From the NCBI RefSeq assembly GCF_022489035.1, contig NZ_JAKVTV010000004.1, forward strand, positions 124,001 to 188,000: a DNA stretch of 64,000 bases, read 5' to 3'. Positions 1-64,000 of this stretch are shown here, one piece after another. The position numbers and the translations under genes are program-made. The stretch is from Christiangramia lutea. GTDB lineage: Bacteria > Bacteroidota > Bacteroidia > Flavobacteriales > Flavobacteriaceae. The notes under the pieces were generated by a model. It was not told the origin of the DNA. It did not search any database and worked only from the letters and a program-made list of their open reading frames with translations. The first letter of the stretch is position 1; every line of letters starts with the position of its first letter.

Positions 1-1
1 A

Positions 2-148
2 GATGTTGATTTTGATAACGTAAGTAAGCGATGTTCATATATCACTCCGGTGCCGGGTGGAGTAGGACCCATGACGGTTTCCATGCTACTTAAGAACACT
101 TTGCTAGCGAGAGAAAGACATAAAAAAAGAGCCATGGAGGCAAAATAA
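2..148 (+). CDS. folD: FolD bifunctional methylenetetrahydrofolate dehydrogenase/cyclohydrolase, C-terminal part
   Basis: Only the last 48 codons are in the window; the gene begins upstream. The frame contains the signature [10 protein letters not shown] of the FolD family, followed by a short helix rich in Lys and Arg ([13 protein letters not shown]) and a TAA stop. FolD interconverts 5,10-methylene- and 10-formyl-tetrahydrofolate in the cytoplasm. A hairpin follows directly and separates it from the convergent gene on the minus strand. The signature is distinctive, so the call is secure even though most of the protein is missing. Confidence 0.9.
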
Positions 149-153
149 TATTG

Positions 154-184
154 AAAAAGGGAAGTTTTAAACTTCCCTTTTTTT
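154..184. terminator. Bidirectional hairpin terminator after folD
   Basis: An A-rich stretch, GGGAAGTTT, its complement AAACTTCCC and a T run form a near-perfect stem with flanking A and T tracts. It can end folD on the plus strand and the YkvA-like gene on the minus strand, whose stop codon lies at its edge. Confidence 0.85.
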
Positions 185-587
185 ATGCTTCCTGTTGCTC
201 GAGTTTCCAGTCTAAATAGTTGTGCAGATCAGATTCTATGAACCTCAATCCAAAAGTTAAGATCGCCAGGTCATCGATGTATCCTATCCCCGGAATAAAA
301 TCTGGAACGATGTCCAACGGATTAAGGATATATAAAAAGGCGAAGGCGATGGTGGCAATAGTAAACCAGGGGACTTTGGAATAAACACCTTTCCGGTAGT
401 CTTTTAACATCCCGAACATTACTTTTCCCAGTTCGCTATACTTTTGCAATAGTCCGGAATTATTGATCTTTTTGTCAATTTCTTCCTGGCTGTCCATAGC
501 AATGGTGACATCATCATCATCGATCTTTGTAACTTCAGTTTTTACAAAGTCTTCATCTACTATTTCATTCTTCTTTTTTCCAAACAT
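183..587 (-). CDS. YkvA (DUF1232) family small membrane protein
   Basis: A 134-residue protein with an acidic N-terminal half (residues 8-40) and a hydrophobic C-terminal half. Residues 72-90 look like a membrane helix, followed by the family hallmark NPLDIVPDFIPGIG and an IDDL motif (about 89-107). These match the YkvA/DUF1232 family, whose biochemical role is unknown. It lies 18 bases downstream of the AI-2E-family gene on the same strand and is probably co-transcribed with it. The family call is firm; no function can be given. Confidence 0.85.
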   Translation of the reverse strand: MFGKKKNEIVDEDFVKTEVTKIDDDDVTIAMDSQEEIDKKINNSGLLQKYSELGKVMFGMLKDYRKGVYSKVPWFTIATIAFAFLYILNPLDIVPDFIPGIGYIDDLAILTFGLRFIESDLHNYLDWKLEQQEA

Positions 588-605
588 ATAAGTTGATTTA
601 AGTGG

Positions 606-1625
606 CTATAAATTGTGATGTGCATTCCCATATTCCTTTTTATAAATTTTCAGAATAAGAAGAAAAAGGGATATTAACAGAGGGCCAAAAATTAGCCCGA
701 TAAAACCGAAAAGAGGAACGCCAACGATAACACCAATGAGAGTTATCAATGGATGTACACTGGCTAACCTTTCCAGGACATATAATCTTATGATATTATC
801 TGTGGAACCAACAATCACGAAGCCATAGATTAGAATAGCAACGCCCTCCCAGTTACTTCCCTGGGAAAATAATAAAATTGCAGCCGGGATAATCCCGATC
901 GCGGTTCCGATAAAGGGGATCATTGAGCCAATCGCGGTGATCACGAACCAGAAGAACGGATCTGGCACCCCGAAAATAAGAAAACCGATCAAGGCAATAA
1001 TTCCCTGTACAAAAGCTACAAGCGGAATACCAAGGGCATTCGATTTTACAAGTTGACTGCTTTCATCACCAATGATGCGTAGGTTTTCCTGGCCTAATGG
1101 GATATAGGTGATCATGGACTCCCTGAATGATAACTTGTTCGTTAACATGTAGTATAAAATGAAATACATGATGCCTATTGCGATGAATGCGTTGAAGGTG
1201 CCGCCGGCAAGATTTTGGAGGTTCGACGAGACCCAGTTGGTCACAGAACTGGTATCCATGCCAGAACTAAGGCTATAGCCAATCTTATCCTCAATATTAT
1301 TCATCTGCAGTTTAATGGCACTAATAACCCTTTCAGAGTTTGCAACCGCTTTCCCTATTTTTGAAGTGAGCATCACAGCAATAAGGGAGACCGGGATAAG
1401 TATTCCAATGAAAGATGCAGCCATTAGAACGGTCGCGGCCAGGGGAGGCCTCCATCCTCTGTCCAGTAGTTTCTTCATCCAGCCTTTAAGAATAACATAT
1501 AAAGTCACCGCTCCCAGAATCCCGGAGAGATATGGTATAATTTCGGTAACTATTAATACCGTAAGAAACATAATTAGTAGCAGAACAAATAACTGGCGTA
1601 CTAATGAAGGTTTTAGTCTATCCAT
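606..1625 (-). CDS. AI-2E family transporter / PerM-like permease
   Basis: A 339-residue polytopic protein with about seven or eight hydrophobic segments: two near the N-terminus (about 10-50), one around 60-85, and a cluster from about 140 to 330. The length, the soluble loop between the third and fourth segments (about 88-135) and the C-terminal pattern of Gly/Pro-broken helices (PFIGTAIGIIPAAIL, FGFIGLIFGPL) fit the AI-2E transporter/PerM superfamily. Members export AI-2 or act as ion-coupled exchangers in different bacteria, so the substrate here is unknown. Probably the first gene of a two-gene unit with the YkvA-like gene. Confidence 0.85.
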   Translation of the reverse strand: MDRLKPSLVRQLFVLLLIMFLTVLIVTEIIPYLSGILGAVTLYVILKGWMKKLLDRGWRPPLAATVLMAASFIGILIPVSLIAVMLTSKIGKAVANSERVISAIKLQMNNIEDKIGYSLSSGMDTSSVTNWVSSNLQNLAGGTFNAFIAIGIMYFILYYMLTNKLSFRESMITYIPLGQENLRIIGDESSQLVKSNALGIPLVAFVQGIIALIGFLIFGVPDPFFWFVITAIGSMIPFIGTAIGIIPAAILLFSQGSNWEGVAILIYGFVIVGSTDNIIRLYVLERLASVHPLITLIGVIVGVPLFGFIGLIFGPLLISLFLLILKIYKKEYGNAHHNL

Positions 1626-1656
1626 GAATGGTTGGTTGGACTTTTTAATTTAGCAA

Positions 1657-2079
1657 TTAAGTTGCAAAAAGCTGATCCATATTTTTGAAAGCCTTGAATT
1701 CAAGTGCATTTCCGCATGGATCCTTGAAGAACATGGTTGCCTGTTCTCCAGGTTTGCCTTGAAATCTAATATATGGCTCTATTTCAAATTGGATATTCTT
1801 GCTTTTTAGTAAGCTGGCGAATTCATGAAAAACATCCCACTGCAGCACCACTCCAAAATGTGGAACTGGTACTTGTTTTCCGTCTACAGGGTTCGAGGTA
1901 GATGCCTTGGTTTCCTGCGGATCCTGATAATGGATAACCAGCTGATGTCCAAAGAAATTAAAGTCTACCCAATGATCGCTGCTTCTTCCTTCTCCGCAAC
2001 CTAGAGTTTCTTTATAAAATTTACGGCATTTTTCAAGATCTGATACCGGGATGGCTAGGTGAAATGGTTGTACTTTCAT
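1657..2079 (-). CDS. VOC family (glyoxalase-like) protein
   Basis: A 140-residue protein with the paired beta-alpha-beta-beta-beta pattern of the vicinal oxygen chelate superfamily. Likely metal ligands are His7 in the opening strand (FHLAIPVSDL), His114-region residues in VPHFGVVLQW and the Glu of NALEFKAF near the C-terminus. The motif FFKDPCGNALEFKAF is typical of the dioxygenase/glyoxalase I-like subgroup. The substrate cannot be read from sequence. It stands between rluF and the AI-2E-family gene on the same strand with about 110 bases upstream, so it may have its own promoter. Confidence 0.85.
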   Translation of the reverse strand: MKVQPFHLAIPVSDLEKCRKFYKETLGCGEGRSSDHWVDFNFFGHQLVIHYQDPQETKASTSNPVDGKQVPVPHFGVVLQWDVFHEFASLLKSKNIQFEIEPYIRFQGKPGEQATMFFKDPCGNALEFKAFKNMDQLFAT

Positions 2080-2189
2080 GTTAGTTTTAATTCTTAGATT
2101 ATTAAAGATAGAATAATTGCCTTAATAGAAGCGAATTAAAATTAACAAGAACCAATAATAAACCGATAATTGCTTGCGCTAATTAACTG

Positions 2190-2990
2190 TTAAGATTTAG
2201 GCTTTCTAGGGCGTTTTCCTCTTCTTGGGTTTGTTTTTACCGAAGTGTTGAGGACTGAGCCTTCTTCGGTCTTGGTAGAATCTCCAAGTAAGCTGTTGAT
2301 TGTCTCTAATTCTTTTTCAGTAAGATCACGCCATTGGCCTACCGGGATATCCAGGGAAACATTCATAATCCTTACCCTTTTTAAGGAGGTAACATCATAG
2401 CCTAAAAATTCGCACATTCTTCGAATTTGCCTGTTCAGTCCCTGGGTTAGAATGATCCTGAAGGTATGCTTGCTTAATTTTTCTACCTCACATTCACGGG
2501 TCACCGTATCCAGAATTGGTACTCCGGAAGACATCTTTTTTATGAAATCGGATGTGATGGGTTTATTTACAGAAACCACATATTCCTTCTCGTGATTATT
2601 TCTGGCTCTTAATATTTTATTTACAATATCGCCGTCATTAGTAAGAAATATTAAGCCTTCACTGGGTTTATCCAGTCGACCGATAGGAAATATCCTTTTA
2701 GGGTAGTTGATGTAATCTATGATATTGTCTTTTTCAACCCTGGTATCTGTAGTGCAAACAATACCAACGGGTTTATTGAAGGCAATGTATACGTTGGGTT
2801 CTTTTAATTCTTCTTTAGAAACAGGTTCGCCGTCAACTTTTACAATATCGCCAGGGGTAACTTTAGTTCCCATTTCTGGAACTTTATTATTTATGGTAAT
2901 TCTCCCCTGGTCTATGAGTTTATCAGCTTCCCTTCTTGAGCAATATCCTAACTGACTTAAATACTTGTTTATTCGTACTTCCTGTGACAT
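2190..2990 (-). CDS. rluF: 23S rRNA pseudouridine synthase, RluF type
   Basis: A 266-residue protein from the ATG at 2988-2990. An S4 RNA-binding domain (about residues 3-50, with [18 protein letters not shown]) is followed by the RsuA/RluB/RluF catalytic domain with [10 protein letters not shown], where Asp107 is the expected catalytic residue. The C-terminal tail is strongly basic. RluF modifies U2604 of 23S rRNA in Escherichia coli; the closely related RluB or RluE specificity cannot be excluded. An open frame continues upstream to 3074, but a TATCTTTG promoter box at 3007-3014 lies inside that extension and the S4 domain begins right after the chosen start, so the short form is preferred. 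Confidence 0.88.
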
Positions 2991-3006
2991 AAAATCTATT
3001 CTGACG

Positions 3007-3014
3007 CAAAGATA
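3007..3014 (-). promoter_or_regulatory. -7 promoter box of rluF
   Basis: Read on the minus strand this is TATCTTTG, an exact match to the Bacteroidetes TAnnTTTG box. Transcription would start about 3000, giving a leader of roughly ten bases before the ATG at 2990. No good -33 TTG was found. Confidence 0.6.
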
Positions 3015-3115
3015 CGAGATAAGATTTTGAGTGACGAAATTGAAAAAAATGAAAAAATTAAAAACCTCAGGCAACCTTTCGTAACTTTCAGTCGTCTATA
3101 TAAATAGAAGGCCTT

Positions 3116-3694
3116 TTGAAAATGGTGAAAGTAATACAGCTTTTTAAAAATGAATCCTCTTTAATAAAAAGAGCTGCATCGGGAAACCGTTCTGCTCAGC
3201 AGAGGATCTATGAGTTGCATTCACCTAAAATGCTGAGCGTTTGCAGGCAGTATATTAAAGATATACATCATGCGGAAGAAGTATTACTAAACGGCTTTTT
3301 TAAGGTTTTCAAATATTTAAAAGATTTTAAGGAGGAAGGAAGTTTCGAAGGTTGGATTAGGAAGATTATGGTCAGAGAGGCTATTTCTTTTTTAAGACAA
3401 CATAAAAAACTGAATTTTCAGGAAGATCTGGGTTACGTAACCAATGAAGTTTTCAATAATATAAATTCTGAAATGGAGGTAGCCGAAATACAAAGCCTCA
3501 TAGACAGCCTACCGGAAGGTTATAAAATGGTGTTTGTCATGTATGCAGTGGAAGGTTACAGACATTCAGAAATAGCAAAAATGCTTGAGATAAGTGAAGG
3601 GACTTCCAAATCCCAGTTATTTAAAGCGAGAAAGATGCTACAGGAAAAAATAAAAACAATTAATTCATCAGCTTATGGCACCAATGAAATTTGA
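3116..3694 (+). CDS. ECF-type RNA polymerase sigma factor
   Basis: A 192-residue sigma-70 family protein of extracytoplasmic-function type. Region 2 (about residues 22-95) includes YELHSPKMLSVCRQYIKD, EEVLLNGFFKVFKYLKDF and the FEGWIRKIMVREAISFLR segment. Region 4 (about 128-182) holds the helix-turn-helix YRHSEIAKMLEISEGTSKSQLFKARKML split by normal spacing. The frame can start at TTG 3116 or ATG 3122; an AGAAGG sequence lies just upstream. The next gene overlaps its end by 20 bases and encodes a single-span protein, so this is a sigma/anti-sigma pair, probably responding to an envelope signal. Confidence 0.9.
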   Translation: MKMVKVIQLFKNESSLIKRAASGNRSAQQRIYELHSPKMLSVCRQYIKDIHHAEEVLLNGFFKVFKYLKDFKEEGSFEGWIRKIMVREAISFLRQHKKLNFQEDLGYVTNEVFNNINSEMEVAEIQSLIDSLPEGYKMVFVMYAVEGYRHSEIAKMLEISEGTSKSQLFKARKMLQEKIKTINSSAYGTNEI

Positions 3695-4460
3695 AGAGCA
3701 TGTTAAGGAGAAGCTGGATGGGAGAGAGATCAAACCGTCGGCCGGGAGTTGGGATAAATTGAATTCCAGGCTAAACAAAGCTGAAAAAAAATCGGATAGA
3801 AAATGGTGGTTTTCAGCGGCAGCTGCTGTGTTAGCGATTTTGGTTTCCAGCCTGTTATTTGTAAACCAGCAAAGTGATATTTCAGCTCCTATAGCTGATA
3901 ATCCAGCCGATATTGAGGTTCAGAAAAAACCGCAATCGAACGAGGTGACAAAACCAGTTCAGGTAGCTTCCGAAGAGAATATGGAAAAAAAGAGTTCAGC
4001 GTCAGATCCATCTAAAATCATCAAATCTAAAAGGAATAACTCTGAAAGTGCAATTGCAGAGAGCAATAGATTTGAAAATAACCAGAGGTCACAATCAGTT
4101 CAGTCTGATCCTGTCAAAAAAAGGGAAATTTTAGAGCCTGTAGTTTTTGAGCCAATCCCGTTGGCAGAAAGTGAAAATGACCGGTTTGTTAATAAAGTTC
4201 AGGAAGTTCTTGACATTATGGCTAAAGGAGAGAAAATTGCTGAAGATTATACCGAAGCTGAAGTAGATGCTCTGCTTGCACAGGCTGCTAGTGAATTAAG
4301 CAAGGAAAGGATTCTTGACCATGAAGGAGTTGTAAGCGCAGATGCTTTGCTGGCCGATGTAGAATTCGAGGTAGATCAATCTTTTAGACAGGAAGTGTTT
4401 GATTTTCTGAAAGAGGAATTTCTAAAAGCTAAAACCGCGGTCGCAACAAGAAACGATTAA
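3675..4460 (+). CDS. Putative membrane anti-sigma factor
   Basis: A 261-residue protein that overlaps the sigma gene by 20 bases. The short cytoplasmic part (residues 1-43) contains the PSAGSWDKLNSRL pattern seen in many flavobacterial anti-sigma partners. One membrane helix (about 44-63) follows, then a low-complexity periplasmic region rich in Ser, Lys and Glu (65-145) and a helical C-terminal domain (about 150-255). No zinc-binding HxxxCxxC motif is present. An alternative ATG at 3684 would remove three residues. The role is inferred from overlap, topology and the PSAGSWDKL pattern, not from a named domain. Confidence 0.72.
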   Translation: MAPMKFEEHVKEKLDGREIKPSAGSWDKLNSRLNKAEKKSDRKWWFSAAAAVLAILVSSLLFVNQQSDISAPIADNPADIEVQKKPQSNEVTKPVQVASEENMEKKSSASDPSKIIKSKRNNSESAIAESNRFENNQRSQSVQSDPVKKREILEPVVFEPIPLAESENDRFVNKVQEVLDIMAKGEKIAEDYTEAEVDALLAQAASELSKERILDHEGVVSADALLADVEFEVDQSFRQEVFDFLKEEFLKAKTAVATRND

Positions 4461-4568
4461 ATAAAATCAATTTAAATATTAATTATCCCGAAAGGGTCAT
4501 TCATCAATCAATTTCTGATGAGGAAGATTTTTGTCTAAATCTGAAGGAAACTTAAAACAATCAATTCT

Positions 4569-5612
4569 ATGAAAACCATTATCATTTACATCACCCTGGC
4601 CCTGTTCACTTTTTCAAGTAACTATGCGTTTTGCCAGGAAGGAAATGTTCAAACAAAAGAGGAGATCCTTGAATTAAAAAAGGAGGAGATCATCAAAGAG
4701 GAAAAGGAAAAATTAAAAATAAAGGTAGAAACTATAAATGAAAGGCTGGAGGATGAGGAGATCACTCCAGAGGAAGCTGAAGTGCTTAAAAAGGAAGCGG
4801 CAGAATTTCATGCTAAAAACATAGAAAATCGCATTACAATTATGGAGAATAAATTAGAGCTGGAAGAGCGCAATGCAGATTCTAATGATTATCGCGGTTA
4901 TATTGAAATAGGGGAAGAGGGAAAGATTATCAGCGTTAAACTGGACGGTACAGAACGCGAAAGAAAATATGATAAGCGCACAACCAGCGACCTGGTGATT
5001 GCAGCTGGATTCAATAATGCATTGCAGGACGGACAATCCATAAATGATTCAGATTTTAAGATTGCAGGTAGTAGATTCTTTGAAATTGGTTGGGCATGGA
5101 AAACCCGTGTTTTCGATAACTCTAACTGGCTAAGACTGAAATACGGATTCTCATTCATGTTTGACGGTTTGAAAGCTACAGACAACCGCTATTATGTACA
5201 GGAGGGAGATGAAACATTCTTCCAGGAATTTGAATATGATCTTGATAAGTCTAAATTTAGAATGGACAAGTTGGTGGCTCCAGTGCATTTTGAATTTGGC
5301 CCTTCTTCAAAACAAGAAAGTAAGAATTATGTTAGGTATTCTACAAATGGAAAATTTAAAATAGGCCTGGGGGGATATGCTGGGGTAATGATAGGAGAAC
5401 GCCAAAAACTGAAATATAAGATCGATGGCGATAAGCAGAAAGATAAACTTAAAGGAGGTTACAATACCAACGATTTTGTATACGGACTTAGTGGCTATTT
5501 AGGTTGGGGCTGGGCTACTTTATATGCCAAATATGATCTAAATCCCATCTTTCAGGATCCGAATCCAGAGCTACATAATTTTTCCGTAGGACTTCGTTTT
5601 GATGTAGATTAA
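4569..5612 (+). CDS. Predicted outer-membrane beta-barrel protein with N-terminal coiled coil
   Basis: A 347-residue protein with a clear signal peptide (residues 1-22, ending in NYAFCQ). Residues 25-105 are dominated by Lys and Glu in heptad-like order and should form a long charged coiled coil. From about 130 onward, alternating hydrophobic/polar strands with many aromatic residues, ending in the strand FSVGLRFDVD, suggest an outer-membrane beta-barrel of the porin/OmpA-like kind. It lies about 110 bases after the anti-sigma gene and may be a target or sensor partner of that system. No specific ligand can be inferred. Confidence 0.7.
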   Translation: MKTIIIYITLALFTFSSNYAFCQEGNVQTKEEILELKKEEIIKEEKEKLKIKVETINERLEDEEITPEEAEVLKKEAAEFHAKNIENRITIMENKLELEERNADSNDYRGYIEIGEEGKIISVKLDGTERERKYDKRTTSDLVIAAGFNNALQDGQSINDSDFKIAGSRFFEIGWAWKTRVFDNSNWLRLKYGFSFMFDGLKATDNRYYVQEGDETFFQEFEYDLDKSKFRMDKLVAPVHFEFGPSSKQESKNYVRYSTNGKFKIGLGGYAGVMIGERQKLKYKIDGDKQKDKLKGGYNTNDFVYGLSGYLGWGWATLYAKYDLNPIFQDPNPELHNFSVGLRFDVD

Positions 5613-5638
5613 TTAGCCAACATAAATTTGTAATTTTG
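5598..5638 (+). promoter_or_regulatory. Promoter of dnaG (two overlapping -7 boxes)
   Basis: TTTG at 5598-5601 is followed after 21 bases by TAAATTTG at 5623-5630, matching the flavobacterial TTTG-N17-23-TAnnTTTG pattern. A second box, TAATTTTG, lies directly behind at 5631-5638. The -33 element sits inside the end of the preceding gene. Confidence 0.6.
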
Positions 5639-5639
5639 C

Positions 5640-5678
5640 GGGGCTTTAGAAATATGAAATTCATATTTTTAAAGCCTC
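5640..5678 (+). other. 19-base-pair hairpin at the 5' end of the dnaG mRNA
   Basis: GGGGCTTTAGAAATATGAA pairs with TTCATATTTTTAAAGCCTC with one or two G-U pairs and a one-base nominal loop. It lies directly after the predicted start of transcription and 45 bases before the TTG start. It could also act as a terminator for the upstream gene, but no T run follows it. Confidence 0.75.
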
Positions 5679-5722
5679 ATCATTTTCGTTAATTTCAGAA
5701 AACTAATAGAAAACCAAATCAA

Positions 5723-7681
5723 TTGATCTCAAAATCTACTATAGACAGTGTATTTGAAGTTTCCCGTGTAGAGGAGGTTATAGGGGATTTTGTTCAGCTT
5801 AAAAGATCGGGAAGTAATATGAAGGGGCTAAGCCCTTTTACTGAAGAACGTACTCCCAGTTTTATGGTTTCTCCCGTAAAACAGATATGGAAAGATTTTA
5901 GTAGTGGGAAAGGTGGTAATGTGGTTGCTTTTTTAATGGAGCATGAACATTTTACCTATCCTGAAGCCATTAAATACCTGGCTAAAAAATACGGGATCGA
6001 AATCGAGGAGACTCAGCAAAGCGATGAACAGAAAGAACAGGCTAATGAGAGGGAGAGCATGTTCCTTGTCTCTGAATACGCCAATGAGTTCTTTCAGAAA
6101 AGAATGCACAAGACCGATGAAGGTCAGGCTATTGGTTTAAGTTATTTTAAAGAAAGAGGTTTTACTCCCGAAACCATTAAGAAGTTCGACCTTGGATATT
6201 CCCCTGATGATTGGGAGGTTTTTACCAGGACAGCGTTGGATGACGGATATAAATTAGAATTTCTTGAAAAGACGGGTCTAACCATAGTAAAAGAGAATAA
6301 AAAATTCGACCGTTTCAAGGGTAGGGTAATGTTCCCTATACATTCCATGTCTGGTCGGGTATTAGGTTTTGGCGGAAGGATCCTTTCCACCACCAAAAGG
6401 GCGGCTAAATATCTTAACTCTCCTGAAAGTGATATTTATCATAAAAGCAAGGTTCTTTATGGGATCTATTACGCGAAACAGGCTATTGCCAAAGAAGACA
6501 ATTGTTATCTGGTAGAAGGATATACAGATGTGATCCAGTTTCATCAAAGCGGAATTGAAAACACGGTTTCTTCTTCAGGAACGGCCTTAACTCCTGAACA
6601 GATTAGGCTGATAAACCGCCTAACGAAAAATATCACCGTTCTTTTTGACGGTGATGCTGCTGGTACCAGGGCCTCACTAAGAGGTATTGACCTTATTCTT
6701 GAGCAGGGGATGAATGTGAAGGTATGTTCCTTTCCTGAGGGTGAAGATCCAGATAGCTTCGCACGTTCCAATTCTGAAGATGAATTAAAGGAATTCCTGG
6801 AAGAGAATTCTCATGATTTCATCACCTATAAGGCTTCATTGCTGATGGATGAAGCCAAAAATGATCCTGTAAAAAAGGCAGGACTAATCAGGGATATGGT
6901 GGTGAGTATTTCCAAAATCCCAGATAATATTCAGCGTGAAGTTTACCTCCAGGAGTGTTCGCGTATTATGGATATTAATGAAGATGTACTATATGCTACC
7001 CTGGCGCAGCTTGAAAATAAAAATACCCAACCCTCCGGAAAGCCGAAAAAGCAAAAAATGGAGGTTGTCAAAGAAGAGCCTTCCAGTAGAACTAAGGTAG
7101 ATCATCTTTATATCCTGGAGAGAAATATCATCAAGATCTTATTGATGTATGGGAACCGGGAGGAAGATTTCGAGGATCTACTACTTAAGCAACACGAAGA
7201 GACCGGGGAGCTAATTCTTGAGCCCGAGGTTCAAAATTCAAAAGTATTCGAGAAGATTTACCTGGATTTGCAGGAAGATGAGATCGCTTTTTCAAATGAA
7301 GCATTCAGAAACCTATACGGGATCCTGATCAATAAATTGAACAGCGAGGCAGAATTTGGTGTTGAAACCATTATTAATGAACTCGAGGAGGAACAGGCGA
7401 AAGAGATTACAGATATTCTGATGCATGAAGAGCAATATGAACTGCATAGCTGGGATCGTCACGATATTCCTGTAAAGGAAAAGGAGAGTACCGTAGATCA
7501 ATTCGTAAGTCAGACGATCTTAAACTTACGTAGACATCTAATTGACCTTAAACTAAAGGATCTCCTGGAAAATATTAGAGTGGCTGAAACCGAAGATGAG
7601 CGGACAGATATCAAAAATGAAGTTATGGGCTTCAATAAACTACGAACCCTATTGTCTGAAAGACTGGGAAGAGTTATGTAG
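5723..7681 (+). CDS. dnaG: DNA primase DnaG with degenerate zinc ribbon
   Basis: A 652-residue replication primase. Domains in order: CHC2-type N-terminal domain (about 1-100), catalytic core with TOPRIM residues Glu265 (VEGYTDV) and Asp309/Asp311 (LFDGDAAG), and a C-terminal helicase-binding region (about 440-652). In the N-terminal domain the four zinc ligands of the CX2HX17CX2C motif are replaced by Ser37, Thr40, Asp58 and Ser61 while the spacing is unchanged, so no zinc is expected there. The neighbouring TPSF and GKGG motifs are kept. The start is TTG at 5723, which gives the usual N-terminus MISKSTID. The last bases overlap the convergent regulator gene by 8. Confidence 0.95.
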   Translation: MISKSTIDSVFEVSRVEEVIGDFVQLKRSGSNMKGLSPFTEERTPSFMVSPVKQIWKDFSSGKGGNVVAFLMEHEHFTYPEAIKYLAKKYGIEIEETQQSDEQKEQANERESMFLVSEYANEFFQKRMHKTDEGQAIGLSYFKERGFTPETIKKFDLGYSPDDWEVFTRTALDDGYKLEFLEKTGLTIVKENKKFDRFKGRVMFPIHSMSGRVLGFGGRILSTTKRAAKYLNSPESDIYHKSKVLYGIYYAKQAIAKEDNCYLVEGYTDVIQFHQSGIENTVSSSGTALTPEQIRLINRLTKNITVLFDGDAAGTRASLRGIDLILEQGMNVKVCSFPEGEDPDSFARSNSEDELKEFLEENSHDFITYKASLLMDEAKNDPVKKAGLIRDMVVSISKIPDNIQREVYLQECSRIMDINEDVLYATLAQLENKNTQPSGKPKKQKMEVVKEEPSSRTKVDHLYILERNIIKILLMYGNREEDFEDLLLKQHEETGELILEPEVQNSKVFEKIYLDLQEDEIAFSNEAFRNLYGILINKLNSEAEFGVETIINELEEEQAKEITDILMHEEQYELHSWDRHDIPVKEKESTVDQFVSQTILNLRRHLIDLKLKDLLENIRVAETEDERTDIKNEVMGFNKLRTLLSERLGRVM

Positions 7682-8312
7682 TATTTAGCTGAAGTAATCT
7701 TGACTGCGTAATTAGGTCGGCTACATTATCTACTTTTAGCTTTTTTAGCAATCTGGTTTTATAGGTACTAACCGTTTTCTCGTTAATGTCAAGAGCCTCT
7801 GCTATATCCTTATTTCTTTTTCCTGAAGAAAGTAAATTAAGGACTTCAGTTTCCCTTGTAGAGAGTTTTTTAAACTTTGTAATTAAACTCTTACCTCTTG
7901 AGATGCCGGAATTCAATTTTTCGGTGATCTTGCGGTTCAGGTAAATTCCGCCACGTGCAACCTGATAAATAGCCTTCTCAAGGGTTTCAGTGTCTGAATG
8001 TTTCGAAATATATCCTGCAGCCCCGGCCTTTATAGCACTTAAAGCATACATTTCTTCAGGATGTGAGCTGAAAATAAGAGTTTTTACTTCAGCATATTCC
8101 TGTTTTATACGCCTAATAGCGTTGATCCCATTGATTTGGGGAAGATCTAGTTCTAAAATCAAAACATCTGGTGCCTCTTTCTCCAGCTGGTTGAATAGCT
8201 GAGTCCCGCTGCCTACACGTCCTGTAACCTGAAGGGCCGGATTGTTTTGAAGTACACATTTTACACCTTCCAGAATAATTGGATGGTGGTCGGCAATTAA
8301 TACTCGATACAT
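7674..8312 (-). CDS. LuxR/NarL-type response regulator with degenerate receiver
   Basis: A 212-residue protein: receiver domain (1-120) and LuxR helix-turn-helix (about 148-205, with LSTRETEVLNLL and NEKTVSTYKTRLLKKL). The receiver is atypical. Where NarL-type proteins have the phospho-acceptor Asp (LLDLNMP), this one has Glu54 (LILELDLP), and the second acidic-pocket residue is His9 (ADHHP rather than ADDHP). Asp8 and the Lys of GYISK are kept. The Glu may mimic permanent phosphorylation. No histidine kinase gene is adjacent. The DNA-binding half looks fully functional, so it is most likely a transcription factor not controlled by classical phosphotransfer. Confidence 0.88.
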   Translation of the reverse strand: MYRVLIADHHPIILEGVKCVLQNNPALQVTGRVGSGTQLFNQLEKEAPDVLILELDLPQINGINAIRRIKQEYAEVKTLIFSSHPEEMYALSAIKAGAAGYISKHSDTETLEKAIYQVARGGIYLNRKITEKLNSGISRGKSLITKFKKLSTRETEVLNLLSSGKRNKDIAEALDINEKTVSTYKTRLLKKLKVDNVADLITQSRLLQLNTT

Positions 8313-8425
8313 GATTCTTAATTAAAACAAGTCCGGGGGTAACTCGTTGAGTTTGGTTTGCTTTACCTAAAATAAGGCTTTGACTTTTTAAAATGTGAAT
8401 CTGTAAGATAAATTCGATAAAAGGA

Positions 8426-9217
8426 TTAATTCTTTAGATGAACGGGAATCTCACAAACCGGTATAGGATTCATTTTGTGTTGGTTAGCGGTATTTAGCCT
8501 GGTGTAGATTTCAAAAACCGTACGTTGTCTTCCTTCAAAATCTGTCGCAGATTTTCCTGCTTCAGAATGCCTCATGGCCCATTCCAATTCGTCATAAGAA
8601 GCGCCTAATTGATCTTCATCACTCCGGCTATCTCCAAATAGTCCATCGGTGGGTGCTGCGGTCATTATTTCGTCAATAATATTAAGGTATGAGCCTAATT
8701 CATAGACTTCGCTTTTCATAAGGTCTGCAATAGGACCTAAGTCTACACCGCCATCTCCGTATTTGGTATAAAAGCCTACTCCAAAATCTTCCACTTTATT
8801 ACCCGTTCCAGCCACGAGATATTTATGCAGTCCGGCGAAGTAATAAAGAGTGGTCATTCTTAGGCGTGCTCTTGAATTCGCCAGGGCAAGGTCCAAGGAT
8901 GAGGTTTCCCGGTGTTGCGGCATTCCATTTTTGAATTGATCAAAAACCGGGGTTAGGTTGACTTCCAGACCACTAACATTTGCGAAATTATGCTTTAGTT
9001 CATCGATATGCTTTCTGGCTCGGCTTATTTGTTTCTTATCCTGATGGATAGGCATCTCCAGGCATAAAGTAGGCATTCCTGTTTTTGCACAAAGAGTAGA
9101 GGTAACTGCCGAATCGATCCCACCGCTTACACCAACTACAAATCCATTCATATTTGCTTTAGTGGCATAGTCTTTTAGCCAGTTTATAATGTGGTCTGCC
9201 ACTTTTTCGATCTGCAT
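8426..9217 (-). CDS. nadE: NH3-dependent NAD synthetase
   Basis: A 263-residue protein from the ATG at 9215-9217. The PP-loop motif SGGIDS (residues 31-36) binds ATP; GTGNKVEDFGVGFYTKYGDGG and the segment around DLMKSEVYELG are typical of NadE. It catalyses the last step of NAD synthesis, amidation of deamido-NAD. There is no N-terminal glutaminase domain, so it should use ammonia directly. The frame stays open 21 codons further upstream, but that stretch contains the promoter boxes shared with gldB and is not conserved-looking, so the shorter start is used. Confidence 0.93.
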   Translation of the reverse strand: MQIEKVADHIINWLKDYATKANMNGFVVGVSGGIDSAVTSTLCAKTGMPTLCLEMPIHQDKKQISRARKHIDELKHNFANVSGLEVNLTPVFDQFKNGMPQHRETSSLDLALANSRARLRMTTLYYFAGLHKYLVAGTGNKVEDFGVGFYTKYGDGGVDLGPIADLMKSEVYELGSYLNIIDEIMTAAPTDGLFGDSRSDEDQLGASYDELEWAMRHSEAGKSATDFEGRQRTVFEIYTRLNTANQHKMNPIPVCEIPVHLKN

Positions 9218-9221
9218 AATA

Positions 9222-9253
9222 TTGGGTGATTTAGTTTGTAAGTAATACCTTTG
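9222..9253 (+). promoter_or_regulatory. Promoter of gldB
   Basis: TTG at 9222-9224, a 21-base spacer and TACCTTTG at 9246-9253 match the Bacteroidetes promoter pattern. The predicted start near 9260 gives a leader of about 65 bases before gldB. Confidence 0.55.
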
Positions 9254-9258
9254 CCCCA

Positions 9259-9266
9259 CAAATCTA
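9259..9266 (-). promoter_or_regulatory. -7 box of nadE, overlapping the gldB start region
   Basis: The minus strand reads TAGATTTG, an exact TAnnTTTG match. It would start nadE transcription about 9252, within the gldB -7 box. No convincing -33 TTG is present, so this side is weaker. Confidence 0.4.
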
Positions 9267-9323
9267 ATACTTAAAGCCAATTTTTAAAAGGGACCGGCGT
9301 TAAAGCCTTCACAATAGAGAATT

Positions 9324-10283
9324 ATGCTGAAGAATCTTTGGTTTTTAATACTGCTTTTAAGTCTTTTTTCCTGTGATAAACAATCTGAAACTGAAGCTAA
9401 GATCGAACAGATCGATGTTGAATTTGATGTGATTAGATTCGACAGGAAATTTGCTGATGCAACAGTAGAAAACTTACCCGATTTAAAATCTGATTTTCCA
9501 TTCCTGTTTCCTGAACATTATCCAGATAGTGTTTGGGTACAGAAGTTGAATGATAGTATACAACAGGAAATCGAAACTGAGGTTTTAAAAGAGTTTCCCG
9601 AATTCTCAGAGCAGACGGACGAGTTGCATAGTTTATTTCAACACATAAAATATTATTTTCCAGATTTTCGGGTGCCAGATGTAATCACGATCACTTCAGA
9701 AGTAGATTACAAGAATAAAAGTCTTTATACCGGGGATTACCTCTTTGTAGCTCTTGATACCTACCTGGGAGAGGAACATAAGTTTTATGTGGGGATTCAG
9801 GAGTTTTTGAAAAAGAATTTCAGAAAGGAGCAAATATCGGTAGATGCCGCAGATGAAATTGCCATGAAATATGTTCCTAAAGCCGAGTCCAGAACTTTCT
9901 TGTCTCATATGCTTTATTACGGTAAGCTGCTGTATCTAAAAGATAAATTCATTCCATTTAAAAGTGATGCGGAAAAGATTGGTTATTCTGAAGAAGAACT
10001 GGAATGGGCAAAAGCAAATGAAGACCAGATCTGGAGATATTTCATTGAAAACGAATTGATCTTTGATACAGATTCTCAGTTATATGAAAGATTCCTGTAT
10101 CCGGCACCCTTCTCTAAGTTCTATTTGCAGCTCGATGCCGAATCACCATCAAGACTTGGTCAGTATATCGGTTGGAACATCATTAGATCCTATATGGATA
10201 AGAATGATGTGTCCATCAAAAAAATGCTCAATACTTCAGCTGAAGAAATATTTAATAAATCGAACTATAAACCTAAGAAATAA
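9324..10283 (+). CDS. gldB: Gliding motility lipoprotein GldB
   Basis: A 319-residue lipoprotein with a short hydrophobic signal and lipobox LFSC (Cys17). The body contains the GldB-type segments EVDYKNKSLYTGDYLFVALDTYLG (in parts) and KYVPKAESRTFLSHMLYYGK. GldB was found in Flavobacterium johnsoniae as a protein needed for gliding; it sits in the envelope and is not itself a core T9SS pore component. The stop codon overlaps the start of gldC by one base (TAATG), and nadE is divergent upstream, the arrangement I would expect in flavobacteria. Confidence 0.92.
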   Translation: MLKNLWFLILLLSLFSCDKQSETEAKIEQIDVEFDVIRFDRKFADATVENLPDLKSDFPFLFPEHYPDSVWVQKLNDSIQQEIETEVLKEFPEFSEQTDELHSLFQHIKYYFPDFRVPDVITITSEVDYKNKSLYTGDYLFVALDTYLGEEHKFYVGIQEFLKKNFRKEQISVDAADEIAMKYVPKAESRTFLSHMLYYGKLLYLKDKFIPFKSDAEKIGYSEEELEWAKANEDQIWRYFIENELIFDTDSQLYERFLYPAPFSKFYLQLDAESPSRLGQYIGWNIIRSYMDKNDVSIKKMLNTSAEEIFNKSNYKPKK

Positions 10284-10621
10284 TGTCTCAATACAAGAAG
10301 TCTGAAATCAATATAGAGGTAGTCACAGATGAAAATCACGTGCCGGAGAATATCACCTGGAGCGCCCAGGATGGGAATGTTTATAAGGAAGATGCCAAAG
10401 CGTTAATGCTTTCAGTTTGGGATAGTAAGGACCAGGAGACACTACGAATCGACCTTTGGACCAAGGAAATGCCGGTGGATGAAATGAAGAAGTTCTTTCA
10501 CCAGACGCTGGTTTCTATGAGCGATACGTATTTTAGAGCTACTCAGGATGATAAGATGCGTGATACCATGAAGGATTTCTGTGATTATTTTGCTGAAAAA
10601 ACCGAGATCAAAAAAGGATAA
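10283..10621 (+). CDS. gldC: Gliding motility protein GldC
   Basis: A 112-residue soluble protein directly coupled to gldB by a TAATG overlap. The N-terminus (KKSEINIEVVTDENHVPENI) and WSAQDG segment match GldC. No signal peptide or membrane helix is seen. In F. johnsoniae loss of GldC gives a partial gliding defect; its biochemical role is not known. The gene after it starts at the very next base, so gldB, gldC and that gene form one unit. Confidence 0.92.
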   Translation: MSQYKKSEINIEVVTDENHVPENITWSAQDGNVYKEDAKALMLSVWDSKDQETLRIDLWTKEMPVDEMKKFFHQTLVSMSDTYFRATQDDKMRDTMKDFCDYFAEKTEIKKG

Positions 10622-10999
10622 TTGGAAAAGCTCATTTTTATATATAATGCCGATTCAGGTAAGTTGAACGCTTTGATGGATTCGCTGCATAAAGCGGTGA
10701 ATCCATCTTCATATTCGTGCAAATTATGTGAGCTAACCTATGGCGCTTTAGACGAAAAAAAAGCCTGGAAAGATTTCCGAAAAGACCTGGAGGTGGAAAC
10801 TAGTTTTCTGCACAAAGATGAATTCTTAAAAGCCTACGCTTCGAAATTTGGTCACAAATTTGAATTCCCGGTAATTCTGGCGCAGACTAATAAAGGTCTG
10901 GAAGTTTTTGTGTCTAAAACCGAATTTGAAGAGATCAACAATCTTAATGTGTTGATAGACAAAATTAAAAACAGGCTGAAGCTTTATCAGGAGGCGTGA
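10622..10999 (+). CDS. Small conserved-looking protein of unknown function with a CxxC motif
   Basis: A 125-residue soluble protein that begins with TTG immediately after the gldC stop, with an AAGGA ribosome-binding sequence six bases before. No Met codon occurs until residue 19, which would cut the first strand (KLIFIYNAD), so the TTG start is likely. Cys33 and Cys36 form a CKLC motif after a helix, and the strand-helix-CxxC order resembles a thioredoxin-type fold, but the family is not recognised. Its end overlaps the convergent engB gene by 13 bases. It may act with GldB/GldC or with envelope redox; neither is shown. Confidence 0.75.
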   Translation: MEKLIFIYNADSGKLNALMDSLHKAVNPSSYSCKLCELTYGALDEKKAWKDFRKDLEVETSFLHKDEFLKAYASKFGHKFEFPVILAQTNKGLEVFVSKTEFEEINNLNVLIDKIKNRLKLYQEA

Positions 11000-11592
11000 A
11001 GCTGATCATTGATCCCGTCTATATAGTCTAAAACTTCATCCTTGCCAAGTCCGGCTGATGCTGAAGTAATAAAATATTCTGGCATTTCTTCCCAGATTTC
11101 GAGCATTTCAGCTTTGTAATTTTCAATGTTCTTATGTAGAGCTTTCTCCTTTAGCTTATCTGCTTTGGTAAAAATTATGCAGAATGGGATTCCGTTTTCG
11201 CCCATCCATTCCATGAATTCCATGTCTATGGGCTGAGGTTTATGGCGTGAATCTATCAAAACAAACGCACAAACCATCTGTTTTCTATTCTCGAAATATG
11301 CCGTAATGAATTTCTGAAAGACTTTCTTGGTAGATTTTGAAACCTGAGCATATCCGTAACCTGGTAAATCTACAAGGTGCCAGTTCTTATTGATCAGAAA
11401 ATGATTTATGAGCTGTGTTTTTCCTGGTTTTGCTGAAGTTTTCGCCAGGGATTTTCTGCCGGTTAGCATATTGATAAGAGAAGATTTTCCCACATTACTT
11501 CTCCCAATAAAGGCATATTCAGGCAAGGTGCTGTTAGGGCACTGATCAACCTTGGAGTTGCTTACCACAAATTCAGCGGTCTTGATTTTCAT
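10987..11592 (-). CDS. engB: Ribosome biogenesis GTP-binding protein EngB (YihA/YsxC)
   Basis: A 201-residue single-domain GTPase. G1 is GRSNVGKSS (residues 30-38), G3 is DLPGYGYA (75-82), G4 is TKAD in FTKADKL (about 145) and G5 is the SAS segment before GLGKDE. Length and motifs match EngB, an essential factor in assembly of the 50S ribosomal subunit. It is the second gene after the alpha/beta hydrolase on the same strand, 12 bases away, and runs convergent to the gldC operon. Confidence 0.94.
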   Translation of the reverse strand: MKIKTAEFVVSNSKVDQCPNSTLPEYAFIGRSNVGKSSLINMLTGRKSLAKTSAKPGKTQLINHFLINKNWHLVDLPGYGYAQVSKSTKKVFQKFITAYFENRKQMVCAFVLIDSRHKPQPIDMEFMEWMGENGIPFCIIFTKADKLKEKALHKNIENYKAEMLEIWEEMPEYFITSASAGLGKDEVLDYIDGINDQLHAS

Positions 11593-11604
11593 TGAAGCAG
11601 GTTT

Positions 11605-12369
11605 TTAGATATCTCTTCCTTTCAACCAGTCATGTAAAATCTGGTTGAATTCTTCGGGATGTTCCATCATAGCAGCATGGCCGCATTTGTCTATCCAGTA
11701 AAGATCTGCGTCTGGTAACAGTCTTTGGAAATCTTCTGCCACCTCTGGTGGTGTAACAGAATCGTTCTTTCCCCAGATCACACAGGTAGGGGTTTGCATC
11801 TTCGGAAGATCCTTAGCCATGTTATGCCTGATGGCACTTTTGGCAATCGCTAAGGTTTTTACAAGTTTGTTTCTATCGCTCACCGTTTCATATACTTCAT
11901 CTACGATCTCTTTTGTAGCAACCTTTGGATCATAGAATACGGCTTCTGCTTTTTTCTTTATGAATTCATAATCACCGCGGCGAGGGTAGCTTTCTCCCAT
12001 AGCATTTTCATATAATCCGGAACTACCTGTTATTACTAGAGCTTCTACAGTTTCTGGGAACATTTTTGTTGCCAGGAGGGCAATATGACCACCTAGAGAA
12101 TTACCAAGCAAGATCACTTTTTCATATCCTTTAAAATCTATGAACTCCTTCAGGTATTTGGCAAATGTACCTACACTGGTTTTTAATAGTGACATGGAAT
12201 ACAGCGGAAGTTCCGGAATAAGAACTTTATAACCATTTTCCGGAAAATAACTGGTTACGCCATCGAAATTACTGAGGCCTCCCATAAGTCCGTGAAGAAT
12301 AACAATCGGCGTTCCTTCCCCCTTTTCAAGATATGTGAATTTGCCTTCTTGCCTTAAGTGATCTTTCAT
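11605..12369 (-). CDS. Alpha/beta hydrolase
   Basis: A 254-residue cytoplasmic hydrolase of the alpha/beta fold. The oxyanion motif HGLMGG (26-31), nucleophile elbow GNSLGG with Ser91, Asp203 in WGKNDSVTP and His231 in CGHAAMMEHP form a complete catalytic triad. A lid of about 60 residues lies between positions 115 and 180. The substrate is unknown; the general shape is close to MenH/BioH-like and meta-cleavage hydrolases. It is followed by engB after 12 bases and preceded by its own promoter box. Confidence 0.88.
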   Translation of the reverse strand: MKDHLRQEGKFTYLEKGEGTPIVILHGLMGGLSNFDGVTSYFPENGYKVLIPELPLYSMSLLKTSVGTFAKYLKEFIDFKGYEKVILLGNSLGGHIALLATKMFPETVEALVITGSSGLYENAMGESYPRRGDYEFIKKKAEAVFYDPKVATKEIVDEVYETVSDRNKLVKTLAIAKSAIRHNMAKDLPKMQTPTCVIWGKNDSVTPPEVAEDFQRLLPDADLYWIDKCGHAAMMEHPEEFNQILHDWLKGRDI

Positions 12370-12394
12370 TGATAGCCTTTGCGGTTAGCAATCG

Positions 12395-12402
12395 CAAATA
12401 TA
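12395..12402 (-). promoter_or_regulatory. -7 promoter box of the hydrolase-engB unit
   Basis: The minus strand reads TATATTTG, an exact TAnnTTTG match, with a predicted start near 12388 and a leader of about 19 bases. No -33 element was found at the usual distance. Confidence 0.5.
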
Positions 12403-12495
12403 GCGATTTCGTTACAAGTATAATCATTTTTGAGTAACTGCAAAGGCTTTTCTGGCAAGTGGGAAATTTATGAACAGGCTTATTTTTTCAATCCA

Positions 12496-12504
12496 TTATC
12501 CACA
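12496..12504 (+). other. Perfect DnaA-box sequence upstream of the dcw cluster
   Basis: TTATCCACA matches the bacterial DnaA-box consensus exactly. A related TTATCAACA lies at 12587-12595, next to the MraZ-type boxes. The sequence is seen directly; binding by DnaA is inference. Confidence 0.45.
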
Positions 12505-12576
12505 TTTACCCACCATTTTTCAATTTCCTGAATCCTAAGCCAGTAGCGCTATTTCGTAGGTTTTCAAATACATACA

Positions 12577-12624
12577 GTGGTAAAACTTATCAACATTGTG
12601 GTAAAAAGTGGTAAATTGTGGTAA
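12577..12624 (+). promoter_or_regulatory. MraZ operator: four GTGGTAA boxes
   Basis: GTGGTAA occurs at 12577-12583, 12598-12604, 12608-12614 and 12618-12624. The last three are exactly 10 bases apart, one helical turn, and the first is 21 bases from the second. MraZ is known to bind several short direct repeats with 10-base spacing upstream of its own gene in Escherichia coli (TGGGN). Position before mraZ, spacing and sequence all support an autoregulatory operator. Confidence 0.85.
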
Positions 12625-12633
12625 TATTTTCAA

Positions 12634-12641
12634 TATATTTG
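12634..12641 (+). promoter_or_regulatory. -7 promoter box of the dcw cluster
   Basis: TATATTTG is an exact TAnnTTTG box, ten bases after the last MraZ box and 18 bases before the GTG start of mraZ. The predicted leader is therefore very short. The -33 region falls among the GTGGTAA repeats, so bound MraZ would block RNA polymerase. Confidence 0.65.
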
Positions 12642-12659
12642 GCTCTATATAGCTTGACT

Positions 12660-13127
12660 GTGATAAATCTAATCGGGACATACGAATGTAAGGTAGATGC
12701 TAAAGGCCGATTGTTAGTGCCTTCAGCGTTGAAGAAGCAGTTGGCTCCCATGATGCAGAACGGTTTTGTGATAAAGCGGGCGGTTTTTCAGAATTGCCTG
12801 GAGCTTTACCCGATGGAGGAGTGGGATGTTCTAATGGCCAGGATGAACAGATTGAACAGGTTCAAGAAAAAGAATGTTGATTTTATTAGAAAATTCACTG
12901 CCGGTGTAAAGACTGTTGAGGTTGATACGAATGGCAGGTTGCTTATTCCTAAGGATCTTATTGGTTTTGCTGGAATTGGGAAAGAGATCGTTCTTTCTTC
13001 AGCAATTAATATCGTTGAGATTTGGGATAAAGAGAAATATGAACAAGCCCTCGATGATTCTTCAGATGGTTTTGCAGACCTGGCAGAAGAGGTGATGGGA
13101 AACGATGAGTTTGATGGAATATCATAA
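12660..13127 (+). CDS. mraZ: Transcriptional regulator MraZ
   Basis: A 155-residue DNA-binding protein with two SpoVT/AbrB-like repeats, each carrying the DxxxR motif (VDAKGRL near residue 12, VDTNGRL near 94). It controls the dcw cluster, usually as an autorepressor. The start is taken as GTG at 12660, giving MINLIGTYECK, the usual N-terminus. An in-frame GTG at 12618 is rejected because it lies inside an MraZ box and upstream of the promoter. The end overlaps rsmH by 23 bases (or 14, if the second ATG of rsmH is used). Confidence 0.93.
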   Translation: MINLIGTYECKVDAKGRLLVPSALKKQLAPMMQNGFVIKRAVFQNCLELYPMEEWDVLMARMNRLNRFKKKNVDFIRKFTAGVKTVEVDTNGRLLIPKDLIGFAGIGKEIVLSSAINIVEIWDKEKYEQALDDSSDGFADLAEEVMGNDEFDGIS

Positions 13128-14010
13128 TCCTGTTCTTCTAAAGGAATCTGTTGATGGTCTTGATGTAAAACCTGATGGAGTCTACGTGGATGTAACTTTT
13201 GGGGGAGGGGGGCATTCCAGGGAAATTTTAAAAAGGCTTGGTTCTGAAGGGAAACTGTTTGCTTTTGATCAGGATAAAGATGCTTTTAAAAATAAAATTG
13301 AAGATGAACGCTTTACGCTGATCAATGAAAATTTCAGGTTTATTAAACGTTTCCTGAGGTTTTACGGTGTAAAACAGGTGGATGGTATTCTTGGTGATTT
13401 TGGAGTTTCCTCGCATCAGTTCAACGAAGCTGAAAGAGGTTTTTCAACCCGGTTCGATGCGAAGCTGGATATGAGAATGAACCAGGGAGATAAACTTAGC
13501 GCATATGAAGTGATCAATGAGTATGATGAAGAGCAATTAAAAAAGCTTTTTTATGCTTATGCAGATCTTAAGAATGCGCCCAAACTGGCCAGGACAATTG
13601 TTTCTGAAAGAAAGAACAAGCCTATAGAGACCAGTGAGCAGTTAAATGAAATATTAAAGCCTCTTTTATTTAAGGGTAAAGAAAATAAAATACTGGCTCA
13701 GATCTATCAGGCGATTAGGATAGAAGTGAATCAGGAGATCGAGGTTCTTAAAGAGTTTTTGTTGCAAACGGAGGAGCTTTTGAAACCCGACGGAAGGTTG
13801 AGTCTTATCTCCTATCACTCTTTAGAAGATAGATTGGTGAAGAGGTATATAAGGAGTGGTCTTTTTGAAGGTGAACCTGAAAAGGACATGTTTGGAAATA
13901 TAGATGTGCCATTTAAAAAAGTGAATGGCCTTATTGTTCCTTCAAAGGATGAAATTCAGCAGAATAACAGGGCTCGAAGTGCAAAACTTAGAGTAGCGAG
14001 AAAGTTATAA
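13105..14010 (+). CDS. rsmH: 16S rRNA m4C1402 methyltransferase RsmH (MraW)
   Basis: A 301-residue SAM-dependent methyltransferase that modifies N4 of C1402 in 16S rRNA. The opening YHNPVLLKESVDGL, the SAM-binding VDVTFGGGGHS segment, FDQDKDA, GDFGVSSHQ and the C-terminal ISYHSLEDRLVKR motif are all present, and the length is normal. Two ATG codons are possible, 13105 and 13114 (MEYHNPV); the second gives the more usual N-terminus. Translational coupling with mraZ is likely because the genes overlap. Confidence 0.95.
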   Translation: MSLMEYHNPVLLKESVDGLDVKPDGVYVDVTFGGGGHSREILKRLGSEGKLFAFDQDKDAFKNKIEDERFTLINENFRFIKRFLRFYGVKQVDGILGDFGVSSHQFNEAERGFSTRFDAKLDMRMNQGDKLSAYEVINEYDEEQLKKLFYAYADLKNAPKLARTIVSERKNKPIETSEQLNEILKPLLFKGKENKILAQIYQAIRIEVNQEIEVLKEFLLQTEELLKPDGRLSLISYHSLEDRLVKRYIRSGLFEGEPEKDMFGNIDVPFKKVNGLIVPSKDEIQQNNRARSAKLRVARKL

Positions 14011-14016
14011 TTGGTT

Positions 14017-14334
14017 ATGAAAGGTGGATTTTACAATATTCTGAAGGCTAATTTTCTTATCAGTGAAGACGCGGTAAAGAACTGGAGATTTATAGTTTTC
14101 TGTACTGTTCTGGCAATAATTATGATCGCAAGTTCGCATAATGCCGAGAAAAAAGTACATCAGATCGCAAAGTTAAATAAAGAAGTTCTTGAATTGAGGA
14201 GTGAGTTTCTGGAAAGGCGATCTAATTTAATGAGAGTAAAAATGGAATCTACCATAACTGAGAAAATGGTAGAAAAGGGAATAGGGCCTTCAGAGACCCC
14301 ACCCAATAAGATAAGAGTGAAAATAAAAGACTAA
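14017..14334 (+). CDS. ftsL: FtsL-like cell division protein
   Basis: A 105-residue bitopic protein from the ATG at 14017 (TTG at 14011 is also possible). One membrane helix (about residues 25-43 of this form) is followed by a periplasmic coiled coil (about 45-85; AEKKVHQIAKLNKEVLELRSEF) and a short polar tail. Sequence similarity to proteobacterial FtsL is low; the call rests on size, topology and the fixed place between rsmH and ftsI. FtsL works with FtsB and FtsQ to activate septal peptidoglycan synthesis. No FtsB gene is in the window. Confidence 0.8.
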   Translation: MKGGFYNILKANFLISEDAVKNWRFIVFCTVLAIIMIASSHNAEKKVHQIAKLNKEVLELRSEFLERRSNLMRVKMESTITEKMVEKGIGPSETPPNKIRVKIKD

Positions 14335-14340
14335 CCTTAA

Positions 14341-16332
14341 ATGGCTACAACCGAAAAAAGCATCCTGAATCGAATGTATTTCGTGGCTGGCTGTCTCTTC
14401 CTTTTTGCGATAGCGGTAGGGGTCAAGTTGCTCAATATCCAGTTTGTGCACGGAGAGCACTATAAGGAACTGGCTGAGGAGCGCACTCTTAAAAACTTCA
14501 AAATTCCGGCCAACCGTGGCAATCTTTATGATGTAAATGGAAATCTTCTGGCAACCTCAGTTCCTAAATATGATGTAAGGTTCGATGCGGTAACAGTATC
14601 AGATAAAAACTTCGAGGAAAATATTGGATCTCTGTCAGAAAGTCTTTCTAAAATGCTTGGGAAACCTGCTTCATACTATTCTCAAAAATTAAGAGCAGCA
14701 AGAGCGAATAGACAACGCTACGTGTTAATTGCCAGAAACCTGGGGTATTCAGATTATATGAAAATGCGAGAGTTCCCTATGTTCAACCTTGGAGCTTATA
14801 AAGGCGGGATGATCACCGAACAAAGTACAGTTCGTGAACATCCGCTGGGGAAAATGGGAGAGCGAACTGTTGGTTATGAAAGAAGGGATGAAAACGGATA
14901 TTTCACCAGGGTAGGTCTGGAAGGAGCTTTTAGTAATTACCTCAGAGGAACCGACGGAAGAAGACTAAAACAGAAGATTGCCAAGGGGCAATGGAAACCT
15001 ATAAGTGATAATAATGAATTAGAGCCTAAAGATGGTTATGATGTGGTGTCTACGATAGATGTGAACATTCAGGATATAGCACATCATTCCCTTTTAAGGC
15101 AATTGGAATATTTTGAAGCCGATCATGGTACTGTAGTCGTAATGGAAACAGCTACCGGTGAGATAAAGGCAATGTCTAATCTGGGCAGAACTAAAGAGGG
15201 TACATACTTTGAGAAAAGAAACTATGCGGTCTATGAAGCTCATGAACCAGGTTCTACTTTCAAATTGATGGCTATTGTTGCGGCTCTGGAAGACGGAGTG
15301 ATAGATACAAGCAAAGTATTAGATACTGAAAATGGCGTAGTGCGATTTTATGGTCGTCCCGTAAGAGATTCCCGCCATGGTGGATATGGTGAAATTTCGG
15401 CGGCGAAGGCATTTGAAGTTTCTTCCAATACTGCTTTTACAAAAATGATCACCGAAGGGTATAAGAACAATCCTTCAAAATTTGTTGATCGACTATATTC
15501 AATGGGACTTAACCAGAAGATTGGTCTTGAAATTAAAGGTGAGGGATCCCCCCGAATCCCTCATCCTCAAGACAAGGGCTGGAATGGTCTTAGCCTTCCG
15601 TGGATGGCTTTCGGTTACGGAGTAGCGATCACACCATTGCAAACCCTAACTTTTTATAATGCCATTGCCAATGATGGTGAGATGATCAAGCCAAGGTTCA
15701 TAAAAGAAGTAAAGGATAGGGATAAACCAATTATTACCATGAACAAGCAGGTGATGAATCCTGCAATCTGTTCCGTGGAGACCGCGAAGAAAGTTAGGGA
15801 GATGATGAAGAAAACCGTAGAACGTGGGACAGCGGCTAATATTTATACTGAAAACTTTTCCATGGCCGGAAAGACTGGAACCTGCCAGACAGAATACTGG
15901 ATTGAGCCGGGAAGATATATCGCATCTTTTGCGGGTTATTTCCCAGCTGAAAATCCGAAATATTCCTGTATAGTGGTAATTCACAAGCCTAACAGAAGAA
16001 AGGGGTACTATGGAAATATCGTAGCTGCTCCCGTATTTAAGGATATCGCGAGAAAGATCTATACAGATACTCCTGTAATGGATGAAATGGAATCACTGGA
16101 GGTGAATGATGAAGAAGTTCAGATAAATTTCGAAGAATATTACGCCAAGATCCAGGATGAAAAATTATTGATGCCAGATGTGACGGGGATGCCGGCGATG
16201 GATGCACTTTCAATTCTTGAAAACCTTGGGTTGGAAGTTAGATTATATGGTAAGGGAGTGGTGAAAAGGCAATCTGTTTCAGCAGGTCAGAAACTGAAGA
16301 ATAAGCAAACAGTAAAACTGGAATTGAGTTAA
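14341..16332 (+). CDS. ftsI: Septal penicillin-binding protein (FtsI/PBP3 type) with PASTA domain
   Basis: A 663-residue class B transpeptidase. An N-terminal membrane helix (about 13-33) is followed by the dimerisation domain, then the transpeptidase domain with the active-site motifs STFK (Ser305-Lys308), SSN (361-363) and KTG (511-513). A single PASTA repeat occupies about 600-663 (MPDVTGMPAMDALSILENL). It cross-links peptidoglycan at the division site with FtsW. A C-terminal PASTA domain is more usual in Gram-positive PBPs and SpoVD but is also met in Bacteroidetes FtsI. The stop overlaps the murE start by one base. Confidence 0.94.
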   Translation: MATTEKSILNRMYFVAGCLFLFAIAVGVKLLNIQFVHGEHYKELAEERTLKNFKIPANRGNLYDVNGNLLATSVPKYDVRFDAVTVSDKNFEENIGSLSESLSKMLGKPASYYSQKLRAARANRQRYVLIARNLGYSDYMKMREFPMFNLGAYKGGMITEQSTVREHPLGKMGERTVGYERRDENGYFTRVGLEGAFSNYLRGTDGRRLKQKIAKGQWKPISDNNELEPKDGYDVVSTIDVNIQDIAHHSLLRQLEYFEADHGTVVVMETATGEIKAMSNLGRTKEGTYFEKRNYAVYEAHEPGSTFKLMAIVAALEDGVIDTSKVLDTENGVVRFYGRPVRDSRHGGYGEISAAKAFEVSSNTAFTKMITEGYKNNPSKFVDRLYSMGLNQKIGLEIKGEGSPRIPHPQDKGWNGLSLPWMAFGYGVAITPLQTLTFYNAIANDGEMIKPRFIKEVKDRDKPIITMNKQVMNPAICSVETAKKVREMMKKTVERGTAANIYTENFSMAGKTGTCQTEYWIEPGRYIASFAGYFPAENPKYSCIVVIHKPNRRKGYYGNIVAAPVFKDIARKIYTDTPVMDEMESLEVNDEEVQINFEEYYAKIQDEKLLMPDVTGMPAMDALSILENLGLEVRLYGKGVVKRQSVSAGQKLKNKQTVKLELS

Positions 16333-17798
16333 TGAGTGTTTTAAAGGATATATTGTATAAAGTGAATATGAAGGCGGTGACCGGGGATACCGGTGTTACC
16401 ATCAATGATATCCATTTTGATTCCCGGAAGGTAAAACTTAATGATGTTTTTGTTGCGATAAGAGGAGCCATCTCAGATGGACATGATTTTATAAGGAATG
16501 CTGAAAATCAAGGTGCTTTAGCAATTGTGTGCGAGGAGATTCCAAAAGATAAAATCAATGGGGTAACCTATATAGAGGTTGAAGATACCAAAAAAGCTCT
16601 CGCCTATATTTCTGCCAATTATTACAAAAATCCTTCAGAAAAGCTAAAACTAATTGGTGTTACTGGAACAAACGGGAAAACCACCATTGCGACATTATTA
16701 TATGATCTCTTTACAAAGGCGGGATTTAAGTGCGGTTTGCTTTCTACGGTGAAAGTGATGGTGGGAAATGAAGAGTATAGTGCTATAAGAACCACTCCAG
16801 ATTCGATCACCATTAATTCTTATCTGAAGGATATGAATGATGCCGGGGTGGAGTTCTGTTTTATGGAGGTAAGCTCACACGGGATAGACCAGCACAGGAC
16901 CACGGCATTAAAGTTTGAAGCAGGGATATTTACCAATCTTTCTCATGATCACCTCGACTATCACAAGGATTTTGCTGAATACCGCGATGTAAAAAAACGC
17001 TTTTTTGATGAGCTGCCTTCCTCGGCATTTGCACTTACTAATGCCGATGATAAGAACGGGCTAGTAATGCTTCAGAATACCAAGGCTAAAAAATATACTT
17101 ACGCATTAAAAACCTATGCCGATTACAGGGCCCAGATCCTTGAAAATAATTTTACTGGTCTTCTTTTAAAAATTGACGATCAGGAATTATGGACCAGGCT
17201 AATCGGGAATTTTAATGCTTATAATGTCCTTGCAATCTATGCTGCAGCAGATCTTCTAGGTTTGAATACCATGGAAATTCTTCGCATTATCAGTGAACTT
17301 AATTCAGTTAATGGAAGGTTTCAATATGTGATCTCTGAAAAGGAAAAGGTAACGGCTATTGTGGATTACGCTCATACGCCAGATGCCCTGAAAAATGTAC
17401 TTGAAACTATCAACAGTATTCGAACTAAAAATGAAGAAGTGATCACGGTAGTTGGTTGCGGAGGAGATCGGGACGCCACTAAAAGGCCAAAAATGGGTCA
17501 TATAGCTTCTTCGCTAAGTACGAAGGTGATCTTTACAAGCGATAATCCTCGTACCGAGGATCCTGATAAGATCATTGAGGATGTGGAGGCAGGTGTTGAG
17601 CCTCAGAATTTCAAAAAGACGACAAGTGTAACCAATAGAAAGCAGGCCATAAAAACAGCCTGCCAGATGGCGGGACCAAATGATATCATTCTCATCGCCG
17701 GGAAGGGGCATGAGACCTATCAGGAAGTGAATGGAAAAAGAACCGATTTTGATGATCTCAAAATCGTGAATGAATTTTTAAAACAACTGGATAAATAA
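16332..17798 (+). CDS. murE: UDP-MurNAc-L-Ala-D-Glu:meso-diaminopimelate ligase
   Basis: A 488-residue Mur ligase. The P-loop is [10 protein letters not shown] (109-118), the conserved SSHGIDQHR and SHDHLDYH segments follow, and Lys221 or Lys222 is the likely carbamylated residue. DNPR at 404-407, extended to DNPRTEDP, is the motif that marks specificity for meso-diaminopimelate rather than lysine. So this organism should have DAP-type peptidoglycan. Overlaps of one base (ATGA/TAATG type) at both ends suggest tight coupling with ftsI and mraY. Confidence 0.96.
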
Positions 17799-19030
17799 TG
17801 CTGTATTACCTGTTTAAATTTCTCGAAGAGCAGTATCAGTTGCCAGGAGCGCAGTTGTTTGAATTCCTGTCGTTCAGGTCGGCCATGGCGATCATCCTGT
17901 CGCTGGGTATATCTACGATCTACGGAAAAAGGATTATCAATTATCTAAGAGCTAAACAAATTGGTGAAAGCGTTAGGGATCTTGGCCTTCAGGGGCAAAC
18001 CGAAAAAGCCGGAACTCCAACCATGGGAGGTGTTATCATTATTATCGCTACGCTTATCCCAGTTTTGCTTTTTGCTAAACTCGAAAATATCTATGTGATC
18101 CTTTTGATAGTAACCACTTTATGGATGGGGGCGATCGGATTTCTGGATGATTATATAAAGACTTTCAAAAAAGATAAAGAAGGCCTTAAAGGTATTTTTA
18201 AGGTTATTGGCCAGATAGGCCTGGGATTGATTGTTGGAGGAACCATGTATTTTCATCCCCAGATCACTACCAAGGAGGTGGTTACTGAAACCAATCCCAC
18301 TGAAAATGTGATCGCCCGTGCCGAGGTAATCGATATGGGACCTGAGGTGAAAGATACCAGTACTACTATCCCTTTCGTGAAGAATAATGAATTTGAGTAT
18401 TCAAAACTTATAAGCTGGATCAATCCTGAGTTGGTTAACTATGCGTGGATCATTTTTATCCCAATAGTGATCTTTATCGTAACTGCTGTTTCTAACGGTG
18501 CAAACCTTACAGATGGGATCGATGGACTCGCTGCCGGATCTTCAGCAATAATTGTATTAACCCTGGGGATTTTTGCCTGGGTATCTGGTAACATAATTTT
18601 TTCAGATTATCTGAATATCATGTATATCCCTCGTTCTGGAGAGATGACAATTTTCATAACTGCTTTTGCAGGTTCGCTAGTTGGTTTTCTATGGTACAAT
18701 ACCTTTCCGGCCCAGGTTTTTATGGGGGATACCGGAAGTTTAACCATTGGAGGGATCATTGCAGTTCTGGCGATAGCAACAAGAAAAGAATTATTGATCC
18801 CGCTTTTATGCGGAATCTTTTTAATAGAAAACCTTTCAGTGGTAATGCAGGTGGGATGGTTCAAATTCACCAAGAAGAAATATGGTGAAGGACGAAGGAT
18901 TTTCCTGATGTCTCCATTGCATCATCACTACCAGAAGAAAGGACGACATGAGAGCAAGATCGTTGTTCGGTTTTGGATCGTTGGGATTTTCCTGGCTATC
19001 CTAACTATTGTGACGCTTAAGGTTCGATAG
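17798..19030 (+). CDS. mraY: Phospho-MurNAc-pentapeptide transferase MraY
   Basis: A 410-residue polytopic enzyme that moves phospho-MurNAc-pentapeptide onto undecaprenyl phosphate to make lipid I. Catalytic and substrate motifs are present: TPTMGG (73-78), FLDDYIK with Asp117/Asp118, [10 protein letters not shown] (236-245) and MGDTGSL. Compared with E. coli MraY (360 residues) it carries an insertion of roughly 50-60 hydrophilic residues between helices at about 151-210, probably a periplasmic loop. The family call is certain; the role of the insertion is unknown. Confidence 0.96.
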
Positions 19031-19039
19031 AAAATTAAA

Positions 19040-20377
19040 ATGAGTAGGAAAATAGCCATACTTGGAGGAGGCGAAAGCGGAATTGGAACTGCGATTCTAG
19101 CCAAGAAAAACGGGTATGAAGTATTTCTTTCAGATAAAGGTAAGATCAGGGAGAAGTACAGAGATGTTCTTGAACATATTGAGATCGATTGGGAAGATGA
19201 AAAGCATACCGAATCAAAGATTTTTGATGCCGATGTAGTGATGAAAAGCCCGGGAATTCCAGATACCGCTCCTTTGGTAAAAAAGTTAAGAGAGAAGGGT
19301 GTTCCGGTAATTTCTGAGATCGAATTTGCATCATGGTTTTCTGAAACACCAGTAATTGGAATTACAGGTAGTAATGGGAAAACCACCGTGACCAGTCTTA
19401 TTCAGCATTCTTTGAAAGAAGGCGGAATAGATTCCGGGATGGGAGGTAATATTGGGAACTCCTATGCAAAACTGGTCGCAGAGGAGGACCATGACTGGCA
19501 CGTGCTGGAGATAAGTAGTTTTCAGCTCGACGGAATTGTAGATTTCAGGCCGAAAATTGCCATTCTTACGAATATCACTCCAGATCATCTGGACAGATAT
19601 GATTATAAACTGGAGAATTATATAGCTTCAAAATTCAGAATTGTCGAAAACCAGACCAGGGAAGATTTTTTCATTTATGATGCTGATGATGAGAATATTT
19701 CAGAATGGTTGAAGAAGAATCCCGTAAGATCTCAAAAACTGCCTTTTTCATTAGAAAAGAAAATTGAAAATGGCGCCTATATGGAAAATGAAAATATTGT
19801 TGTAAACATTAATAACACCAAATTTACTATGCCAACATCAGAACTTGCCCTTCAAGGCAAACATAATGCTAAGAATGCCATGGCTGCGGCCACGGTGTCG
19901 CAATTGCTCAGAATAAGAAAGCAAACGATAAGAGAGAGCATGTCTAACTTCCAGGGAGTGGAACACCGCCTTGAAAAAGTCCTGAAGATCAATAATGTAC
20001 TTTATATCAACGATTCTAAAGCAACCAACGTGAACGCGACGTTCTATGCGCTTGAGAGCATGGAATCTGAAACTGTCTGGATCATTGGAGGTGTGGACAA
20101 AGGAAATGTTTACGATGACCTTTTGCCTTTAGTGAACGAAAAAGTGAAAGCGATTATCTGCCTGGGAGTAGATAACAAGAAAATAAAGGCTTCGTTCGGA
20201 AATATTGTGGAAGCAATAGTTGAAACAACCTCAATGAAAGAAGCGGTTCAAATGGCCTACAGGCTTGCAGAAAAAGGTGATAATGTATTATTATCTCCGG
20301 CATGCGCAAGTTTCGACCTTTTCGAGAATTACGAAGATAGAGGAAGACAATTTAAAGAAGCAGTAAGGAATTTATAA
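19040..20377 (+). CDS. murD: UDP-N-acetylmuramoyl-L-alanine:D-glutamate ligase
   Basis: A 445-residue Mur ligase. The N-terminal domain starts with KIAILGGGESG; the ATP-binding P-loop is GITGSNGKTTVTSL, followed by GNIGNSY, SSFQLD and TNITPDHLDRY. The C-terminal domain holds INDSKATN and LLSPACASFDLFENYEDRG, typical of MurD. It adds D-glutamate to UDP-MurNAc-L-Ala. A 15-base-pair palindrome separates it from ftsW. Confidence 0.96.
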   Translation: MSRKIAILGGGESGIGTAILAKKNGYEVFLSDKGKIREKYRDVLEHIEIDWEDEKHTESKIFDADVVMKSPGIPDTAPLVKKLREKGVPVISEIEFASWFSETPVIGITGSNGKTTVTSLIQHSLKEGGIDSGMGGNIGNSYAKLVAEEDHDWHVLEISSFQLDGIVDFRPKIAILTNITPDHLDRYDYKLENYIASKFRIVENQTREDFFIYDADDENISEWLKKNPVRSQKLPFSLEKKIENGAYMENENIVVNINNTKFTMPTSELALQGKHNAKNAMAAATVSQLLRIRKQTIRESMSNFQGVEHRLEKVLKINNVLYINDSKATNVNATFYALESMESETVWIIGGVDKGNVYDDLLPLVNEKVKAIICLGVDNKKIKASFGNIVEAIVETTSMKEAVQMAYRLAEKGDNVLLSPACASFDLFENYEDRGRQFKEAVRNL

Positions 20378-20382
20378 AATTT

Positions 20383-20415
20383 AGACCTCACAGGTTTCAA
20401 AAACCTGTGAGGTCT
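20383..20415. repeat. Perfect palindrome between murD and ftsW
   Basis: AGACCTCACAGGTTT is followed after three bases by its exact complement, a 15-base-pair stem with a CAA loop. There is no T run, so it is not a normal intrinsic terminator and it lies inside an operon. The sequence resembles the short dispersed palindromes of Bacteroidetes genomes; no second copy was noticed in this window. Confidence 0.8.
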
Positions 20416-20429
20416 GGAATTAACGAATA

Positions 20430-21638
20430 ATGAGCAACGTTTTTGCAAATCTTAAGGGAGACAAGGTGATCTGGGCAGTAGCCGGTTTGTTGGCAATATT
20501 TTCTTTTTTGCCGGTATACAGTGCCAGTAGTAACCTTGCTTATCTTCACGGAGATGGAAGTACTTCCGGTTACCTGGTGGTGCATTTTTTCCATCTGCTC
20601 CTGGGATTCTGCGTATTGTTTGCTGTTCATAAAATACCATATCACTACTTCCGGGGAATCTCCATTCTTTTATTGCCCGTGGTGATATTATTACTTTTAA
20701 TTACTATTGCGCAGGGAACTACCATAGAAGGTGCTTATGCCAGTAGATGGATACAGATCCCGGTGCTGAATGTGTCTTTTCAATCATCTACCTTAGCAGC
20801 GGTAGTTTTGATGGTTTATGTCGCTAGGTATCTCTCCAAAATAACTGAAAAGACAGTCACTTTCAAAGAGACAATTCTTCCGCTGTGGCTGCCTGTTTTT
20901 GCCGTATTAGTGTTAATTTTGCCCGCCAATTTCTCCACTACTGCGATCATATTTTGTATGACCCTGGTGTTGATGTTCTTAGGTGGTTATCCAATAAAAT
21001 ATCTTGCAGCTATTGTAGGGGTAGGGATCGTGATGCTGAGCATTTTCGTCCTTACCGCCAAGGCTTTTCCTGGTCTTTTGCCGAACAGGGTAGATACCTG
21101 GACCAGTAGAATTGAAACCTTTTTTGATGATGAGGAGGGTACAGAGCAATACCAGGTTGAAAAAGCCAAAATTGCGATCGCCCAAGGAGGCATCACCGGA
21201 ACCGGAATTGGTAAAAGCGTTCAGCGAAATTTTTTACCCCAGTCTTCTTCAGATTTTATCTACGCGATAATTGTGGAGGAAATGGGACTTATTGGAGCAT
21301 TCGGTGTTATGCTAGCGTACTTGTTGTTACTATTCAGGATCGTAATTGTAGCCACCAAAGCCAATACGGTCTTCGGAAAACTCGTTGTAATGGGTGTAGG
21401 TCTCCCGGTAGTTTTCCAGGCGCTGATAAATATGGGAGTAGCAGTTGAATTATTTCCAGTAACGGGACAAACTCTGCCGCTAGTGAGTAGTGGAGGTACC
21501 TCGATCTGGATGACCTGTATAGCGCTGGGAATCATTTTGAGCGTAAGCGCAAAAAGAGAAGAAATTAAGGAATCTGAAAATAGAGAGATCGAAGGTGAAG
21601 AGGAAAATCCTCTTGACATTTTAAGCGAAGCGATATGA
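20430..21638 (+). CDS. ftsW: Septal peptidoglycan glycosyltransferase FtsW
   Basis: A 402-residue SEDS-family protein with about ten membrane helices. The long periplasmic loop between helices 7 and 8 contains the QVEKAKIAIAQGGITGTGIGKS segment (in parts) and SSSDFIYAIIVEEMG, and the C-terminal part has TGQTLPLVSSGGTS. These are the conserved FtsW/RodA motifs, and the place next to ftsI, murG and ftsQ makes FtsW the right choice over RodA. It polymerises glycan strands at the septum. The acidic C-terminal tail (about 375-402) is cytoplasmic. Confidence 0.94.
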   Translation: MSNVFANLKGDKVIWAVAGLLAIFSFLPVYSASSNLAYLHGDGSTSGYLVVHFFHLLLGFCVLFAVHKIPYHYFRGISILLLPVVILLLLITIAQGTTIEGAYASRWIQIPVLNVSFQSSTLAAVVLMVYVARYLSKITEKTVTFKETILPLWLPVFAVLVLILPANFSTTAIIFCMTLVLMFLGGYPIKYLAAIVGVGIVMLSIFVLTAKAFPGLLPNRVDTWTSRIETFFDDEEGTEQYQVEKAKIAIAQGGITGTGIGKSVQRNFLPQSSSDFIYAIIVEEMGLIGAFGVMLAYLLLLFRIVIVATKANTVFGKLVVMGVGLPVVFQALINMGVAVELFPVTGQTLPLVSSGGTSIWMTCIALGIILSVSAKREEIKESENREIEGEEENPLDILSEAI

Positions 21639-21662
21639 AAACCCATATGGGGTATTAAAGAA

Positions 21663-21712
21663 AATTGGTCATAGTTAGTTGATGAATTTACTCGACTCGA
21701 GAGTGGCCAATT
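21663..21712 (+). repeat. Inverted repeat in the murG leader
   Basis: AATTGGTCA at 21663-21671 and TGGCCAATT at 21704-21712 can pair with one G-U, with a CTCGACTCGAG palindrome between them. It fills most of the 86-base ftsW-murG gap. Function unknown. Confidence 0.4.
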
Positions 21713-21724
21713 AAAAATATAGAA

Positions 21725-22828
21725 ATGAAGAAAGGTTTACGCGTCATATTATCTGGTGGAGGAACAGGAGGACATATCTATCCTGCGATCGCCATTGCTG
21801 ATGAGATAAAGAGAAGGTATCCAGATGCTGAGTTCCTTTTTGTTGGCGCGAAAGACAGGATGGAGATGGAGAAAGTTCCTCAGGCCGGTTATGAGATAGA
21901 AGGCCTTTGGATTAGCGGAGTGGACAGATCTTTTAGTTTGAAAAATTTCATATTTCCGTTTAAACTGATGAGTAGTCTTTCTAAATCCAGAAAGATCATC
22001 AAAAAGTTTAAACCAGATGTGGTTATTGGAACCGGTGGTTTTGCCAGCGGACCTTTATTGAGGGTGGCTATTTCCAAGGGAATTCCTACCCTTATCCAGG
22101 AACAGAATTCGTTACCGGGAATTACCAACAGGATCCTGGCGAAATATGCCGATAAGATTTGTGCGGCCTACGAGAAAGTAAAGAATGTTTTTCCTTCTGA
22201 AAGAACCATTATTACCGGTAATCCGGTGAGGCAGGATCTACTAAAGGTTGATGAATTAAGGGATGAGGGAATCAAACATTTTAATCTTTCAAGAGAAAAA
22301 AAGACTGTTCTGGTACTTGGTGGAAGTCTTGGTGCTAGAAGGTTAAATAAGCTAATTGAAACTTACCTGAAAAAATTCAAGGAGGAGGATATTCAGCTTA
22401 TCTGGCAAATAGGCAAACTGTATTACGCAGATTATAAAAAATATGAATCTGAGCAGATAAGGGCAAAAGAATTCATTAACCGAATGGACCTTGCTTATGC
22501 TGCGGCAGATGTGATCATTTCAAGGGCCGGGGCAGGCAGTGTTTCAGAATTATGCATTGTTGGGAAGCCGGTATTATTCATTCCATCCCCGAATGTTGCT
22601 GAAAATCACCAGGCGAAAAATGCCATGGCGGTCACCGAACATGACGCGGCTTTAATGATCACAGAAGATGAGTTAACTGAAAGATTTGAACCATGTTTCT
22701 TTAGTCTCCTGACAGATGAAAAAAGGCTGGCTCGATTTTCAGCAAATATTAAGAAACTGGCTCTGCCAAATGCGACTTCAGATATAGTTGATGAAGTGGA
22801 AAAGCTAATAGAAAAGAATAAAAAGTAA
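21725..22828 (+). CDS. murG: UDP-GlcNAc:lipid I GlcNAc transferase MurG
   Basis: A 367-residue GT28 glycosyltransferase that makes lipid II at the inner face of the cytoplasmic membrane. The opening [19 protein letters not shown] is the acceptor/phosphate-binding signature; [36 protein letters not shown] and the donor-site segments [17 protein letters not shown] and NHQAKNAMA follow in normal order and spacing. The downstream murC begins at the next base. Confidence 0.96.
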
Positions 22829-24187
22829 GTGAAGGATCTTAACCACATAAAGCATTTTTATTTCATCGGAATAGGTGGGATCGGGATGAGTGCCCTGGCC
22901 AGATATTTTAAGGCCAAAGGGAAGTTTGTGGCTGGTTATGATCGCACAGAAACCGAATTAACCGATACTCTTGAAAGTGAAAGTATCGAGGTGAATTATT
23001 CGGAAGAGATTGAAAATATTCCTGAGCAAATATGCCAGGATCCAGAAAATACGCTGGTAGTATTCACCCCGGCCGTTCCTAAAGATTTTAAGCAGTTCGA
23101 ATACCTGAAACAAAAGAATTTCAGTATTGTAAAAAGAGCTGAATTACTGGGAATGGTAACAGACCAAAAATACTGTCTTGCCGTAGCCGGTACCCACGGT
23201 AAAACGACTACCACCTCGATCCTCGGTCACTTGCTAAAGGAAACCGGGGCGAAAGTAACTGCATTCCTTGGTGGGATTAGTGAAGATATACAATCAAACC
23301 TCATTATGCAGGGAGACGATGTAGTTGTGGTTGAAGCAGATGAGTTCGATAGATCCTTCCTTCAACTGTCGCCAAACCTTGCGGCGATCACTTCTATGGA
23401 TGCAGACCATTTGGATATTTATGGAGATAAGAGCGAACTGGAAAAATCGTTCAGGGAATTTGTTTCAAGAATAGACAAAAACGGAAAACTATTCATAAAA
23501 AATGGATTATCTCTCGATGGTGTCACAATTGGCATAAATGATGAGAGTGATTATTCAGCACAAAATATCAAAGTTGGAGAAGGTCATTATGTTTTTGATC
23601 TAAAAACACCTTCTTCGACCTTAGAAAATTTAAAATTTAATCTACCCGGCAAACACAATTTGCTGAATGCTATAACAGCCCTGGCAATGGCCATTGAATA
23701 CGGTTCCCCAACCGACGGTCTGGCCAGGGCTTTATATTCGTTCAAAGGTGTTAAGCGTAGATTCAGCTATAAAATCAAAACGGATAACCTGGTCCTGATC
23801 GATGACTATGCGCATCACCCTACAGAGATCTCTGCGGTTCACCAGGCGGTTCGTGAAATGTATCCCAACAAAAAAGTTTTAGCGGTTTTTCAGCCCCACC
23901 TGTTTAGCCGTACCCGCGACTTCGCTGAAGAGTTTGCCACAAGCCTTTCAAAGTTTGATAAGGTGTTCCTGCTGGATATTTATCCGGCCAGGGAACTCCC
24001 CATAGATGGTATTTCTTCAGCCTGGTTGCTGGATAAAATTTCTAATTCGGAAAAAGCGCTGGTAAAAAAATCAGAATTACAGCAAAAGATAAAGGCAGAA
24101 AATCCTGAAATCGTTGTAATGCTTGGTGCCGGAGACATAGGGGCCGAAGTTGAAAAAGTAAAAAAAACATTGTTACATGAAGCGTAG
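22829..24187 (+). CDS. murC: UDP-N-acetylmuramate:L-alanine ligase
   Basis: A 452-residue Mur ligase beginning with GTG directly after the murG stop. The N-terminal Rossmann motif is FIGIGGIGMSALAR, the ATP loop is VAGTHGKTTTTS, and EADEFDRSFL, TSMDADHLDIYG and DDYAHHPTEI are typical of MurC. It adds L-alanine to UDP-MurNAc. Its end overlaps ftsQ by 11 bases, so translation is probably coupled. Confidence 0.96.
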   Translation: MKDLNHIKHFYFIGIGGIGMSALARYFKAKGKFVAGYDRTETELTDTLESESIEVNYSEEIENIPEQICQDPENTLVVFTPAVPKDFKQFEYLKQKNFSIVKRAELLGMVTDQKYCLAVAGTHGKTTTTSILGHLLKETGAKVTAFLGGISEDIQSNLIMQGDDVVVVEADEFDRSFLQLSPNLAAITSMDADHLDIYGDKSELEKSFREFVSRIDKNGKLFIKNGLSLDGVTIGINDESDYSAQNIKVGEGHYVFDLKTPSSTLENLKFNLPGKHNLLNAITALAMAIEYGSPTDGLARALYSFKGVKRRFSYKIKTDNLVLIDDYAHHPTEISAVHQAVREMYPNKKVLAVFQPHLFSRTRDFAEEFATSLSKFDKVFLLDIYPARELPIDGISSAWLLDKISNSEKALVKKSELQQKIKAENPEIVVMLGAGDIGAEVEKVKKTLLHEA

Positions 24188-24893
24188 TTTAGGTTACATA
24201 AAGGCTTTCGTTTTGGTAGCACTCGTGGGTGTTTTGTACGGTTTTGCTGAAAAACGTCATAAATCACGGGCAATCAACGATATAGGTGTAAAATTCACAG
24301 ACACTGAAAATCTCTATGTGACTGAGGAAGTGGTTAATAAATTGTTGATACAAAATAATTCAGCTGTCTCGAGTATAGATAAAGAAACTTTAGATTTGAA
24401 TAGGGTTGAATCCCTTTTGAATGAACACGAAATGATTGAAAATGCGGAAGTTTACCTCACGCTTGATGGTAAATTGAATGCAGAAGTAAGTCAGAGAAAG
24501 CCAATTGGAAGAGTGATTGGAAATTCATCATTCTATCTCGACAGGAATGCTGAATTAATGCCATTAAGTGAATTTTATACAGCGAGGGTTCCGCTGATGT
24601 TTGGTTTTGATGGGTCTAATGTTGCGAAGGCTTATCCCATAGTGAACTTTATTAAGAACGATGAGTTTTTGACCAGACATATTACCGGGATCAGCCGGCT
24701 TGAAGGAGATAAATATACGCTTGAACTTAGGGAACTTGATTTTGAACTTTACTTCGGAGATTCAAGCAATGTGGCTTTAAAATTCAACAATTTTAAGGCA
24801 TTTTATAAGAAAGCACAGAAAGAAAAAAAATTAGATACCTACAAAAAAGTGAACTTACAATTTGGAGACCAGGTTGTGTGCACGAAAAAATAG
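24177..24893 (+). CDS. ftsQ: Cell division protein FtsQ/DivIB
   Basis: A 238-residue bitopic protein: a short cytoplasmic start, one membrane helix (about 8-24) and a periplasmic part with a POTRA-like segment (about 35-105, with LNRVESLLNEHEMIENAEVYL in parts) and a beta domain with YLDRNAELMPLS. Identity rests on topology, these segments and position between murC and ftsA. FtsQ links early and late division proteins and binds FtsL/FtsB. Confidence 0.9.
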   Translation: MKRSLGYIKAFVLVALVGVLYGFAEKRHKSRAINDIGVKFTDTENLYVTEEVVNKLLIQNNSAVSSIDKETLDLNRVESLLNEHEMIENAEVYLTLDGKLNAEVSQRKPIGRVIGNSSFYLDRNAELMPLSEFYTARVPLMFGFDGSNVAKAYPIVNFIKNDEFLTRHITGISRLEGDKYTLELRELDFELYFGDSSNVALKFNNFKAFYKKAQKEKKLDTYKKVNLQFGDQVVCTKK

Positions 24894-24896
24894 TTT

Positions 24897-26249
24897 ATGG
24901 AACAAAACGATATTGCAGTAGGATTAGATATTGGAACAACAAAGATTGTGGCTATGATAGGTCGCAAAAATGAGTACGGCAAGGTTGAGATCATTGGAAT
25001 TGGAAAATCAAAATCTCTAGGTGTACACAGGGGCGTAGTAAATAATATTACGCAAACCATCCAGTCTATCCAGCAGGCAATACAGGAAGCGGAAGCCGAT
25101 AGCGGTTTAAAGATTAGTGAAGTAGTAGTTGGAATTGCCGGGCAGCATATTAGAAGCCTTCAGCATAGCGATTATATAACCCGTCAGAATCCTGATGAGG
25201 TTATTGATGCAGATGATATTCATACGCTTTGCAACCAGGTTCACAAGTTAGTAATGCTTCCGGGAGAGGAAATCATACACGTACTTCCTCAGGAATTTAA
25301 AGTGGACGGTCAGGCTGAAATCAAAGAGCCTATCGGAATGTACGGAGGAAGACTGGAAGCCAATTTCCATGTAGTAGTTGGCCAGGTTTCTTCTATTAGA
25401 AATATTGGAAGATGTGTTAAGAGCGCTGGATTGGAACTTTCAGCAGTGACCCTGGAACCATTGGCATCTGCTAATGCAGTTTTAAGCCAGGAAGAGAAAG
25501 AAGCCGGAGTTGCACTTATCGATATAGGTGGTGGTACTACCGATCTTGCAATTTTCAAAGACGGGATTATTCGTCATACGGCCGTGATCCCTTTCGGTGG
25601 TAATGTGATCACCGAAGATATCAAAGAAGGTTGCTCAATCATTGAAAAGCAGGCTGAATTGCTGAAGATAAAATTTGGTTCAGCATGGCCGGGAGAAAAT
25701 AAGGATAACGAGATCGTTTCTATTCCTGGATTAAGAGGAAGAGAGCCGAAGGAAATTACCCTTAAGAACTTATCCAAGATCATTCATGCACGTGTAGTTG
25801 AGATCATCGAGCAGGTTTACCTGGAGATCAAAAACTATGGTCATGATGAGCAGAAGAAGAAGCTTATCGCCGGTTTAGTGCTTACCGGTGGTGGAGCACA
25901 ATTAAAGCACATAAAGCAACTGGCTGAATATATCACCGGAATGGATACCAGGATTGGTTATCCAAACGAGCATTTAGCCGGGACAACAGATTCGGAAACT
26001 ACCAGCCCTGTTTATGCTACCGCGGTAGGTTTGGTTATGAACAGCCTGGAGAAGGATAGTGCAAGATTTCAGGAAGAAGCTGTGCTGTCTGATTCCAGTC
26101 CGGTAGACGATTCCGAAGAAAGTGAAGAAGGAGATCAGGTGATGGAGAATCACGATCTGGAGGAAGAGACCTCGAAAAAAGTGGCCCGCAAAAGCATTTT
26201 TGACAAGTGGGCAGAGAAATTTAAAGATTTTTTAGATAACGCAGAGTAA
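24897..26249 (+). CDS. ftsA: Cell division protein FtsA
   Basis: A 450-residue actin-like ATPase. GLDIGTTKIVAMIG (9-22) is phosphate-1, ALIDIGGGTTDLAIF is phosphate-2 and LTGGGAQLK is the adenosine motif; the 1C domain lies about 85-165. After residue 395 comes an acidic linker, then a C-terminal amphipathic helix (SIFDKWAEKFKDFLDN), the membrane-targeting sequence. FtsA ties FtsZ filaments to the membrane. It is 33 bases before ftsZ. Confidence 0.96.
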   Translation: MEQNDIAVGLDIGTTKIVAMIGRKNEYGKVEIIGIGKSKSLGVHRGVVNNITQTIQSIQQAIQEAEADSGLKISEVVVGIAGQHIRSLQHSDYITRQNPDEVIDADDIHTLCNQVHKLVMLPGEEIIHVLPQEFKVDGQAEIKEPIGMYGGRLEANFHVVVGQVSSIRNIGRCVKSAGLELSAVTLEPLASANAVLSQEEKEAGVALIDIGGGTTDLAIFKDGIIRHTAVIPFGGNVITEDIKEGCSIIEKQAELLKIKFGSAWPGENKDNEIVSIPGLRGREPKEITLKNLSKIIHARVVEIIEQVYLEIKNYGHDEQKKKLIAGLVLTGGGAQLKHIKQLAEYITGMDTRIGYPNEHLAGTTDSETTSPVYATAVGLVMNSLEKDSARFQEEAVLSDSSPVDDSEESEEGDQVMENHDLEEETSKKVARKSIFDKWAEKFKDFLDNAE

Positions 26250-26282
26250 TTAAGATACAATACAACCAGTAAAACAGAGTTT

Positions 26283-28271
26283 ATGAGCAGTAAAGAATTT
26301 GGAGACATCTCATTCGATTTACCGAAGAATCAATCGAACGTCATCAAAGTGATAGGAGTAGGCGGTGGAGGAAGCAATGCCATCAACCACATGTTCCAGT
26401 TGGGAATTAAAGGGGTTGATTTCGTTGTTTGTAATACCGATTCCCAGGCACTTGAAAACAGTTCGGTTCCCAACAAGATTCAGTTAGGTGTGACCCTTAC
26501 CGAAGGACTAGGAGCAGGAGCAAATCCTGAAATTGGAGAAAAGGCAGCAGTAGAAAGTTTTGAGGAGATCAAGCAAATGCTGGATACCAATACCAAAATG
26601 GTGTTTATTACTGCCGGAATGGGTGGTGGTACCGGTACTGGTGCTGCGCCTATTATCGCGAAACAGGCAAAGGAACTGGATATACTTACGGTTGGGATCG
26701 TAACCATTCCTTTTCAGTTTGAAGGAAGGAACAGGAACGAACAGGCACAATTAGGAGTTGAAAGGTTAAGAAGCCACGTAGATTCTCTTATTGTGATCAA
26801 CAATAATAAACTTCGTGAAGTTTATGGAAATCTAGGTTTTAAAGCCGGATTCTCAAAAGCTGATGAAGTACTTGCTACAGCCTCAAGAGGTATTGCTGAA
26901 GTAATTACGCATCATTATACACAAAACATTGACTTGCGTGATGCGAAAACCGTATTGAGCAATTCTGGAACTGCTATCATGGGGTCCGCTCAGGCTTCAG
27001 GAGCAAGCAGAGCTACAGATGCTATTATGAAAGCTCTGGACTCTCCATTACTAAACGATAATAAGATCACCGGTGCCAAAAATGTTTTACTGCTAATTGT
27101 ATCTGGTAACGAGGAGATCACTATCGACGAAATTGGTGAAATCAATGATCATATTCAGGCGGAGGCCGGGCATAGCGCTAACATCATCATGGGTGTTGGT
27201 GAAGATGAAGCTCTGGAGGATGCTATTGCTGTAACTATTATCGCTACTGGTTTCGATGTAGAGCAGCAAAACGAGATCACAAATACTGAAACTAAAAAGA
27301 TCATTCATACACTTGAGGATGAACAAAAGGCAGAACAGGAATTAACTACGAAGAAGTCTGCTCCTATCTCCCAGGTAACGAATGCTCCAGTGAATAGAAA
27401 CCCAGAAAATGAGTTGCAATTCGAGGAGCCAGCAAAAGAAGAAAAAATTGTTCATACACTCGACGAAAATGAAGAAGAGGTAGATGAAGTGGGGAACATT
27501 CAAAAAAAGGTAGATGATGTTTTCAAAACACCTGATTTCGCACGTAAACTGGATGTGATCTATGAAGAGATCGATCCTGAGGAATTCATCATCAATGATA
27601 CAAGCGAAGAGGTGAAAGCAATGGAGGTAAACGAACCCGAAGAGGTGAAACCGGAAGAAAGCAAAGATCAGTTCATGTTTACTTTCGATATGCCAATGAA
27701 GGAAGAGAAGAAACCTCAGACCAGCTCTAGAAATGAGGAGGTTAAAAGGCATAGCCTTGAAGATGAGGATGAGACCAGGAATATCAAGGTAAATGAACCC
27801 GTTGAAATAATTCCGGTTACTGAAAATTCAGCTCAGGGAGTTAAAAGATATAGTCTTGATGATTATATGGAGATGGAGGAGAAATTAGAGGAATCCAAGG
27901 CTCCTAAGAAAGAAGAGGAGACCGATGATACCATCGCCTTCGAAAAGAAAACAGTAGCTCCTGCGCCGGAGAAGGACAATTCGGGAGATAATCATGATCC
28001 TTTTGATAACCCAATCTCTTCTGAAGTTGTAAGACAAAGAACGGCGGAAAGGAAAGCTAAAATGAAGGAGTTTAATTATAAATTCAGAACAGGTGGTTCT
28101 GCCCAAATCGATGAGATCGAGAAGCAACCGGCTTATAAAAGAGCGGGTATAGAACTTGATAATTCCAAGCCTGGAGAAGGGAAGTTGTCTCGTACCAGTA
28201 TAGATCAGGACGAAAACAACGATCTTCACTTCAGGAAGAACAATTCTTTTCTACATGATAATGTAGATTAA
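26283..28271 (+). CDS. ftsZ: Cell division protein FtsZ with long C-terminal linker
   Basis: A 662-residue tubulin-like GTPase. The GTPase domain (about 15-330) has GVGGGGSNAI, the tubulin signature GGGTGTGAAP (113-122) and the T7 loop region intact. The rest, about 330 residues, is a charged, probably disordered linker, far longer than in E. coli FtsZ (383 residues in all). The linker contains a repeated motif, VKRHSLED near residue 486 and VKRYSLDD near 519. The chain ends in NNSFLHDNVD; the classic DIPxFLR tail is not recognisable. A strong terminator follows and closes the dcw cluster. Confidence 0.96.
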   Translation: MSSKEFGDISFDLPKNQSNVIKVIGVGGGGSNAINHMFQLGIKGVDFVVCNTDSQALENSSVPNKIQLGVTLTEGLGAGANPEIGEKAAVESFEEIKQMLDTNTKMVFITAGMGGGTGTGAAPIIAKQAKELDILTVGIVTIPFQFEGRNRNEQAQLGVERLRSHVDSLIVINNNKLREVYGNLGFKAGFSKADEVLATASRGIAEVITHHYTQNIDLRDAKTVLSNSGTAIMGSAQASGASRATDAIMKALDSPLLNDNKITGAKNVLLLIVSGNEEITIDEIGEINDHIQAEAGHSANIIMGVGEDEALEDAIAVTIIATGFDVEQQNEITNTETKKIIHTLEDEQKAEQELTTKKSAPISQVTNAPVNRNPENELQFEEPAKEEKIVHTLDENEEEVDEVGNIQKKVDDVFKTPDFARKLDVIYEEIDPEEFIINDTSEEVKAMEVNEPEEVKPEESKDQFMFTFDMPMKEEKKPQTSSRNEEVKRHSLEDEDETRNIKVNEPVEIIPVTENSAQGVKRYSLDDYMEMEEKLEESKAPKKEEETDDTIAFEKKTVAPAPEKDNSGDNHDPFDNPISSEVVRQRTAERKAKMKEFNYKFRTGGSAQIDEIEKQPAYKRAGIELDNSKPGEGKLSRTSIDQDENNDLHFRKNNSFLHDNVD

Positions 28272-28288
28272 TTTTCAACCTAGCCACG

Positions 28289-28318
28289 AAAAAGGGACGC
28301 AATTTGCGTCCCTTTTTT
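28289..28318. terminator. Terminator at the end of the dcw cluster
   Basis: GGGACGCAA and TTGCGTCCC form a perfect stem flanked by A and T runs. It can work in both directions and separates ftsZ from the convergent small membrane protein gene. Confidence 0.9.
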
Positions 28319-28340
28319 ATTTTTTGAAATTTAGATGAAA

Positions 28341-28544
28341 CTAGTTCTGGGTTTTTGCCTGTACTTCATCTGTATCTCTTCTGTACTTTAACATTGAGAT
28401 TCCGGCTATGAAAAATATGAAGCCTAAAATAGTGAGTGCCCAAGGGCTTAGCATTAAAGCTACACTACCAAAGATTCCTAATACTCCCATTACAAGCGCG
28501 ATCGCACCTCCTATGGTCATAATCATTGCTAAGACTTTAATCAT
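28341..28544 (-). CDS. Small two-helix membrane protein of unknown function
   Basis: A 67-residue protein with two hydrophobic segments (about 7-30 and 35-53) rich in Gly, Ala, Met and Leu, separated by a short SPW turn, and a polar C-terminal tail (YRRDTDEVQAKTQN). No family is recognised. The base composition and codon choice look coding, and an antisense frame exists but lacks any protein-like pattern. It lies between the ftsZ terminator and a lipoprotein gene on the same strand. Confidence 0.6.
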   Translation of the reverse strand: MIKVLAMIMTIGGAIALVMGVLGIFGSVALMLSPWALTILGFIFFIAGISMLKYRRDTDEVQAKTQN

Positions 28545-28649
28545 AATTTTTGTTATTGGTTATGGTTTAAAAATAGTTAAACCAGTTATATATTGATAGA
28601 TATTAACAGATTTTACCAATTTTTAAAGCCGTCTTAACTAAGTTCACAC

Positions 28650-29207
28650 CTAGTTCCAGTAGATCATAAAGTATTTGATCTTAGCAGTATCCGGGATCTG
28701 AGACGCCATGATCTTACTGTCTGTATCATATCTCAGGCTAGTTGGAAGCTGATTTTTGTCTATGGTGATATAGGCATTGATTTCATCTATGAATATCACG
28801 GCCGAATTAATGGTGTTTTCTATCCTTGAAATATTATAGTTTTCAACAATATCCTTGAAGGTGCTCTCGGTGGTTAGGCCATTCTTGGTTTCATACCTGG
28901 GATCAAGTATCCTTATATAACCAATAGTGCTTGTGGAGTCAAATTCCTGTAAGGGTTCGAGGCTTAGTAAAGCTTTTCCATCCTTACTGAAAATCTTTAT
29001 TTCATCTGTAGATCTAAATTCCTGAGGCCCGCTGGTTTGGCGAACAATACTATCGTTTTGGAAAATAGAATCCAGCTGGTTTATTTTAATTTCCTTTTTA
29101 AGCGCTCCTACCTGTTTGGAGGTAATTAAATAGGGGTTTTCCTCATCGCTGGTGCAGGAAGTAATACTAGCGCATAAACCAAGAATTAATAAAGCTTTTT
29201 TGTACAT
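28650..29207 (-). CDS. Predicted lipoprotein of unknown function
   Basis: A 185-residue protein with a signal peptide and lipobox SITSC (Cys18). The residues after the Cys (TSDEEN) are acidic, like the surface-export signal of Bacteroidetes lipoproteins. The body alternates strand-like segments (EIKIFSKDGKALLSLEPL, TIGYIRILDPRY) and ends in IKYFMIYWN. No domain is recognised. It is the gene downstream of the HerA-like ATPase, 17 bases away, and the two are probably co-transcribed. Confidence 0.75.
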   Translation of the reverse strand: MYKKALLILGLCASITSCTSDEENPYLITSKQVGALKKEIKINQLDSIFQNDSIVRQTSGPQEFRSTDEIKIFSKDGKALLSLEPLQEFDSTSTIGYIRILDPRYETKNGLTTESTFKDIVENYNISRIENTINSAVIFIDEINAYITIDKNQLPTSLRYDTDSKIMASQIPDTAKIKYFMIYWN

Positions 29208-29224
29208 ATTAGATTAGGTAGTTT

Positions 29225-30745
29225 TTATTTTAAAAATTTATTCAGGATTCCCATTACGCCTCTAATGAAAGTTGCGCTGGTCAAAACTTTTATAATTGCG
29301 CCTTCGGTACTATCTGTTCGTCGGCGCGAGGTTGATTCTGTTACTTCTTTTCTTTCTTTTTTTGCCTTTTCCTGAGCTTCAGTTCTTTCGGCAATCTCTA
29401 TTTTTTGGTTTAGGATCTCGTAGGCACTTTTCCTGTCAATTTCTTCATTGTATTTAGAGGTTAACTGTGAGCCTGAGATCAGGTTTTTCAACTCGACTTC
29501 CGTAAGAATATCCATCCTGCTCATTGGAGCTCTAAGCATGGTTGCGACAAGGGGTGCAGGCCTACCTTTTTCATTTAAAGCTGAAACCATCGCTTCGCCT
29601 ATACCTAACGATGTAAGCATATTTTTGGTATCATAAAATTCTGAAATCGGATAATTTTCTGCAGCGAGCTTTATCGCTTTTCTGTCTTTAGCTGTAAACG
29701 CCCTTAATGCATGCTGAATTTTCAATCCCAACTGCCCAAGAACTTCTTCCGGAACATCTGCAGGGTTCTGGGTTACAAAATAGATTCCGACTCCTTTAGA
29801 ACGTATCAATTTTACAATACTTTCTATCTGGTCTAATAATGCATCTGAAGCTTCCTCAAAAATAAGATGAGCCTCATCTATAAACATCACTAGTTCCGGT
29901 TTGTCCATATCTCCTCTTTCAGGAAATGTGGAGTAGATTTCAGCTAAAAGGCTAAGCATAAATGTGGAAAACAATTTTGGCCTATCCTGAATATCGGTAA
30001 GTCTCAAAATGTTCACATAAGCCTTGCCTTCGTTTGTTTTCCGAAGCAAATCTGTTACCTCGAAAGATCTTTCACCAAAGAAAAGGTCGGCTCCCTGTTG
30101 TTCAAGGGCCACGATCTTTCGAAGAATTGCTCCGGTAGAGGCTGTAGAGATCCTTCCATATTCTTCTTCGATCTCATCTTTTCCCTCTTCCGTTGAATAC
30201 TGTATGATCTTCTTCAAATCCTTAAGGTCCAGCAGTGGTAACCTATGATCATCACAATATTTAAAAAGGATGGCCATTATTCCCGTTTGAGTAGATGTAA
30301 GATCCAGAATTCTCGAAAGCAGAACCGGGCCAAATTCACTCACTGTAGCTCTTAACCTAACCCCATCCTGTTCTGAAAGGCTTAGTATCTCAGTAGGAGA
30401 ATTTCCAGGAGTGAAGGGAAAATTAAGTTTCTGATGTCTTTCTGCAATAAAATCAGCACCCTCAGCTGCTTTTGCAATTCCGCTAAGGTCTCCTTTTACA
30501 TCCATTAGCAGAACAGGAACTCCTTTTTGAGATAGGTTTTCTGCAAGGATCTGTAGAGTTTTAGACTTTCCGGTTCCAGTAGCTCCTGCGATAAGGCCAT
30601 GCCTGTTCATTGTCTTTAGAGGAATTTTTACAGCAGCTTCAGCATGAACATCACCATTTAGCATTCCGGCACCCAGGTATAGGTAATCACCTTTGGTAGT
30701 ATATCCTTTCTTAATTTCTTCAATAAATTGAGTGGTTCTGTCCAT
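29225..30745 (-). CDS. HerA-like / DUF853 family ATPase
   Basis: A 506-residue protein from the ATG at 30743-30745. Walker A is GATGTGKSKTL and Walker B is LVMFIDEAHLIF; GIYFVTQNPADVPEEVLGQLG carries the sensor segment. These and the opening IEEIKKGYTTKGDYLYLGAGML match the DUF853 (YjgR) group of HerA/FtsK-like ATPases. The C-terminal part (about 430-480) is a charged coiled coil. HerA proteins act on DNA ends with NurA nucleases, but the DUF853 group has no settled role and no nuclease gene is adjacent. An 11-codon upstream extension is possible but not preferred. Confidence 0.85.
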   Translation of the reverse strand: MDRTTQFIEEIKKGYTTKGDYLYLGAGMLNGDVHAEAAVKIPLKTMNRHGLIAGATGTGKSKTLQILAENLSQKGVPVLLMDVKGDLSGIAKAAEGADFIAERHQKLNFPFTPGNSPTEILSLSEQDGVRLRATVSEFGPVLLSRILDLTSTQTGIMAILFKYCDDHRLPLLDLKDLKKIIQYSTEEGKDEIEEEYGRISTASTGAILRKIVALEQQGADLFFGERSFEVTDLLRKTNEGKAYVNILRLTDIQDRPKLFSTFMLSLLAEIYSTFPERGDMDKPELVMFIDEAHLIFEEASDALLDQIESIVKLIRSKGVGIYFVTQNPADVPEEVLGQLGLKIQHALRAFTAKDRKAIKLAAENYPISEFYDTKNMLTSLGIGEAMVSALNEKGRPAPLVATMLRAPMSRMDILTEVELKNLISGSQLTSKYNEEIDRKSAYEILNQKIEIAERTEAQEKAKKERKEVTESTSRRRTDSTEGAIIKVLTSATFIRGVMGILNKFLK

Positions 30746-30878
30746 TATCGCTAAGTTATTATAAAATTGATAATTCAAAAGAAGAAAACCTTCAGCATCT
30801 TTAAAATCATAAAAATTGTTTAAAATTGAAGATAAGATTACTTTTATAAAAATACTACTTGGCTAATTCAATCAAATT

Positions 30879-32015
30879 ATGATAAAATATCTTTTTAATT
30901 TAACATTGATTATTTCCTTGTCCGGCTTCGCCCAGCAAAAGGGTGCATTATCGGAAATTATACAATCTGAAGACCCAAAACTTTCCAGGGTGATCCAAAA
31001 TGTTGAAGACCATGAATTACAAATAATCTATTCAAAAGTTATCAGGAATAACGGAAAGGTTTCTTTTGATGATTTTCAATATGGTGTAGATGCAAAGGAT
31101 TATTTCTATCCCGCCAGCACGGTGAAATTACCAATTGCTGTGCTTAGTCTTGAGAAGATAAATGAGTTGAATGAGAAAGGTTTTAAAATAGATAGAAATA
31201 CCAGTTACCGACTGGAAAATGATTCGCTGGATCACACTATTGCCGGAGATATTAATGCGATTTTTGCGGTAAGTGATAATGATGCATATAACCGTTTATT
31301 TGAATTTCTTGGACAGGATTATATCAATTCAAAATTGAGATCTAAAGGCTTGAAGCCAGTAAGAATTTCTCATAGGTTTTCTGGAGAAGGTTCGGGAGAT
31401 ACCTTAACCAGGCAGATGGTTTTTAAACTTCAACAAGGAGATTTCAAATTGCCGGTTACCAATAATGCGAAGGCAGATTCACTTGAATTATCAAAGGTGA
31501 TTAAGGGAGTGGGATATATTAAAAATGGTGAACAGGTAGACGAACCTTTCAGTTTTGCTTTTAAAAACTATTTTCCATTAGAAACTCAGCATAACCTGAT
31601 GAAGAGATTGTATTTTCCTCAACTTTACCCGGAAAATGAGGTCTTTCAGTTAACTAAAGAAGATTTGAATTTTCTAAAGGCTGCCATGTCCAGGCTGCCA
31701 AGAGAGATGGATTATGACGAATCTGAATATTATGATAGCTATGGAAAGTTCTTTCTATACGGGGACTCCAAAGACCGCATGCCTTCTCATGTGAAGATCT
31801 ATAATAAAGTAGGGTATGCCTATGGCACTCTTACTGAAACTGCGTATATACAGGATGAAAAAAATGATGTCGACTTCCTGTTATCCGCAAGTCTATTGGT
31901 CAATGAAAATGGTATTTTCAATGACGGGGTTTATGAATACGAGGATTTAGGTATACCATTTCTGGCTGAACTTGGCAGACAGATCTATCAAATGGAACTA
32001 CAACGTAAAAATTAA
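30879..32015 (+). CDS. Exported serine hydrolase of the class A beta-lactamase fold
   Basis: A 378-residue secreted protein with a signal peptide (1-18, cut after GFA). Active-site motifs of the penicillin-recognising class A fold are visible: STVK (Ser80-Lys83) and SDN (132-134). The third motif is KVG (310-312) instead of KTG. It is longer than true class A beta-lactamases (about 290 residues) and carries an extra segment at about 150-290. Activity against beta-lactams is possible but a peptidase or esterase role on the cell wall is just as likely. It faces the LD-carboxypeptidase gene. Confidence 0.75.
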   Translation: MIKYLFNLTLIISLSGFAQQKGALSEIIQSEDPKLSRVIQNVEDHELQIIYSKVIRNNGKVSFDDFQYGVDAKDYFYPASTVKLPIAVLSLEKINELNEKGFKIDRNTSYRLENDSLDHTIAGDINAIFAVSDNDAYNRLFEFLGQDYINSKLRSKGLKPVRISHRFSGEGSGDTLTRQMVFKLQQGDFKLPVTNNAKADSLELSKVIKGVGYIKNGEQVDEPFSFAFKNYFPLETQHNLMKRLYFPQLYPENEVFQLTKEDLNFLKAAMSRLPREMDYDESEYYDSYGKFFLYGDSKDRMPSHVKIYNKVGYAYGTLTETAYIQDEKNDVDFLLSASLLVNENGIFNDGVYEYEDLGIPFLAELGRQIYQMELQRKN

Positions 32016-32042
32016 ATCACCGGCTATTTTACCGCCGGTGAT
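32016..32042 (-). terminator. Terminator at the end of the LD-carboxypeptidase gene
   Basis: ATCACCGGC and GCCGGTGAT form a 9-base-pair stem with a 9-base loop. On the minus strand a T-rich stretch follows; on the plus strand it does not. The stem includes the last codons of the LD-carboxypeptidase gene. Confidence 0.6.
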
Positions 32043-33079
32043 AAAAGTTTTAAGGTGCCATTGGTTGCATTTAATTCAGCTTGAATTCCATTTGGAATGG
32101 TAGCATTATCGTCTATATGGCCAATCATGGCGCCGGAATAAGCCGGAATATTGAGTGGTTTAATATAATGATCTATCACTTCTTCCATAGTAAGGGAGCC
32201 ATATCCACTTCCCCCGGGGTCACAATCTGTACATTTCCCGAAAACAAAACCGCTGATCTGGTCAAATACACCTGCCAGGTATAATTGGGTCATCATTCGA
32301 TCCATGGCATAAATCTTTTCACCCACATCCTCAAGGTATAGAATCTTTCCGTTCCAGTCATCCGGGAAATAATCAGATCCCATGATACCGGTAAGTACCG
32401 AAAGGTTTCCACCCAGGAGTTCACCTTTTACGGTGCCTTCCTTAATCACCCTGATCCTGTTTTTTGTCTGCACCAGTTCATCCCCTTTCTTTTCAGGATT
32501 TGAATAGGTAATGGCTTCTTTCTGAAAAAGCAATCGTTTTAAATAACCACTGCTAAAGGAATTCCAGGTGGAAACCGCAACCGGGCCGTGAAAAGTAGTA
32601 AGCCCAGTTTTTTCATAGATCGCCAGGTGCAAAGCAGTGATATCGCTGTATCCGATAAATATCTTCGGGTTTTTCTTAATTGCCTCATAATTCAGTTTAT
32701 CCAGAATTCTAGCTGCACCAGAACCACCGCGAAGAGCTATGATCGCCTTAATGGATTCGTCTCGAAACATTTCGTTTAGTTCTTCTGCACGCTCTTCATC
32801 GGTGCCTGCAAGGTGGCCATACCGGTTTTTAGTGTTTTTTCCGAATTTTACTTTAAGGCCCATGGCTTCAAAAGATTCTTTCGCGATATGGTAAGGTTCC
32901 GTCTCAAAAATAGCGCTAGCCGGGCTTACAATTCCAATCGTATCGCCTTCTTCCAGGGCTTTTGGGATAATGGCATCTTTTAAATGATTGTTTACTGGTT
33001 CCTGGTTATATGAGATTGGATTCAGGGGGATCAATAGCCCGCCCATACCCATATTCTGTATAAACTTTCTTCTTTGCAT
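32024..33079 (-). CDS. LD-carboxypeptidase (peptidase family S66)
   Basis: A 351-residue serine peptidase. The N-terminus has a twin-arginine type signal (RRKFIQNMGMGGLLIPL). The S66 catalytic triad is complete: Ser145 in IGYSDITAL, Glu250 in YLEDVGE and His321 in IGHIDDNATIPNG; the RGGSGAARIL motif at 117-126 is also typical. Family members cut the L-Lys/DAP-D-Ala bond of tetrapeptides (LdcA) or inactivate microcin C (MccF). A Tat-exported form would act on wall peptides outside the cytoplasm, unlike E. coli LdcA. The gene lies 17 bases after dacB on the same strand and probably shares its transcript. Confidence 0.88.
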   Translation of the reverse strand: MQRRKFIQNMGMGGLLIPLNPISYNQEPVNNHLKDAIIPKALEEGDTIGIVSPASAIFETEPYHIAKESFEAMGLKVKFGKNTKNRYGHLAGTDEERAEELNEMFRDESIKAIIALRGGSGAARILDKLNYEAIKKNPKIFIGYSDITALHLAIYEKTGLTTFHGPVAVSTWNSFSSGYLKRLLFQKEAITYSNPEKKGDELVQTKNRIRVIKEGTVKGELLGGNLSVLTGIMGSDYFPDDWNGKILYLEDVGEKIYAMDRMMTQLYLAGVFDQISGFVFGKCTDCDPGGSGYGSLTMEEVIDHYIKPLNIPAYSGAMIGHIDDNATIPNGIQAELNATNGTLKLLSPAVK

Positions 33080-33096
33080 GAGGTTGGGAATATATT

Positions 33097-34452
33097 TTAG
33101 TAATTATCTCTTACCTTTTCTAAAATCCTGGTCATACCTTCCTTAAGTTCAGAGGTAGGTACGGTATAATTACTATTCATGAAGCTAAAAATTAGGGTTC
33201 TGCCACTTTTGGTAACAAGGAAACCACTAAGACTATGATTGTTTTTTAAGGTTCCTGTTTTGGCATAAATATAAGGAGTTTCAGCTTTGTAATAATTTTT
33301 GAGGGTACCAGATTCACCTCCTGCGGCTAAAATTTTGAAAAGCTCTTCCTTCGGCATCTCCATTTCAATCTTTTCAATGAGTTTTGCCATGGTTCTTGGG
33401 GTGAAAAGATTATACCTGGAAAGTCCCGATCCGTCATACCATTGCGGTTCATCGGGAAGATCATTGAGGTGTTCCTTTTTCATATAGTCTATGGCGATGT
33501 CGGTTTTTAGGGTATCAGAGATTTTATCGGCAGCCATTAGAAGGATCTGTTCCGCGATAAAATTGTCGCTTACCTGCATCATTCTTTTATAAATACTGTC
33601 GCTTGAAATGCTAAAAATCGTTTTGTCAAAAACAAGTTTTTCCGGATTTCCATGGTAGACTGAAATCTCGCGATTCAAAGTGTCTGAAAGTAAACCTGCG
33701 ATTAATTCTTCCGAGAATTTAAAAGGAACATATTGCATGAAATCATTATCCCTGTTAAAGTTTTGATACTCCATTCTGTTCGAAGAAAAATCTCTTTGAG
33801 CATATTTGTTTTTTTTGCCCATAATCTCTACTGGAAATATGGAGTCCTGCATTCTTTTCGGTGTTACCGTAGGGGCCGCAGTACCGGCTTTAAATTCCAC
33901 CTTGAGGAGATTTCCATAAACGGGAAGGTCGATCCTTTCGGCAGAATAATAGGAATCATAATCTCCCCAGGCCCAACCAGGTCCCAGGGCTTTTTCTTTA
34001 TAAATAGGAGGAACATAAATTAAAGAGGACTCCTGAGCATTTAAAAATTCAAGAATTTCAGATTCAGGAAGATCTGGATTCATCAAAGTGGGGTCTCCGG
34101 TTCCTTTGAAAAAAAGACTGTCTCTTTTCACGGTATACCTCAAAGCCGGAACTGAATCACCCAGGACCTTCAGGCCAGTGTAAAGCGTAAATAATTTAGT
34201 ATTTGAAGCAGGGGTGAAATACTTTTCTTCATTATGAGCATACAACATCTTCTGAGAAACTGGATCGTAAATAACAAATCCAGCAAATCCCTGGCTGAAT
34301 TCTTTAGCCTCAATAAATTCTTTCTCGATTTCTTTATTAGTCTTCTTTATAGCAGAGCAGGAGGTAAGAATTAATGAGATTAGTAATGGAATTGCCGATG
34401 AATAAGAATGTTTTTTGAGTAGATGAAAATTTAGTAAAAAAATATTATTCAT
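33097..34452 (-). CDS. dacB: D-alanyl-D-alanine carboxypeptidase/endopeptidase (PBP4, family S13)
   Basis: A 451-residue low-molecular-weight penicillin-binding protein. Active-site motifs are SNTK (Ser83-Lys86), SDN (295-297) followed by the family's AE, and KTG (398-400). A hydrophobic start ends in a lipobox LTSC (Cys32), so it is probably a lipoprotein. PBP4 trims D-Ala from pentapeptides and cuts DD-cross-links in the periplasm. It is divergent from the susC gene with 137 bases between, and is followed by the S66 peptidase gene. Confidence 0.9.
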   Translation of the reverse strand: MNNIFLLNFHLLKKHSYSSAIPLLISLILTSCSAIKKTNKEIEKEFIEAKEFSQGFAGFVIYDPVSQKMLYAHNEEKYFTPASNTKLFTLYTGLKVLGDSVPALRYTVKRDSLFFKGTGDPTLMNPDLPESEILEFLNAQESSLIYVPPIYKEKALGPGWAWGDYDSYYSAERIDLPVYGNLLKVEFKAGTAAPTVTPKRMQDSIFPVEIMGKKNKYAQRDFSSNRMEYQNFNRDNDFMQYVPFKFSEELIAGLLSDTLNREISVYHGNPEKLVFDKTIFSISSDSIYKRMMQVSDNFIAEQILLMAADKISDTLKTDIAIDYMKKEHLNDLPDEPQWYDGSGLSRYNLFTPRTMAKLIEKIEMEMPKEELFKILAAGGESGTLKNYYKAETPYIYAKTGTLKNNHSLSGFLVTKSGRTLIFSFMNSNYTVPTSELKEGMTRILEKVRDNY

Positions 34453-34589
34453 GTTAAAATGATATGATTTAGAGGTAGTTGTTAAAATAATGTTGAAAAG
34501 TGTTTAAACTTTTACCAAAAATAATAATAAATAAACCAATGGTTCTAGTATATTTATTTTTCATTCACAATTAATTAACAATATAAGGT

Positions 34590-37500
34590 ATGAAATTAAA
34601 AAGTATGATAATGGTCTTTTTGACCATTTTTCAATTTGCATCCTTGGTAGCACAGGAAGATTCTGTGAGCGGTCTGGTAACCAGCTCTGCAGACGGTGAG
34701 CCTGTTTTTGGCGTCAATGTGCTGGTTAAAGGTACTAATCGGGGTACAACAACCGATTTTGAAGGAAATTATCAGATCGATGTAAATCAGGGGGAGATCC
34801 TGATTTTCTCTTCGATAGGTTTTGAAACCCAGGAAATCACCTATTCAGGACAATCTACCTTAAATGTTACTCTGGTGGAAGACCTGGAAAGCCTGGATGA
34901 GGTGGTAGTTACTTCATTCGGTATTGAGCAGGAAAAGAAATCACTGGGTTACGCGGTTCAGGAGATTGGTTCCGAAGAGATCACCAAAACGAAACAGCAA
35001 AATCTTGTAAGTGCTTTGCAAGGGCAGGCTGCTGGTGTGCAGGTTACCAATTCTGGAGGTGCGCCAGGTATGAGTGCAAGAATCATTATCAGGGGGGTTA
35101 ATTCCCTGGATCCTGGCGCCGATAATCAGCCTCTGTTTGTTATTGATGGGGTGCCTATCGATAACTCTACTATTGAATCTAATGGTACGCCACGTGGATT
35201 ATCTAACCGTGCCGCTGACATCAATCCTAACGATATCGAGTCTTTGAACATACTAAAAGGTGCTGCTGCAACCGCACTTTATGGGGTTAGAGCATCGAAC
35301 GGAGCAGTAATTATCACCACTAAAAAAGGTAAAGCAGGAAAAGTGAGGATCAATTTCAATACTTCTTTAGGTTTTGATGAGATCAATCAGTTTCCAGATT
35401 TCCAGGAAACTTATGGGCAAGGGTTCTCTGGAGAATATAACCCAGATTCGTTTTGGCCAAACTGGGGACCTTCCATGGAGGAGATCAACCAGATAGATCC
35501 AGACGTAAGGTTTTATGATATCTGGGATGATGCTATGAGAACAGGTGTGCAGATAGATAATAATATAAGTATTTCTGGTGGTAACGAGAAAGCTACATTC
35601 TATGGTTCTCTGGGTAGACTCGATCAGGAAGGGATCATTCCATTTAGTGATTGGGGAAGAACTTCAGCAAAATTAAGTGGAGAAGTTGTTTTTAGTGAAA
35701 AGTTCAGGTTTTCGGGAAATGTAAATTATACTGTAACCGGAGGTAATCGTGTTCCTCATGACAGGTTTATGGAGCGTCTTGTTTACTGGTCTCCAAATCA
35801 TGATGTAGAAGACTATATTAATGAAGATGGTACCATGAGAACCTACGGAAATACCAACCCGATCTATGATGCCAGATTTAGTACTTTTGAAGATGAGGTA
35901 AACCGAACTGTTGGTAACCTTCGTTTTACCTACAGTCCTTTTGAATGGCTTGATCTAACATATTTAGTAGGAACAGATTATTACAGTGATAAAAGAACCG
36001 AGATCACACCTGGGCCATTAGGAATCGACGGTGAGAATCCTTTGAGTAGCACTGGTTTTATTACTGAAACCAGGATTAACAGTCGGGATATTAACTCGAA
36101 CTTCTTCATTACTCTTAAAAACGACTGGACAGAAAAACTGAATACCACTTTGCGTCTTGGTAATGATGTTTTTGAAAGGGATTATGAAAGGGTAGATGCA
36201 ACTGGAGTTGAATTCGTGATCCCGGAGTTCTATGATCTAAGTTATGCGTCTCAGATTTCCAATTCTCAGGATAAAAGGAAAAGAAGGCTTGTTGGGTTGT
36301 ATGGTGATCTTATGGTGAATTACGATGAGACCTTATTTCTTAATGTTACAGCCAGAAATGACTGGACTTCTACACTTCCAATCGGGAATAATTCCTTCTT
36401 CTATCCTTCGGTTAACCTAGGTTACGTGTTTACTGAAAGTTTTGAACAACCAGACTGGTTTACCTTTGGTAAAATTAGAGGTTCCTGGGCCGAAGTAGGT
36501 AAGGATACCGATCCCTATTTAATTGGACAAACTTATGCTTCTCCTAGTGTATATCCATTGGGCGGTGAGGTAGGATTTACAAGATTTAGCCAGTTCGGTG
36601 ATCTTGAATTAAGGCCTGAAAAAACCACTGCCATCGAATTTGGTACAGACCTGAGATTTTTCGAAAACAGGTTAGGACTGGATGTGACCTGGTATAAGTC
36701 CAATAGTAAAGACCAGATTATTCCGGTTCCAGTAAGTGAAACAGCTGGTTTTTCTACCTTTGTTACCAATGCGGGGGAGATCGAAAACCAGGGATGGGAA
36801 TTCATCATAAGTGGTACTCCTGTTAGATCTGAAAATTTCAGATGGGATGTTTCTCTTAACGCGGCCTATAATCAGAATGAGGTTAAAAGCATTCGAGAAG
36901 GGATTGAAGAGATCGTGGTTGGAACCCAGTTTGGTTACGGCGGATCATCAGTTACCATTAAATTACTGGAGGGAGAGCCTTACGGTAATATTTTCGGAAC
37001 CAGTTATGCAAGACAGGGAGCAGACCCAAACAGTATCTATCTTAATGAAAGCTTACCTATTATTATAAGAGAAGATGGTTTTCCAGATAGAAATGGAAGC
37101 CAGTTAGTTCTGGGGAATACAACTCCTAAATGGATAGGTGGTTTGAAGAACGATTTCAGTTTCAAAGGTTTTGATCTTTCATTCCTGATCGATTTTAGAT
37201 CTGGAGTAGAGCAGTACAATCAGTATGATAACTTCTTTTCAGCTTTCGGTATTGCAGAATATACTCTTAACCGGAATGAAACTATTGTTTTTGATGGCTT
37301 TCTTGAAGATGGCTCTCCAAATACCCAGCCGGTTTGGCTAGGCCAGGGAGAAGGGCCTGACGGAAGAAATTATGGTGCTGGTTTCTATAGGAATATCTAC
37401 CGTACTGTAAGTGAGAACTTCGTTCAGGACGCTTCCTTTATAAAGCTTAGAAATATTACTTTAGGATATAACTTTCAGGGTAATATTCTGGATGTTCTAC

Positions 37501-37676
37501 CATTCGAATCGGCAAGAATGTCGGTTGCTGCGAATAATATTATCCTTTATACGCCCTGGGATGGATTTGATCCTGAGTCATTCAGCTCGGGTGCAGGAGG
37601 GAATGCGACAGGTTTAACAGGACTGGGTTATCCAGGTGTTAGAAGCTTTTTCTTTACACTAAACCTTGGACTTTAA
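34590..37676 (+). CDS. SusC/RagA family TonB-dependent outer-membrane transporter
   Basis: A 1028-residue protein. Signal peptide (1-21), CarboxypepD_reg-like domain (about 25-100, with VSGLVTSSADGEPVFGVNVL), TonB-dependent plug with the SusC signature (about 115-235, FVIDGVPIDN and ILKGAAATALYGVRASNGAVIITTKKG in parts), then the 22-strand barrel ending in FFFTLNLGL. SusC proteins import oligosaccharides, peptides or other oligomers with a SusD lid. The partner gene starts 18 bases later. No carbohydrate-active gene is adjacent; the neighbours are wall hydrolases, so the substrate may be a peptide or muropeptide (inference). Confidence 0.95.
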   Translation: MKLKSMIMVFLTIFQFASLVAQEDSVSGLVTSSADGEPVFGVNVLVKGTNRGTTTDFEGNYQIDVNQGEILIFSSIGFETQEITYSGQSTLNVTLVEDLESLDEVVVTSFGIEQEKKSLGYAVQEIGSEEITKTKQQNLVSALQGQAAGVQVTNSGGAPGMSARIIIRGVNSLDPGADNQPLFVIDGVPIDNSTIESNGTPRGLSNRAADINPNDIESLNILKGAAATALYGVRASNGAVIITTKKGKAGKVRINFNTSLGFDEINQFPDFQETYGQGFSGEYNPDSFWPNWGPSMEEINQIDPDVRFYDIWDDAMRTGVQIDNNISISGGNEKATFYGSLGRLDQEGIIPFSDWGRTSAKLSGEVVFSEKFRFSGNVNYTVTGGNRVPHDRFMERLVYWSPNHDVEDYINEDGTMRTYGNTNPIYDARFSTFEDEVNRTVGNLRFTYSPFEWLDLTYLVGTDYYSDKRTEITPGPLGIDGENPLSSTGFITETRINSRDINSNFFITLKNDWTEKLNTTLRLGNDVFERDYERVDATGVEFVIPEFYDLSYASQISNSQDKRKRRLVGLYGDLMVNYDETLFLNVTARNDWTSTLPIGNNSFFYPSVNLGYVFTESFEQPDWFTFGKIRGSWAEVGKDTDPYLIGQTYASPSVYPLGGEVGFTRFSQFGDLELRPEKTTAIEFGTDLRFFENRLGLDVTWYKSNSKDQIIPVPVSETAGFSTFVTNAGEIENQGWEFIISGTPVRSENFRWDVSLNAAYNQNEVKSIREGIEEIVVGTQFGYGGSSVTIKLLEGEPYGNIFGTSYARQGADPNSIYLNESLPIIIREDGFPDRNGSQLVLGNTTPKWIGGLKNDFSFKGFDLSFLIDFRSGVEQYNQYDNFFSAFGIAEYTLNRNETIVFDGFLEDGSPNTQPVWLGQGEGPDGRNYGAGFYRNIYRTVSENFVQDASFIKLRNITLGYNFQGNILDVLPFESARMSVAANNIILYTPWDGFDPESFSSGAGGNATGLTGLGYPGVRSFFFTLNLGL

Positions 37677-37694
37677 AAATTAAAAAATTAGGAT

Positions 37695-39107
37695 ATGAAA
37701 TTTAGAATAAAAAAATACAAATACGTAATCCTCGCCTGTGCCTTTGCGTTTACATCATGCGATGATTACCTGGACATAAATGATAATCCAAATAACCCAA
37801 CAGAAGCACCTCTGGCCGGGTTAATGGTGAATTCTACCTATGAAACTTCCCAGAACACCTTTAGGATGGGGGATATAACAACTAATTATGTGCAATATTT
37901 AGCTTCGCCCAATGAGGCCAGTGCTTCTGATGTTATGGAGCCTGTGAGTTATAGTGGTACCTGGGGTTCTTTATATAATGTAATGACCGATATTAATGAC
38001 CTTATTCTGAAAGCTCAGGATGAGGAGGCCAATCATTATGAAGGAATCGGGCAGATCCTTATGGCTTATAATCTGGCGTTAACAGTAGATGCCTGGGGAG
38101 ATGTTCCTTATACCGAAGGCTTTAATTTTGTTACGGTAACTCCATCTTATGATGATGACTCGCAGTTATATAGTGAGATTATTTCCCTTCTAGATAGTGG
38201 TATGGCTAATCTTTCTATGGAAACCAGTGCTTCTGTTGGTGGTGATGACTTTATCTATAATGGAGATGCTGATAAATGGATGAAATTTGCCTATATGTTA
38301 AAGGCAAGATATCTGAATCATTACAGTGAGACGGGAAATTACGATCCTAACGCAGTTCTGTCGGCACTTGAAAATGGTTTCGATGGCAATGAGGATGATG
38401 CTCAAATGGAGTATTTTGTTGAATCTATCAATCCATGGGCAGATGTAGCAATAGATAATGCCAATCTTTTCCTTGGTGGCTGGATCTCTGAGCAATTTAT
38501 TGAGTCTTTAGACGGAACCCTTTACGGAGTTGAAGATCCCAGATTGCCTTTGATGGTTGGAGCAACAGATGATGGAGAGTATATAGGTACGGTAAACGGA
38601 GCTGGAAGGGGTGATGCGCCAGAGCAAGGTGCAAGATCTGTTCTGGAGGAAGGAGATTTTTATACTACCAGGCAGGGCCCTGTTTTGATCGCTACTTATG
38701 CTGAACAAAAGTTCATTGAAGCTGAGGCTGCCTTCGGAATCGATAAAGCTCGTTCTTATCAGGCTTACCTGGATGGGATAAGAGCTCATATGACCAAGGT
38801 AGGAGTTGAATCTACCGAAATTGATGCTTATATCAGCAATCCTGAAGTAAGTATGGGGGTGGATAGCTTTACCATTGATGATATTTTCAAGGAAAAATGG
38901 GTGGCTCTGTTCCTTAATCCCGAAGCCTGGGTAGATGCCCGCCGTTACGATTATGGCTATGAGGATTTTGATCTTCCTGAGAATCTGAATCCAGACCTGG
39001 GAGGAATGTTCATTAGAAGGCTGGCTTACCCAGATTCTGAAGTAAGCAGAAATGGAAATAATGTTCCTGATGTTACTTTGTTGGATCCTGTTTTCTGGGA
39101 TGAATAA
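37695..39107 (+). CDS. SusD/RagB family surface lipoprotein (SusD-like_2 type)
   Basis: A 470-residue lipoprotein with lipobox FTSC (Cys22) followed by Asp-Asp, as in surface-exported lipoproteins. The opening DDYLDINDNPNNPTEAP and the segments GQILMAYNLALTVDAWGDVPYTEGF (in parts) and FIEAEAAF are typical of the SusD-like_2 group. SusD caps the SusC barrel and binds the incoming ligand. The SusD-like_2 group is often found with SusC proteins that do not belong to polysaccharide loci. A terminator follows. Confidence 0.93.
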   Translation: MKFRIKKYKYVILACAFAFTSCDDYLDINDNPNNPTEAPLAGLMVNSTYETSQNTFRMGDITTNYVQYLASPNEASASDVMEPVSYSGTWGSLYNVMTDINDLILKAQDEEANHYEGIGQILMAYNLALTVDAWGDVPYTEGFNFVTVTPSYDDDSQLYSEIISLLDSGMANLSMETSASVGGDDFIYNGDADKWMKFAYMLKARYLNHYSETGNYDPNAVLSALENGFDGNEDDAQMEYFVESINPWADVAIDNANLFLGGWISEQFIESLDGTLYGVEDPRLPLMVGATDDGEYIGTVNGAGRGDAPEQGARSVLEEGDFYTTRQGPVLIATYAEQKFIEAEAAFGIDKARSYQAYLDGIRAHMTKVGVESTEIDAYISNPEVSMGVDSFTIDDIFKEKWVALFLNPEAWVDARRYDYGYEDFDLPENLNPDLGGMFIRRLAYPDSEVSRNGNNVPDVTLLDPVFWDE

Positions 39108-39126
39108 GAATTAAAAAATTTTAAAG

Positions 39127-39154
39127 GCCCTGTTTAAAGCACAGGGCTTTTTTT
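39127..39154 (+). terminator. Terminator after the SusCD pair
   Basis: GCCCTGT and ACAGGGC form a 7-base-pair stem with a 7-base loop, followed by seven T. It separates SusCD from the amidase-M14 pair, so these are probably two transcripts. Confidence 0.85.
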
Positions 39155-39169
39155 GTTTAAAGAAGTTTT

Positions 39170-39829
39170 ATGAAAATAATTAGATCAATATTTATAGTTT
39201 TTTGCCTGGGGCTCATTTCCTGTAAATCATCCAGGATAGTAGATAAACCAATAGAGTTTGAGCGAGATCGTATCGATCTTTCATTGGCCTATATGCAGGA
39301 TCGCTATGGGCTTAAAAAAGCTGCACCTAAGATCGATCCAAAGATGATTGTATTGCATTGGACAGCAATTCCAACTCTTGAAGGTTCTTTTAATGCATTT
39401 AAGAACTCTACGCTGCCACAATCGCGGGAAGCTATTTCCGGAGCTAGTCAGCTTAATGTTTCTTCTCATTTCCTGGTAGACAGGGACGGCACTATTTATA
39501 GGTTAATGCCTGAAACTTTAATGGCTCGTCATGTAATTGGTTTGAATCATACCGCCATTGGAGTTGAAAATGTTGGAGGTACAGAAGAAACTCCTCTGAC
39601 CGAAGCTCAGCTTCAAGCGAACATCTGGTTAGTGAAATACCTTAAGAAAAAATATGATATTGAATATCTTTTAGGTCATTATGAATATATCAATTTTGAA
39701 GATCATGAACTTTGGTTGGAAGTTGATGATGCTTATAGAACAAAAAAAACAGATCCAGGAAAACAATTCATGCAAGATGTTCGTAAAGCTGTGAAAAATC
39801 TTAATTTTAAACCGGTTCCAGAAAAATAG
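39170..39829 (+). CDS. N-acetylmuramoyl-L-alanine amidase (Amidase_2), lipoprotein
   Basis: A 219-residue lipoprotein (lipobox LISC, Cys18) with an Amidase_2/AmpD-like domain. Expected zinc ligands are His63 (VLHWTA), His170 (LLGHYEY) and Asp195 (TDPG); Glu133 (GVEN) fits the catalytic acid. It cleaves the bond between MurNAc and L-Ala. The lipid anchor puts it in the envelope, unlike cytoplasmic AmpD. It lies 4 bases before the M14 gene and so is co-transcribed with it. Confidence 0.88.
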   Translation: MKIIRSIFIVFCLGLISCKSSRIVDKPIEFERDRIDLSLAYMQDRYGLKKAAPKIDPKMIVLHWTAIPTLEGSFNAFKNSTLPQSREAISGASQLNVSSHFLVDRDGTIYRLMPETLMARHVIGLNHTAIGVENVGGTEETPLTEAQLQANIWLVKYLKKKYDIEYLLGHYEYINFEDHELWLEVDDAYRTKKTDPGKQFMQDVRKAVKNLNFKPVPEK

Positions 39830-39833
39830 AGAT

Positions 39834-41312
39834 ATGAAAAAGAATATTTTAAGCCAGCTTTTGCTCTTGGTATTTGTTCTTGCAGGTGTAAAGACTGAAG
39901 CGCAGAATGTTCAATTTGCTCAAGATCTTGAAGCTGAATATGAGCAATTCAGGGAAGAGAATATAAACTCAAGAAGATTTAAACACGATGATATTCTTCC
40001 TCTTATCGAGAATTATAATGGACAGCAAGGTTTTCAAGTTCAGGAGGTGGGAGAATCTATAGAAGGCAGAAGTCTTCACCTGGTAAGTTTAGGTAAAGGT
40101 GAAACCGATGTTTTTCTCTGGTCGCAGATGCATGGAGATGAATCCACCGCTACCATGGCAATTTTCGATATTCTGAACTTTTTTGAATCTGGTGAATTCG
40201 AAGAGGAAAAAGCAGAGACGCTCTTAAATTTAAAAATTCACTTTCTGCCAATGTTAAACCCAGACGGTGCCGAAAAATTCACTAGACGTAACGCCCTGGG
40301 AATCGATATTAACAGGGATGCTTTAAGACTCCAGTCTCCAGAAGCAAAAACTTTAAAAAGAATTAGGGATAGTCTTGATGCAGATTTTGGTTTTAATCTG
40401 CATGATCAAAGCAAATATTACAACGCGGAAAGAACTGAAAAGCCTGCAACAATTTCCTTTCTGGCTCCGGCCTACAATTATGAAAAGGATATCAATGAGG
40501 TTCGTGGAAATGCCATGAAAGTAATTGTTCAAATGAATAGAGTTCTTCAGAAGTTCGCGCCGGGTCAGATAGGTAGGTATAATGACGATTTTGAGCCAAG
40601 AGCTTTTGGTGATAATATTCAGAAATGGGGAACCAGTACTATTCTTATAGAATCCGGAGGTTATCCTGATGATCCCGAAAAGCAGGAAATTCGAAAACTG
40701 AACTTTGTGAGTATACTTTCTGCCTTATATGCTATTGCAACCGAAGATTATAAATCTGCTGAAATTTCAGATTATGAGAATATTCCGAATAACGACAGGA
40801 TGTTATTTGACCTAAAGGTAACCGCAATTAATTATAAGTTGAATGGAGAGTCTTATATTCTTGACCTGGGAATAAACAGGTTTGAAAATGATTTGAGTGG
40901 TAATTCTGAATTCTATTATTCAGGAAGAGTGGTGGATCAGGGGGATCTTTCCACGAGCTACGGTTATGAAAAGATTGACGCATCTAGTATGGAGTTTAAA
41001 TTCGGTAAAGTTTATCCTGATAAAGTAACTTCGGAAGAAGAGCTGTCTAAACTTGATCCGAAGGAACTTTTAAAAAAGGGATATGCCTATATTACTGTAG
41101 ATTCCACGCTATTGGATAATAGTCATTCAGATTATCCTCTTAACCTGGTTTCTGAAGGGTTTGCTCCGAAAAATGAAATTCTTAAACCAGGAATAGCCGC
41201 AAACTTTTTCCTCTACAAAGATGGGAAGGTAGAGTATGCTGTTATCAATGGTTTTATTTCAGACCTGGAAGATCCCGTGAAGCAAATTAAGAACAGCCTT
41301 ATTCTTAAATAG
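39834..41312 (+). CDS. M14 family zinc carboxypeptidase, secreted
   Basis: A 492-residue protein with signal peptide (1-23). The zinc motif is HxxE (His100, Glu103 in QMHGDEST) with His190 (NLHDQ); Asn160-Arg161 (DINRD) fits the substrate carboxylate site and Glu273 (ILIESGG) the catalytic base. The M14 domain covers about 50-300; the C-terminal 190 residues are of unknown type. M14 enzymes include digestive carboxypeptidases and gamma-D-Glu-DAP peptidases of the wall. The pairing with an amidase favours a wall or peptide role. Confidence 0.85.
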   Translation: MKKNILSQLLLLVFVLAGVKTEAQNVQFAQDLEAEYEQFREENINSRRFKHDDILPLIENYNGQQGFQVQEVGESIEGRSLHLVSLGKGETDVFLWSQMHGDESTATMAIFDILNFFESGEFEEEKAETLLNLKIHFLPMLNPDGAEKFTRRNALGIDINRDALRLQSPEAKTLKRIRDSLDADFGFNLHDQSKYYNAERTEKPATISFLAPAYNYEKDINEVRGNAMKVIVQMNRVLQKFAPGQIGRYNDDFEPRAFGDNIQKWGTSTILIESGGYPDDPEKQEIRKLNFVSILSALYAIATEDYKSAEISDYENIPNNDRMLFDLKVTAINYKLNGESYILDLGINRFENDLSGNSEFYYSGRVVDQGDLSTSYGYEKIDASSMEFKFGKVYPDKVTSEEELSKLDPKELLKKGYAYITVDSTLLDNSHSDYPLNLVSEGFAPKNEILKPGIAANFFLYKDGKVEYAVINGFISDLEDPVKQIKNSLILK

Positions 41313-41365
41313 GTATGAAATTTTTATTCGGTCTGGGTTCTTTATTTTAGAAGTACAAGTTTGCT

Positions 41366-41373
41366 TATCTTTG
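41366..41373 (+). promoter_or_regulatory. -7 promoter box of queE
   Basis: TATCTTTG is an exact TAnnTTTG match and ends six bases before the ATG at 41380. Transcription should begin at or within one or two bases of the start codon, giving a leaderless mRNA. Confidence 0.65.
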
Positions 41374-41379
41374 CAGGCT

Positions 41380-42012
41380 ATGATTTCAGAAGAGACAAAA
41401 GAGCTGGTAGATAGAGGTATAATGCTTCCGTTGATGGAAGAATTCTATACTATTCAGGGGGAAGGATATCACAAAGGAACTGCGGCCTATTTTATAAGGA
41501 TTGGTGGTTGTGATGTAGGTTGCCACTGGTGTGATGTGAAGGAAAGCTGGGATGCTGAGGTTCATCCGCCAACGCATATTGGTCAGATCGTTGAAAATGC
41601 AACCAGATATAGTAAAACCATTGTTATTACCGGTGGAGAGCCTTTAACCTGGGATATGACTGAGTTGACCGGAAATCTAAAAAAGCAGGGTTGTGATATT
41701 CATATTGAAACTTCCGGTGCGTATGACCTTACCGGAACCTGGGACTGGATTTGTCTTTCGCCAAAAAAAATCAAACTTCCTAAACCTGAAATTTATTCAA
41801 AAGCCCATGAGCTTAAAGTGATTGTTTTCAATAAACATGACTTTAAATTTGCCGAAGAGCAAGCAGCCAAGGTAAGTGAAGATTGTATTCTTTATTTACA
41901 GCCTGAATGGAGTAACCGGGAAAAAATGATTCCGATGATCGTTGATTATGTCATGCAAAATCCTAAATGGAAAGTCTCGTTACAAACACATAAATATCTT
42001 AATATCCCATAA
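41380..42012 (+). CDS. queE: 7-carboxy-7-deazaguanine synthase QueE
   Basis: A 210-residue radical SAM enzyme. The cluster motif CX3CX2C (Cys44, Cys48, Cys51 in GGCDVGCHWCDVKESW) and the opening FYTIQGEGYHKGTAAYFIR (in parts) identify QueE, which makes the 7-deazaguanine core of queuosine. ITGGEP holds the SAM-binding GGE motif. An in-frame TTG at 41371 is rejected because it is part of the promoter box. No other queuosine gene is in the window. A terminator follows. Confidence 0.93.
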   Translation: MISEETKELVDRGIMLPLMEEFYTIQGEGYHKGTAAYFIRIGGCDVGCHWCDVKESWDAEVHPPTHIGQIVENATRYSKTIVITGGEPLTWDMTELTGNLKKQGCDIHIETSGAYDLTGTWDWICLSPKKIKLPKPEIYSKAHELKVIVFNKHDFKFAEEQAAKVSEDCILYLQPEWSNREKMIPMIVDYVMQNPKWKVSLQTHKYLNIP

Positions 42013-42014
42013 AA

Positions 42015-42037
42015 AAAACGCCCTCTAGGGGCGTTTT
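42015..42037. terminator. Bidirectional terminator between queE and the DUF2911 gene
   Basis: AAAACGCCC and GGGCGTTTT form a 9-base-pair stem with a 5-base loop; A-rich and T-rich flanks allow use by both convergent genes. Confidence 0.85.
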
Positions 42038-42059
42038 CAATTTAAATCTCTTTACTCTT

Positions 42060-42638
42060 CTAATTAGCGTTTTTAAACGGAACTTTTACATAGCTTTCGT
42101 CCCATCCAATTAAAAGATCTGCTCCATCACCAGATTCCTGAAATGCCATAGATAGCGATTCGATTGTATTAGGCGCCTGTCTTACAGGAACCGTAATTCT
42201 TACCTTGTCTTCTTTTTCAGAATATTCGTAGGCTCCCCAGGTATTGGTCTTGCTGTTAAGAATTACCGTCCATTCTGTTTCACCAGGTATGGTATAGAGG
42301 GTATAGGTGCCTGCATCTATAACTTCATCTGCAACTTTCATCTTTTTATAAAGAGTAAGTTCAGTAGCTTCGTTAGCTCCGGTTCTCCAGACTTCACCAT
42401 ATGGAATAAGTTTTCCGAAGATCTCACGATTTCTTTTTTGAGGACGGCTATAAATAACTCTGGCTACTGCCGCATCGTCCTGATCTTTGTACATTGCTAG
42501 ATCCATTGGGCTGGCATCCATTTTTGAAAATTTCAATTCCTCTTTAGAGAAATTTACTTTATCATCCTCCTGTGCATTTGTAGGGTTAGATATAAATAAA
42601 CAAATAGCGCTTAAACTTCCTATAATAAGCCTTTTCAT
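42060..42638 (-). CDS. DUF2911 family exported protein
   Basis: A 192-residue protein with a signal peptide (1-22, cut near TNAQ). The segments ARVIYSRPQKRNREIFG, YGEVWRTGANEATEL and AGTYTLYTIPGETEW identify the DUF2911 family, common in Bacteroidetes and of unknown function. The predicted fold is mostly beta. It stands alone between the queE terminator and a 255-base AT-rich region before asnB. Confidence 0.88.
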   Translation of the reverse strand: MKRLIIGSLSAICLFISNPTNAQEDDKVNFSKEELKFSKMDASPMDLAMYKDQDDAAVARVIYSRPQKRNREIFGKLIPYGEVWRTGANEATELTLYKKMKVADEVIDAGTYTLYTIPGETEWTVILNSKTNTWGAYEYSEKEDKVRITVPVRQAPNTIESLSMAFQESGDGADLLIGWDESYVKVPFKNAN

Positions 42639-42893
42639 AAGTTTTGTATTGATTTATAATTTTTAATAAAGATAAATGAAGCATCCTGTAGGCCTTGTTA
42701 AAAAAGAATAAAGGTGCTGTTAAAGTTTACTTTTTTACGAATGAAAGAATTCTAGCTATATTTTAAATTTATACTTATAAATTATATCTAAATAACACAT
42801 ATTGGTATAATATAAATACTTATTAGTGGTTTATTGTTTTATGTAGATAAGTATAACTACATATTTGTATTATAATTATAAATAATATAAGTC

Positions 42894-44504
42894 ATGTGTG
42901 GAATTTTAGCAGTTATCGGAAAAGACATTGAAGCAAGCAAAATAAGTGCTCTTTCTAAGAGAATGTCTCACAGAGGACCCGATGAAAGCGGATTAAAAAT
43001 TACAGAGAAAGGTTATGTTCTGTCTCACGAACGTCTTTCAATTGTAGATCTAACAACAGGAATTCAGCCTATTAAGGGAACCAATTCAGCATGGATGGTT
43101 CACAATGGTGAGATCTATAACCACATGGCGCTTAGAAATAATGAACTGAAAGATCATAGCTTTAGGACTACCGGGGATTCCGAGGTGATCGTTCATATGT
43201 ATGAAAAATTCGGTTATGATTTTGTGGATAAACTTGATGGGGTATTCTCTTTCGTAGTGGTAGATGGAGATGATTTCATTGCGGGGAGGGATCCAATTGG
43301 GGTGAAGCCGCTATATTATGGTACAGATGAGTCTGGAGCAATGTGGTTTGCTAGCGAGATGAAAGCACTTGCTGAAAGTTGTGTTGAATTCTCAACTTTT
43401 CCTCCAGGTCATTATTACACTCCTTCAACTGGTTTTGTAAGATATTATACCCCGGAATGGTTTGATTCAGAAAGAGCTGTTCAGCCAGGCGATCTTACGA
43501 AATTAAGAGAAAGTTTAATTGAGGCGACCAGGAAAAGATTGATGGCAGATGTGCCTTTAGGTGTACTTCTTAGTGGAGGTTTGGATTCATCTTTAACCTC
43601 TTCAATCGCAGCTCGTTTAATGCAAGGTTCAGGTCAAAAATTACATTCCTTTTCTATAGGATTGGATTCTGAAGCTCCAGATCTTGTTGCGGCAAGGAAA
43701 GTAGCAGAATTCCTGGGAACAGAGCATCATGAAATCCATTTTACGGTTGAAGAAGGAATCGAAATATTAAGCAAATTGGTATGGCATTTAGAAACTTATG
43801 ATGTTACTTCTATCAGGGCTAGTACTCCTATGTATTTTCTATCTAAAGCGATCGCAGATAAAGGGATCAAAGTTGTGCTTTCGGGAGAAGGTTCAGATGA
43901 AATTTTTGGAGGATACCTATATTTCAAAAATGCGCCTTCCGCAGAAGAATTTCAAAAAGAGACTATAAGAAGGGTGCAAAGGTTGGCGACCGCTGATTGT
44001 TTAAGAGCCGATAAATCTACGATGGCTCATGGTCTCGAGGCAAGGGTTCCGTTTTTGGATAAAGCCTTTTTAAAGACGGCTATGGAGATGGTTCCAGAGG
44101 AAAAAATGCCAAAAACCTATGACGGTGTTGAAAAGTATATACTCAGAAAGGCATTCGATACGCCTGAAAAACCATTTTTACCCGATGAAGTGCTGTGGAG
44201 GCAAAAAGAACAGTTTAGTGACGGAGTTGGATATAGCTGGATAGATCAGCTTATAGAATACGCCTCTGCGCAGATAAGCGATGTGCAAATGGAAACAGCT
44301 GCCTTGAAATACCCGGTAAACACTCCTATGACTAAGGAGGCTTATTTCTATCGTGAATTGTTCCATAAACATTTCCCTCAGGATTCAGCGGCCAAAACGG
44401 TAAAAAGATGGATCCCGAAATGGCAAAAAGACCTTGATCCTAGTGGAAGGGCTAACGAAACTCATGTAGCTCCTGGAATGAAAAAAGAGATGCAAAAAGT
44501 TTAA
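42894..44504 (+). CDS. asnB: Asparagine synthase (glutamine-hydrolysing) AsnB
   Basis: A 536-residue enzyme. Cys2 (MCGILAVIG) is the glutaminase nucleophile; HRGPDESG, GEIYNH and GDSEVIVH belong to the N-terminal amidotransferase domain (about 1-200). The synthetase domain holds the PP-loop SGGLDSSL and GEGSDEIFGGY. It makes asparagine from aspartate, glutamine and ATP. The preceding 255 bases are very AT-rich with no coding pattern. An imperfect terminator follows. Confidence 0.95.
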   Translation: MCGILAVIGKDIEASKISALSKRMSHRGPDESGLKITEKGYVLSHERLSIVDLTTGIQPIKGTNSAWMVHNGEIYNHMALRNNELKDHSFRTTGDSEVIVHMYEKFGYDFVDKLDGVFSFVVVDGDDFIAGRDPIGVKPLYYGTDESGAMWFASEMKALAESCVEFSTFPPGHYYTPSTGFVRYYTPEWFDSERAVQPGDLTKLRESLIEATRKRLMADVPLGVLLSGGLDSSLTSSIAARLMQGSGQKLHSFSIGLDSEAPDLVAARKVAEFLGTEHHEIHFTVEEGIEILSKLVWHLETYDVTSIRASTPMYFLSKAIADKGIKVVLSGEGSDEIFGGYLYFKNAPSAEEFQKETIRRVQRLATADCLRADKSTMAHGLEARVPFLDKAFLKTAMEMVPEEKMPKTYDGVEKYILRKAFDTPEKPFLPDEVLWRQKEQFSDGVGYSWIDQLIEYASAQISDVQMETAALKYPVNTPMTKEAYFYRELFHKHFPQDSAAKTVKRWIPKWQKDLDPSGRANETHVAPGMKKEMQKV

Positions 44505-44526
44505 TTTGACCGACCCTACAACTCTG

Positions 44527-44568
44527 AAACCCGGAACCGGAATTAATACTTCTGGCTTTCGGGTTTTT
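44527..44568 (+). terminator. Terminator after asnB
   Basis: AAACCCGGAACCGGAA and TTCTGGCTTTCGGGTTT pair imperfectly and are followed by a T run, forming a long stem with small bulges. Confidence 0.65.
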
Positions 44569-44636
44569 CCACATAATTTGTTGATAACTTAAGGTGTTAT
44601 AAGGTTGCTTCAACCTGTTAAAAATATGCGAATTGT

Positions 44637-44644
44637 TATATTTG
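44637..44644 (+). promoter_or_regulatory. -7 promoter box of gyrB
   Basis: TATATTTG is an exact TAnnTTTG match, with a leader of about 32 bases before the ATG at 44683. The region upstream also holds TTTTCCACA (44565-44573) and TGTTGATAA (44579-44587), which resemble DnaA boxes with one mismatch each. Confidence 0.55.
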
Positions 44645-44661
44645 TTCGTTATCCAAAATAG

Positions 44662-46623
<1,962 letters not shown>

Positions 46624-46648
46624 TTGCAACTGAAATTTTTATAGAAGA

Positions 46649-46682
46649 CCCACACCTAAAATACTAAGTGTGGGTTTTTTTT
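46649..46682 (+). terminator. Terminator after gyrB
   Basis: CCCACAC and GTGTGGG form a 7-base-pair stem with a 12-base loop, followed by eight T. Confidence 0.85.
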
Positions 46683-46743
46683 ATCCGAATAAAATCTGAG
46701 AATTATATTTTATTATTTTTACCAATACTAAACCCAATTTATC

Positions 46744-47769
46744 GTGAAAAATCTTACCTCTATATTCCTTCTTGGGATTCTTTTGTGTACGAACTCATTG
46801 ATGGCTCAGGATGAACCATCAGATCTGGATCTATTTGTAAATGATATGCTTTTTCTAGCCGATGGTTTTGCTTCACCGGCATCAGAAAGTGCAGCTTATC
46901 AGGCAACAGCTGGATGGTTTACTTCTGCGAGAGCGCTGGAAAAATGGAAAGTAGATGTTTCATTACATGGCAATGCTATTTTTGTTCCGTCGAGTAAAAA
47001 AGAATTCACTTTAAATAATAACGATTTTCGTATTCTGCAAATTGTAGGTGATGACAGAGCATTAGTACCGACAGCATTTGGAGCCTCAACCGATATACAG
47101 TTTGAAGGACAGCGAAATATTGTGATTGAGGAACAGGATGATTTACCATTAGTGCCGCCGGGAACTGAAATACCTATTTCTTCATTTGATGCAATTGATG
47201 GAATTGATAAAGGGGCATTAGTATATCCATTTGCTCAGGTATCAGTTGGGTTGCCTTATGGTACAGAGATTGGGGTTAGAGCTTTACCGTCCATGGAAAT
47301 AGATGGATCGGAGTTTAGTACATATGGTGTTGGGATTAAGCATAATTTTAATCAATACTTTAGGTTTGATGATGAAGAAAACCTTCAGGTGGCAGCGATA
47401 TTATCTTATAATATTTTTGATGTTAAGTATGAGTTTGATCCAATCTCGATTGAGCAGGTGGTTCAGTTAGACCTAATAGATGTTTCAGCGAATGTTTGGA
47501 TGGCAGAAATTCTTGCTTCTAAAAAGTACGAAAATTTTGAAATATTTGGTGCTCTGGGGGTGGCTCAGTCTGATTTCGCATATGAGTTTGGTGGTAGTGG
47601 TATAGCACTTTCTCGATTAAATACTGAGATGACCAGGTTGAATGATAAAGAAGCTCAATTTAAAGGAGATATTGGTTTCAATCTTTATTTTAATCGATTT
47701 AAAGTTTCTACCATGGCTACTGCAGGGAAATTCGTAAATGTAAATTTAGGTCTACACTTTATACTGTAA
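46744..47769 (+). CDS. DUF6588-like envelope protein of unknown function
   Basis: A 341-residue protein starting with GTG, with signal peptide (1-21, ending LMAQ). The N-terminal pattern LDLFVNDMLFLADGFASPASESAAYQ, here given in part, and the later FAQVSVGLPYGTEIGVRALP and GVGIKHNFNQYF segments resemble the DUF6588 family of Bacteroidetes. The alternating strands and the final FVNVNLGLHFIL suggest an outer-membrane barrel. The family assignment is from memory and its function is not known. Confidence 0.65.
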   Translation: MKNLTSIFLLGILLCTNSLMAQDEPSDLDLFVNDMLFLADGFASPASESAAYQATAGWFTSARALEKWKVDVSLHGNAIFVPSSKKEFTLNNNDFRILQIVGDDRALVPTAFGASTDIQFEGQRNIVIEEQDDLPLVPPGTEIPISSFDAIDGIDKGALVYPFAQVSVGLPYGTEIGVRALPSMEIDGSEFSTYGVGIKHNFNQYFRFDDEENLQVAAILSYNIFDVKYEFDPISIEQVVQLDLIDVSANVWMAEILASKKYENFEIFGALGVAQSDFAYEFGGSGIALSRLNTEMTRLNDKEAQFKGDIGFNLYFNRFKVSTMATAGKFVNVNLGLHFIL

Positions 47770-47860
47770 CAGACTGATTTAACCATTCCTTATTATTATT
47801 ACTGCCTCATTATTCGTAATTTCGCAGTCAATATTAATAGAAATCAAATAATATTTTAAC

Positions 47861-48787
47861 ATGAAAGTTACCATAGTAGGAGCAGGTGCCGTAGGTGCCA
47901 GCTGTGCCGAATATGTTGCCATCAAAAATTTTGCTTCAGAAGTTGTTCTGCTTGATATAAAAGAAGGTTATGCCGAAGGTAAGGCAATGGACCTTATGCA
48001 AACTGCAACTCTTAATGGCTTCGATACAAAAATAAGCGGAAGTACAAACGATTATTCTAAAACCGCAAATTCTGATATCGCTGTAATTACCAGCGGAATT
48101 CCAAGAAAGCCAGGGATGACTCGTGAAGAATTAATCGGGATCAATGCAGGTATCGTTAAAGAGGTTTCTTCAAATCTTATCAAGCATTCACCAAATGTTA
48201 CCTTAATCGTTGTAAGTAACCCTATGGATACAATGACGTATTTGGTACATAAAACTACCGGTCTTCCAAAAAATAAGATCATTGGTATGGGTGGAGCTTT
48301 AGATAGTGCTCGCTTTAAGTACAGGTTGAGCGAGGCTCTTGAATGTCCTCCTTCAGATGTTGACGGAATGGTAATAGGTGGGCACAGTGATACAGGAATG
48401 GTTCCTCTTACAAGATTGGCTACCAGAAATTCTGTGCCGGTGAAAGCTTTTCTCTCTGAGGAAAGACTAAATCAGGTAGCAGAGGATACCAAAGTTGGTG
48501 GAGCAACTCTTACCAAGCTTTTAGGTACCAGTGCATGGTATGCTCCAGGAGCGGCTGTGTCTGGATTGGTTCAGGCAATCGCATGTGACCAGAAAAAAAT
48601 GTTCCCATGTTCTGCTCTATTGGATGGTGAGTACGGATTAAATGATCTTTGTATAGGTGTGCCGGCAATTCTTGGTAAGGACGGATTGGAGAAGATTGTG
48701 GAGCTGCAATTAGATGATGCCGAGAAAAATAAGATGAAAGAAAGCGCAGAAGGAGTTAAAAAAACCAACGGATTACTAGACGTGTAA
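47861..48787 (+). CDS. mdh: Malate dehydrogenase
   Basis: A 308-residue NAD-dependent dehydrogenase of the LDH-like MDH group. The Rossmann motif is GAGAVGASCA (7-16), with Asp32-region LLDIKEGYAEGKAMDL; substrate Arg residues lie in GIPRKPGMTREEL, and the catalytic His is in GGHSDTGMVPL. It interconverts malate and oxaloacetate in the TCA cycle. Pro/Arg in the mobile loop (RKPGMTR) favours malate over lactate. It has its own terminator. Confidence 0.94.
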   Translation: MKVTIVGAGAVGASCAEYVAIKNFASEVVLLDIKEGYAEGKAMDLMQTATLNGFDTKISGSTNDYSKTANSDIAVITSGIPRKPGMTREELIGINAGIVKEVSSNLIKHSPNVTLIVVSNPMDTMTYLVHKTTGLPKNKIIGMGGALDSARFKYRLSEALECPPSDVDGMVIGGHSDTGMVPLTRLATRNSVPVKAFLSEERLNQVAEDTKVGGATLTKLLGTSAWYAPGAAVSGLVQAIACDQKKMFPCSALLDGEYGLNDLCIGVPAILGKDGLEKIVELQLDDAEKNKMKESAEGVKKTNGLLDV

Positions 48788-48821
48788 TTTTTTTAGCAAA
48801 TTCTTTTAAAAATACCCTGAA

Positions 48822-48846
48822 AAGCCACAGTTTTTGTGGCTTTTTT
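48822..48846 (+). terminator. Terminator after mdh
   Basis: AAGCCACA and TGTGGCTT form an 8-base-pair stem with a 5-base loop, followed by a T run. Confidence 0.85.
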
Positions 48847-48883
48847 GTTGGCTTTAAAAGTTAAAATTATCCAAAAAAAAATA

Positions 48884-48914
48884 TTGGGATTTGATAATTG
48901 AAGTCCTATATTTG
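48884..48914 (+). promoter_or_regulatory. Promoter of secDF
   Basis: TTG at 48884-48886, a 20-base spacer and TATATTTG at 48907-48914 match the flavobacterial promoter pattern. The leader before the ATG at 48958 would be about 37 bases. Confidence 0.65.
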
Positions 48915-48957
48915 TCCGTTTTTAAAATAGACCTAATAATCAATAATTTGAGGAATA

Positions 48958-51900
48958 ATGCAGAATAAAGGACTGATTAAAGTTTTTGCAATTTTGTTTG
49001 GGCTGGTATGTCTTTATCAGCTGTCTTTTACGTTTATAACAAATAATGTTGAGACTGATGCAGAGGAATTTGCCGTGAACCAATTTGGCGAAGATGTAGA
49101 GAACTACTCTGAACTTCGTGACCAGGCCGAGGCCAGGTATTTAGATTCTATCGGTAATGATGAAGTTATTGCGGGGATTACCTACAATGATGCGAAGGAC
49201 AAGGAGCTTAATAAAGGGCTTGACTTAAAAGGAGGAATCAACGTGATCCTTCAAATTTCGGTTAGAGACATTTTAAGCGGACTTGCGAACGATTCAAAAG
49301 ATCCTGCTTTTAGAAAAGCGATCGCTGAAGCAGACGAAGCACAGACCGATAGCCAGGAAAACTATGTAGATCTTTTCTTTGAGGCTTTCAACAACATCCC
49401 GAATGCAGAACTTGCATCTCCGGATATTTTTGCAAATAAGACTTTAAGTGATGAGATCAACTTTAATATGTCTAATGAAGAAGTTGAACCAATCATCCGT
49501 AGAAAAATTGATGAGTCTATTACTTCGGCTTTCGAAGTTTTAAGAAAGCGTATCGATAAATTTGGAGTTACTCAACCAAACATCCAGCGTCTTGGAAACT
49601 CAGGAAGAATTCTTGTTGAATTACCAGGTGCAAAGGATATAAGCAGGGTAAAAAATCTTTTACAGAGTACTGCGCAGTTAGAATTCTGGCACGTATATAA
49701 GAGTAATGAACTAGGAAATTTCCTTGTTCAGGCGAATAACAGACTTGCAGAGATGAAGCGTTCTGAGGATGTTTCTTCTGAAGAAGCTGTAGATTCTACA
49801 GATACCAGTGGTGACGAAGAGATCGATGAGCTTTTAGCTGAATCAGAAGATAGTACTGAAGTAGAAACTGGAAACAATCCACTTTTCGACCTTATTGTTT
49901 CTCCTGGTTATCAAGGAGGTCCGGTACTTGCAACTTTTAAGGTTCAGGATACTGCGCAGGTTATGGATTACCTTCAAAATCCTCAGATTCGTTCATTGCT
50001 ACCTTCAGAATTAAGATATGCTAAATTCGTTTGGGGAGTGGCAGACGAGGAAACTCAAACCACGGGACTCTATGCATTGCGAGGAAACCGTAATATGGAG
50101 CCACCATTAAGTGGTAGCGTGATCACCGATGCCCAGCAGACATATGATCAGCTTGGAAGAATTGCAGTTAGTATGCAGATGGATGGTACAGGAGCGAAGA
50201 TCTGGGAAGATATGACCGGACGAGCTTCTAATGAGCAAAGCCAGATCGCCATTGTTCTTGATAATATTGTTTATTCTGCCCCTGGTGTTTCTACTGGACC
50301 TATTTCTGGTGGTAGAAGTGAAATTTCCGGAGATTTTTCAATTACAGAAGGTCAGGATTTAGCGAATGTTCTACGTGCGGGTAAACTTCCTGCTTCCGCA
50401 GATATCATTCAAAGTGAAGTTGTAGGGCCATCTCTTGGTCAGGAAGCTATAGACAGCGGTATTAACTCTTTTGGAATTGCTTTGATCCTGGTTCTTATCT
50501 GGATGATTCTTTATTATGGTAAAGCTGGACTTTTCGCAGATGTTGCCCTTGTAGTAAATATTCTTTTCATTTTTGGAGTACTTGCAGGACTTGGAGCTGT
50601 ATTAACACTTCCAGGTATCGCCGGTATTGTTCTAACAATTGGTATGTCGGTTGATGCGAACGTACTTATCTTCGAAAGGATCAAGGAAGAACTTGCTAAA
50701 GGAAAGGCTCAGCGAGATGCCATTAAAGATGGTTTCAATAATGCCTTGTCATCTATTCTTGATGCGAATATCACCACAGGTTTAACTGGTTTAATATTAT
50801 TCCTACTTGGAACAGGTCCTATTAAAGGTTTTGCCACTACCTTATTAATCGGTATTGCAACATCCTTATTTACGGCAATTTTTGTAACCAGGTTATTTAT
50901 TGATGGGTATGGTAAGAATGGTAAATCACTTGATTTTACTACTTCAATAACCAAGAACCTGTTTACAAATATGAATATCGATTTCCTTAAGAAAAGGAAA
51001 GTCGCTTATATCGTTTCAGGATTATTTATCGTGATTAGTATCGGGTCTCTGTTTACTCAAGGTCTAAACGAAGGTGTGGATTTTGTTGGAGGTAGAACTT
51101 ATACTGTAAGATTTGCAGATGATGTAAATCCAACTGAAGTTCAGAGTGATCTTGTTGCTACTTTTGGAAGTGCCGAGGCCAAGACTTTTGGTCCTGATAA
51201 TCAGTTGAAGATTACTACAAAATATAAAGTTGATCAAGAAGGTGCTGAAGTAGATGAAGAAATCCAGAGATCTCTTTATGAGTCTCTTGGTTCTTACTTA
51301 CCTGCAGGCCTAACTTACGATGAATTCGTAGATGGCGATGATAATAAACAGGTAGGGGTGATGAAATCTATGAAAGTAGGTGCTACCATTGCTGATGATA
51401 TTAAAAATGCTTCTTTCTGGGCTGTATTAGGATCACTAATTGTTGTATTCCTTTATATTCTATTGCGTTTCCGTAAATGGCAATTTAGTTTAGGAGCGGT
51501 TGCTGCAGTATTCCATGATGTTCTTGTGGTGCTGGGTATCTTCTCTTTACTATATAAAGTAATGCCTTTCAATATGGAGATAGATCAGGCGTTTATCGCA
51601 GCCATATTAACCGTAATAGGTTACTCACTGAATGATACCGTGGTTGTTTTTGACAGGATTAGAGAGTACGTTAATGAACATACAAGCTGGCCTCTAGGTA
51701 AAACAGTGAATTCAGCTATTAACAGTACCGTTAGCAGAACTTTGAATACCTCGCTTACTACCTTGGTAGTATTACTTGCGATCTTCATCTTCGGAGGTGA
51801 AAGCATCAGAGGGTTTATGTTCGCGCTTATTGTTGGTGTGATCGTAGGTACTTATTCTTCGATCTTCATCGCAACCCCGGTAATGTTCGATAGCGTGAAG

Positions 51901-51960
51901 AAGAAGTCTTCAATTCAGAAGAAAGAAAAACCTAAGACTGAAGAAGCAGCTACTGCTTAA
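48958..51960 (+). CDS. secDF: Fused protein-export membrane protein SecDF
   Basis: A 1000-residue protein joining SecD and SecF in one chain. The first helix (about 5-27) is followed by a long periplasmic P1 domain (about 30-485), with GLDLKGGINVILQ (D1 motif), then SecD helices with GIAGIVLTIGMSVDANVLIFERIKEEL (in parts). The SecF half begins about residue 680 and includes GVDFVGGRTY and GYSLNDTVVVFDRIRE. SecDF uses the proton gradient to pull proteins out of the SecYEG channel. The fused form is usual in Bacteroidetes. Residues 260-300 are an acidic low-complexity insertion in P1. Confidence 0.95.
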   Translation: MQNKGLIKVFAILFGLVCLYQLSFTFITNNVETDAEEFAVNQFGEDVENYSELRDQAEARYLDSIGNDEVIAGITYNDAKDKELNKGLDLKGGINVILQISVRDILSGLANDSKDPAFRKAIAEADEAQTDSQENYVDLFFEAFNNIPNAELASPDIFANKTLSDEINFNMSNEEVEPIIRRKIDESITSAFEVLRKRIDKFGVTQPNIQRLGNSGRILVELPGAKDISRVKNLLQSTAQLEFWHVYKSNELGNFLVQANNRLAEMKRSEDVSSEEAVDSTDTSGDEEIDELLAESEDSTEVETGNNPLFDLIVSPGYQGGPVLATFKVQDTAQVMDYLQNPQIRSLLPSELRYAKFVWGVADEETQTTGLYALRGNRNMEPPLSGSVITDAQQTYDQLGRIAVSMQMDGTGAKIWEDMTGRASNEQSQIAIVLDNIVYSAPGVSTGPISGGRSEISGDFSITEGQDLANVLRAGKLPASADIIQSEVVGPSLGQEAIDSGINSFGIALILVLIWMILYYGKAGLFADVALVVNILFIFGVLAGLGAVLTLPGIAGIVLTIGMSVDANVLIFERIKEELAKGKAQRDAIKDGFNNALSSILDANITTGLTGLILFLLGTGPIKGFATTLLIGIATSLFTAIFVTRLFIDGYGKNGKSLDFTTSITKNLFTNMNIDFLKKRKVAYIVSGLFIVISIGSLFTQGLNEGVDFVGGRTYTVRFADDVNPTEVQSDLVATFGSAEAKTFGPDNQLKITTKYKVDQEGAEVDEEIQRSLYESLGSYLPAGLTYDEFVDGDDNKQVGVMKSMKVGATIADDIKNASFWAVLGSLIVVFLYILLRFRKWQFSLGAVAAVFHDVLVVLGIFSLLYKVMPFNMEIDQAFIAAILTVIGYSLNDTVVVFDRIREYVNEHTSWPLGKTVNSAINSTVSRTLNTSLTTLVVLLAIFIFGGESIRGFMFALIVGVIVGTYSSIFIATPVMFDSVKKKSSIQKKEKPKTEEAATA

Positions 51961-51983
51961 AAGGTTATAGTTTGTTAGAATAT

Positions 51984-52015
51984 AAAAAAGGCTTTCCAAT
52001 CGGAAAGCCTTTTTT
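51984..52015. terminator. Bidirectional terminator after secDF
   Basis: GGCTTTCC and GGAAAGCC form an 8-base-pair stem with an AATC loop, extended by flanking A and T runs; both convergent genes can use it. Confidence 0.9.
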
Positions 52016-52079
52016 AGTATTTATAGTTTTTAAATTATGGTAGAGTAAATACCTTAATTTTAGAAATTTTTAATTCGTT

Positions 52080-52577
52080 TTATTGAAGCTTGCTAAAATC
52101 TATTCGATCACCATCTTCAATTCCCCACTCATCTGAAAGCCCACCATTAATCTCCAGGACAAATTTAGTTGGCCCGTCTGATGGTAAAGAAGTTTCATCT
52201 CTTGGAGTAGCATTCTTTTGAATACTTACCAGGGTACTATCTGCATCGTAATAAATAATATCAAGTGGAATGTAAGTGTTCTTCATGTAGAAGCTTCTAA
52301 CTCTTTCCGTATCGTAAATGAATAACATTCCCTGGTCATCTTCCATGCTTTCTCGGTACATCAAACCAGTTTGATGTTCGTATGGAGTTTCAGCAAGTTC
52401 GATATCCAGCTTCCTTAGAGTATCACCAGAGGCTTTTATAAGATATAATTCACCTTCTTTGGTAAAGGTGATAGGATCGGTTTCAATAGAATCTTCCTTG
52501 TTATCTTCCTCGCATGAGGTTAGAGAGAAACTTAAGAATAGAGCCAGGCTTGCCAGGTTTAAAAATCTTCTTTTCAT
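52080..52577 (-). CDS. DUF192 domain lipoprotein
   Basis: A 165-residue lipoprotein with lipobox LTSC (Cys22) followed by EEDNKED, an acidic stretch like the surface-export signal of Bacteroidetes. Residues about 55-160 form a DUF192 domain with QTGLMYRESMEDDQGMLFIY (split here), MKNTYIPLDIIY and a VLEINGG segment. DUF192 proteins are of unknown function, often secreted. The start overlaps the end of lgt by 4 bases, so the lipoprotein is encoded with the enzyme that lipidates it. Confidence 0.9.
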   Translation of the reverse strand: MKRRFLNLASLALFLSFSLTSCEEDNKEDSIETDPITFTKEGELYLIKASGDTLRKLDIELAETPYEHQTGLMYRESMEDDQGMLFIYDTERVRSFYMKNTYIPLDIIYYDADSTLVSIQKNATPRDETSLPSDGPTKFVLEINGGLSDEWGIEDGDRIDFSKLQ

Positions 52578-53395
52578 ACTATTTTTTGTTTTGTAGGTCG
52601 GTACATGAAATAAAGCCCCGCGATCACAAAAGGAATACTAAGCCACTGACCGGTATTGAGTAGCCAGTTGGCACGTTCACCTACTTGTGGTTCTTTAATG
52701 AACTCTATAAAGAACCTAACGGTCCATAAAAGCACAAGAAACAGACCAAATATATATCCTTGTTTAAAACGTTTTTCAGTTTTCCAGTAAATGAACCATA
52801 AAATTAAGAATATGGCCAGGTAGCAGGCAGACTCATATAGCTGGGCTGGATGCCTTGGAAAATCTTCCCCTAATTTTTCAAATATCACCCCATAATCTGA
52901 ATTTGTTGGTTTGCCGATTATTTCAGAATTAATAAAATTCCCAATTCTTACGAAGATTGCTCCGCTGGCAACAGGTATTACAATCCTGTCCAGGATCCAA
53001 AGAACTGGTTTCTGAATGATCCTTTTTGCATAAAGATACATGGCGACAATGATACCTATGGCAGCACCATGACTGGCTAATCCTCTGAATCCGGTAAATT
53101 CAAATTCTGGTTCGAATCTAACCGGTAGAAAGATTTCTAAAAGGTGATTTTGAAAATATTCCCAGTCGTAGAAAATTACATGTCCCAGCCTGGCACCTAT
53201 AAGAGTGGCTAGAACGGTATATATAAATAGAGAATCTAGTTTTTCTATTGCTACGCCTTCCCTTGTATAAATACTTTTCATAATATACCATCCAAGGGTA
53301 AAAGCAATTATGAACATTACGCTATAATAGTGAATAGTGAAAAATCCTAGATCCAGTCCCTCTGAAGGATTCCAGTGAATGGCATTAAGCAGCAT
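52574..53395 (-). CDS. lgt: Prolipoprotein diacylglyceryl transferase Lgt
   Basis: A 273-residue inner-membrane enzyme with about seven helices. FRGLASHGAAIG carries the catalytic-region His and RIGNFINSEIIGKPT the Lgt signature; HPAQLYES follows. It moves diacylglycerol from phosphatidylglycerol to the lipobox Cys. Many lipoproteins in this window depend on it. The downstream DUF192 gene overlaps it by 4 bases. Confidence 0.95.
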   Translation of the reverse strand: MLLNAIHWNPSEGLDLGFFTIHYYSVMFIIAFTLGWYIMKSIYTREGVAIEKLDSLFIYTVLATLIGARLGHVIFYDWEYFQNHLLEIFLPVRFEPEFEFTGFRGLASHGAAIGIIVAMYLYAKRIIQKPVLWILDRIVIPVASGAIFVRIGNFINSEIIGKPTNSDYGVIFEKLGEDFPRHPAQLYESACYLAIFLILWFIYWKTEKRFKQGYIFGLFLVLLWTVRFFIEFIKEPQVGERANWLLNTGQWLSIPFVIAGLYFMYRPTKQKIV

Positions 53396-53440
53396 AGTTG
53401 ATTTTTTGATTAGGCGTAAATATACATATTTGCCTTTTCT

Positions 53441-53689
53441 TTAACCCTTTTTGCTGTCTGATTTTCCTGGTACGGGGTCGTAACCGGAACCGCCCCAGGG
53501 GTGGCAGCTGGCAATTCGTTTAAGCCCGATCCAGAATCCTTTGATGGCTCCGTGAACTTTTATGGCTTCCAGCATGTATGTGGAACATGTGGGATGATAT
53601 CTGCACGAAGCTGGAGTTAAAGGTGATATGAACTTCTTGTAGAACTGAACTAATGCGGTCAATATTTTACTCAACCATCGGTTCAGCAT
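53441..53689 (-). CDS. yidD: Membrane protein insertion efficiency factor YidD
   Basis: An 82-residue protein of the YidD family with the Cys-rich signature [19 protein letters not shown] and the end motif [13 protein letters not shown]. The N-terminus is an amphipathic, positively charged helix. YidD helps YidC in inserting membrane proteins. In many bacteria the gene lies between rnpA and yidC; here it stands 9 bases after cysS and before lgt. Confidence 0.95.
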
Positions 53690-53698
53690 AATAAAAGA

Positions 53699-55183
53699 TT
53701 ATTTTACAGAAAAAGTAGTTCCTTCTTTTCCATCTTTTAATTGAATACCCATCTCCTGTAACTGATCTCTTATCTGGTCGCTTAAAGCGAAATTCTTATT
53801 ATTTCTGGCTTCCGCCCTTAATTTGATAAGTAGTTCAATTGTTCCGGCGAGCTTTTCTTCACCATTACTATTTTCTGAAACCGAATCCTTTAGGCCAAGA
53901 ATGTCGAACATAAATGCATTCATTGTTTGCTTTAGATGTTCCTTGTCTTCTTCGGTGATAACAATTTTACCTTCTTTAATTCCATTAATGGTTTTAACAG
54001 CATCAAATAATTTTGCAATTAAAATAGGGCTGTTAAAATCATCGTTCATGGCATCATAGCAGGATTGTTTCCATGCCGCCAGATCGAAATTCGTCTTATC
54101 AGATAATGGCAAGTCATCTATAGCATGATAAGCGTCCATTAATCGGTTGAAACCTTTCTCACTTCCAAGTAAAGCTTCACTTGAAAAATCAAGAATGCTT
54201 CTGTAATGCGCCTGAAGTACAAAAAATCTCACCACATTTGGTGAAAATGCTTTGGTTAGGACATCATTATTTCCGCTGAAAATCTGTTCCGGTAAAATGA
54301 AGTTACCGGTACTTTTAGCCATTTTTTTACCATTCAGGGTAAGCATATTCGCGTGCAGCCAATAATTTACCGGTGACTTTCCAGACGCGGCTTCTCCCTG
54401 CGCGATTTCACATTCGTGATGTGGGAATTTCAGATCCATTCCGCCGCCATGAATATCAAATTCTTCACCAAGGTACTTGGTGCTCATTACGGTACATTCC
54501 AGGTGCCAGCCTGGAAAACCATCACTCCATGGAGATGGCCACCTCATGATATGCTGTGGCTCAGCTTTTTTCCATAAAGCGAAATCCTGCGGGTTTCTCT
54601 TGTCGCTTTGTGCGGTAAGTTCCCTTGTGTTGGCGATCATATCCTCAATGGCTCTACCACTCAGTTTTCCATAAGAATGATCATTATTGAATTTTAAAAC
54701 ATCAAAATAAACAGATCCGTTGGCTTCATAGGCATAGCCGTTTTCAAGTATGGTCTTGATGATCTCTATTTGCTCTACGATGTGCCCTGTTGCAGTTGGT
54801 TCTATGCTTGGAGGTAGATTGTTGAATTTCTGAAGAATATTATGGAAATCTACCGTGTACTTTTGAACTACTTCCATTGGCTCGATCTGTTCCAGTCTGG
54901 CCTTTTTAGCAATTCTGTCTTCACCGCTATCAGCATCATTTTCGAGATGACCGGCATCGGTAATATTCCTTACATAGCGTACTTTATATCCAAGATGTTT
55001 CAGGTATCTGAAAACCAGGTCGAATGAAATAAATGTACGGCAGTTACCAAGGTGTACATTACTGTAAACAGTAGGTCCACACACATACATTCCCACATTT
55101 CCTTCATTAATAGGGGTGAAAACTTCCTTTTCACCGCTCATGGAATTATAAAGTTTCAGGCTTTGTTCCTGGTATAGCGCCAT
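53699..55183 (-). CDS. cysS: Cysteinyl-tRNA synthetase
   Basis: A 494-residue class I aminoacyl-tRNA synthetase. Zinc ligands are the Cys of [10 protein letters not shown], the Cys of [10 protein letters not shown] and the His/Glu of [12 protein letters not shown]. The KMSKS motif is present as KMAKS. The HIGH motif is HLGN (in [11 protein letters not shown]), with Asn in place of the last His. All domains and the length are otherwise normal. The gene stands between folE and yidD on the same strand, 21 bases after the folE stop. Confidence 0.95.
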
Positions 55184-55204
55184 GTAATAAGAGTTTTTGA
55201 TTTA

Positions 55205-55882
55205 TTAGAACGATGTGTCTAATTTAATATAATCCAGAAATTCTCGTCTAATTTCTTTTTGTTTGAAGGCTCCTCCAAATTCACTGGTAACTGTGCTGCT
55301 TTCAATATCACGAATTCCCCTGCTATTTACGCATAAATGCTTTGCGTCTACTACGCAGGCAACATCTGGGGTTCCAAGTACGTTTTGTAGTTCATGAACT
55401 ATTTGCATGGTCATTCTTTCCTGCACCTGCGGCCTTTTTGCGAAATAGTCTACAATACGATTCATTTTAGAAAGACCTACAACCGTACCATTTGAGATAT
55501 AAGCTACGTGAGCCTTTCCTACTATTGGTAAAAGGTGATGCTCACAGGTAGAATAAACAGTTATGTTCTTTTCCACAAGCATCTCACCATATTTATATTT
55601 ATTCTCAAAAGTGGATGCTTTAGGCTTTCTCTTGGGATGAAGACCAGAAAAAATTTCATTTACAAACATTTTCGCGACTCTCTGCGGAGTTCCCTTAAGA
55701 CTATCATCTTCAAGGTCTAGACCCAAAGTGTCCAGAATATTCTTTACATCCTTTTTAATAAGGGCAATCTTCTCTTCATCACTTAAGTTGAATGCATCTT
55801 CTCTAAGGGGAGTGTTCGCGCTACTACCAGCATGGGCATCGCCCATCTCTTCAATTTCGTTCAATATTTTGTCTATTTTCAT
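55205..55882 (-). CDS. folE: GTP cyclohydrolase I
   Basis: A 225-residue enzyme from the ATG at 55880-55882. Zinc ligands are in STCEHHLLP and KHLCVNSRG; RPQVQERMT and GLSKMNRIVDYFAKR are typical. It turns GTP into dihydroneopterin triphosphate, the first step of folate synthesis. The N-terminal 40 residues are poorly conserved. A TTG 12 bases upstream could also start the frame but is less likely. It is the first gene before cysS. Confidence 0.95.
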   Translation of the reverse strand: MKIDKILNEIEEMGDAHAGSSANTPLREDAFNLSDEEKIALIKKDVKNILDTLGLDLEDDSLKGTPQRVAKMFVNEIFSGLHPKRKPKASTFENKYKYGEMLVEKNITVYSTCEHHLLPIVGKAHVAYISNGTVVGLSKMNRIVDYFAKRPQVQERMTMQIVHELQNVLGTPDVACVVDAKHLCVNSRGIRDIESSTVTSEFGGAFKQKEIRREFLDYIKLDTSF

Positions 55883-55923
55883 GCTTTTTTGCAATAATAG
55901 TCGGTTAAAACCGTATTGGCTTG

Positions 55924-55931
55924 CAAAGATA
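55924..55931 (-). promoter_or_regulatory. -7 promoter box of folE
   Basis: The minus strand reads TATCTTTG, an exact TAnnTTTG match, with a leader of about 35 bases. No -33 element was found at the usual distance. Confidence 0.5.
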
Positions 55932-56030
55932 CATATTTATAAGGTTTTGGCAGTATTCAAAATTCAATAAGCCTGAAGGCCTCTTCTGCTTTATATTTTA
56001 TATTTTGCACTGGTTAAGGTGATAACTGGA

Positions 56031-57875
56031 ATGAGGGAGCATTTGAAAACAATTCTATTTCTCTTAAGTGGGTTCTTATCCAGTAATTTTGGATTCGCCC
56101 AGGGAGCGCTATGTTCAGATATTGAACCTTTTTGCGCAGGAGAGGAGCGTCTTACTTTCCCTAATTCTAATTTTACCAATAGTAATCAGCTTAATGGTGA
56201 ACTGGGGCCAGATTATGGATGTCTTGACGAACAGCCGTATCCAGCATGGTTCTTTCTTCAGATTGAAGAAGCTGGGGATCTAACATTCAGGATTTCTCAA
56301 TATGAAAATCCTAATGGTACCGGTGCTCCCCTTGATGTAGACTTTGTTGTTTGGGGGCCTTTTGAAAGGGGAGATGAATACTGCAATAGCAATGCCTTAA
56401 GTGCAGATAAGATCATAGACTGCAGTTACCTTCCAGACGCTGTGGAAACCATGAGAATTCCAGATGCCGAGGCAAATAGTATTTACGTGGTGGTGATCAC
56501 TAATTTTGAACAGGTGCCTGGTTTTATAAGCCTTGAGCAGACAAATACCGGGCAGGGGGGGTCTACAGATTGTTCCATTCTTCAGCTCGATCTTGGGGAT
56601 AGTATTTCAGTCTGCGATGAGTCGGAATATGTTTTGGATGGAACTACAGATGAGGCAAGTTCTTATGAATGGTTCATTTTTAATGAAAATTCGCAGGAAT
56701 ACGAAGCAATACCCGGAGAGAATGGTCCAACCTTGACGGTTACCGAGTCTGCAAATTATAAATTGATTGTGACAGACGATATCGAAGATAAATCTGAAGA
56801 AGATGATGTAACTGTTACCTTTTATAATAGCCCCAGTATTGGCGAGGTTTCCAGTTTGGCTGTGTGTGATCTTGAGTCTGATACTATAGACCTCACGGAA
56901 AATTTTAATGATCTAATTCAGCCTAATGAGGGAGATGATTACGAAGTTCTTTACTACGAAAGTTCTGCTGATGTAACCGACGGGAATTTTATCAGTCAAC
57001 CTGAGATCTATCCTTTCGAGGAAGGAAAAATCATTTACGCCGAAATTATTGATATGGAAAGTGGATGTACTTCTCCAGTAGAAGATTTTGAACTGAAAAT
57101 TTTTGATTTTCCTGATCTTGGTCTTGACGAAACCACTATTTTTTGCGTAACTAGAAATCAAGTTTTACTGGAGCCGGTGGAGGTAGGGGATGATCTTGGA
57201 GAAGATTATTCTTATGAGTGGTATATTGATGAGACGTTAATTAGTTCAGATCCTGTAGTTGATTTTCAGGATTTGCCATCTGGAACATCTCTTAGGGCGG
57301 AAGTTACACACGCCGAATCTGGGTGCCAGGTGTCTTTCAATACTCTAATTGCTCCTGTTTCAGCTCCTGAAAACGTTCTTATTGACATTTCAGGTTCAGA
57401 TTTTGGTGATGGTTATACCGTAACGGCCGAGCCTGAAAATTTTATAGGGGGTGAATTTGCCGAATTCGAATTCAGATTAGATAATGGCACCTGGCAGGAT
57501 AGCAATGTTTTTAATCAGGTTAAACCTGGAAACCATACGGTTACAGCCCGGGAGATCAACGGGTGTGGGGCTACTACCAGTGAAAACTTCTTTCTTGTTG
57601 GTTACCCTAGGTTTTTTACGCCAAATTCAGATGGGTATAACGATAACTGGAATTTAATTACAGACAGTAATATCAGTATTAAAACACTGTATGTTTTTGA
57701 CCGCTATGGGAAATTAATTACTCGCGTAGATCCTGATAATAAAGGTTGGGATGGAACCTATAACGGGCAAGACCTTCCCGCCGACGACTACTGGTTTCGT
57801 GTGGAATTCATCGATGAGAAAACAGGTAGGCATCAGGAGTATATATCTAACTTTACCTTGATGCGCAGCAGGTAA
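56031..57875 (+). CDS. Secreted protein with type B T9SS (gliding-motility) C-terminal sorting domain
   Basis: A 614-residue protein from the ATG at 56031 (GTG at 56019 is possible). A signal peptide (about 1-24) is followed by a Cys-rich domain (25-180), two or three Ig/PKD-like beta domains (190-520), and the C-terminal sorting domain of the TIGR04131 type: FFTPNSDGYNDNWNL, VFDRYGKLI, GWDGTYNGQDLPADDYWF and a last strand NFTLMRSR. Such proteins cross the outer membrane through the type IX system and are attached or released. Likely an adhesin; the ligand is unknown. Confidence 0.9.
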   Translation: MREHLKTILFLLSGFLSSNFGFAQGALCSDIEPFCAGEERLTFPNSNFTNSNQLNGELGPDYGCLDEQPYPAWFFLQIEEAGDLTFRISQYENPNGTGAPLDVDFVVWGPFERGDEYCNSNALSADKIIDCSYLPDAVETMRIPDAEANSIYVVVITNFEQVPGFISLEQTNTGQGGSTDCSILQLDLGDSISVCDESEYVLDGTTDEASSYEWFIFNENSQEYEAIPGENGPTLTVTESANYKLIVTDDIEDKSEEDDVTVTFYNSPSIGEVSSLAVCDLESDTIDLTENFNDLIQPNEGDDYEVLYYESSADVTDGNFISQPEIYPFEEGKIIYAEIIDMESGCTSPVEDFELKIFDFPDLGLDETTIFCVTRNQVLLEPVEVGDDLGEDYSYEWYIDETLISSDPVVDFQDLPSGTSLRAEVTHAESGCQVSFNTLIAPVSAPENVLIDISGSDFGDGYTVTAEPENFIGGEFAEFEFRLDNGTWQDSNVFNQVKPGNHTVTAREINGCGATTSENFFLVGYPRFFTPNSDGYNDNWNLITDSNISIKTLYVFDRYGKLITRVDPDNKGWDGTYNGQDLPADDYWFRVEFIDEKTGRHQEYISNFTLMRSR

Positions 57876-57902
57876 ATTTCTTTAATAAATTCATTTTCAT
57901 TT

Positions 57903-59393
57903 TTACAGGCCGAAGGTCAGCGAAACTACAAAATTTGATAAGTCACGGTCTATATAGGTTGGATTGATGGTTCCTGTGGTGCCATCGCTATAATTGGCGT
58001 AACTATATGCAAGATCTACATTGAAATTTCCGAAACTGTAACCCAAGCCTCCGGTATATCCTGTAAGGTCTCCCGCATTATTTTTATCCTCAAACGGACT
58101 TTCTTCAAACCTATAGCCTGCCCTCATGCTAAAGTTCGCAATGCGATATTCACCTCCAACTCTAAATGTTGAAACGGATTTCATTTCGTTTGAAATAACG
58201 TCATTAAGATCCCCGAATTCAATATCATAATTAGACCTGAATTTAATATTTGAGAAATCCTGCCAGCTGTAATCAAAACTTATAAGTCCTTTTTTACCAA
58301 ATAAATAGGCGAAACTTCCATTGAGTTTAGATGGAGTTCTGAACTGGTATTCAGGATAAACATTAATAATCTGCGGAGCTACCCTTACAAACTCGTCTAA
58401 GGAGCTATTGGTTTCAAGATACTGCGTACTCTCTTCTCTTACGGTATACCAGGTAGGAGAATCATAAGTGAAGCCAACACGTATATTTTCTGTAGCTTTG
58501 GCAATACCACCTAATTGAAAAGAAAATCCGTCACCGTTGGTATAAAGATCATTGCCGAAATATACTTCGGTGGTTTCACTACCTTCGTTACTATTCGTTT
58601 CTCCAAATTCTGTAGAATTCTCATAATTGATAAAATGGGAATTCAAGTTTAGTCCCAGGTATAGAAAGTCTTTATATTGTGTACCGAAATTAAAAGTGAG
58701 TTTTCCCTTCATTCCGTAGGCTGCATATCTATATCGCTGATCAAAACTTCCAGGACTGATCAGGGAGAAATATTCGGTATTTTCAGGATTTTCAGATTCC
58801 GGTTCAATTATGTAACCCTGATATCCCAGGAAAGCTTGTTGTGCAGCATAGCCTTCATTTTCGCCTAAAAAAGAATATAGGTCTGATATTGTTTCATTAT
58901 CTCTTAACTGCAAAAGATCTAATGGTACTCCATTGGCATAATTCAGAAAATACTGATCTATAGAATTATTTGAGGAACCTTGAACGAAATAATTCTCCTC
59001 ATAATCTAATTCTGTGTTATAATTGACACCGATCGAAAATTTTCGCCAGTCATTGTTTTCGTTTCCGGTAAATACAAAAACACCACCTACGTTATTAAGA
59101 TCGAAATTGCTTTCTCCTCTACTTCCAAATCCATCATTAAATCTAATGTCATTTTCGAGATCTCGGTAGTTCAAACTAACGGTTGCACTGCTAGATAGAA
59201 AAACTGCCGATGATGCCGGATTAAGAGCCATGGCAGATATGTCTCCACCCAGAGCGCCAAAAGCACCACTCATTGCCATAAACCTGGCGGTTCCTGTAAG
59301 TTCATTGTCTGAATATCTATAGGCGTCCCGAAGGTCTTGGGCGTTGATAGCAGGAGTAATGGATATTAGGAACAGGAGTAATATTCTTTTCAT
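57903..59393 (-). CDS. FadL/OmpP1/TodX-like outer-membrane transport protein
   Basis: A 496-residue protein with signal peptide (1-18). The N-terminal segment LTGTARFMAMSGAFGALGGD and SAMALNPASSAVF is the FadL-like hatch region; the rest alternates amphipathic strands and ends with FVVSLTFGL, a normal last barrel strand. FadL-type porins let hydrophobic compounds, such as long-chain fatty acids or aromatics, through the outer membrane. The ligand here is not known. The gene follows the Gly/Trp-rich lipoprotein gene on the same strand but a terminator lies between. Confidence 0.88.
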   Translation of the reverse strand: MKRILLLFLISITPAINAQDLRDAYRYSDNELTGTARFMAMSGAFGALGGDISAMALNPASSAVFLSSSATVSLNYRDLENDIRFNDGFGSRGESNFDLNNVGGVFVFTGNENNDWRKFSIGVNYNTELDYEENYFVQGSSNNSIDQYFLNYANGVPLDLLQLRDNETISDLYSFLGENEGYAAQQAFLGYQGYIIEPESENPENTEYFSLISPGSFDQRYRYAAYGMKGKLTFNFGTQYKDFLYLGLNLNSHFINYENSTEFGETNSNEGSETTEVYFGNDLYTNGDGFSFQLGGIAKATENIRVGFTYDSPTWYTVREESTQYLETNSSLDEFVRVAPQIINVYPEYQFRTPSKLNGSFAYLFGKKGLISFDYSWQDFSNIKFRSNYDIEFGDLNDVISNEMKSVSTFRVGGEYRIANFSMRAGYRFEESPFEDKNNAGDLTGYTGGLGYSFGNFNVDLAYSYANYSDGTTGTINPTYIDRDLSNFVVSLTFGL

Positions 59394-59412
59394 CTTCAGA
59401 AATCTTTTATTT

Positions 59413-59449
59413 ATAAAAAAACCTTACAGGAAAGCACCTATAAGGTTTT
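59413..59449 (-). terminator. Terminator after the Gly/Trp-rich lipoprotein gene
   Basis: AAAACCTTA and TAAGGTTTT form a 9-base-pair stem, with a shorter inner AGG/CCT pair; on the minus strand seven T follow. Confidence 0.75.
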
Positions 59450-59466
59450 GTTCATTTTAATGATTA

Positions 59467-60519
59467 TTATCGGTTTCCACCACGACCACCACCTCTTGAT
59501 GATCTACCCCCACCTGAACTTCGGCTAGCTCCTGAACTTCTTGAGCTGGATGATCTTGTAGCTGAACTACTACTCCTGCTACGAGAAGATGAAGATTGAT
59601 AAGATCTGCCACTGCTGCTCCTGCTTTGAGTAGAGCGTTGATAAACAGGGGAACTACTTCTGCTCCTGCTATAGGAGTTATAAGATCTTCCAGAGTCAGT
59701 TCTGCTGGTAGATCTGGTATAAACTCTTGAATTATCTCCAACACTTCTACTGGTTCTTGAAGCGCGATCTGCGGAAACCCTAGGGTTTCTTATATCTCTA
59801 ATACTTCTTGAGTAAGAACTTCTTTGGTTCTGATTACCTCTATAAGTGGTAGCATTTGAGCTTCGTCTTCCTCTATTGTATGAATAGCGGTCGTTATGAT
59901 GATAATTGTACTGGTAATTATTATAGTAAGGGTAATAATATCCCGGATAGCCCCAGCCCCAGCCTATACCGAAGCCCCAGCCGCCGTAACCCCAGCCACC
60001 GCCGTAGGCCCATCCAGCTCCCCAACCTGGACCCCAAGGTCCCCAGTTAGGAAAGAACGGATCCCAGAATGGATCATACCATCCGCCGCCATACCAGCCG
60101 CCCCAGCCCCAGCGAGGACCTAATCCCCAAGGTGAATAGAACCCGCCAAAACCATTATTTATTACGGTAATCGAGTAAGTATCTGGATCTTCACCCCAAG
60201 GTGCGTTTCCGCCAACGTATGCAACGTCCCCGCCAACTTCTGAATAATCTTCATATCCATCATTGGAGCTATAACTGTCTACGTCTGTAAAAACTTCATT
60301 TTCCAGAACTTCACCAACCATTTCAGATTGCTGTGCAAACAGGTTTTTATAATAATTGGAATTGTTATTTGGTCTTACCTCGTTATTCTGTGTTTGTTCC
60401 TGCTCCCAGATCCCGGGTCTTGATTCTCCGTAAATTCCATCTGCTTCATAACCGGAGTACTGATACGAACCACACGATACCAGGGTGAAAAACACCACGG
60501 GAATCATTAGTAGATTCAT
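59467..60519 (-). CDS. Low-complexity lipoprotein: Gly/Trp/Tyr-rich middle and Ser/Arg-rich tail
   Basis: A 350-residue protein from the ATG at 60517-60519. The signal ends in lipobox LVSC (Cys15). Residues 50-122 are ordinary and acidic. Residues 123-205 are dominated by Gly, Trp, Tyr and Pro in short GWG, WGP and GGW units. Residues 210-350 are almost only Ser, Arg, Gly and Tyr, with many SRS and RSSS units. I recognise no domain. The tail is strongly positive and could bind polysaccharide, nucleic acid or lipid A. A 10-codon upstream extension is possible but would bury the signal peptide. The neighbours are a FadL-like porin and proS. Confidence 0.75.
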   Translation of the reverse strand: MNLLMIPVVFFTLVSCGSYQYSGYEADGIYGESRPGIWEQEQTQNNEVRPNNNSNYYKNLFAQQSEMVGEVLENEVFTDVDSYSSNDGYEDYSEVGGDVAYVGGNAPWGEDPDTYSITVINNGFGGFYSPWGLGPRWGWGGWYGGGWYDPFWDPFFPNWGPWGPGWGAGWAYGGGWGYGGWGFGIGWGWGYPGYYYPYYNNYQYNYHHNDRYSYNRGRRSSNATTYRGNQNQRSSYSRSIRDIRNPRVSADRASRTSRSVGDNSRVYTRSTSRTDSGRSYNSYSRSRSSSPVYQRSTQSRSSSGRSYQSSSSRSRSSSSATRSSSSRSSGASRSSGGGRSSRGGGRGGNR

Positions 60520-60564
60520 TGTATTTCGAAAGAGGTAGTAAAAATCCATTGGTAATTCTTTTTA

Positions 60565-60595
60565 TTGTTGGGCATTCTAAAAATAGTTAGTTTTG
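60565..60595 (+). promoter_or_regulatory. Promoter of proS
   Basis: TTG at 60565-60567 (or 60568-60570), a 20- (or 17-) base spacer and TAGTTTTG at 60588-60595 match the TTG-N17-23-TAnnTTTG pattern. The leader would be about 54 bases. Confidence 0.55.
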
Positions 60596-60655
60596 CCCGA
60601 ACGGTTAGTATACACTACTGTTAGAAGTTACAAGTTTTATGCCAAATAACAAGAT

Positions 60656-62134
60656 ATGGGTAAGAATTTAACGAAGCGAAGCGAGGACTATTCAAAGTGG
60701 TATAACGAATTGGTTGTAAGAGCCGATCTGGCTGAAAATTCGGCCGTTCGGGGATGCATGGTGATAAAGCCTTATGGTTTTGCCATATGGGAAAAAATGC
60801 AGGCCGAACTTGATAGGATGTTCAAAGAAACCGGTCATCAAAATGCCTATTTCCCGCTATTCGTTCCTAAGAGTCTTTTTGAAGCTGAAGAGAAAAATGC
60901 TGAAGGATTTGCCAAGGAATGTGCGGTAGTAACCCATTATCGTTTGAAGAATGATCCGGATAAAGAGGGGAAACTAATGGTAGATCCGGAAGCCAAACTA
61001 GAGGAGGAGCTGGTAGTAAGGCCAACTTCCGAGGCTATTATTTGGAATACCTATAAGAACTGGATACAATCCTATCGAGATCTACCGATCAAAATTAACC
61101 AATGGGCCAATGTGGTGCGTTGGGAAATGAGAACCAGGTTATTTCTTAGAACTGCGGAATTTCTCTGGCAGGAGGGTCATACGGCACATTCTACCAAACA
61201 GGAAGCACTGGAGGAGACAGAACTAATGAATAATATCTATGCTGAATTCGCCGAAAATTTTATGGCAATCCCAGTGGTTAAAGGTGCAAAAACCGAAAAT
61301 GAACGTTTTGCCGGGGCTTTGGAAACTTACTGTATCGAGGCTCTAATGCAGGATGGTAAGGCTTTGCAGGCTGGAACTTCGCATTTCCTGGGACAGAATT
61401 TTGCAAAAGCTTTCGATGTGAAATTTGCAACCAAGGAAGGCGGACTCGAAAATGTCTGGGCTACTTCCTGGGGAGTATCAACCAGACTTATGGGGGCTCT
61501 TATTATGACCCATAGTGATGACAATGGTTTGGTGTTACCTCCAAATTTGGCGCCAATACAGGTTGTGATAGTGCCTATATACAGAAATGAAGAGCAATTA
61601 AGCCAGATCTCAGAGGTGGCTAATCAGTTAGTAAAAGACCTTAGAGCCGTTGGGGTTACGGTTAAGTTTGACGATAACGATAATCAGAAGCCAGGCTGGA
61701 AATTTGCTCAATATGAATTACAGGGTGTACCGGTTAGGTTGGCGCTTGGACCCAAAGACCTGGAAAAGGGAACGGTTGAGCTTGCCAGAAGAGACACGCT
61801 TACCAAAGAATTCGTTAATCGGGATGAGGTTGTTGAAAAAGTGAAGAACTTAATGACCGAAATTCAGGATAGCTTATTTGAGAAGGCAAGAGAATATAGA
61901 GATGAACATATTACCGAAGTAAATACTTTTGAAGAATTTAAAAAGGTGCTGAAAGAGAAAGGCGGGTTTATATCTGCGCATTGGGATGGCACTTCGGAGA
62001 CAGAAAACAAGATCAAAGACCTTACAAAGGCTACTATTAGATGTATTCCGTTCGAAAGAAAAGATGAAGCCGGAGAGTGCGTTTTAACTGGAAAACCATC
62101 TGAAGGAAGAGTGCTTTTTGCAAAGGCCTATTAA
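60656..62134 (+). CDS. proS: Prolyl-tRNA synthetase, archaeal/eukaryotic-like short form
   Basis: A 492-residue class II synthetase. Motif 2 includes the RPTSEAIIW region and [24 protein letters not shown] (in parts); motif 3 is [17 protein letters not shown]. The chain has the anticodon-binding domain (about 300-400) and the C-terminal zinc-type domain with [19 protein letters not shown], and it lacks the large editing insertion of E. coli ProS. This is the type 3 (archaeal/eukaryotic-like) form used by Bacteroidetes. It charges tRNA-Pro. Confidence 0.95.
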
Positions 62135-62159
62135 TTTTTTTAATTTTTTTTGCCGAACA

Positions 62160-62190
62160 TTTGCGGCATTATAAAAAAGTTGTATTTTTG
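62160..62190 (+). promoter_or_regulatory. Promoter of the tRNA-Glu/rpsT unit
   Basis: TTTG at 62160-62163, a 19-base spacer and TATTTTTG at 62183-62190 match the Bacteroidetes consensus. The start would be about 62197, 15 bases before the first tRNA. Confidence 0.7.
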
Positions 62191-62211
62191 CATCCGCATT
62201 TGAAACAAAAC

Positions 62212-62283
62212 GGTCCGTTCGTCTAGGGGTTAGGACGCCAGGTTTTCATCCTGGTAACAGGGGTTCGATTCCCCTACGGACTA
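62212..62283 (+). tRNA. tRNA-Glu (anticodon TTC), copy 1
   Basis: A 72-base gene with a full cloverleaf: acceptor GGTCCGT/ACGGACT, D arm with GTCTAGGGGTTAGGAC, anticodon arm CCAGG-TTTTCAT-CCTGG giving TTC, and T arm GGGGTTCGATTCCCC in form. The first pair is G1-U72 and the discriminator base is A. CCA is not encoded. A small hairpin (AAACACT/AGTGTTT, 62291-62309) follows it. Confidence 0.95.
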
Positions 62284-62352
62284 CGAAATAAAACACTGCG
62301 AAAGTGTTTAGTTAAAAGCAACAATTTTAAGTTGCAAATTGAAATAAATAAT

Positions 62353-62424
62353 GGTCCGTTCGTCTAGGGGTTAGGACGCCAGGTTTTCATCCTGGTAACA
62401 GGGGTTCGATTCCCCTACGGACTA
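62353..62424 (+). tRNA. tRNA-Glu (anticodon TTC), copy 2
   Basis: Identical over all 72 bases to the first copy, 69 bases downstream. The spacer has no promoter box, so both are probably cut from one precursor. rpsT starts 30 bases after it. Confidence 0.95.
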
Positions 62425-62454
62425 CTTTTAAAAAACATTTAAATAGTAATTGAA

Positions 62455-62703
62455 ATGGCAAATCACAAGTCAGCGTTGAAGAGGATTCGTAGCAATGAGA
62501 CTAAGCGTCTAAGAAACCGCTACCAGCATAAAACTACAAGAAACGCGATCAAAAAATTGCGTGACGCCGATAAGAAAGAGGCTGAGGCTATGTTGCCTTC
62601 TGTAATTTCTATGATCGACAAATTGGCTAAGAATAATATTATTCACGATAATAAAGCTGCTAACCTAAAGTCAAACTTGACTAAGCACGTCGCAGCACTT
62701 TAA
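62455..62703 (+). CDS. rpsT: 30S ribosomal protein S20
   Basis: An 82-residue, strongly basic helical protein beginning [20 protein letters not shown], the S20 hallmark, and of normal length. It binds 16S rRNA in the body of the small subunit. There is no promoter box in the 30 bases between the second tRNA-Glu and its ATG, so it is probably made from the tRNA transcript. A long hairpin terminator follows. Confidence 0.95.
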
Positions 62704-62726
62704 TTTTAGCAGTGTTCAATTTATTA

Positions 62727-62763
62727 AAGAATGCTTTTCGGTTTCCGGAAGGCATTCTTTTGT
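62727..62763. terminator. Terminator after rpsT
   Basis: AAAGAATGC and GCATTCTTT pair, continued inward by TTTTCGG/CCGGAAG with a TTT loop, making a 15-16 base-pair stem. It lies between rpsT and the convergent glsA. Confidence 0.85.
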
Positions 62764-62772
62764 TGCTACAAT

Positions 62773-63687
62773 TTAAAATACCGAAACCCCTGTTAAGGTT
62801 GTAAACCTTTCCAATGCTTTCATGCCTAACTCAGAATTTCCTTTTTCATTCAGAATCGGGCTCCATACAGCTACTGAATAATTTTTTGGGTGAATAGCTA
62901 CGATTCCACCTCCTACACCACTTTTACCGGGCAAGCCTACCTGAAAACTGAATTCTCCAGCCTCATCATAGAACCCACAGGTTTGCATTAGCGCATTTAT
63001 TCTTTTTACTGTTTTAGGCTTTAGAATCTTTTCATCTGTATCCAGAAGCCTTCCCCGATTGGCGAATATCATAAATGCTTTAGAAAGATCTTCACAAGAC
63101 ATGGCCAGCGAACATTGATGAAAATAGAAGTCTACAATAGGCTCTACATCACACTTGATGTTTCCAAGGGCCTTGATATAATTTACAAGAGCGATATTTC
63201 TATAACCAGTAGCTTTTTCAGAAGCAGCTACGGTTTTGTCATAATCTATATCTGGGTCACCTGTAATATGCCTTACGAATTCCAAAAGCTCTTTTTTAGG
63301 GTCATCCAGTTGGTCTACCAGGATATCTGAAATTACCAAAGCTCCTGCATTAATAAATGGATTTCTGGGAATTCCGCTTTCATATTCTAGCTGGGTAAGA
63401 CTATTAAAAGGATCACCAGAGGGTTCAACATCCACACGGTCCCAAAGATCTTCTCCCATTAACCTCATAGCCATGGCCAGCGTGAATACTTTAGAAATAC
63501 TCTGAATAGAAAAATTCTCCTTACTATCTCCAAAGCAAAAGTGTTGTTTGTCCCCACAATAAACATGCATACCGAATTTTTTTCGGTCTATTTTGGCAAG
63601 TTCCGGAATGTAGGAAGCTACTTTTCCTTTTACATCCCGGTAGCTCATTTCATCATGAATGGTATCTAGGATTTGCTGGTAATCCAT
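62773..63687 (-). CDS. glsA: Glutaminase
   Basis: A 304-residue enzyme of the serine-dependent glutaminase family. The active-site SxxK is SISK (in FSIQSISKVF); NPFINAGAL, SEKATGYRN and PGKSGVGGGIVA are further family motifs. It splits glutamine into glutamate and ammonia in the cytoplasm. It follows pepE by one base on the same strand, so the two form one unit. Confidence 0.95.
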   Translation of the reverse strand: MDYQQILDTIHDEMSYRDVKGKVASYIPELAKIDRKKFGMHVYCGDKQHFCFGDSKENFSIQSISKVFTLAMAMRLMGEDLWDRVDVEPSGDPFNSLTQLEYESGIPRNPFINAGALVISDILVDQLDDPKKELLEFVRHITGDPDIDYDKTVAASEKATGYRNIALVNYIKALGNIKCDVEPIVDFYFHQCSLAMSCEDLSKAFMIFANRGRLLDTDEKILKPKTVKRINALMQTCGFYDEAGEFSFQVGLPGKSGVGGGIVAIHPKNYSVAVWSPILNEKGNSELGMKALERFTTLTGVSVF

Positions 63688-63688
63688 A

Positions 63689-64000
63689 TTAATTTAAATC
63701 GGTTAAATCTGTTCCTGTCTCTATTTCGAAAGGTACTTTATCCTTTTTGAAAACTCTTGCGTTCAGGTCCCCTTTTAACGTAACTTTATTATCCTTCAGT
63801 TCAAGCCAACTTCCCTCTCTTAGTCCAATAACAGGCTGAGAGTTTAACCCATGAAATTCTTTAATTCTCGTTTCTCTGGTTTCACCTTTATGCTCTGAAT
63901 TTGGGTCTGGATCTAGATAATGCGGATTGATGTTAAATGGAACTAATGCAAGAGTTTGAAAAGAAGGAGGATAAACTATGGGCATATCATTAGTAGTCTG
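63689..64000 (-). CDS. pepE: Dipeptidase E (peptidase S51), C-terminal part
   Basis: The last 103 codons of a gene whose start is outside the window; the frame is open to the edge. The visible part has TTNDMPIVYPPSF, LVPFNINPHYLDPDP, ETRETRIKEFH and the GLREGSW segment, all typical of PepE, which splits dipeptides with N-terminal Asp. The catalytic Ser should be in the missing part. glsA follows one base later. Confidence 0.9.
   Translation of the reverse strand, partial: QTTNDMPIVYPPSFQTLALVPFNINPHYLDPDPNSEHKGETRETRIKEFHGLNSQPVIGLREGSWLELKDNKVTLKGDLNARVFKKDKVPFEIETGTDLTDLN

Follow-up and report, generated by a model that had tools for sequence, protein, structure and literature searches.

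A SusCD pair beside cell-wall peptide-trimming enzymes in Christiangramia lutea is a candidate importer of peptidoglycan stem peptides

What a SusCD pair imports when it lies among enzymes that trim cell-wall peptides is the question raised by a seven-gene locus of Christiangramia lutea, located within the 64,000-nucleotide stretch of DNA analysed here (the window). The locus begins on the plus strand with BLA2, an exported beta-lactamase-fold serine hydrolase (30879..32015; PF13354, Beta-lactamase2, 1.2e-11), followed on the minus strand by an S66 LD-carboxypeptidase-family protein with a Tat-like start (32024..33079; PF02016/PF17676, the Peptidase_S66 N and C domains) and a DacB/PBP4-type (S13) lipoprotein (33097..34452; PF02113, Peptidase_S13). 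The remaining four genes lie on the plus strand and encode a SusC TonB-dependent transporter (34590..37676; TIGR04056, 691 bits against a cut-off of 368, with Plug and CarbopepD_reg_2 domains), a SusD lipoprotein lid of the SusD-like_2 family (37695..39107; PF12771, 1.9e-54), an Amidase_2 lipoprotein of the N-acetylmuramoyl-L-alanine amidase family (39170..39829; PF01510, 1e-24) and a secreted M14 metallocarboxypeptidase (39834..41312; PF00246, Peptidase_M14). The open reading frames match the positions and strands that an earlier note had given for these seven genes, and the Pfam domains of all seven proteins score above cut-off. A TATATTTA box on the plus strand 5' of SusC (34549..34556), unchanged in all 10 aligned sequences, is presumably a Bacteroidota -7 element. 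FtsA and FtsZ lie directly upstream of the cluster; FtsA, FtsZ and GyrB are family names given to the neighbouring genes.

The catalytic residues that were checked are all present in the S66, S13, amidase and M14 proteins, which bears out the earlier note's description of these residues as intact. The S66 protein contains the Ser-Glu-His set of its family, with GYSDITA at the inferred nucleophile and, by eye, LED plus a GH near the C-terminal end. Its nucleophile was assigned by comparison with two solved E. coli LdcA entries, as the counterpart of the Ser of 5z01 (GHSDFTA) at whose position 5z03 has Ala; we take 5z03 to be an active-site mutant of LdcA. Its closest solved relatives by score are MccF proteins, with LdcA entries lower, and a Tat-type RRKF/RRNF start is found in 20 of the 22 genus copies. 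SxxK, SxN and KTG are present by eye in the S13 protein, which scores 107.2 against TIGR00666, just under the cut-off of 107.8, and is the sole S13 copy found in the window's genome. The amidase (88 bits on PF01510) retains, by eye, two His zinc ligands and KTD, and H100, E103, H190 and E273 of the M14 protein are invariant across seven sequences, its structure model being poor (pLDDT 65). BLA2 carries SxxK and SDN, but KVG at the place of the usual KTG; we take SxxK, SDN and KTG to be the motif names of the beta-lactamase fold.

SusC also scores above cut-off on TIGR04057 (56 bits against 46), and SusD reaches 186 bits on PF12771 (cut-off 27). The nearest solved SusC chain is BT2264 (388 bits), from the BT2261-2264 SusCD of Bacteroides thetaiotaomicron (5fq6-5fq8), whose SusD is among the closest folds but only ~22% identical in the fold alignment; a passage of PMC7782687 mentions a Bt2263/64-peptide complex. 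RagAB of Porphyromonas gingivalis, named a peptide transporter in the same passage (PMC7782687), is likewise a SusCD pair for peptides but a more distant one, with RagA fourth among solved SusC sequences at 194 bits. The SusD model (pLDDT 90.1) has SusD homologues as its fold neighbours, among them chitin-binding Fjoh_4561 and glucan-binding SusDs, and with ligands this mixed the structure is no guide to cargo. In lipoproteins, an acidic residue after the lipid cysteine is a sorting signal for export to the surface; such a residue is found in 18 of 18 SusD lipoboxes (from 19 SusD sequences), compared with 1 of 12 amidase and 0 of 25 DacB lipoboxes. Trimming by surface enzymes before uptake, as the earlier note had envisaged, is therefore doubtful. 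The terminator that it had placed between SusCD and the amidase pair is corroborated by an intrinsic terminator-like hairpin 3' of SusD (39123..39151, plus strand; hairpin scan and genus comparison), which is retained, by eye, with compensating stem changes in 7 of 8 SusCD-bearing genus members; the scanned stretch as a whole holds 11 such hairpins against a mean of 11.1 in shuffles, with no excess.

Within the genus, the locus occurs both with and without SusCD. A clade-1 pair like that of the window lies between DacB and the amidase/M14 genes in 8 of 24 genomes and is missing from the other 16, and the flanking gene order is the same with and without it. DacB is present in all 24 genomes (one partial) and S66 in 23, the single miss being a 67%-complete genome, while BLA2 is found in 11, the amidase in 10 and a long-form M14 in 15, including all 11 genomes with BLA2 and all 10 with the amidase. 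A SusD of clade-1 (8) or clade-2 type (6) occurs in 14 of the 15 long-M14 genomes and in none of the nine others, but this link amounts to only ~3 supported independent pairs, below what significance needs. Menaquinone genes, and no wall enzymes, surround the clade-2 SusCD of the genus. Across the family, SusCD is nearby in only 4 of 30 genomes with M14, and most Ami2-M14 pairs have no SusCD beside them. Given the absence of SusCD from 16 of 24 genus genomes and the usual independence of Ami2-M14, the idea of a fixed seven-gene operon was abandoned.

Linkage was also tested in other genera. Using profiles built from Christiangramia only, a wall-peptide enzyme was found within ~10 kb at all 22 of the near-clade loci that lie outside the genus, compared with 1 of 40 other SusD loci serving as controls and only 7 of 58 loci in the rest of clade 1. 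These 22 loci represent nine genera plus one further genome, with ten from Algoriphagus and two, from Salegentibacter, syntenic with the window; loci that share a genus do not count as independent cases, and locus lengths vary. Eighty of the loci are the best of at least 531 from one scan; among these, L156 duplicates the genome of L070 and was left out. The controls are SusD matches at 27-32% identity, taken one per genome down the list with some skipped, and all come from the window's family (one from its own genome), whereas the near clade spans other families too.

The conserved neighbourhood expected from the earlier note is thus recovered as an association that recurs in several gene orders. 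DacB is divergent and upstream of SusCD in Christiangramia and the syntenic Salegentibacter, but on the same strand and downstream in Algoriphagus (directly), Cyclobacterium, Arenibacter, Aquiflexum and Gelidibacter. Cesiribacter has DacB and NlpC/P60 upstream and BLA2, amidase and epimerase downstream; in the near-clade Euzebyella locus the place directly downstream of SusCD is taken by a dipeptide epimerase. The more distant Fulvivirga locus reads SusC, SusD, a 139-aa protein, S66, amidase, a BLA2-M14 fusion, a DgcN-like protein and an epimerase-family protein, and at another locus (L117) a clade-2 SusCD has epimerase, DacB, M14 and amidase genes about it. NlpC/P60-SH3 genes also occur in relatives of the locus. 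Each searched genome of Algoriphagus, Cyclobacterium, Aquiflexum and Arenibacter has two S13 genes, so that DacB linkage counts for less in these genera. A single S13 gene is found in Salegentibacter, Cesiribacter, Flagellimonas, Pareuzebyella, Euzebyella, Gelidibacter and Fulvivirga and in 9 of 9 further genomes with a match, with split matches taken as one and 18 of 20 loci covered. The S13 gene is on a different contig from the studied SusCD in Fulvivirga and two further genomes (G118, G057), and a genome search of G141 found no S13 gene.

The enolase-family genes near these SusCD pairs are likely dipeptide-epimerase-like, judged from models that score below their cut-offs. Among solved proteins the best match is 3iji/3ijl/3ijq, with an alignment that covers its length, and next come 1jpd and 3jva, which are L-Ala-D/L-Glu and dipeptide epimerases; 3iji, recorded as a muconate cycloisomerase, is presumably a dipeptide epimerase too. 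The MenC, DgcA and epimerase models all fall below their own cut-offs, with DgcA the top model in 7 of 9 proteins scanned. MenC was set aside as a candidate name because the DgcA and L-Ala-D/L-Glu epimerase models outscore it in the six proteins scanned for this and dipeptide epimerases head the solved relatives. A DgcN-like protein adjoins an epimerase-family gene in Fulvivirga and at one other locus (L191), an arrangement resembling the DgcN/DgcA pathway of acidic D-amino-acid racemization to which dgcN is assigned in a passage of PMC12363236, but scores are far under the equivalog cut-offs and the window's locus has no such pair. An epimerase-like gene lies elsewhere in the window's genome, where a second SusCD locus holds epimerase, NlpC/P60, amidase and symporter genes.

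A SusCD pair that stands beside cell-wall peptide-trimming enzymes in several genera may import pieces of the wall, and we assign a probability of about 0.6 to the reading that this one works as a TonB-dependent importer in the outer membrane and mainly takes up peptidoglycan stem peptides or small muropeptides. The recurrent linkage in several gene orders and the epimerase-like, NlpC/P60 and DgcN-like genes of relatives strengthen the earlier proposal that the cargo is wall peptides and not glycans; a fixed seven-gene unit is not supported, and surface trimming is doubtful. Weighing against the reading are the 7 of 58 loci in the rest of clade 1, the many amidase-M14 pairs of the family that lack SusCD, and the terminator behind SusD. 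We infer cargo, direction and order of steps from gene content, motifs and linkage in different gene orders. Fragments, released by lysis of neighbouring cells or regained as the cell turns over its own wall, would be bound by SusD at the surface and carried by SusC into the periplasm, where the amidase could release the peptide from MurNAc and DacB (DD), S66 (LD) and M14/BLA2 could shorten it. The resulting tri- and dipeptides would pass into the cytoplasm, and an epimerase would convert L-Ala-D-Glu to L-Ala-L-Glu. Passages of PMC2954226 on murein tripeptide catabolism by YkfABC and YcjG-MpaA note an association of ykfB with ykfC in Gramella forsetii and B. thetaiotaomicron, and they speak of import into the cytoplasm and mention no outer-membrane importer; the window's locus differs in adding SusCD and in an S66 protein that looks exported.

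Several observations could instead reflect a general importer of protein-derived oligopeptides, similar to RagAB, with the wall enzymes as nearby or co-regulated housekeeping genes. The nearest solved SusC is the peptide-binding BT2264, ordinary peptides are possible M14 substrates, and an S9 peptidase profile matches at 17 of 59 mostly distant loci and 0 of 40 controls, which points to peptides in general; a family whose one scanned member is SBP_bac_5 also lies near SusD in 10 Pedobacter-group loci. We nevertheless consider this explanation rather unlikely, since in the near clade the linkage is to DacB and epimerase, and the NlpC/P60, amidase and DgcN-like genes at single loci suit wall peptides with D-amino acids better. 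That the cluster is merely an envelope-gene neighbourhood by ftsA/ftsZ, in which the gap beside DacB is a landing place for SusCD pairs, would fit the position of FtsA/FtsZ just upstream, the unchanged flanking order, the near-universal DacB-S66 beside an inconstant SusCD and the different SusCDs that different genera hold in the same gap. The link persists, however, without an ftsA/ftsZ match in the checked Algoriphagus, Euzebyella, Cesiribacter, Fulvivirga and Gelidibacter loci, and we regard this account as improbable. Glycans are the cargo of most characterised SusCDs, and together with the chitin- and glucan-binding fold neighbours of SusD this could suggest a glycan importer of the ordinary kind, perhaps for a GlcNAc-MurNAc or chitin-like part. 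A Pfam scan of fifteen window proteins (24.9-46.6 kb) found no glycoside hydrolase or lyase, so that a polysaccharide utilization locus was rejected, whereas GH18 and GHL10 adjoin the genome's other SusCD locus; a glycan cargo is accordingly very improbable.

Extending the stem-peptide reading beyond this genome, we see an even chance that a widespread Bacteroidota SusCD lineage is dedicated to peptidoglycan stem peptides, whether scavenged or recaptured, and gives them active entry through the outer membrane, that it has been shuffled between genomes along with a set of DacB, S66, amidase, M14, BLA2, epimerase and D-Glu-handling genes, and that it can be replaced in place by a SusCD of another lineage. 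If this holds, a whole clade of SusCD pairs would be misannotated as glycan transporters, and there would be a first gene with which to test how marine and soil Bacteroidota scavenge and recycle wall material. Permeases that carry wall fragments across the inner membrane are known. A passage of PMC13209645 names AmpG and MurP, and our literature search for an outer-membrane wall-fragment importer in Bacteroidota found none. Two other genera (L098 in G031, L249 in G111) share the order S66-DacB-[SusCD]-QueE with a different SusCD in the slot, at 34%/27% (L098) and 34%/28% (L249) to the window's pair.

Gene neighbourhood comparison links the SusCD pair of Christiangramia lutea to wall-peptide enzymes, in line with a model in which SusCD would act as a TonB-dependent importer of peptidoglycan stem peptides. 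The pair lies in a seven-gene cluster (30879-41312) that also encodes a beta-lactamase-fold protein (BLA2), an S66 protein, DacB (S13), an Amidase_2 protein and an M14 carboxypeptidase, with FtsA and FtsZ genes on its 5' side and QueE-like, DUF2911, asparagine synthase and gyrase B genes on its 3' side. The earlier note had placed and named these genes and described the S66, S13, amidase and M14 catalytic residues as intact; our ORF check of the window sequence recovered all seven positions exactly, family-model searches returned the same family names, and the residues are present, as judged partly by eye and partly through comparison with relatives. BLA2, read from its sequence, retains SxxK and SDN and carries KVG instead of KTG. 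The top-scoring solved relatives of the S66 protein are MccF proteins, and the solved SusC closest to that of the window is the peptide-binding BT2264. Elsewhere in the window, two tandem tRNA-Glu genes with an identical anticodon (ttc) occupy 62212-62425.

A SusD-alignment scan of GTDB species provided the best 80 loci among the matches listed, in many of which cell-wall enzymes repeatedly adjoin SusD. Linkage was counted in four locus sets at E < 1e-10, using profiles built from genus copies only for DacB, S66, BLA2, amidase and M14, and from three genus copies for a dipeptide-epimerase-like enzyme. At least one wall-enzyme family was found in 22/22 loci outside the genus from the near clade, the part of the window's SusD lineage (clade 1) around the genus copies, in 7/58 remaining clade-1 loci, in 5/11 loci of another lineage and its kin (ten clade-2 loci plus L080), and in 1/40 control SusD loci. 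The near clade is supported in the SusD tree (SH-aLRT 99; 32 rows including the genus), and its 22 loci contain DacB in 18 cases, epimerase in 6, S66, amidase and M14 in 2 each, and BLA2 in 0. Because gene orders vary among genera, straightforward descent of a single block is disfavoured. In genomes G080 and G128 the S13 gene shares a contig with SusCD, at distances of 17 kb and 32 kb respectively, but in G118, G057 and Fulvivirga it is on a different contig.

The most informative neighbourhoods combine several of these families. The Fulvivirga imtechensis locus (L147) holds SusC, SusD, a 139-aa protein, S66, amidase, BLA2 and M14 joined in a single 888-aa protein, a DUF1611/DgcN-like protein and an epimerase-family enzyme, while a Cesiribacter locus (L128) holds DacB, an NlpC/P60-SH3 protein, SusCD, BLA2, amidase, an amidohydrolase and epimerase. 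Gelidibacter (L070, identical to L156) carries epimerase, a BioF-like protein, SusCD, DacB, M14 and amidase, and L117 has this same set of enzymes around a clade-2 SusCD. The epimerase-like proteins score under every NCBIfam cut-off. In L068, L070, L076, L077, L079, L117, L129, L130, L132 and L136, the epimerase-like gene beside SusCD comes with a partner gene for a BioF-like PLP enzyme. A family of 139-155 aa proteins lies immediately 3' of SusD in seven loci (L146, L147, L148, L149, L154, L157, L189), with zero Pfam matches in the two members scanned (L146, L147). A second SusCD locus of the window's own genome (L245; G000:C1:1002000-1021999) encodes a ROK regulator, a glucosamine-6-phosphate deaminase-like protein, amidase, NlpC/P60-SH3, an epimerase-like protein, a sodium-solute symporter, GHL10, GH18, SusD and a TonB-dependent receptor, a gene content that suggests a role in using peptidoglycan or amino sugars. 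PMC2954226 already notes a ykfB-ykfC association in Gramella forsetii.

The proposal of a seven-gene uptake locus stands in part: the cluster is not one fixed unit, with SusD orthologues (at least 71% identity) in 8/24 genus genomes, the window's own included; in the seven fetched genomes the orthologues occupy the same slot. DacB is present in 24/24 and S66 in 23/24 genomes, long M14 in 15/24, BLA2 in 11/24 and amidase in 10/24. Among fetched genomes lacking SusCD at that place, an amidase-M14 pair directly adjoins DacB in three, and M14 without amidase does so in three more. SusCD is therefore an accessory to the locus rather than a fixed member. Its distribution is nevertheless not random: long M14 is present in all genus genomes with amidase, BLA2 or clade-1 SusD; the 15 long-M14 genomes carry clade-1 SusD in 8 cases, a clade-2-type SusD elsewhere (36-38% identity; five of six placed in the SusD tree) in 6, both in 0 and neither in one, and either type occurs in 0/9 genomes without long M14. 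M14 and SusCD co-change in about 3/3 supported independent pairs of the HerA-AsnB-QueE tree, too few for significance. Across the family, M14 is found in 30/149 genomes, with amidase beside it in 24/28 genomes fetched for this and SusD near it in only 2/28 (4/30 counting the window and Gelidibacter). L108 and L113 each carry a very long ORF matching SusC (1537 and 1521 aa) that adjoins M14, with no SusD match. In L071-L075, clade-2 SusCD pairs of the genus sit among menaquinone genes (those identified in L071 are MenD and MenB), and no wall enzyme was found close by; a clade-2 SusCD from a different genus is placed immediately 3' of ftsA and ftsZ homologues (L078:3916-12479).

Two other genera hold other-lineage SusCDs in the gap between DacB and QueE. 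L098 (G031) repeats the window's order S66-DacB-SusC-SusD-amidase-M14-QueE with SusC and SusD only 34% and 27% identical to the window's, and L249 (G111:C10:104000-123999) reads S66-DacB-SusC-SusD-QueE (34% and 28%), with neither an amidase nor an M14 match. These arrangements suggest a tighter tie of SusCD to DacB-S66 than to M14, and they also fit a gap prone to insertion. General peptide uptake is a live rival because the wider clade is only weakly linked to wall enzymes, a profile made from Algoriphagus S9 peptidases matches 17/59 mostly distant loci versus 0/40 controls, and the scanned member of a protein family shared by 10 Pedobacter-group loci is SBP_bac_5 (OppA/DppA-like). The rarity of SusD near M14 across the family, the sub-threshold scores of the epimerase-like proteins and the MccF relatives of the S66 protein likewise count against the stem-peptide model.

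Under the stem-peptide model, fragments would enter via SusCD and would be trimmed in the periplasm. An acidic residue after the lipid cysteine typically directs lipoproteins to surface display. Such a residue immediately follows the cysteine in 18/18 SusD lipoboxes but in 1/12 amidase and 0/25 DacB lipoboxes, and this, together with a Tat-like start in 20/22 genus S66 copies, points to periplasmic trimming. The fragments could come either from other cells or from turnover of the cell's own wall. Among the matches listed from open-access full-text literature linking SusC, SusD or SusCD with muropeptides, peptidoglycan, import of peptides or dipeptide epimerases, no report of SusCD import of peptidoglycan fragments appeared. 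The terminator said to separate SusCD from the amidase pair corresponds to a hairpin with a T-run at 39123-39151, between SusD and amidase. Across ten aligned relatives, the hairpin stem persists, with matching changes by eye, in 7/8 SusCD-bearing genus members and is absent from one, and two Salegentibacter have a different hairpin in its place. The TATATTTA box 5' of SusC is invariant in 10/10 aligned sequences.
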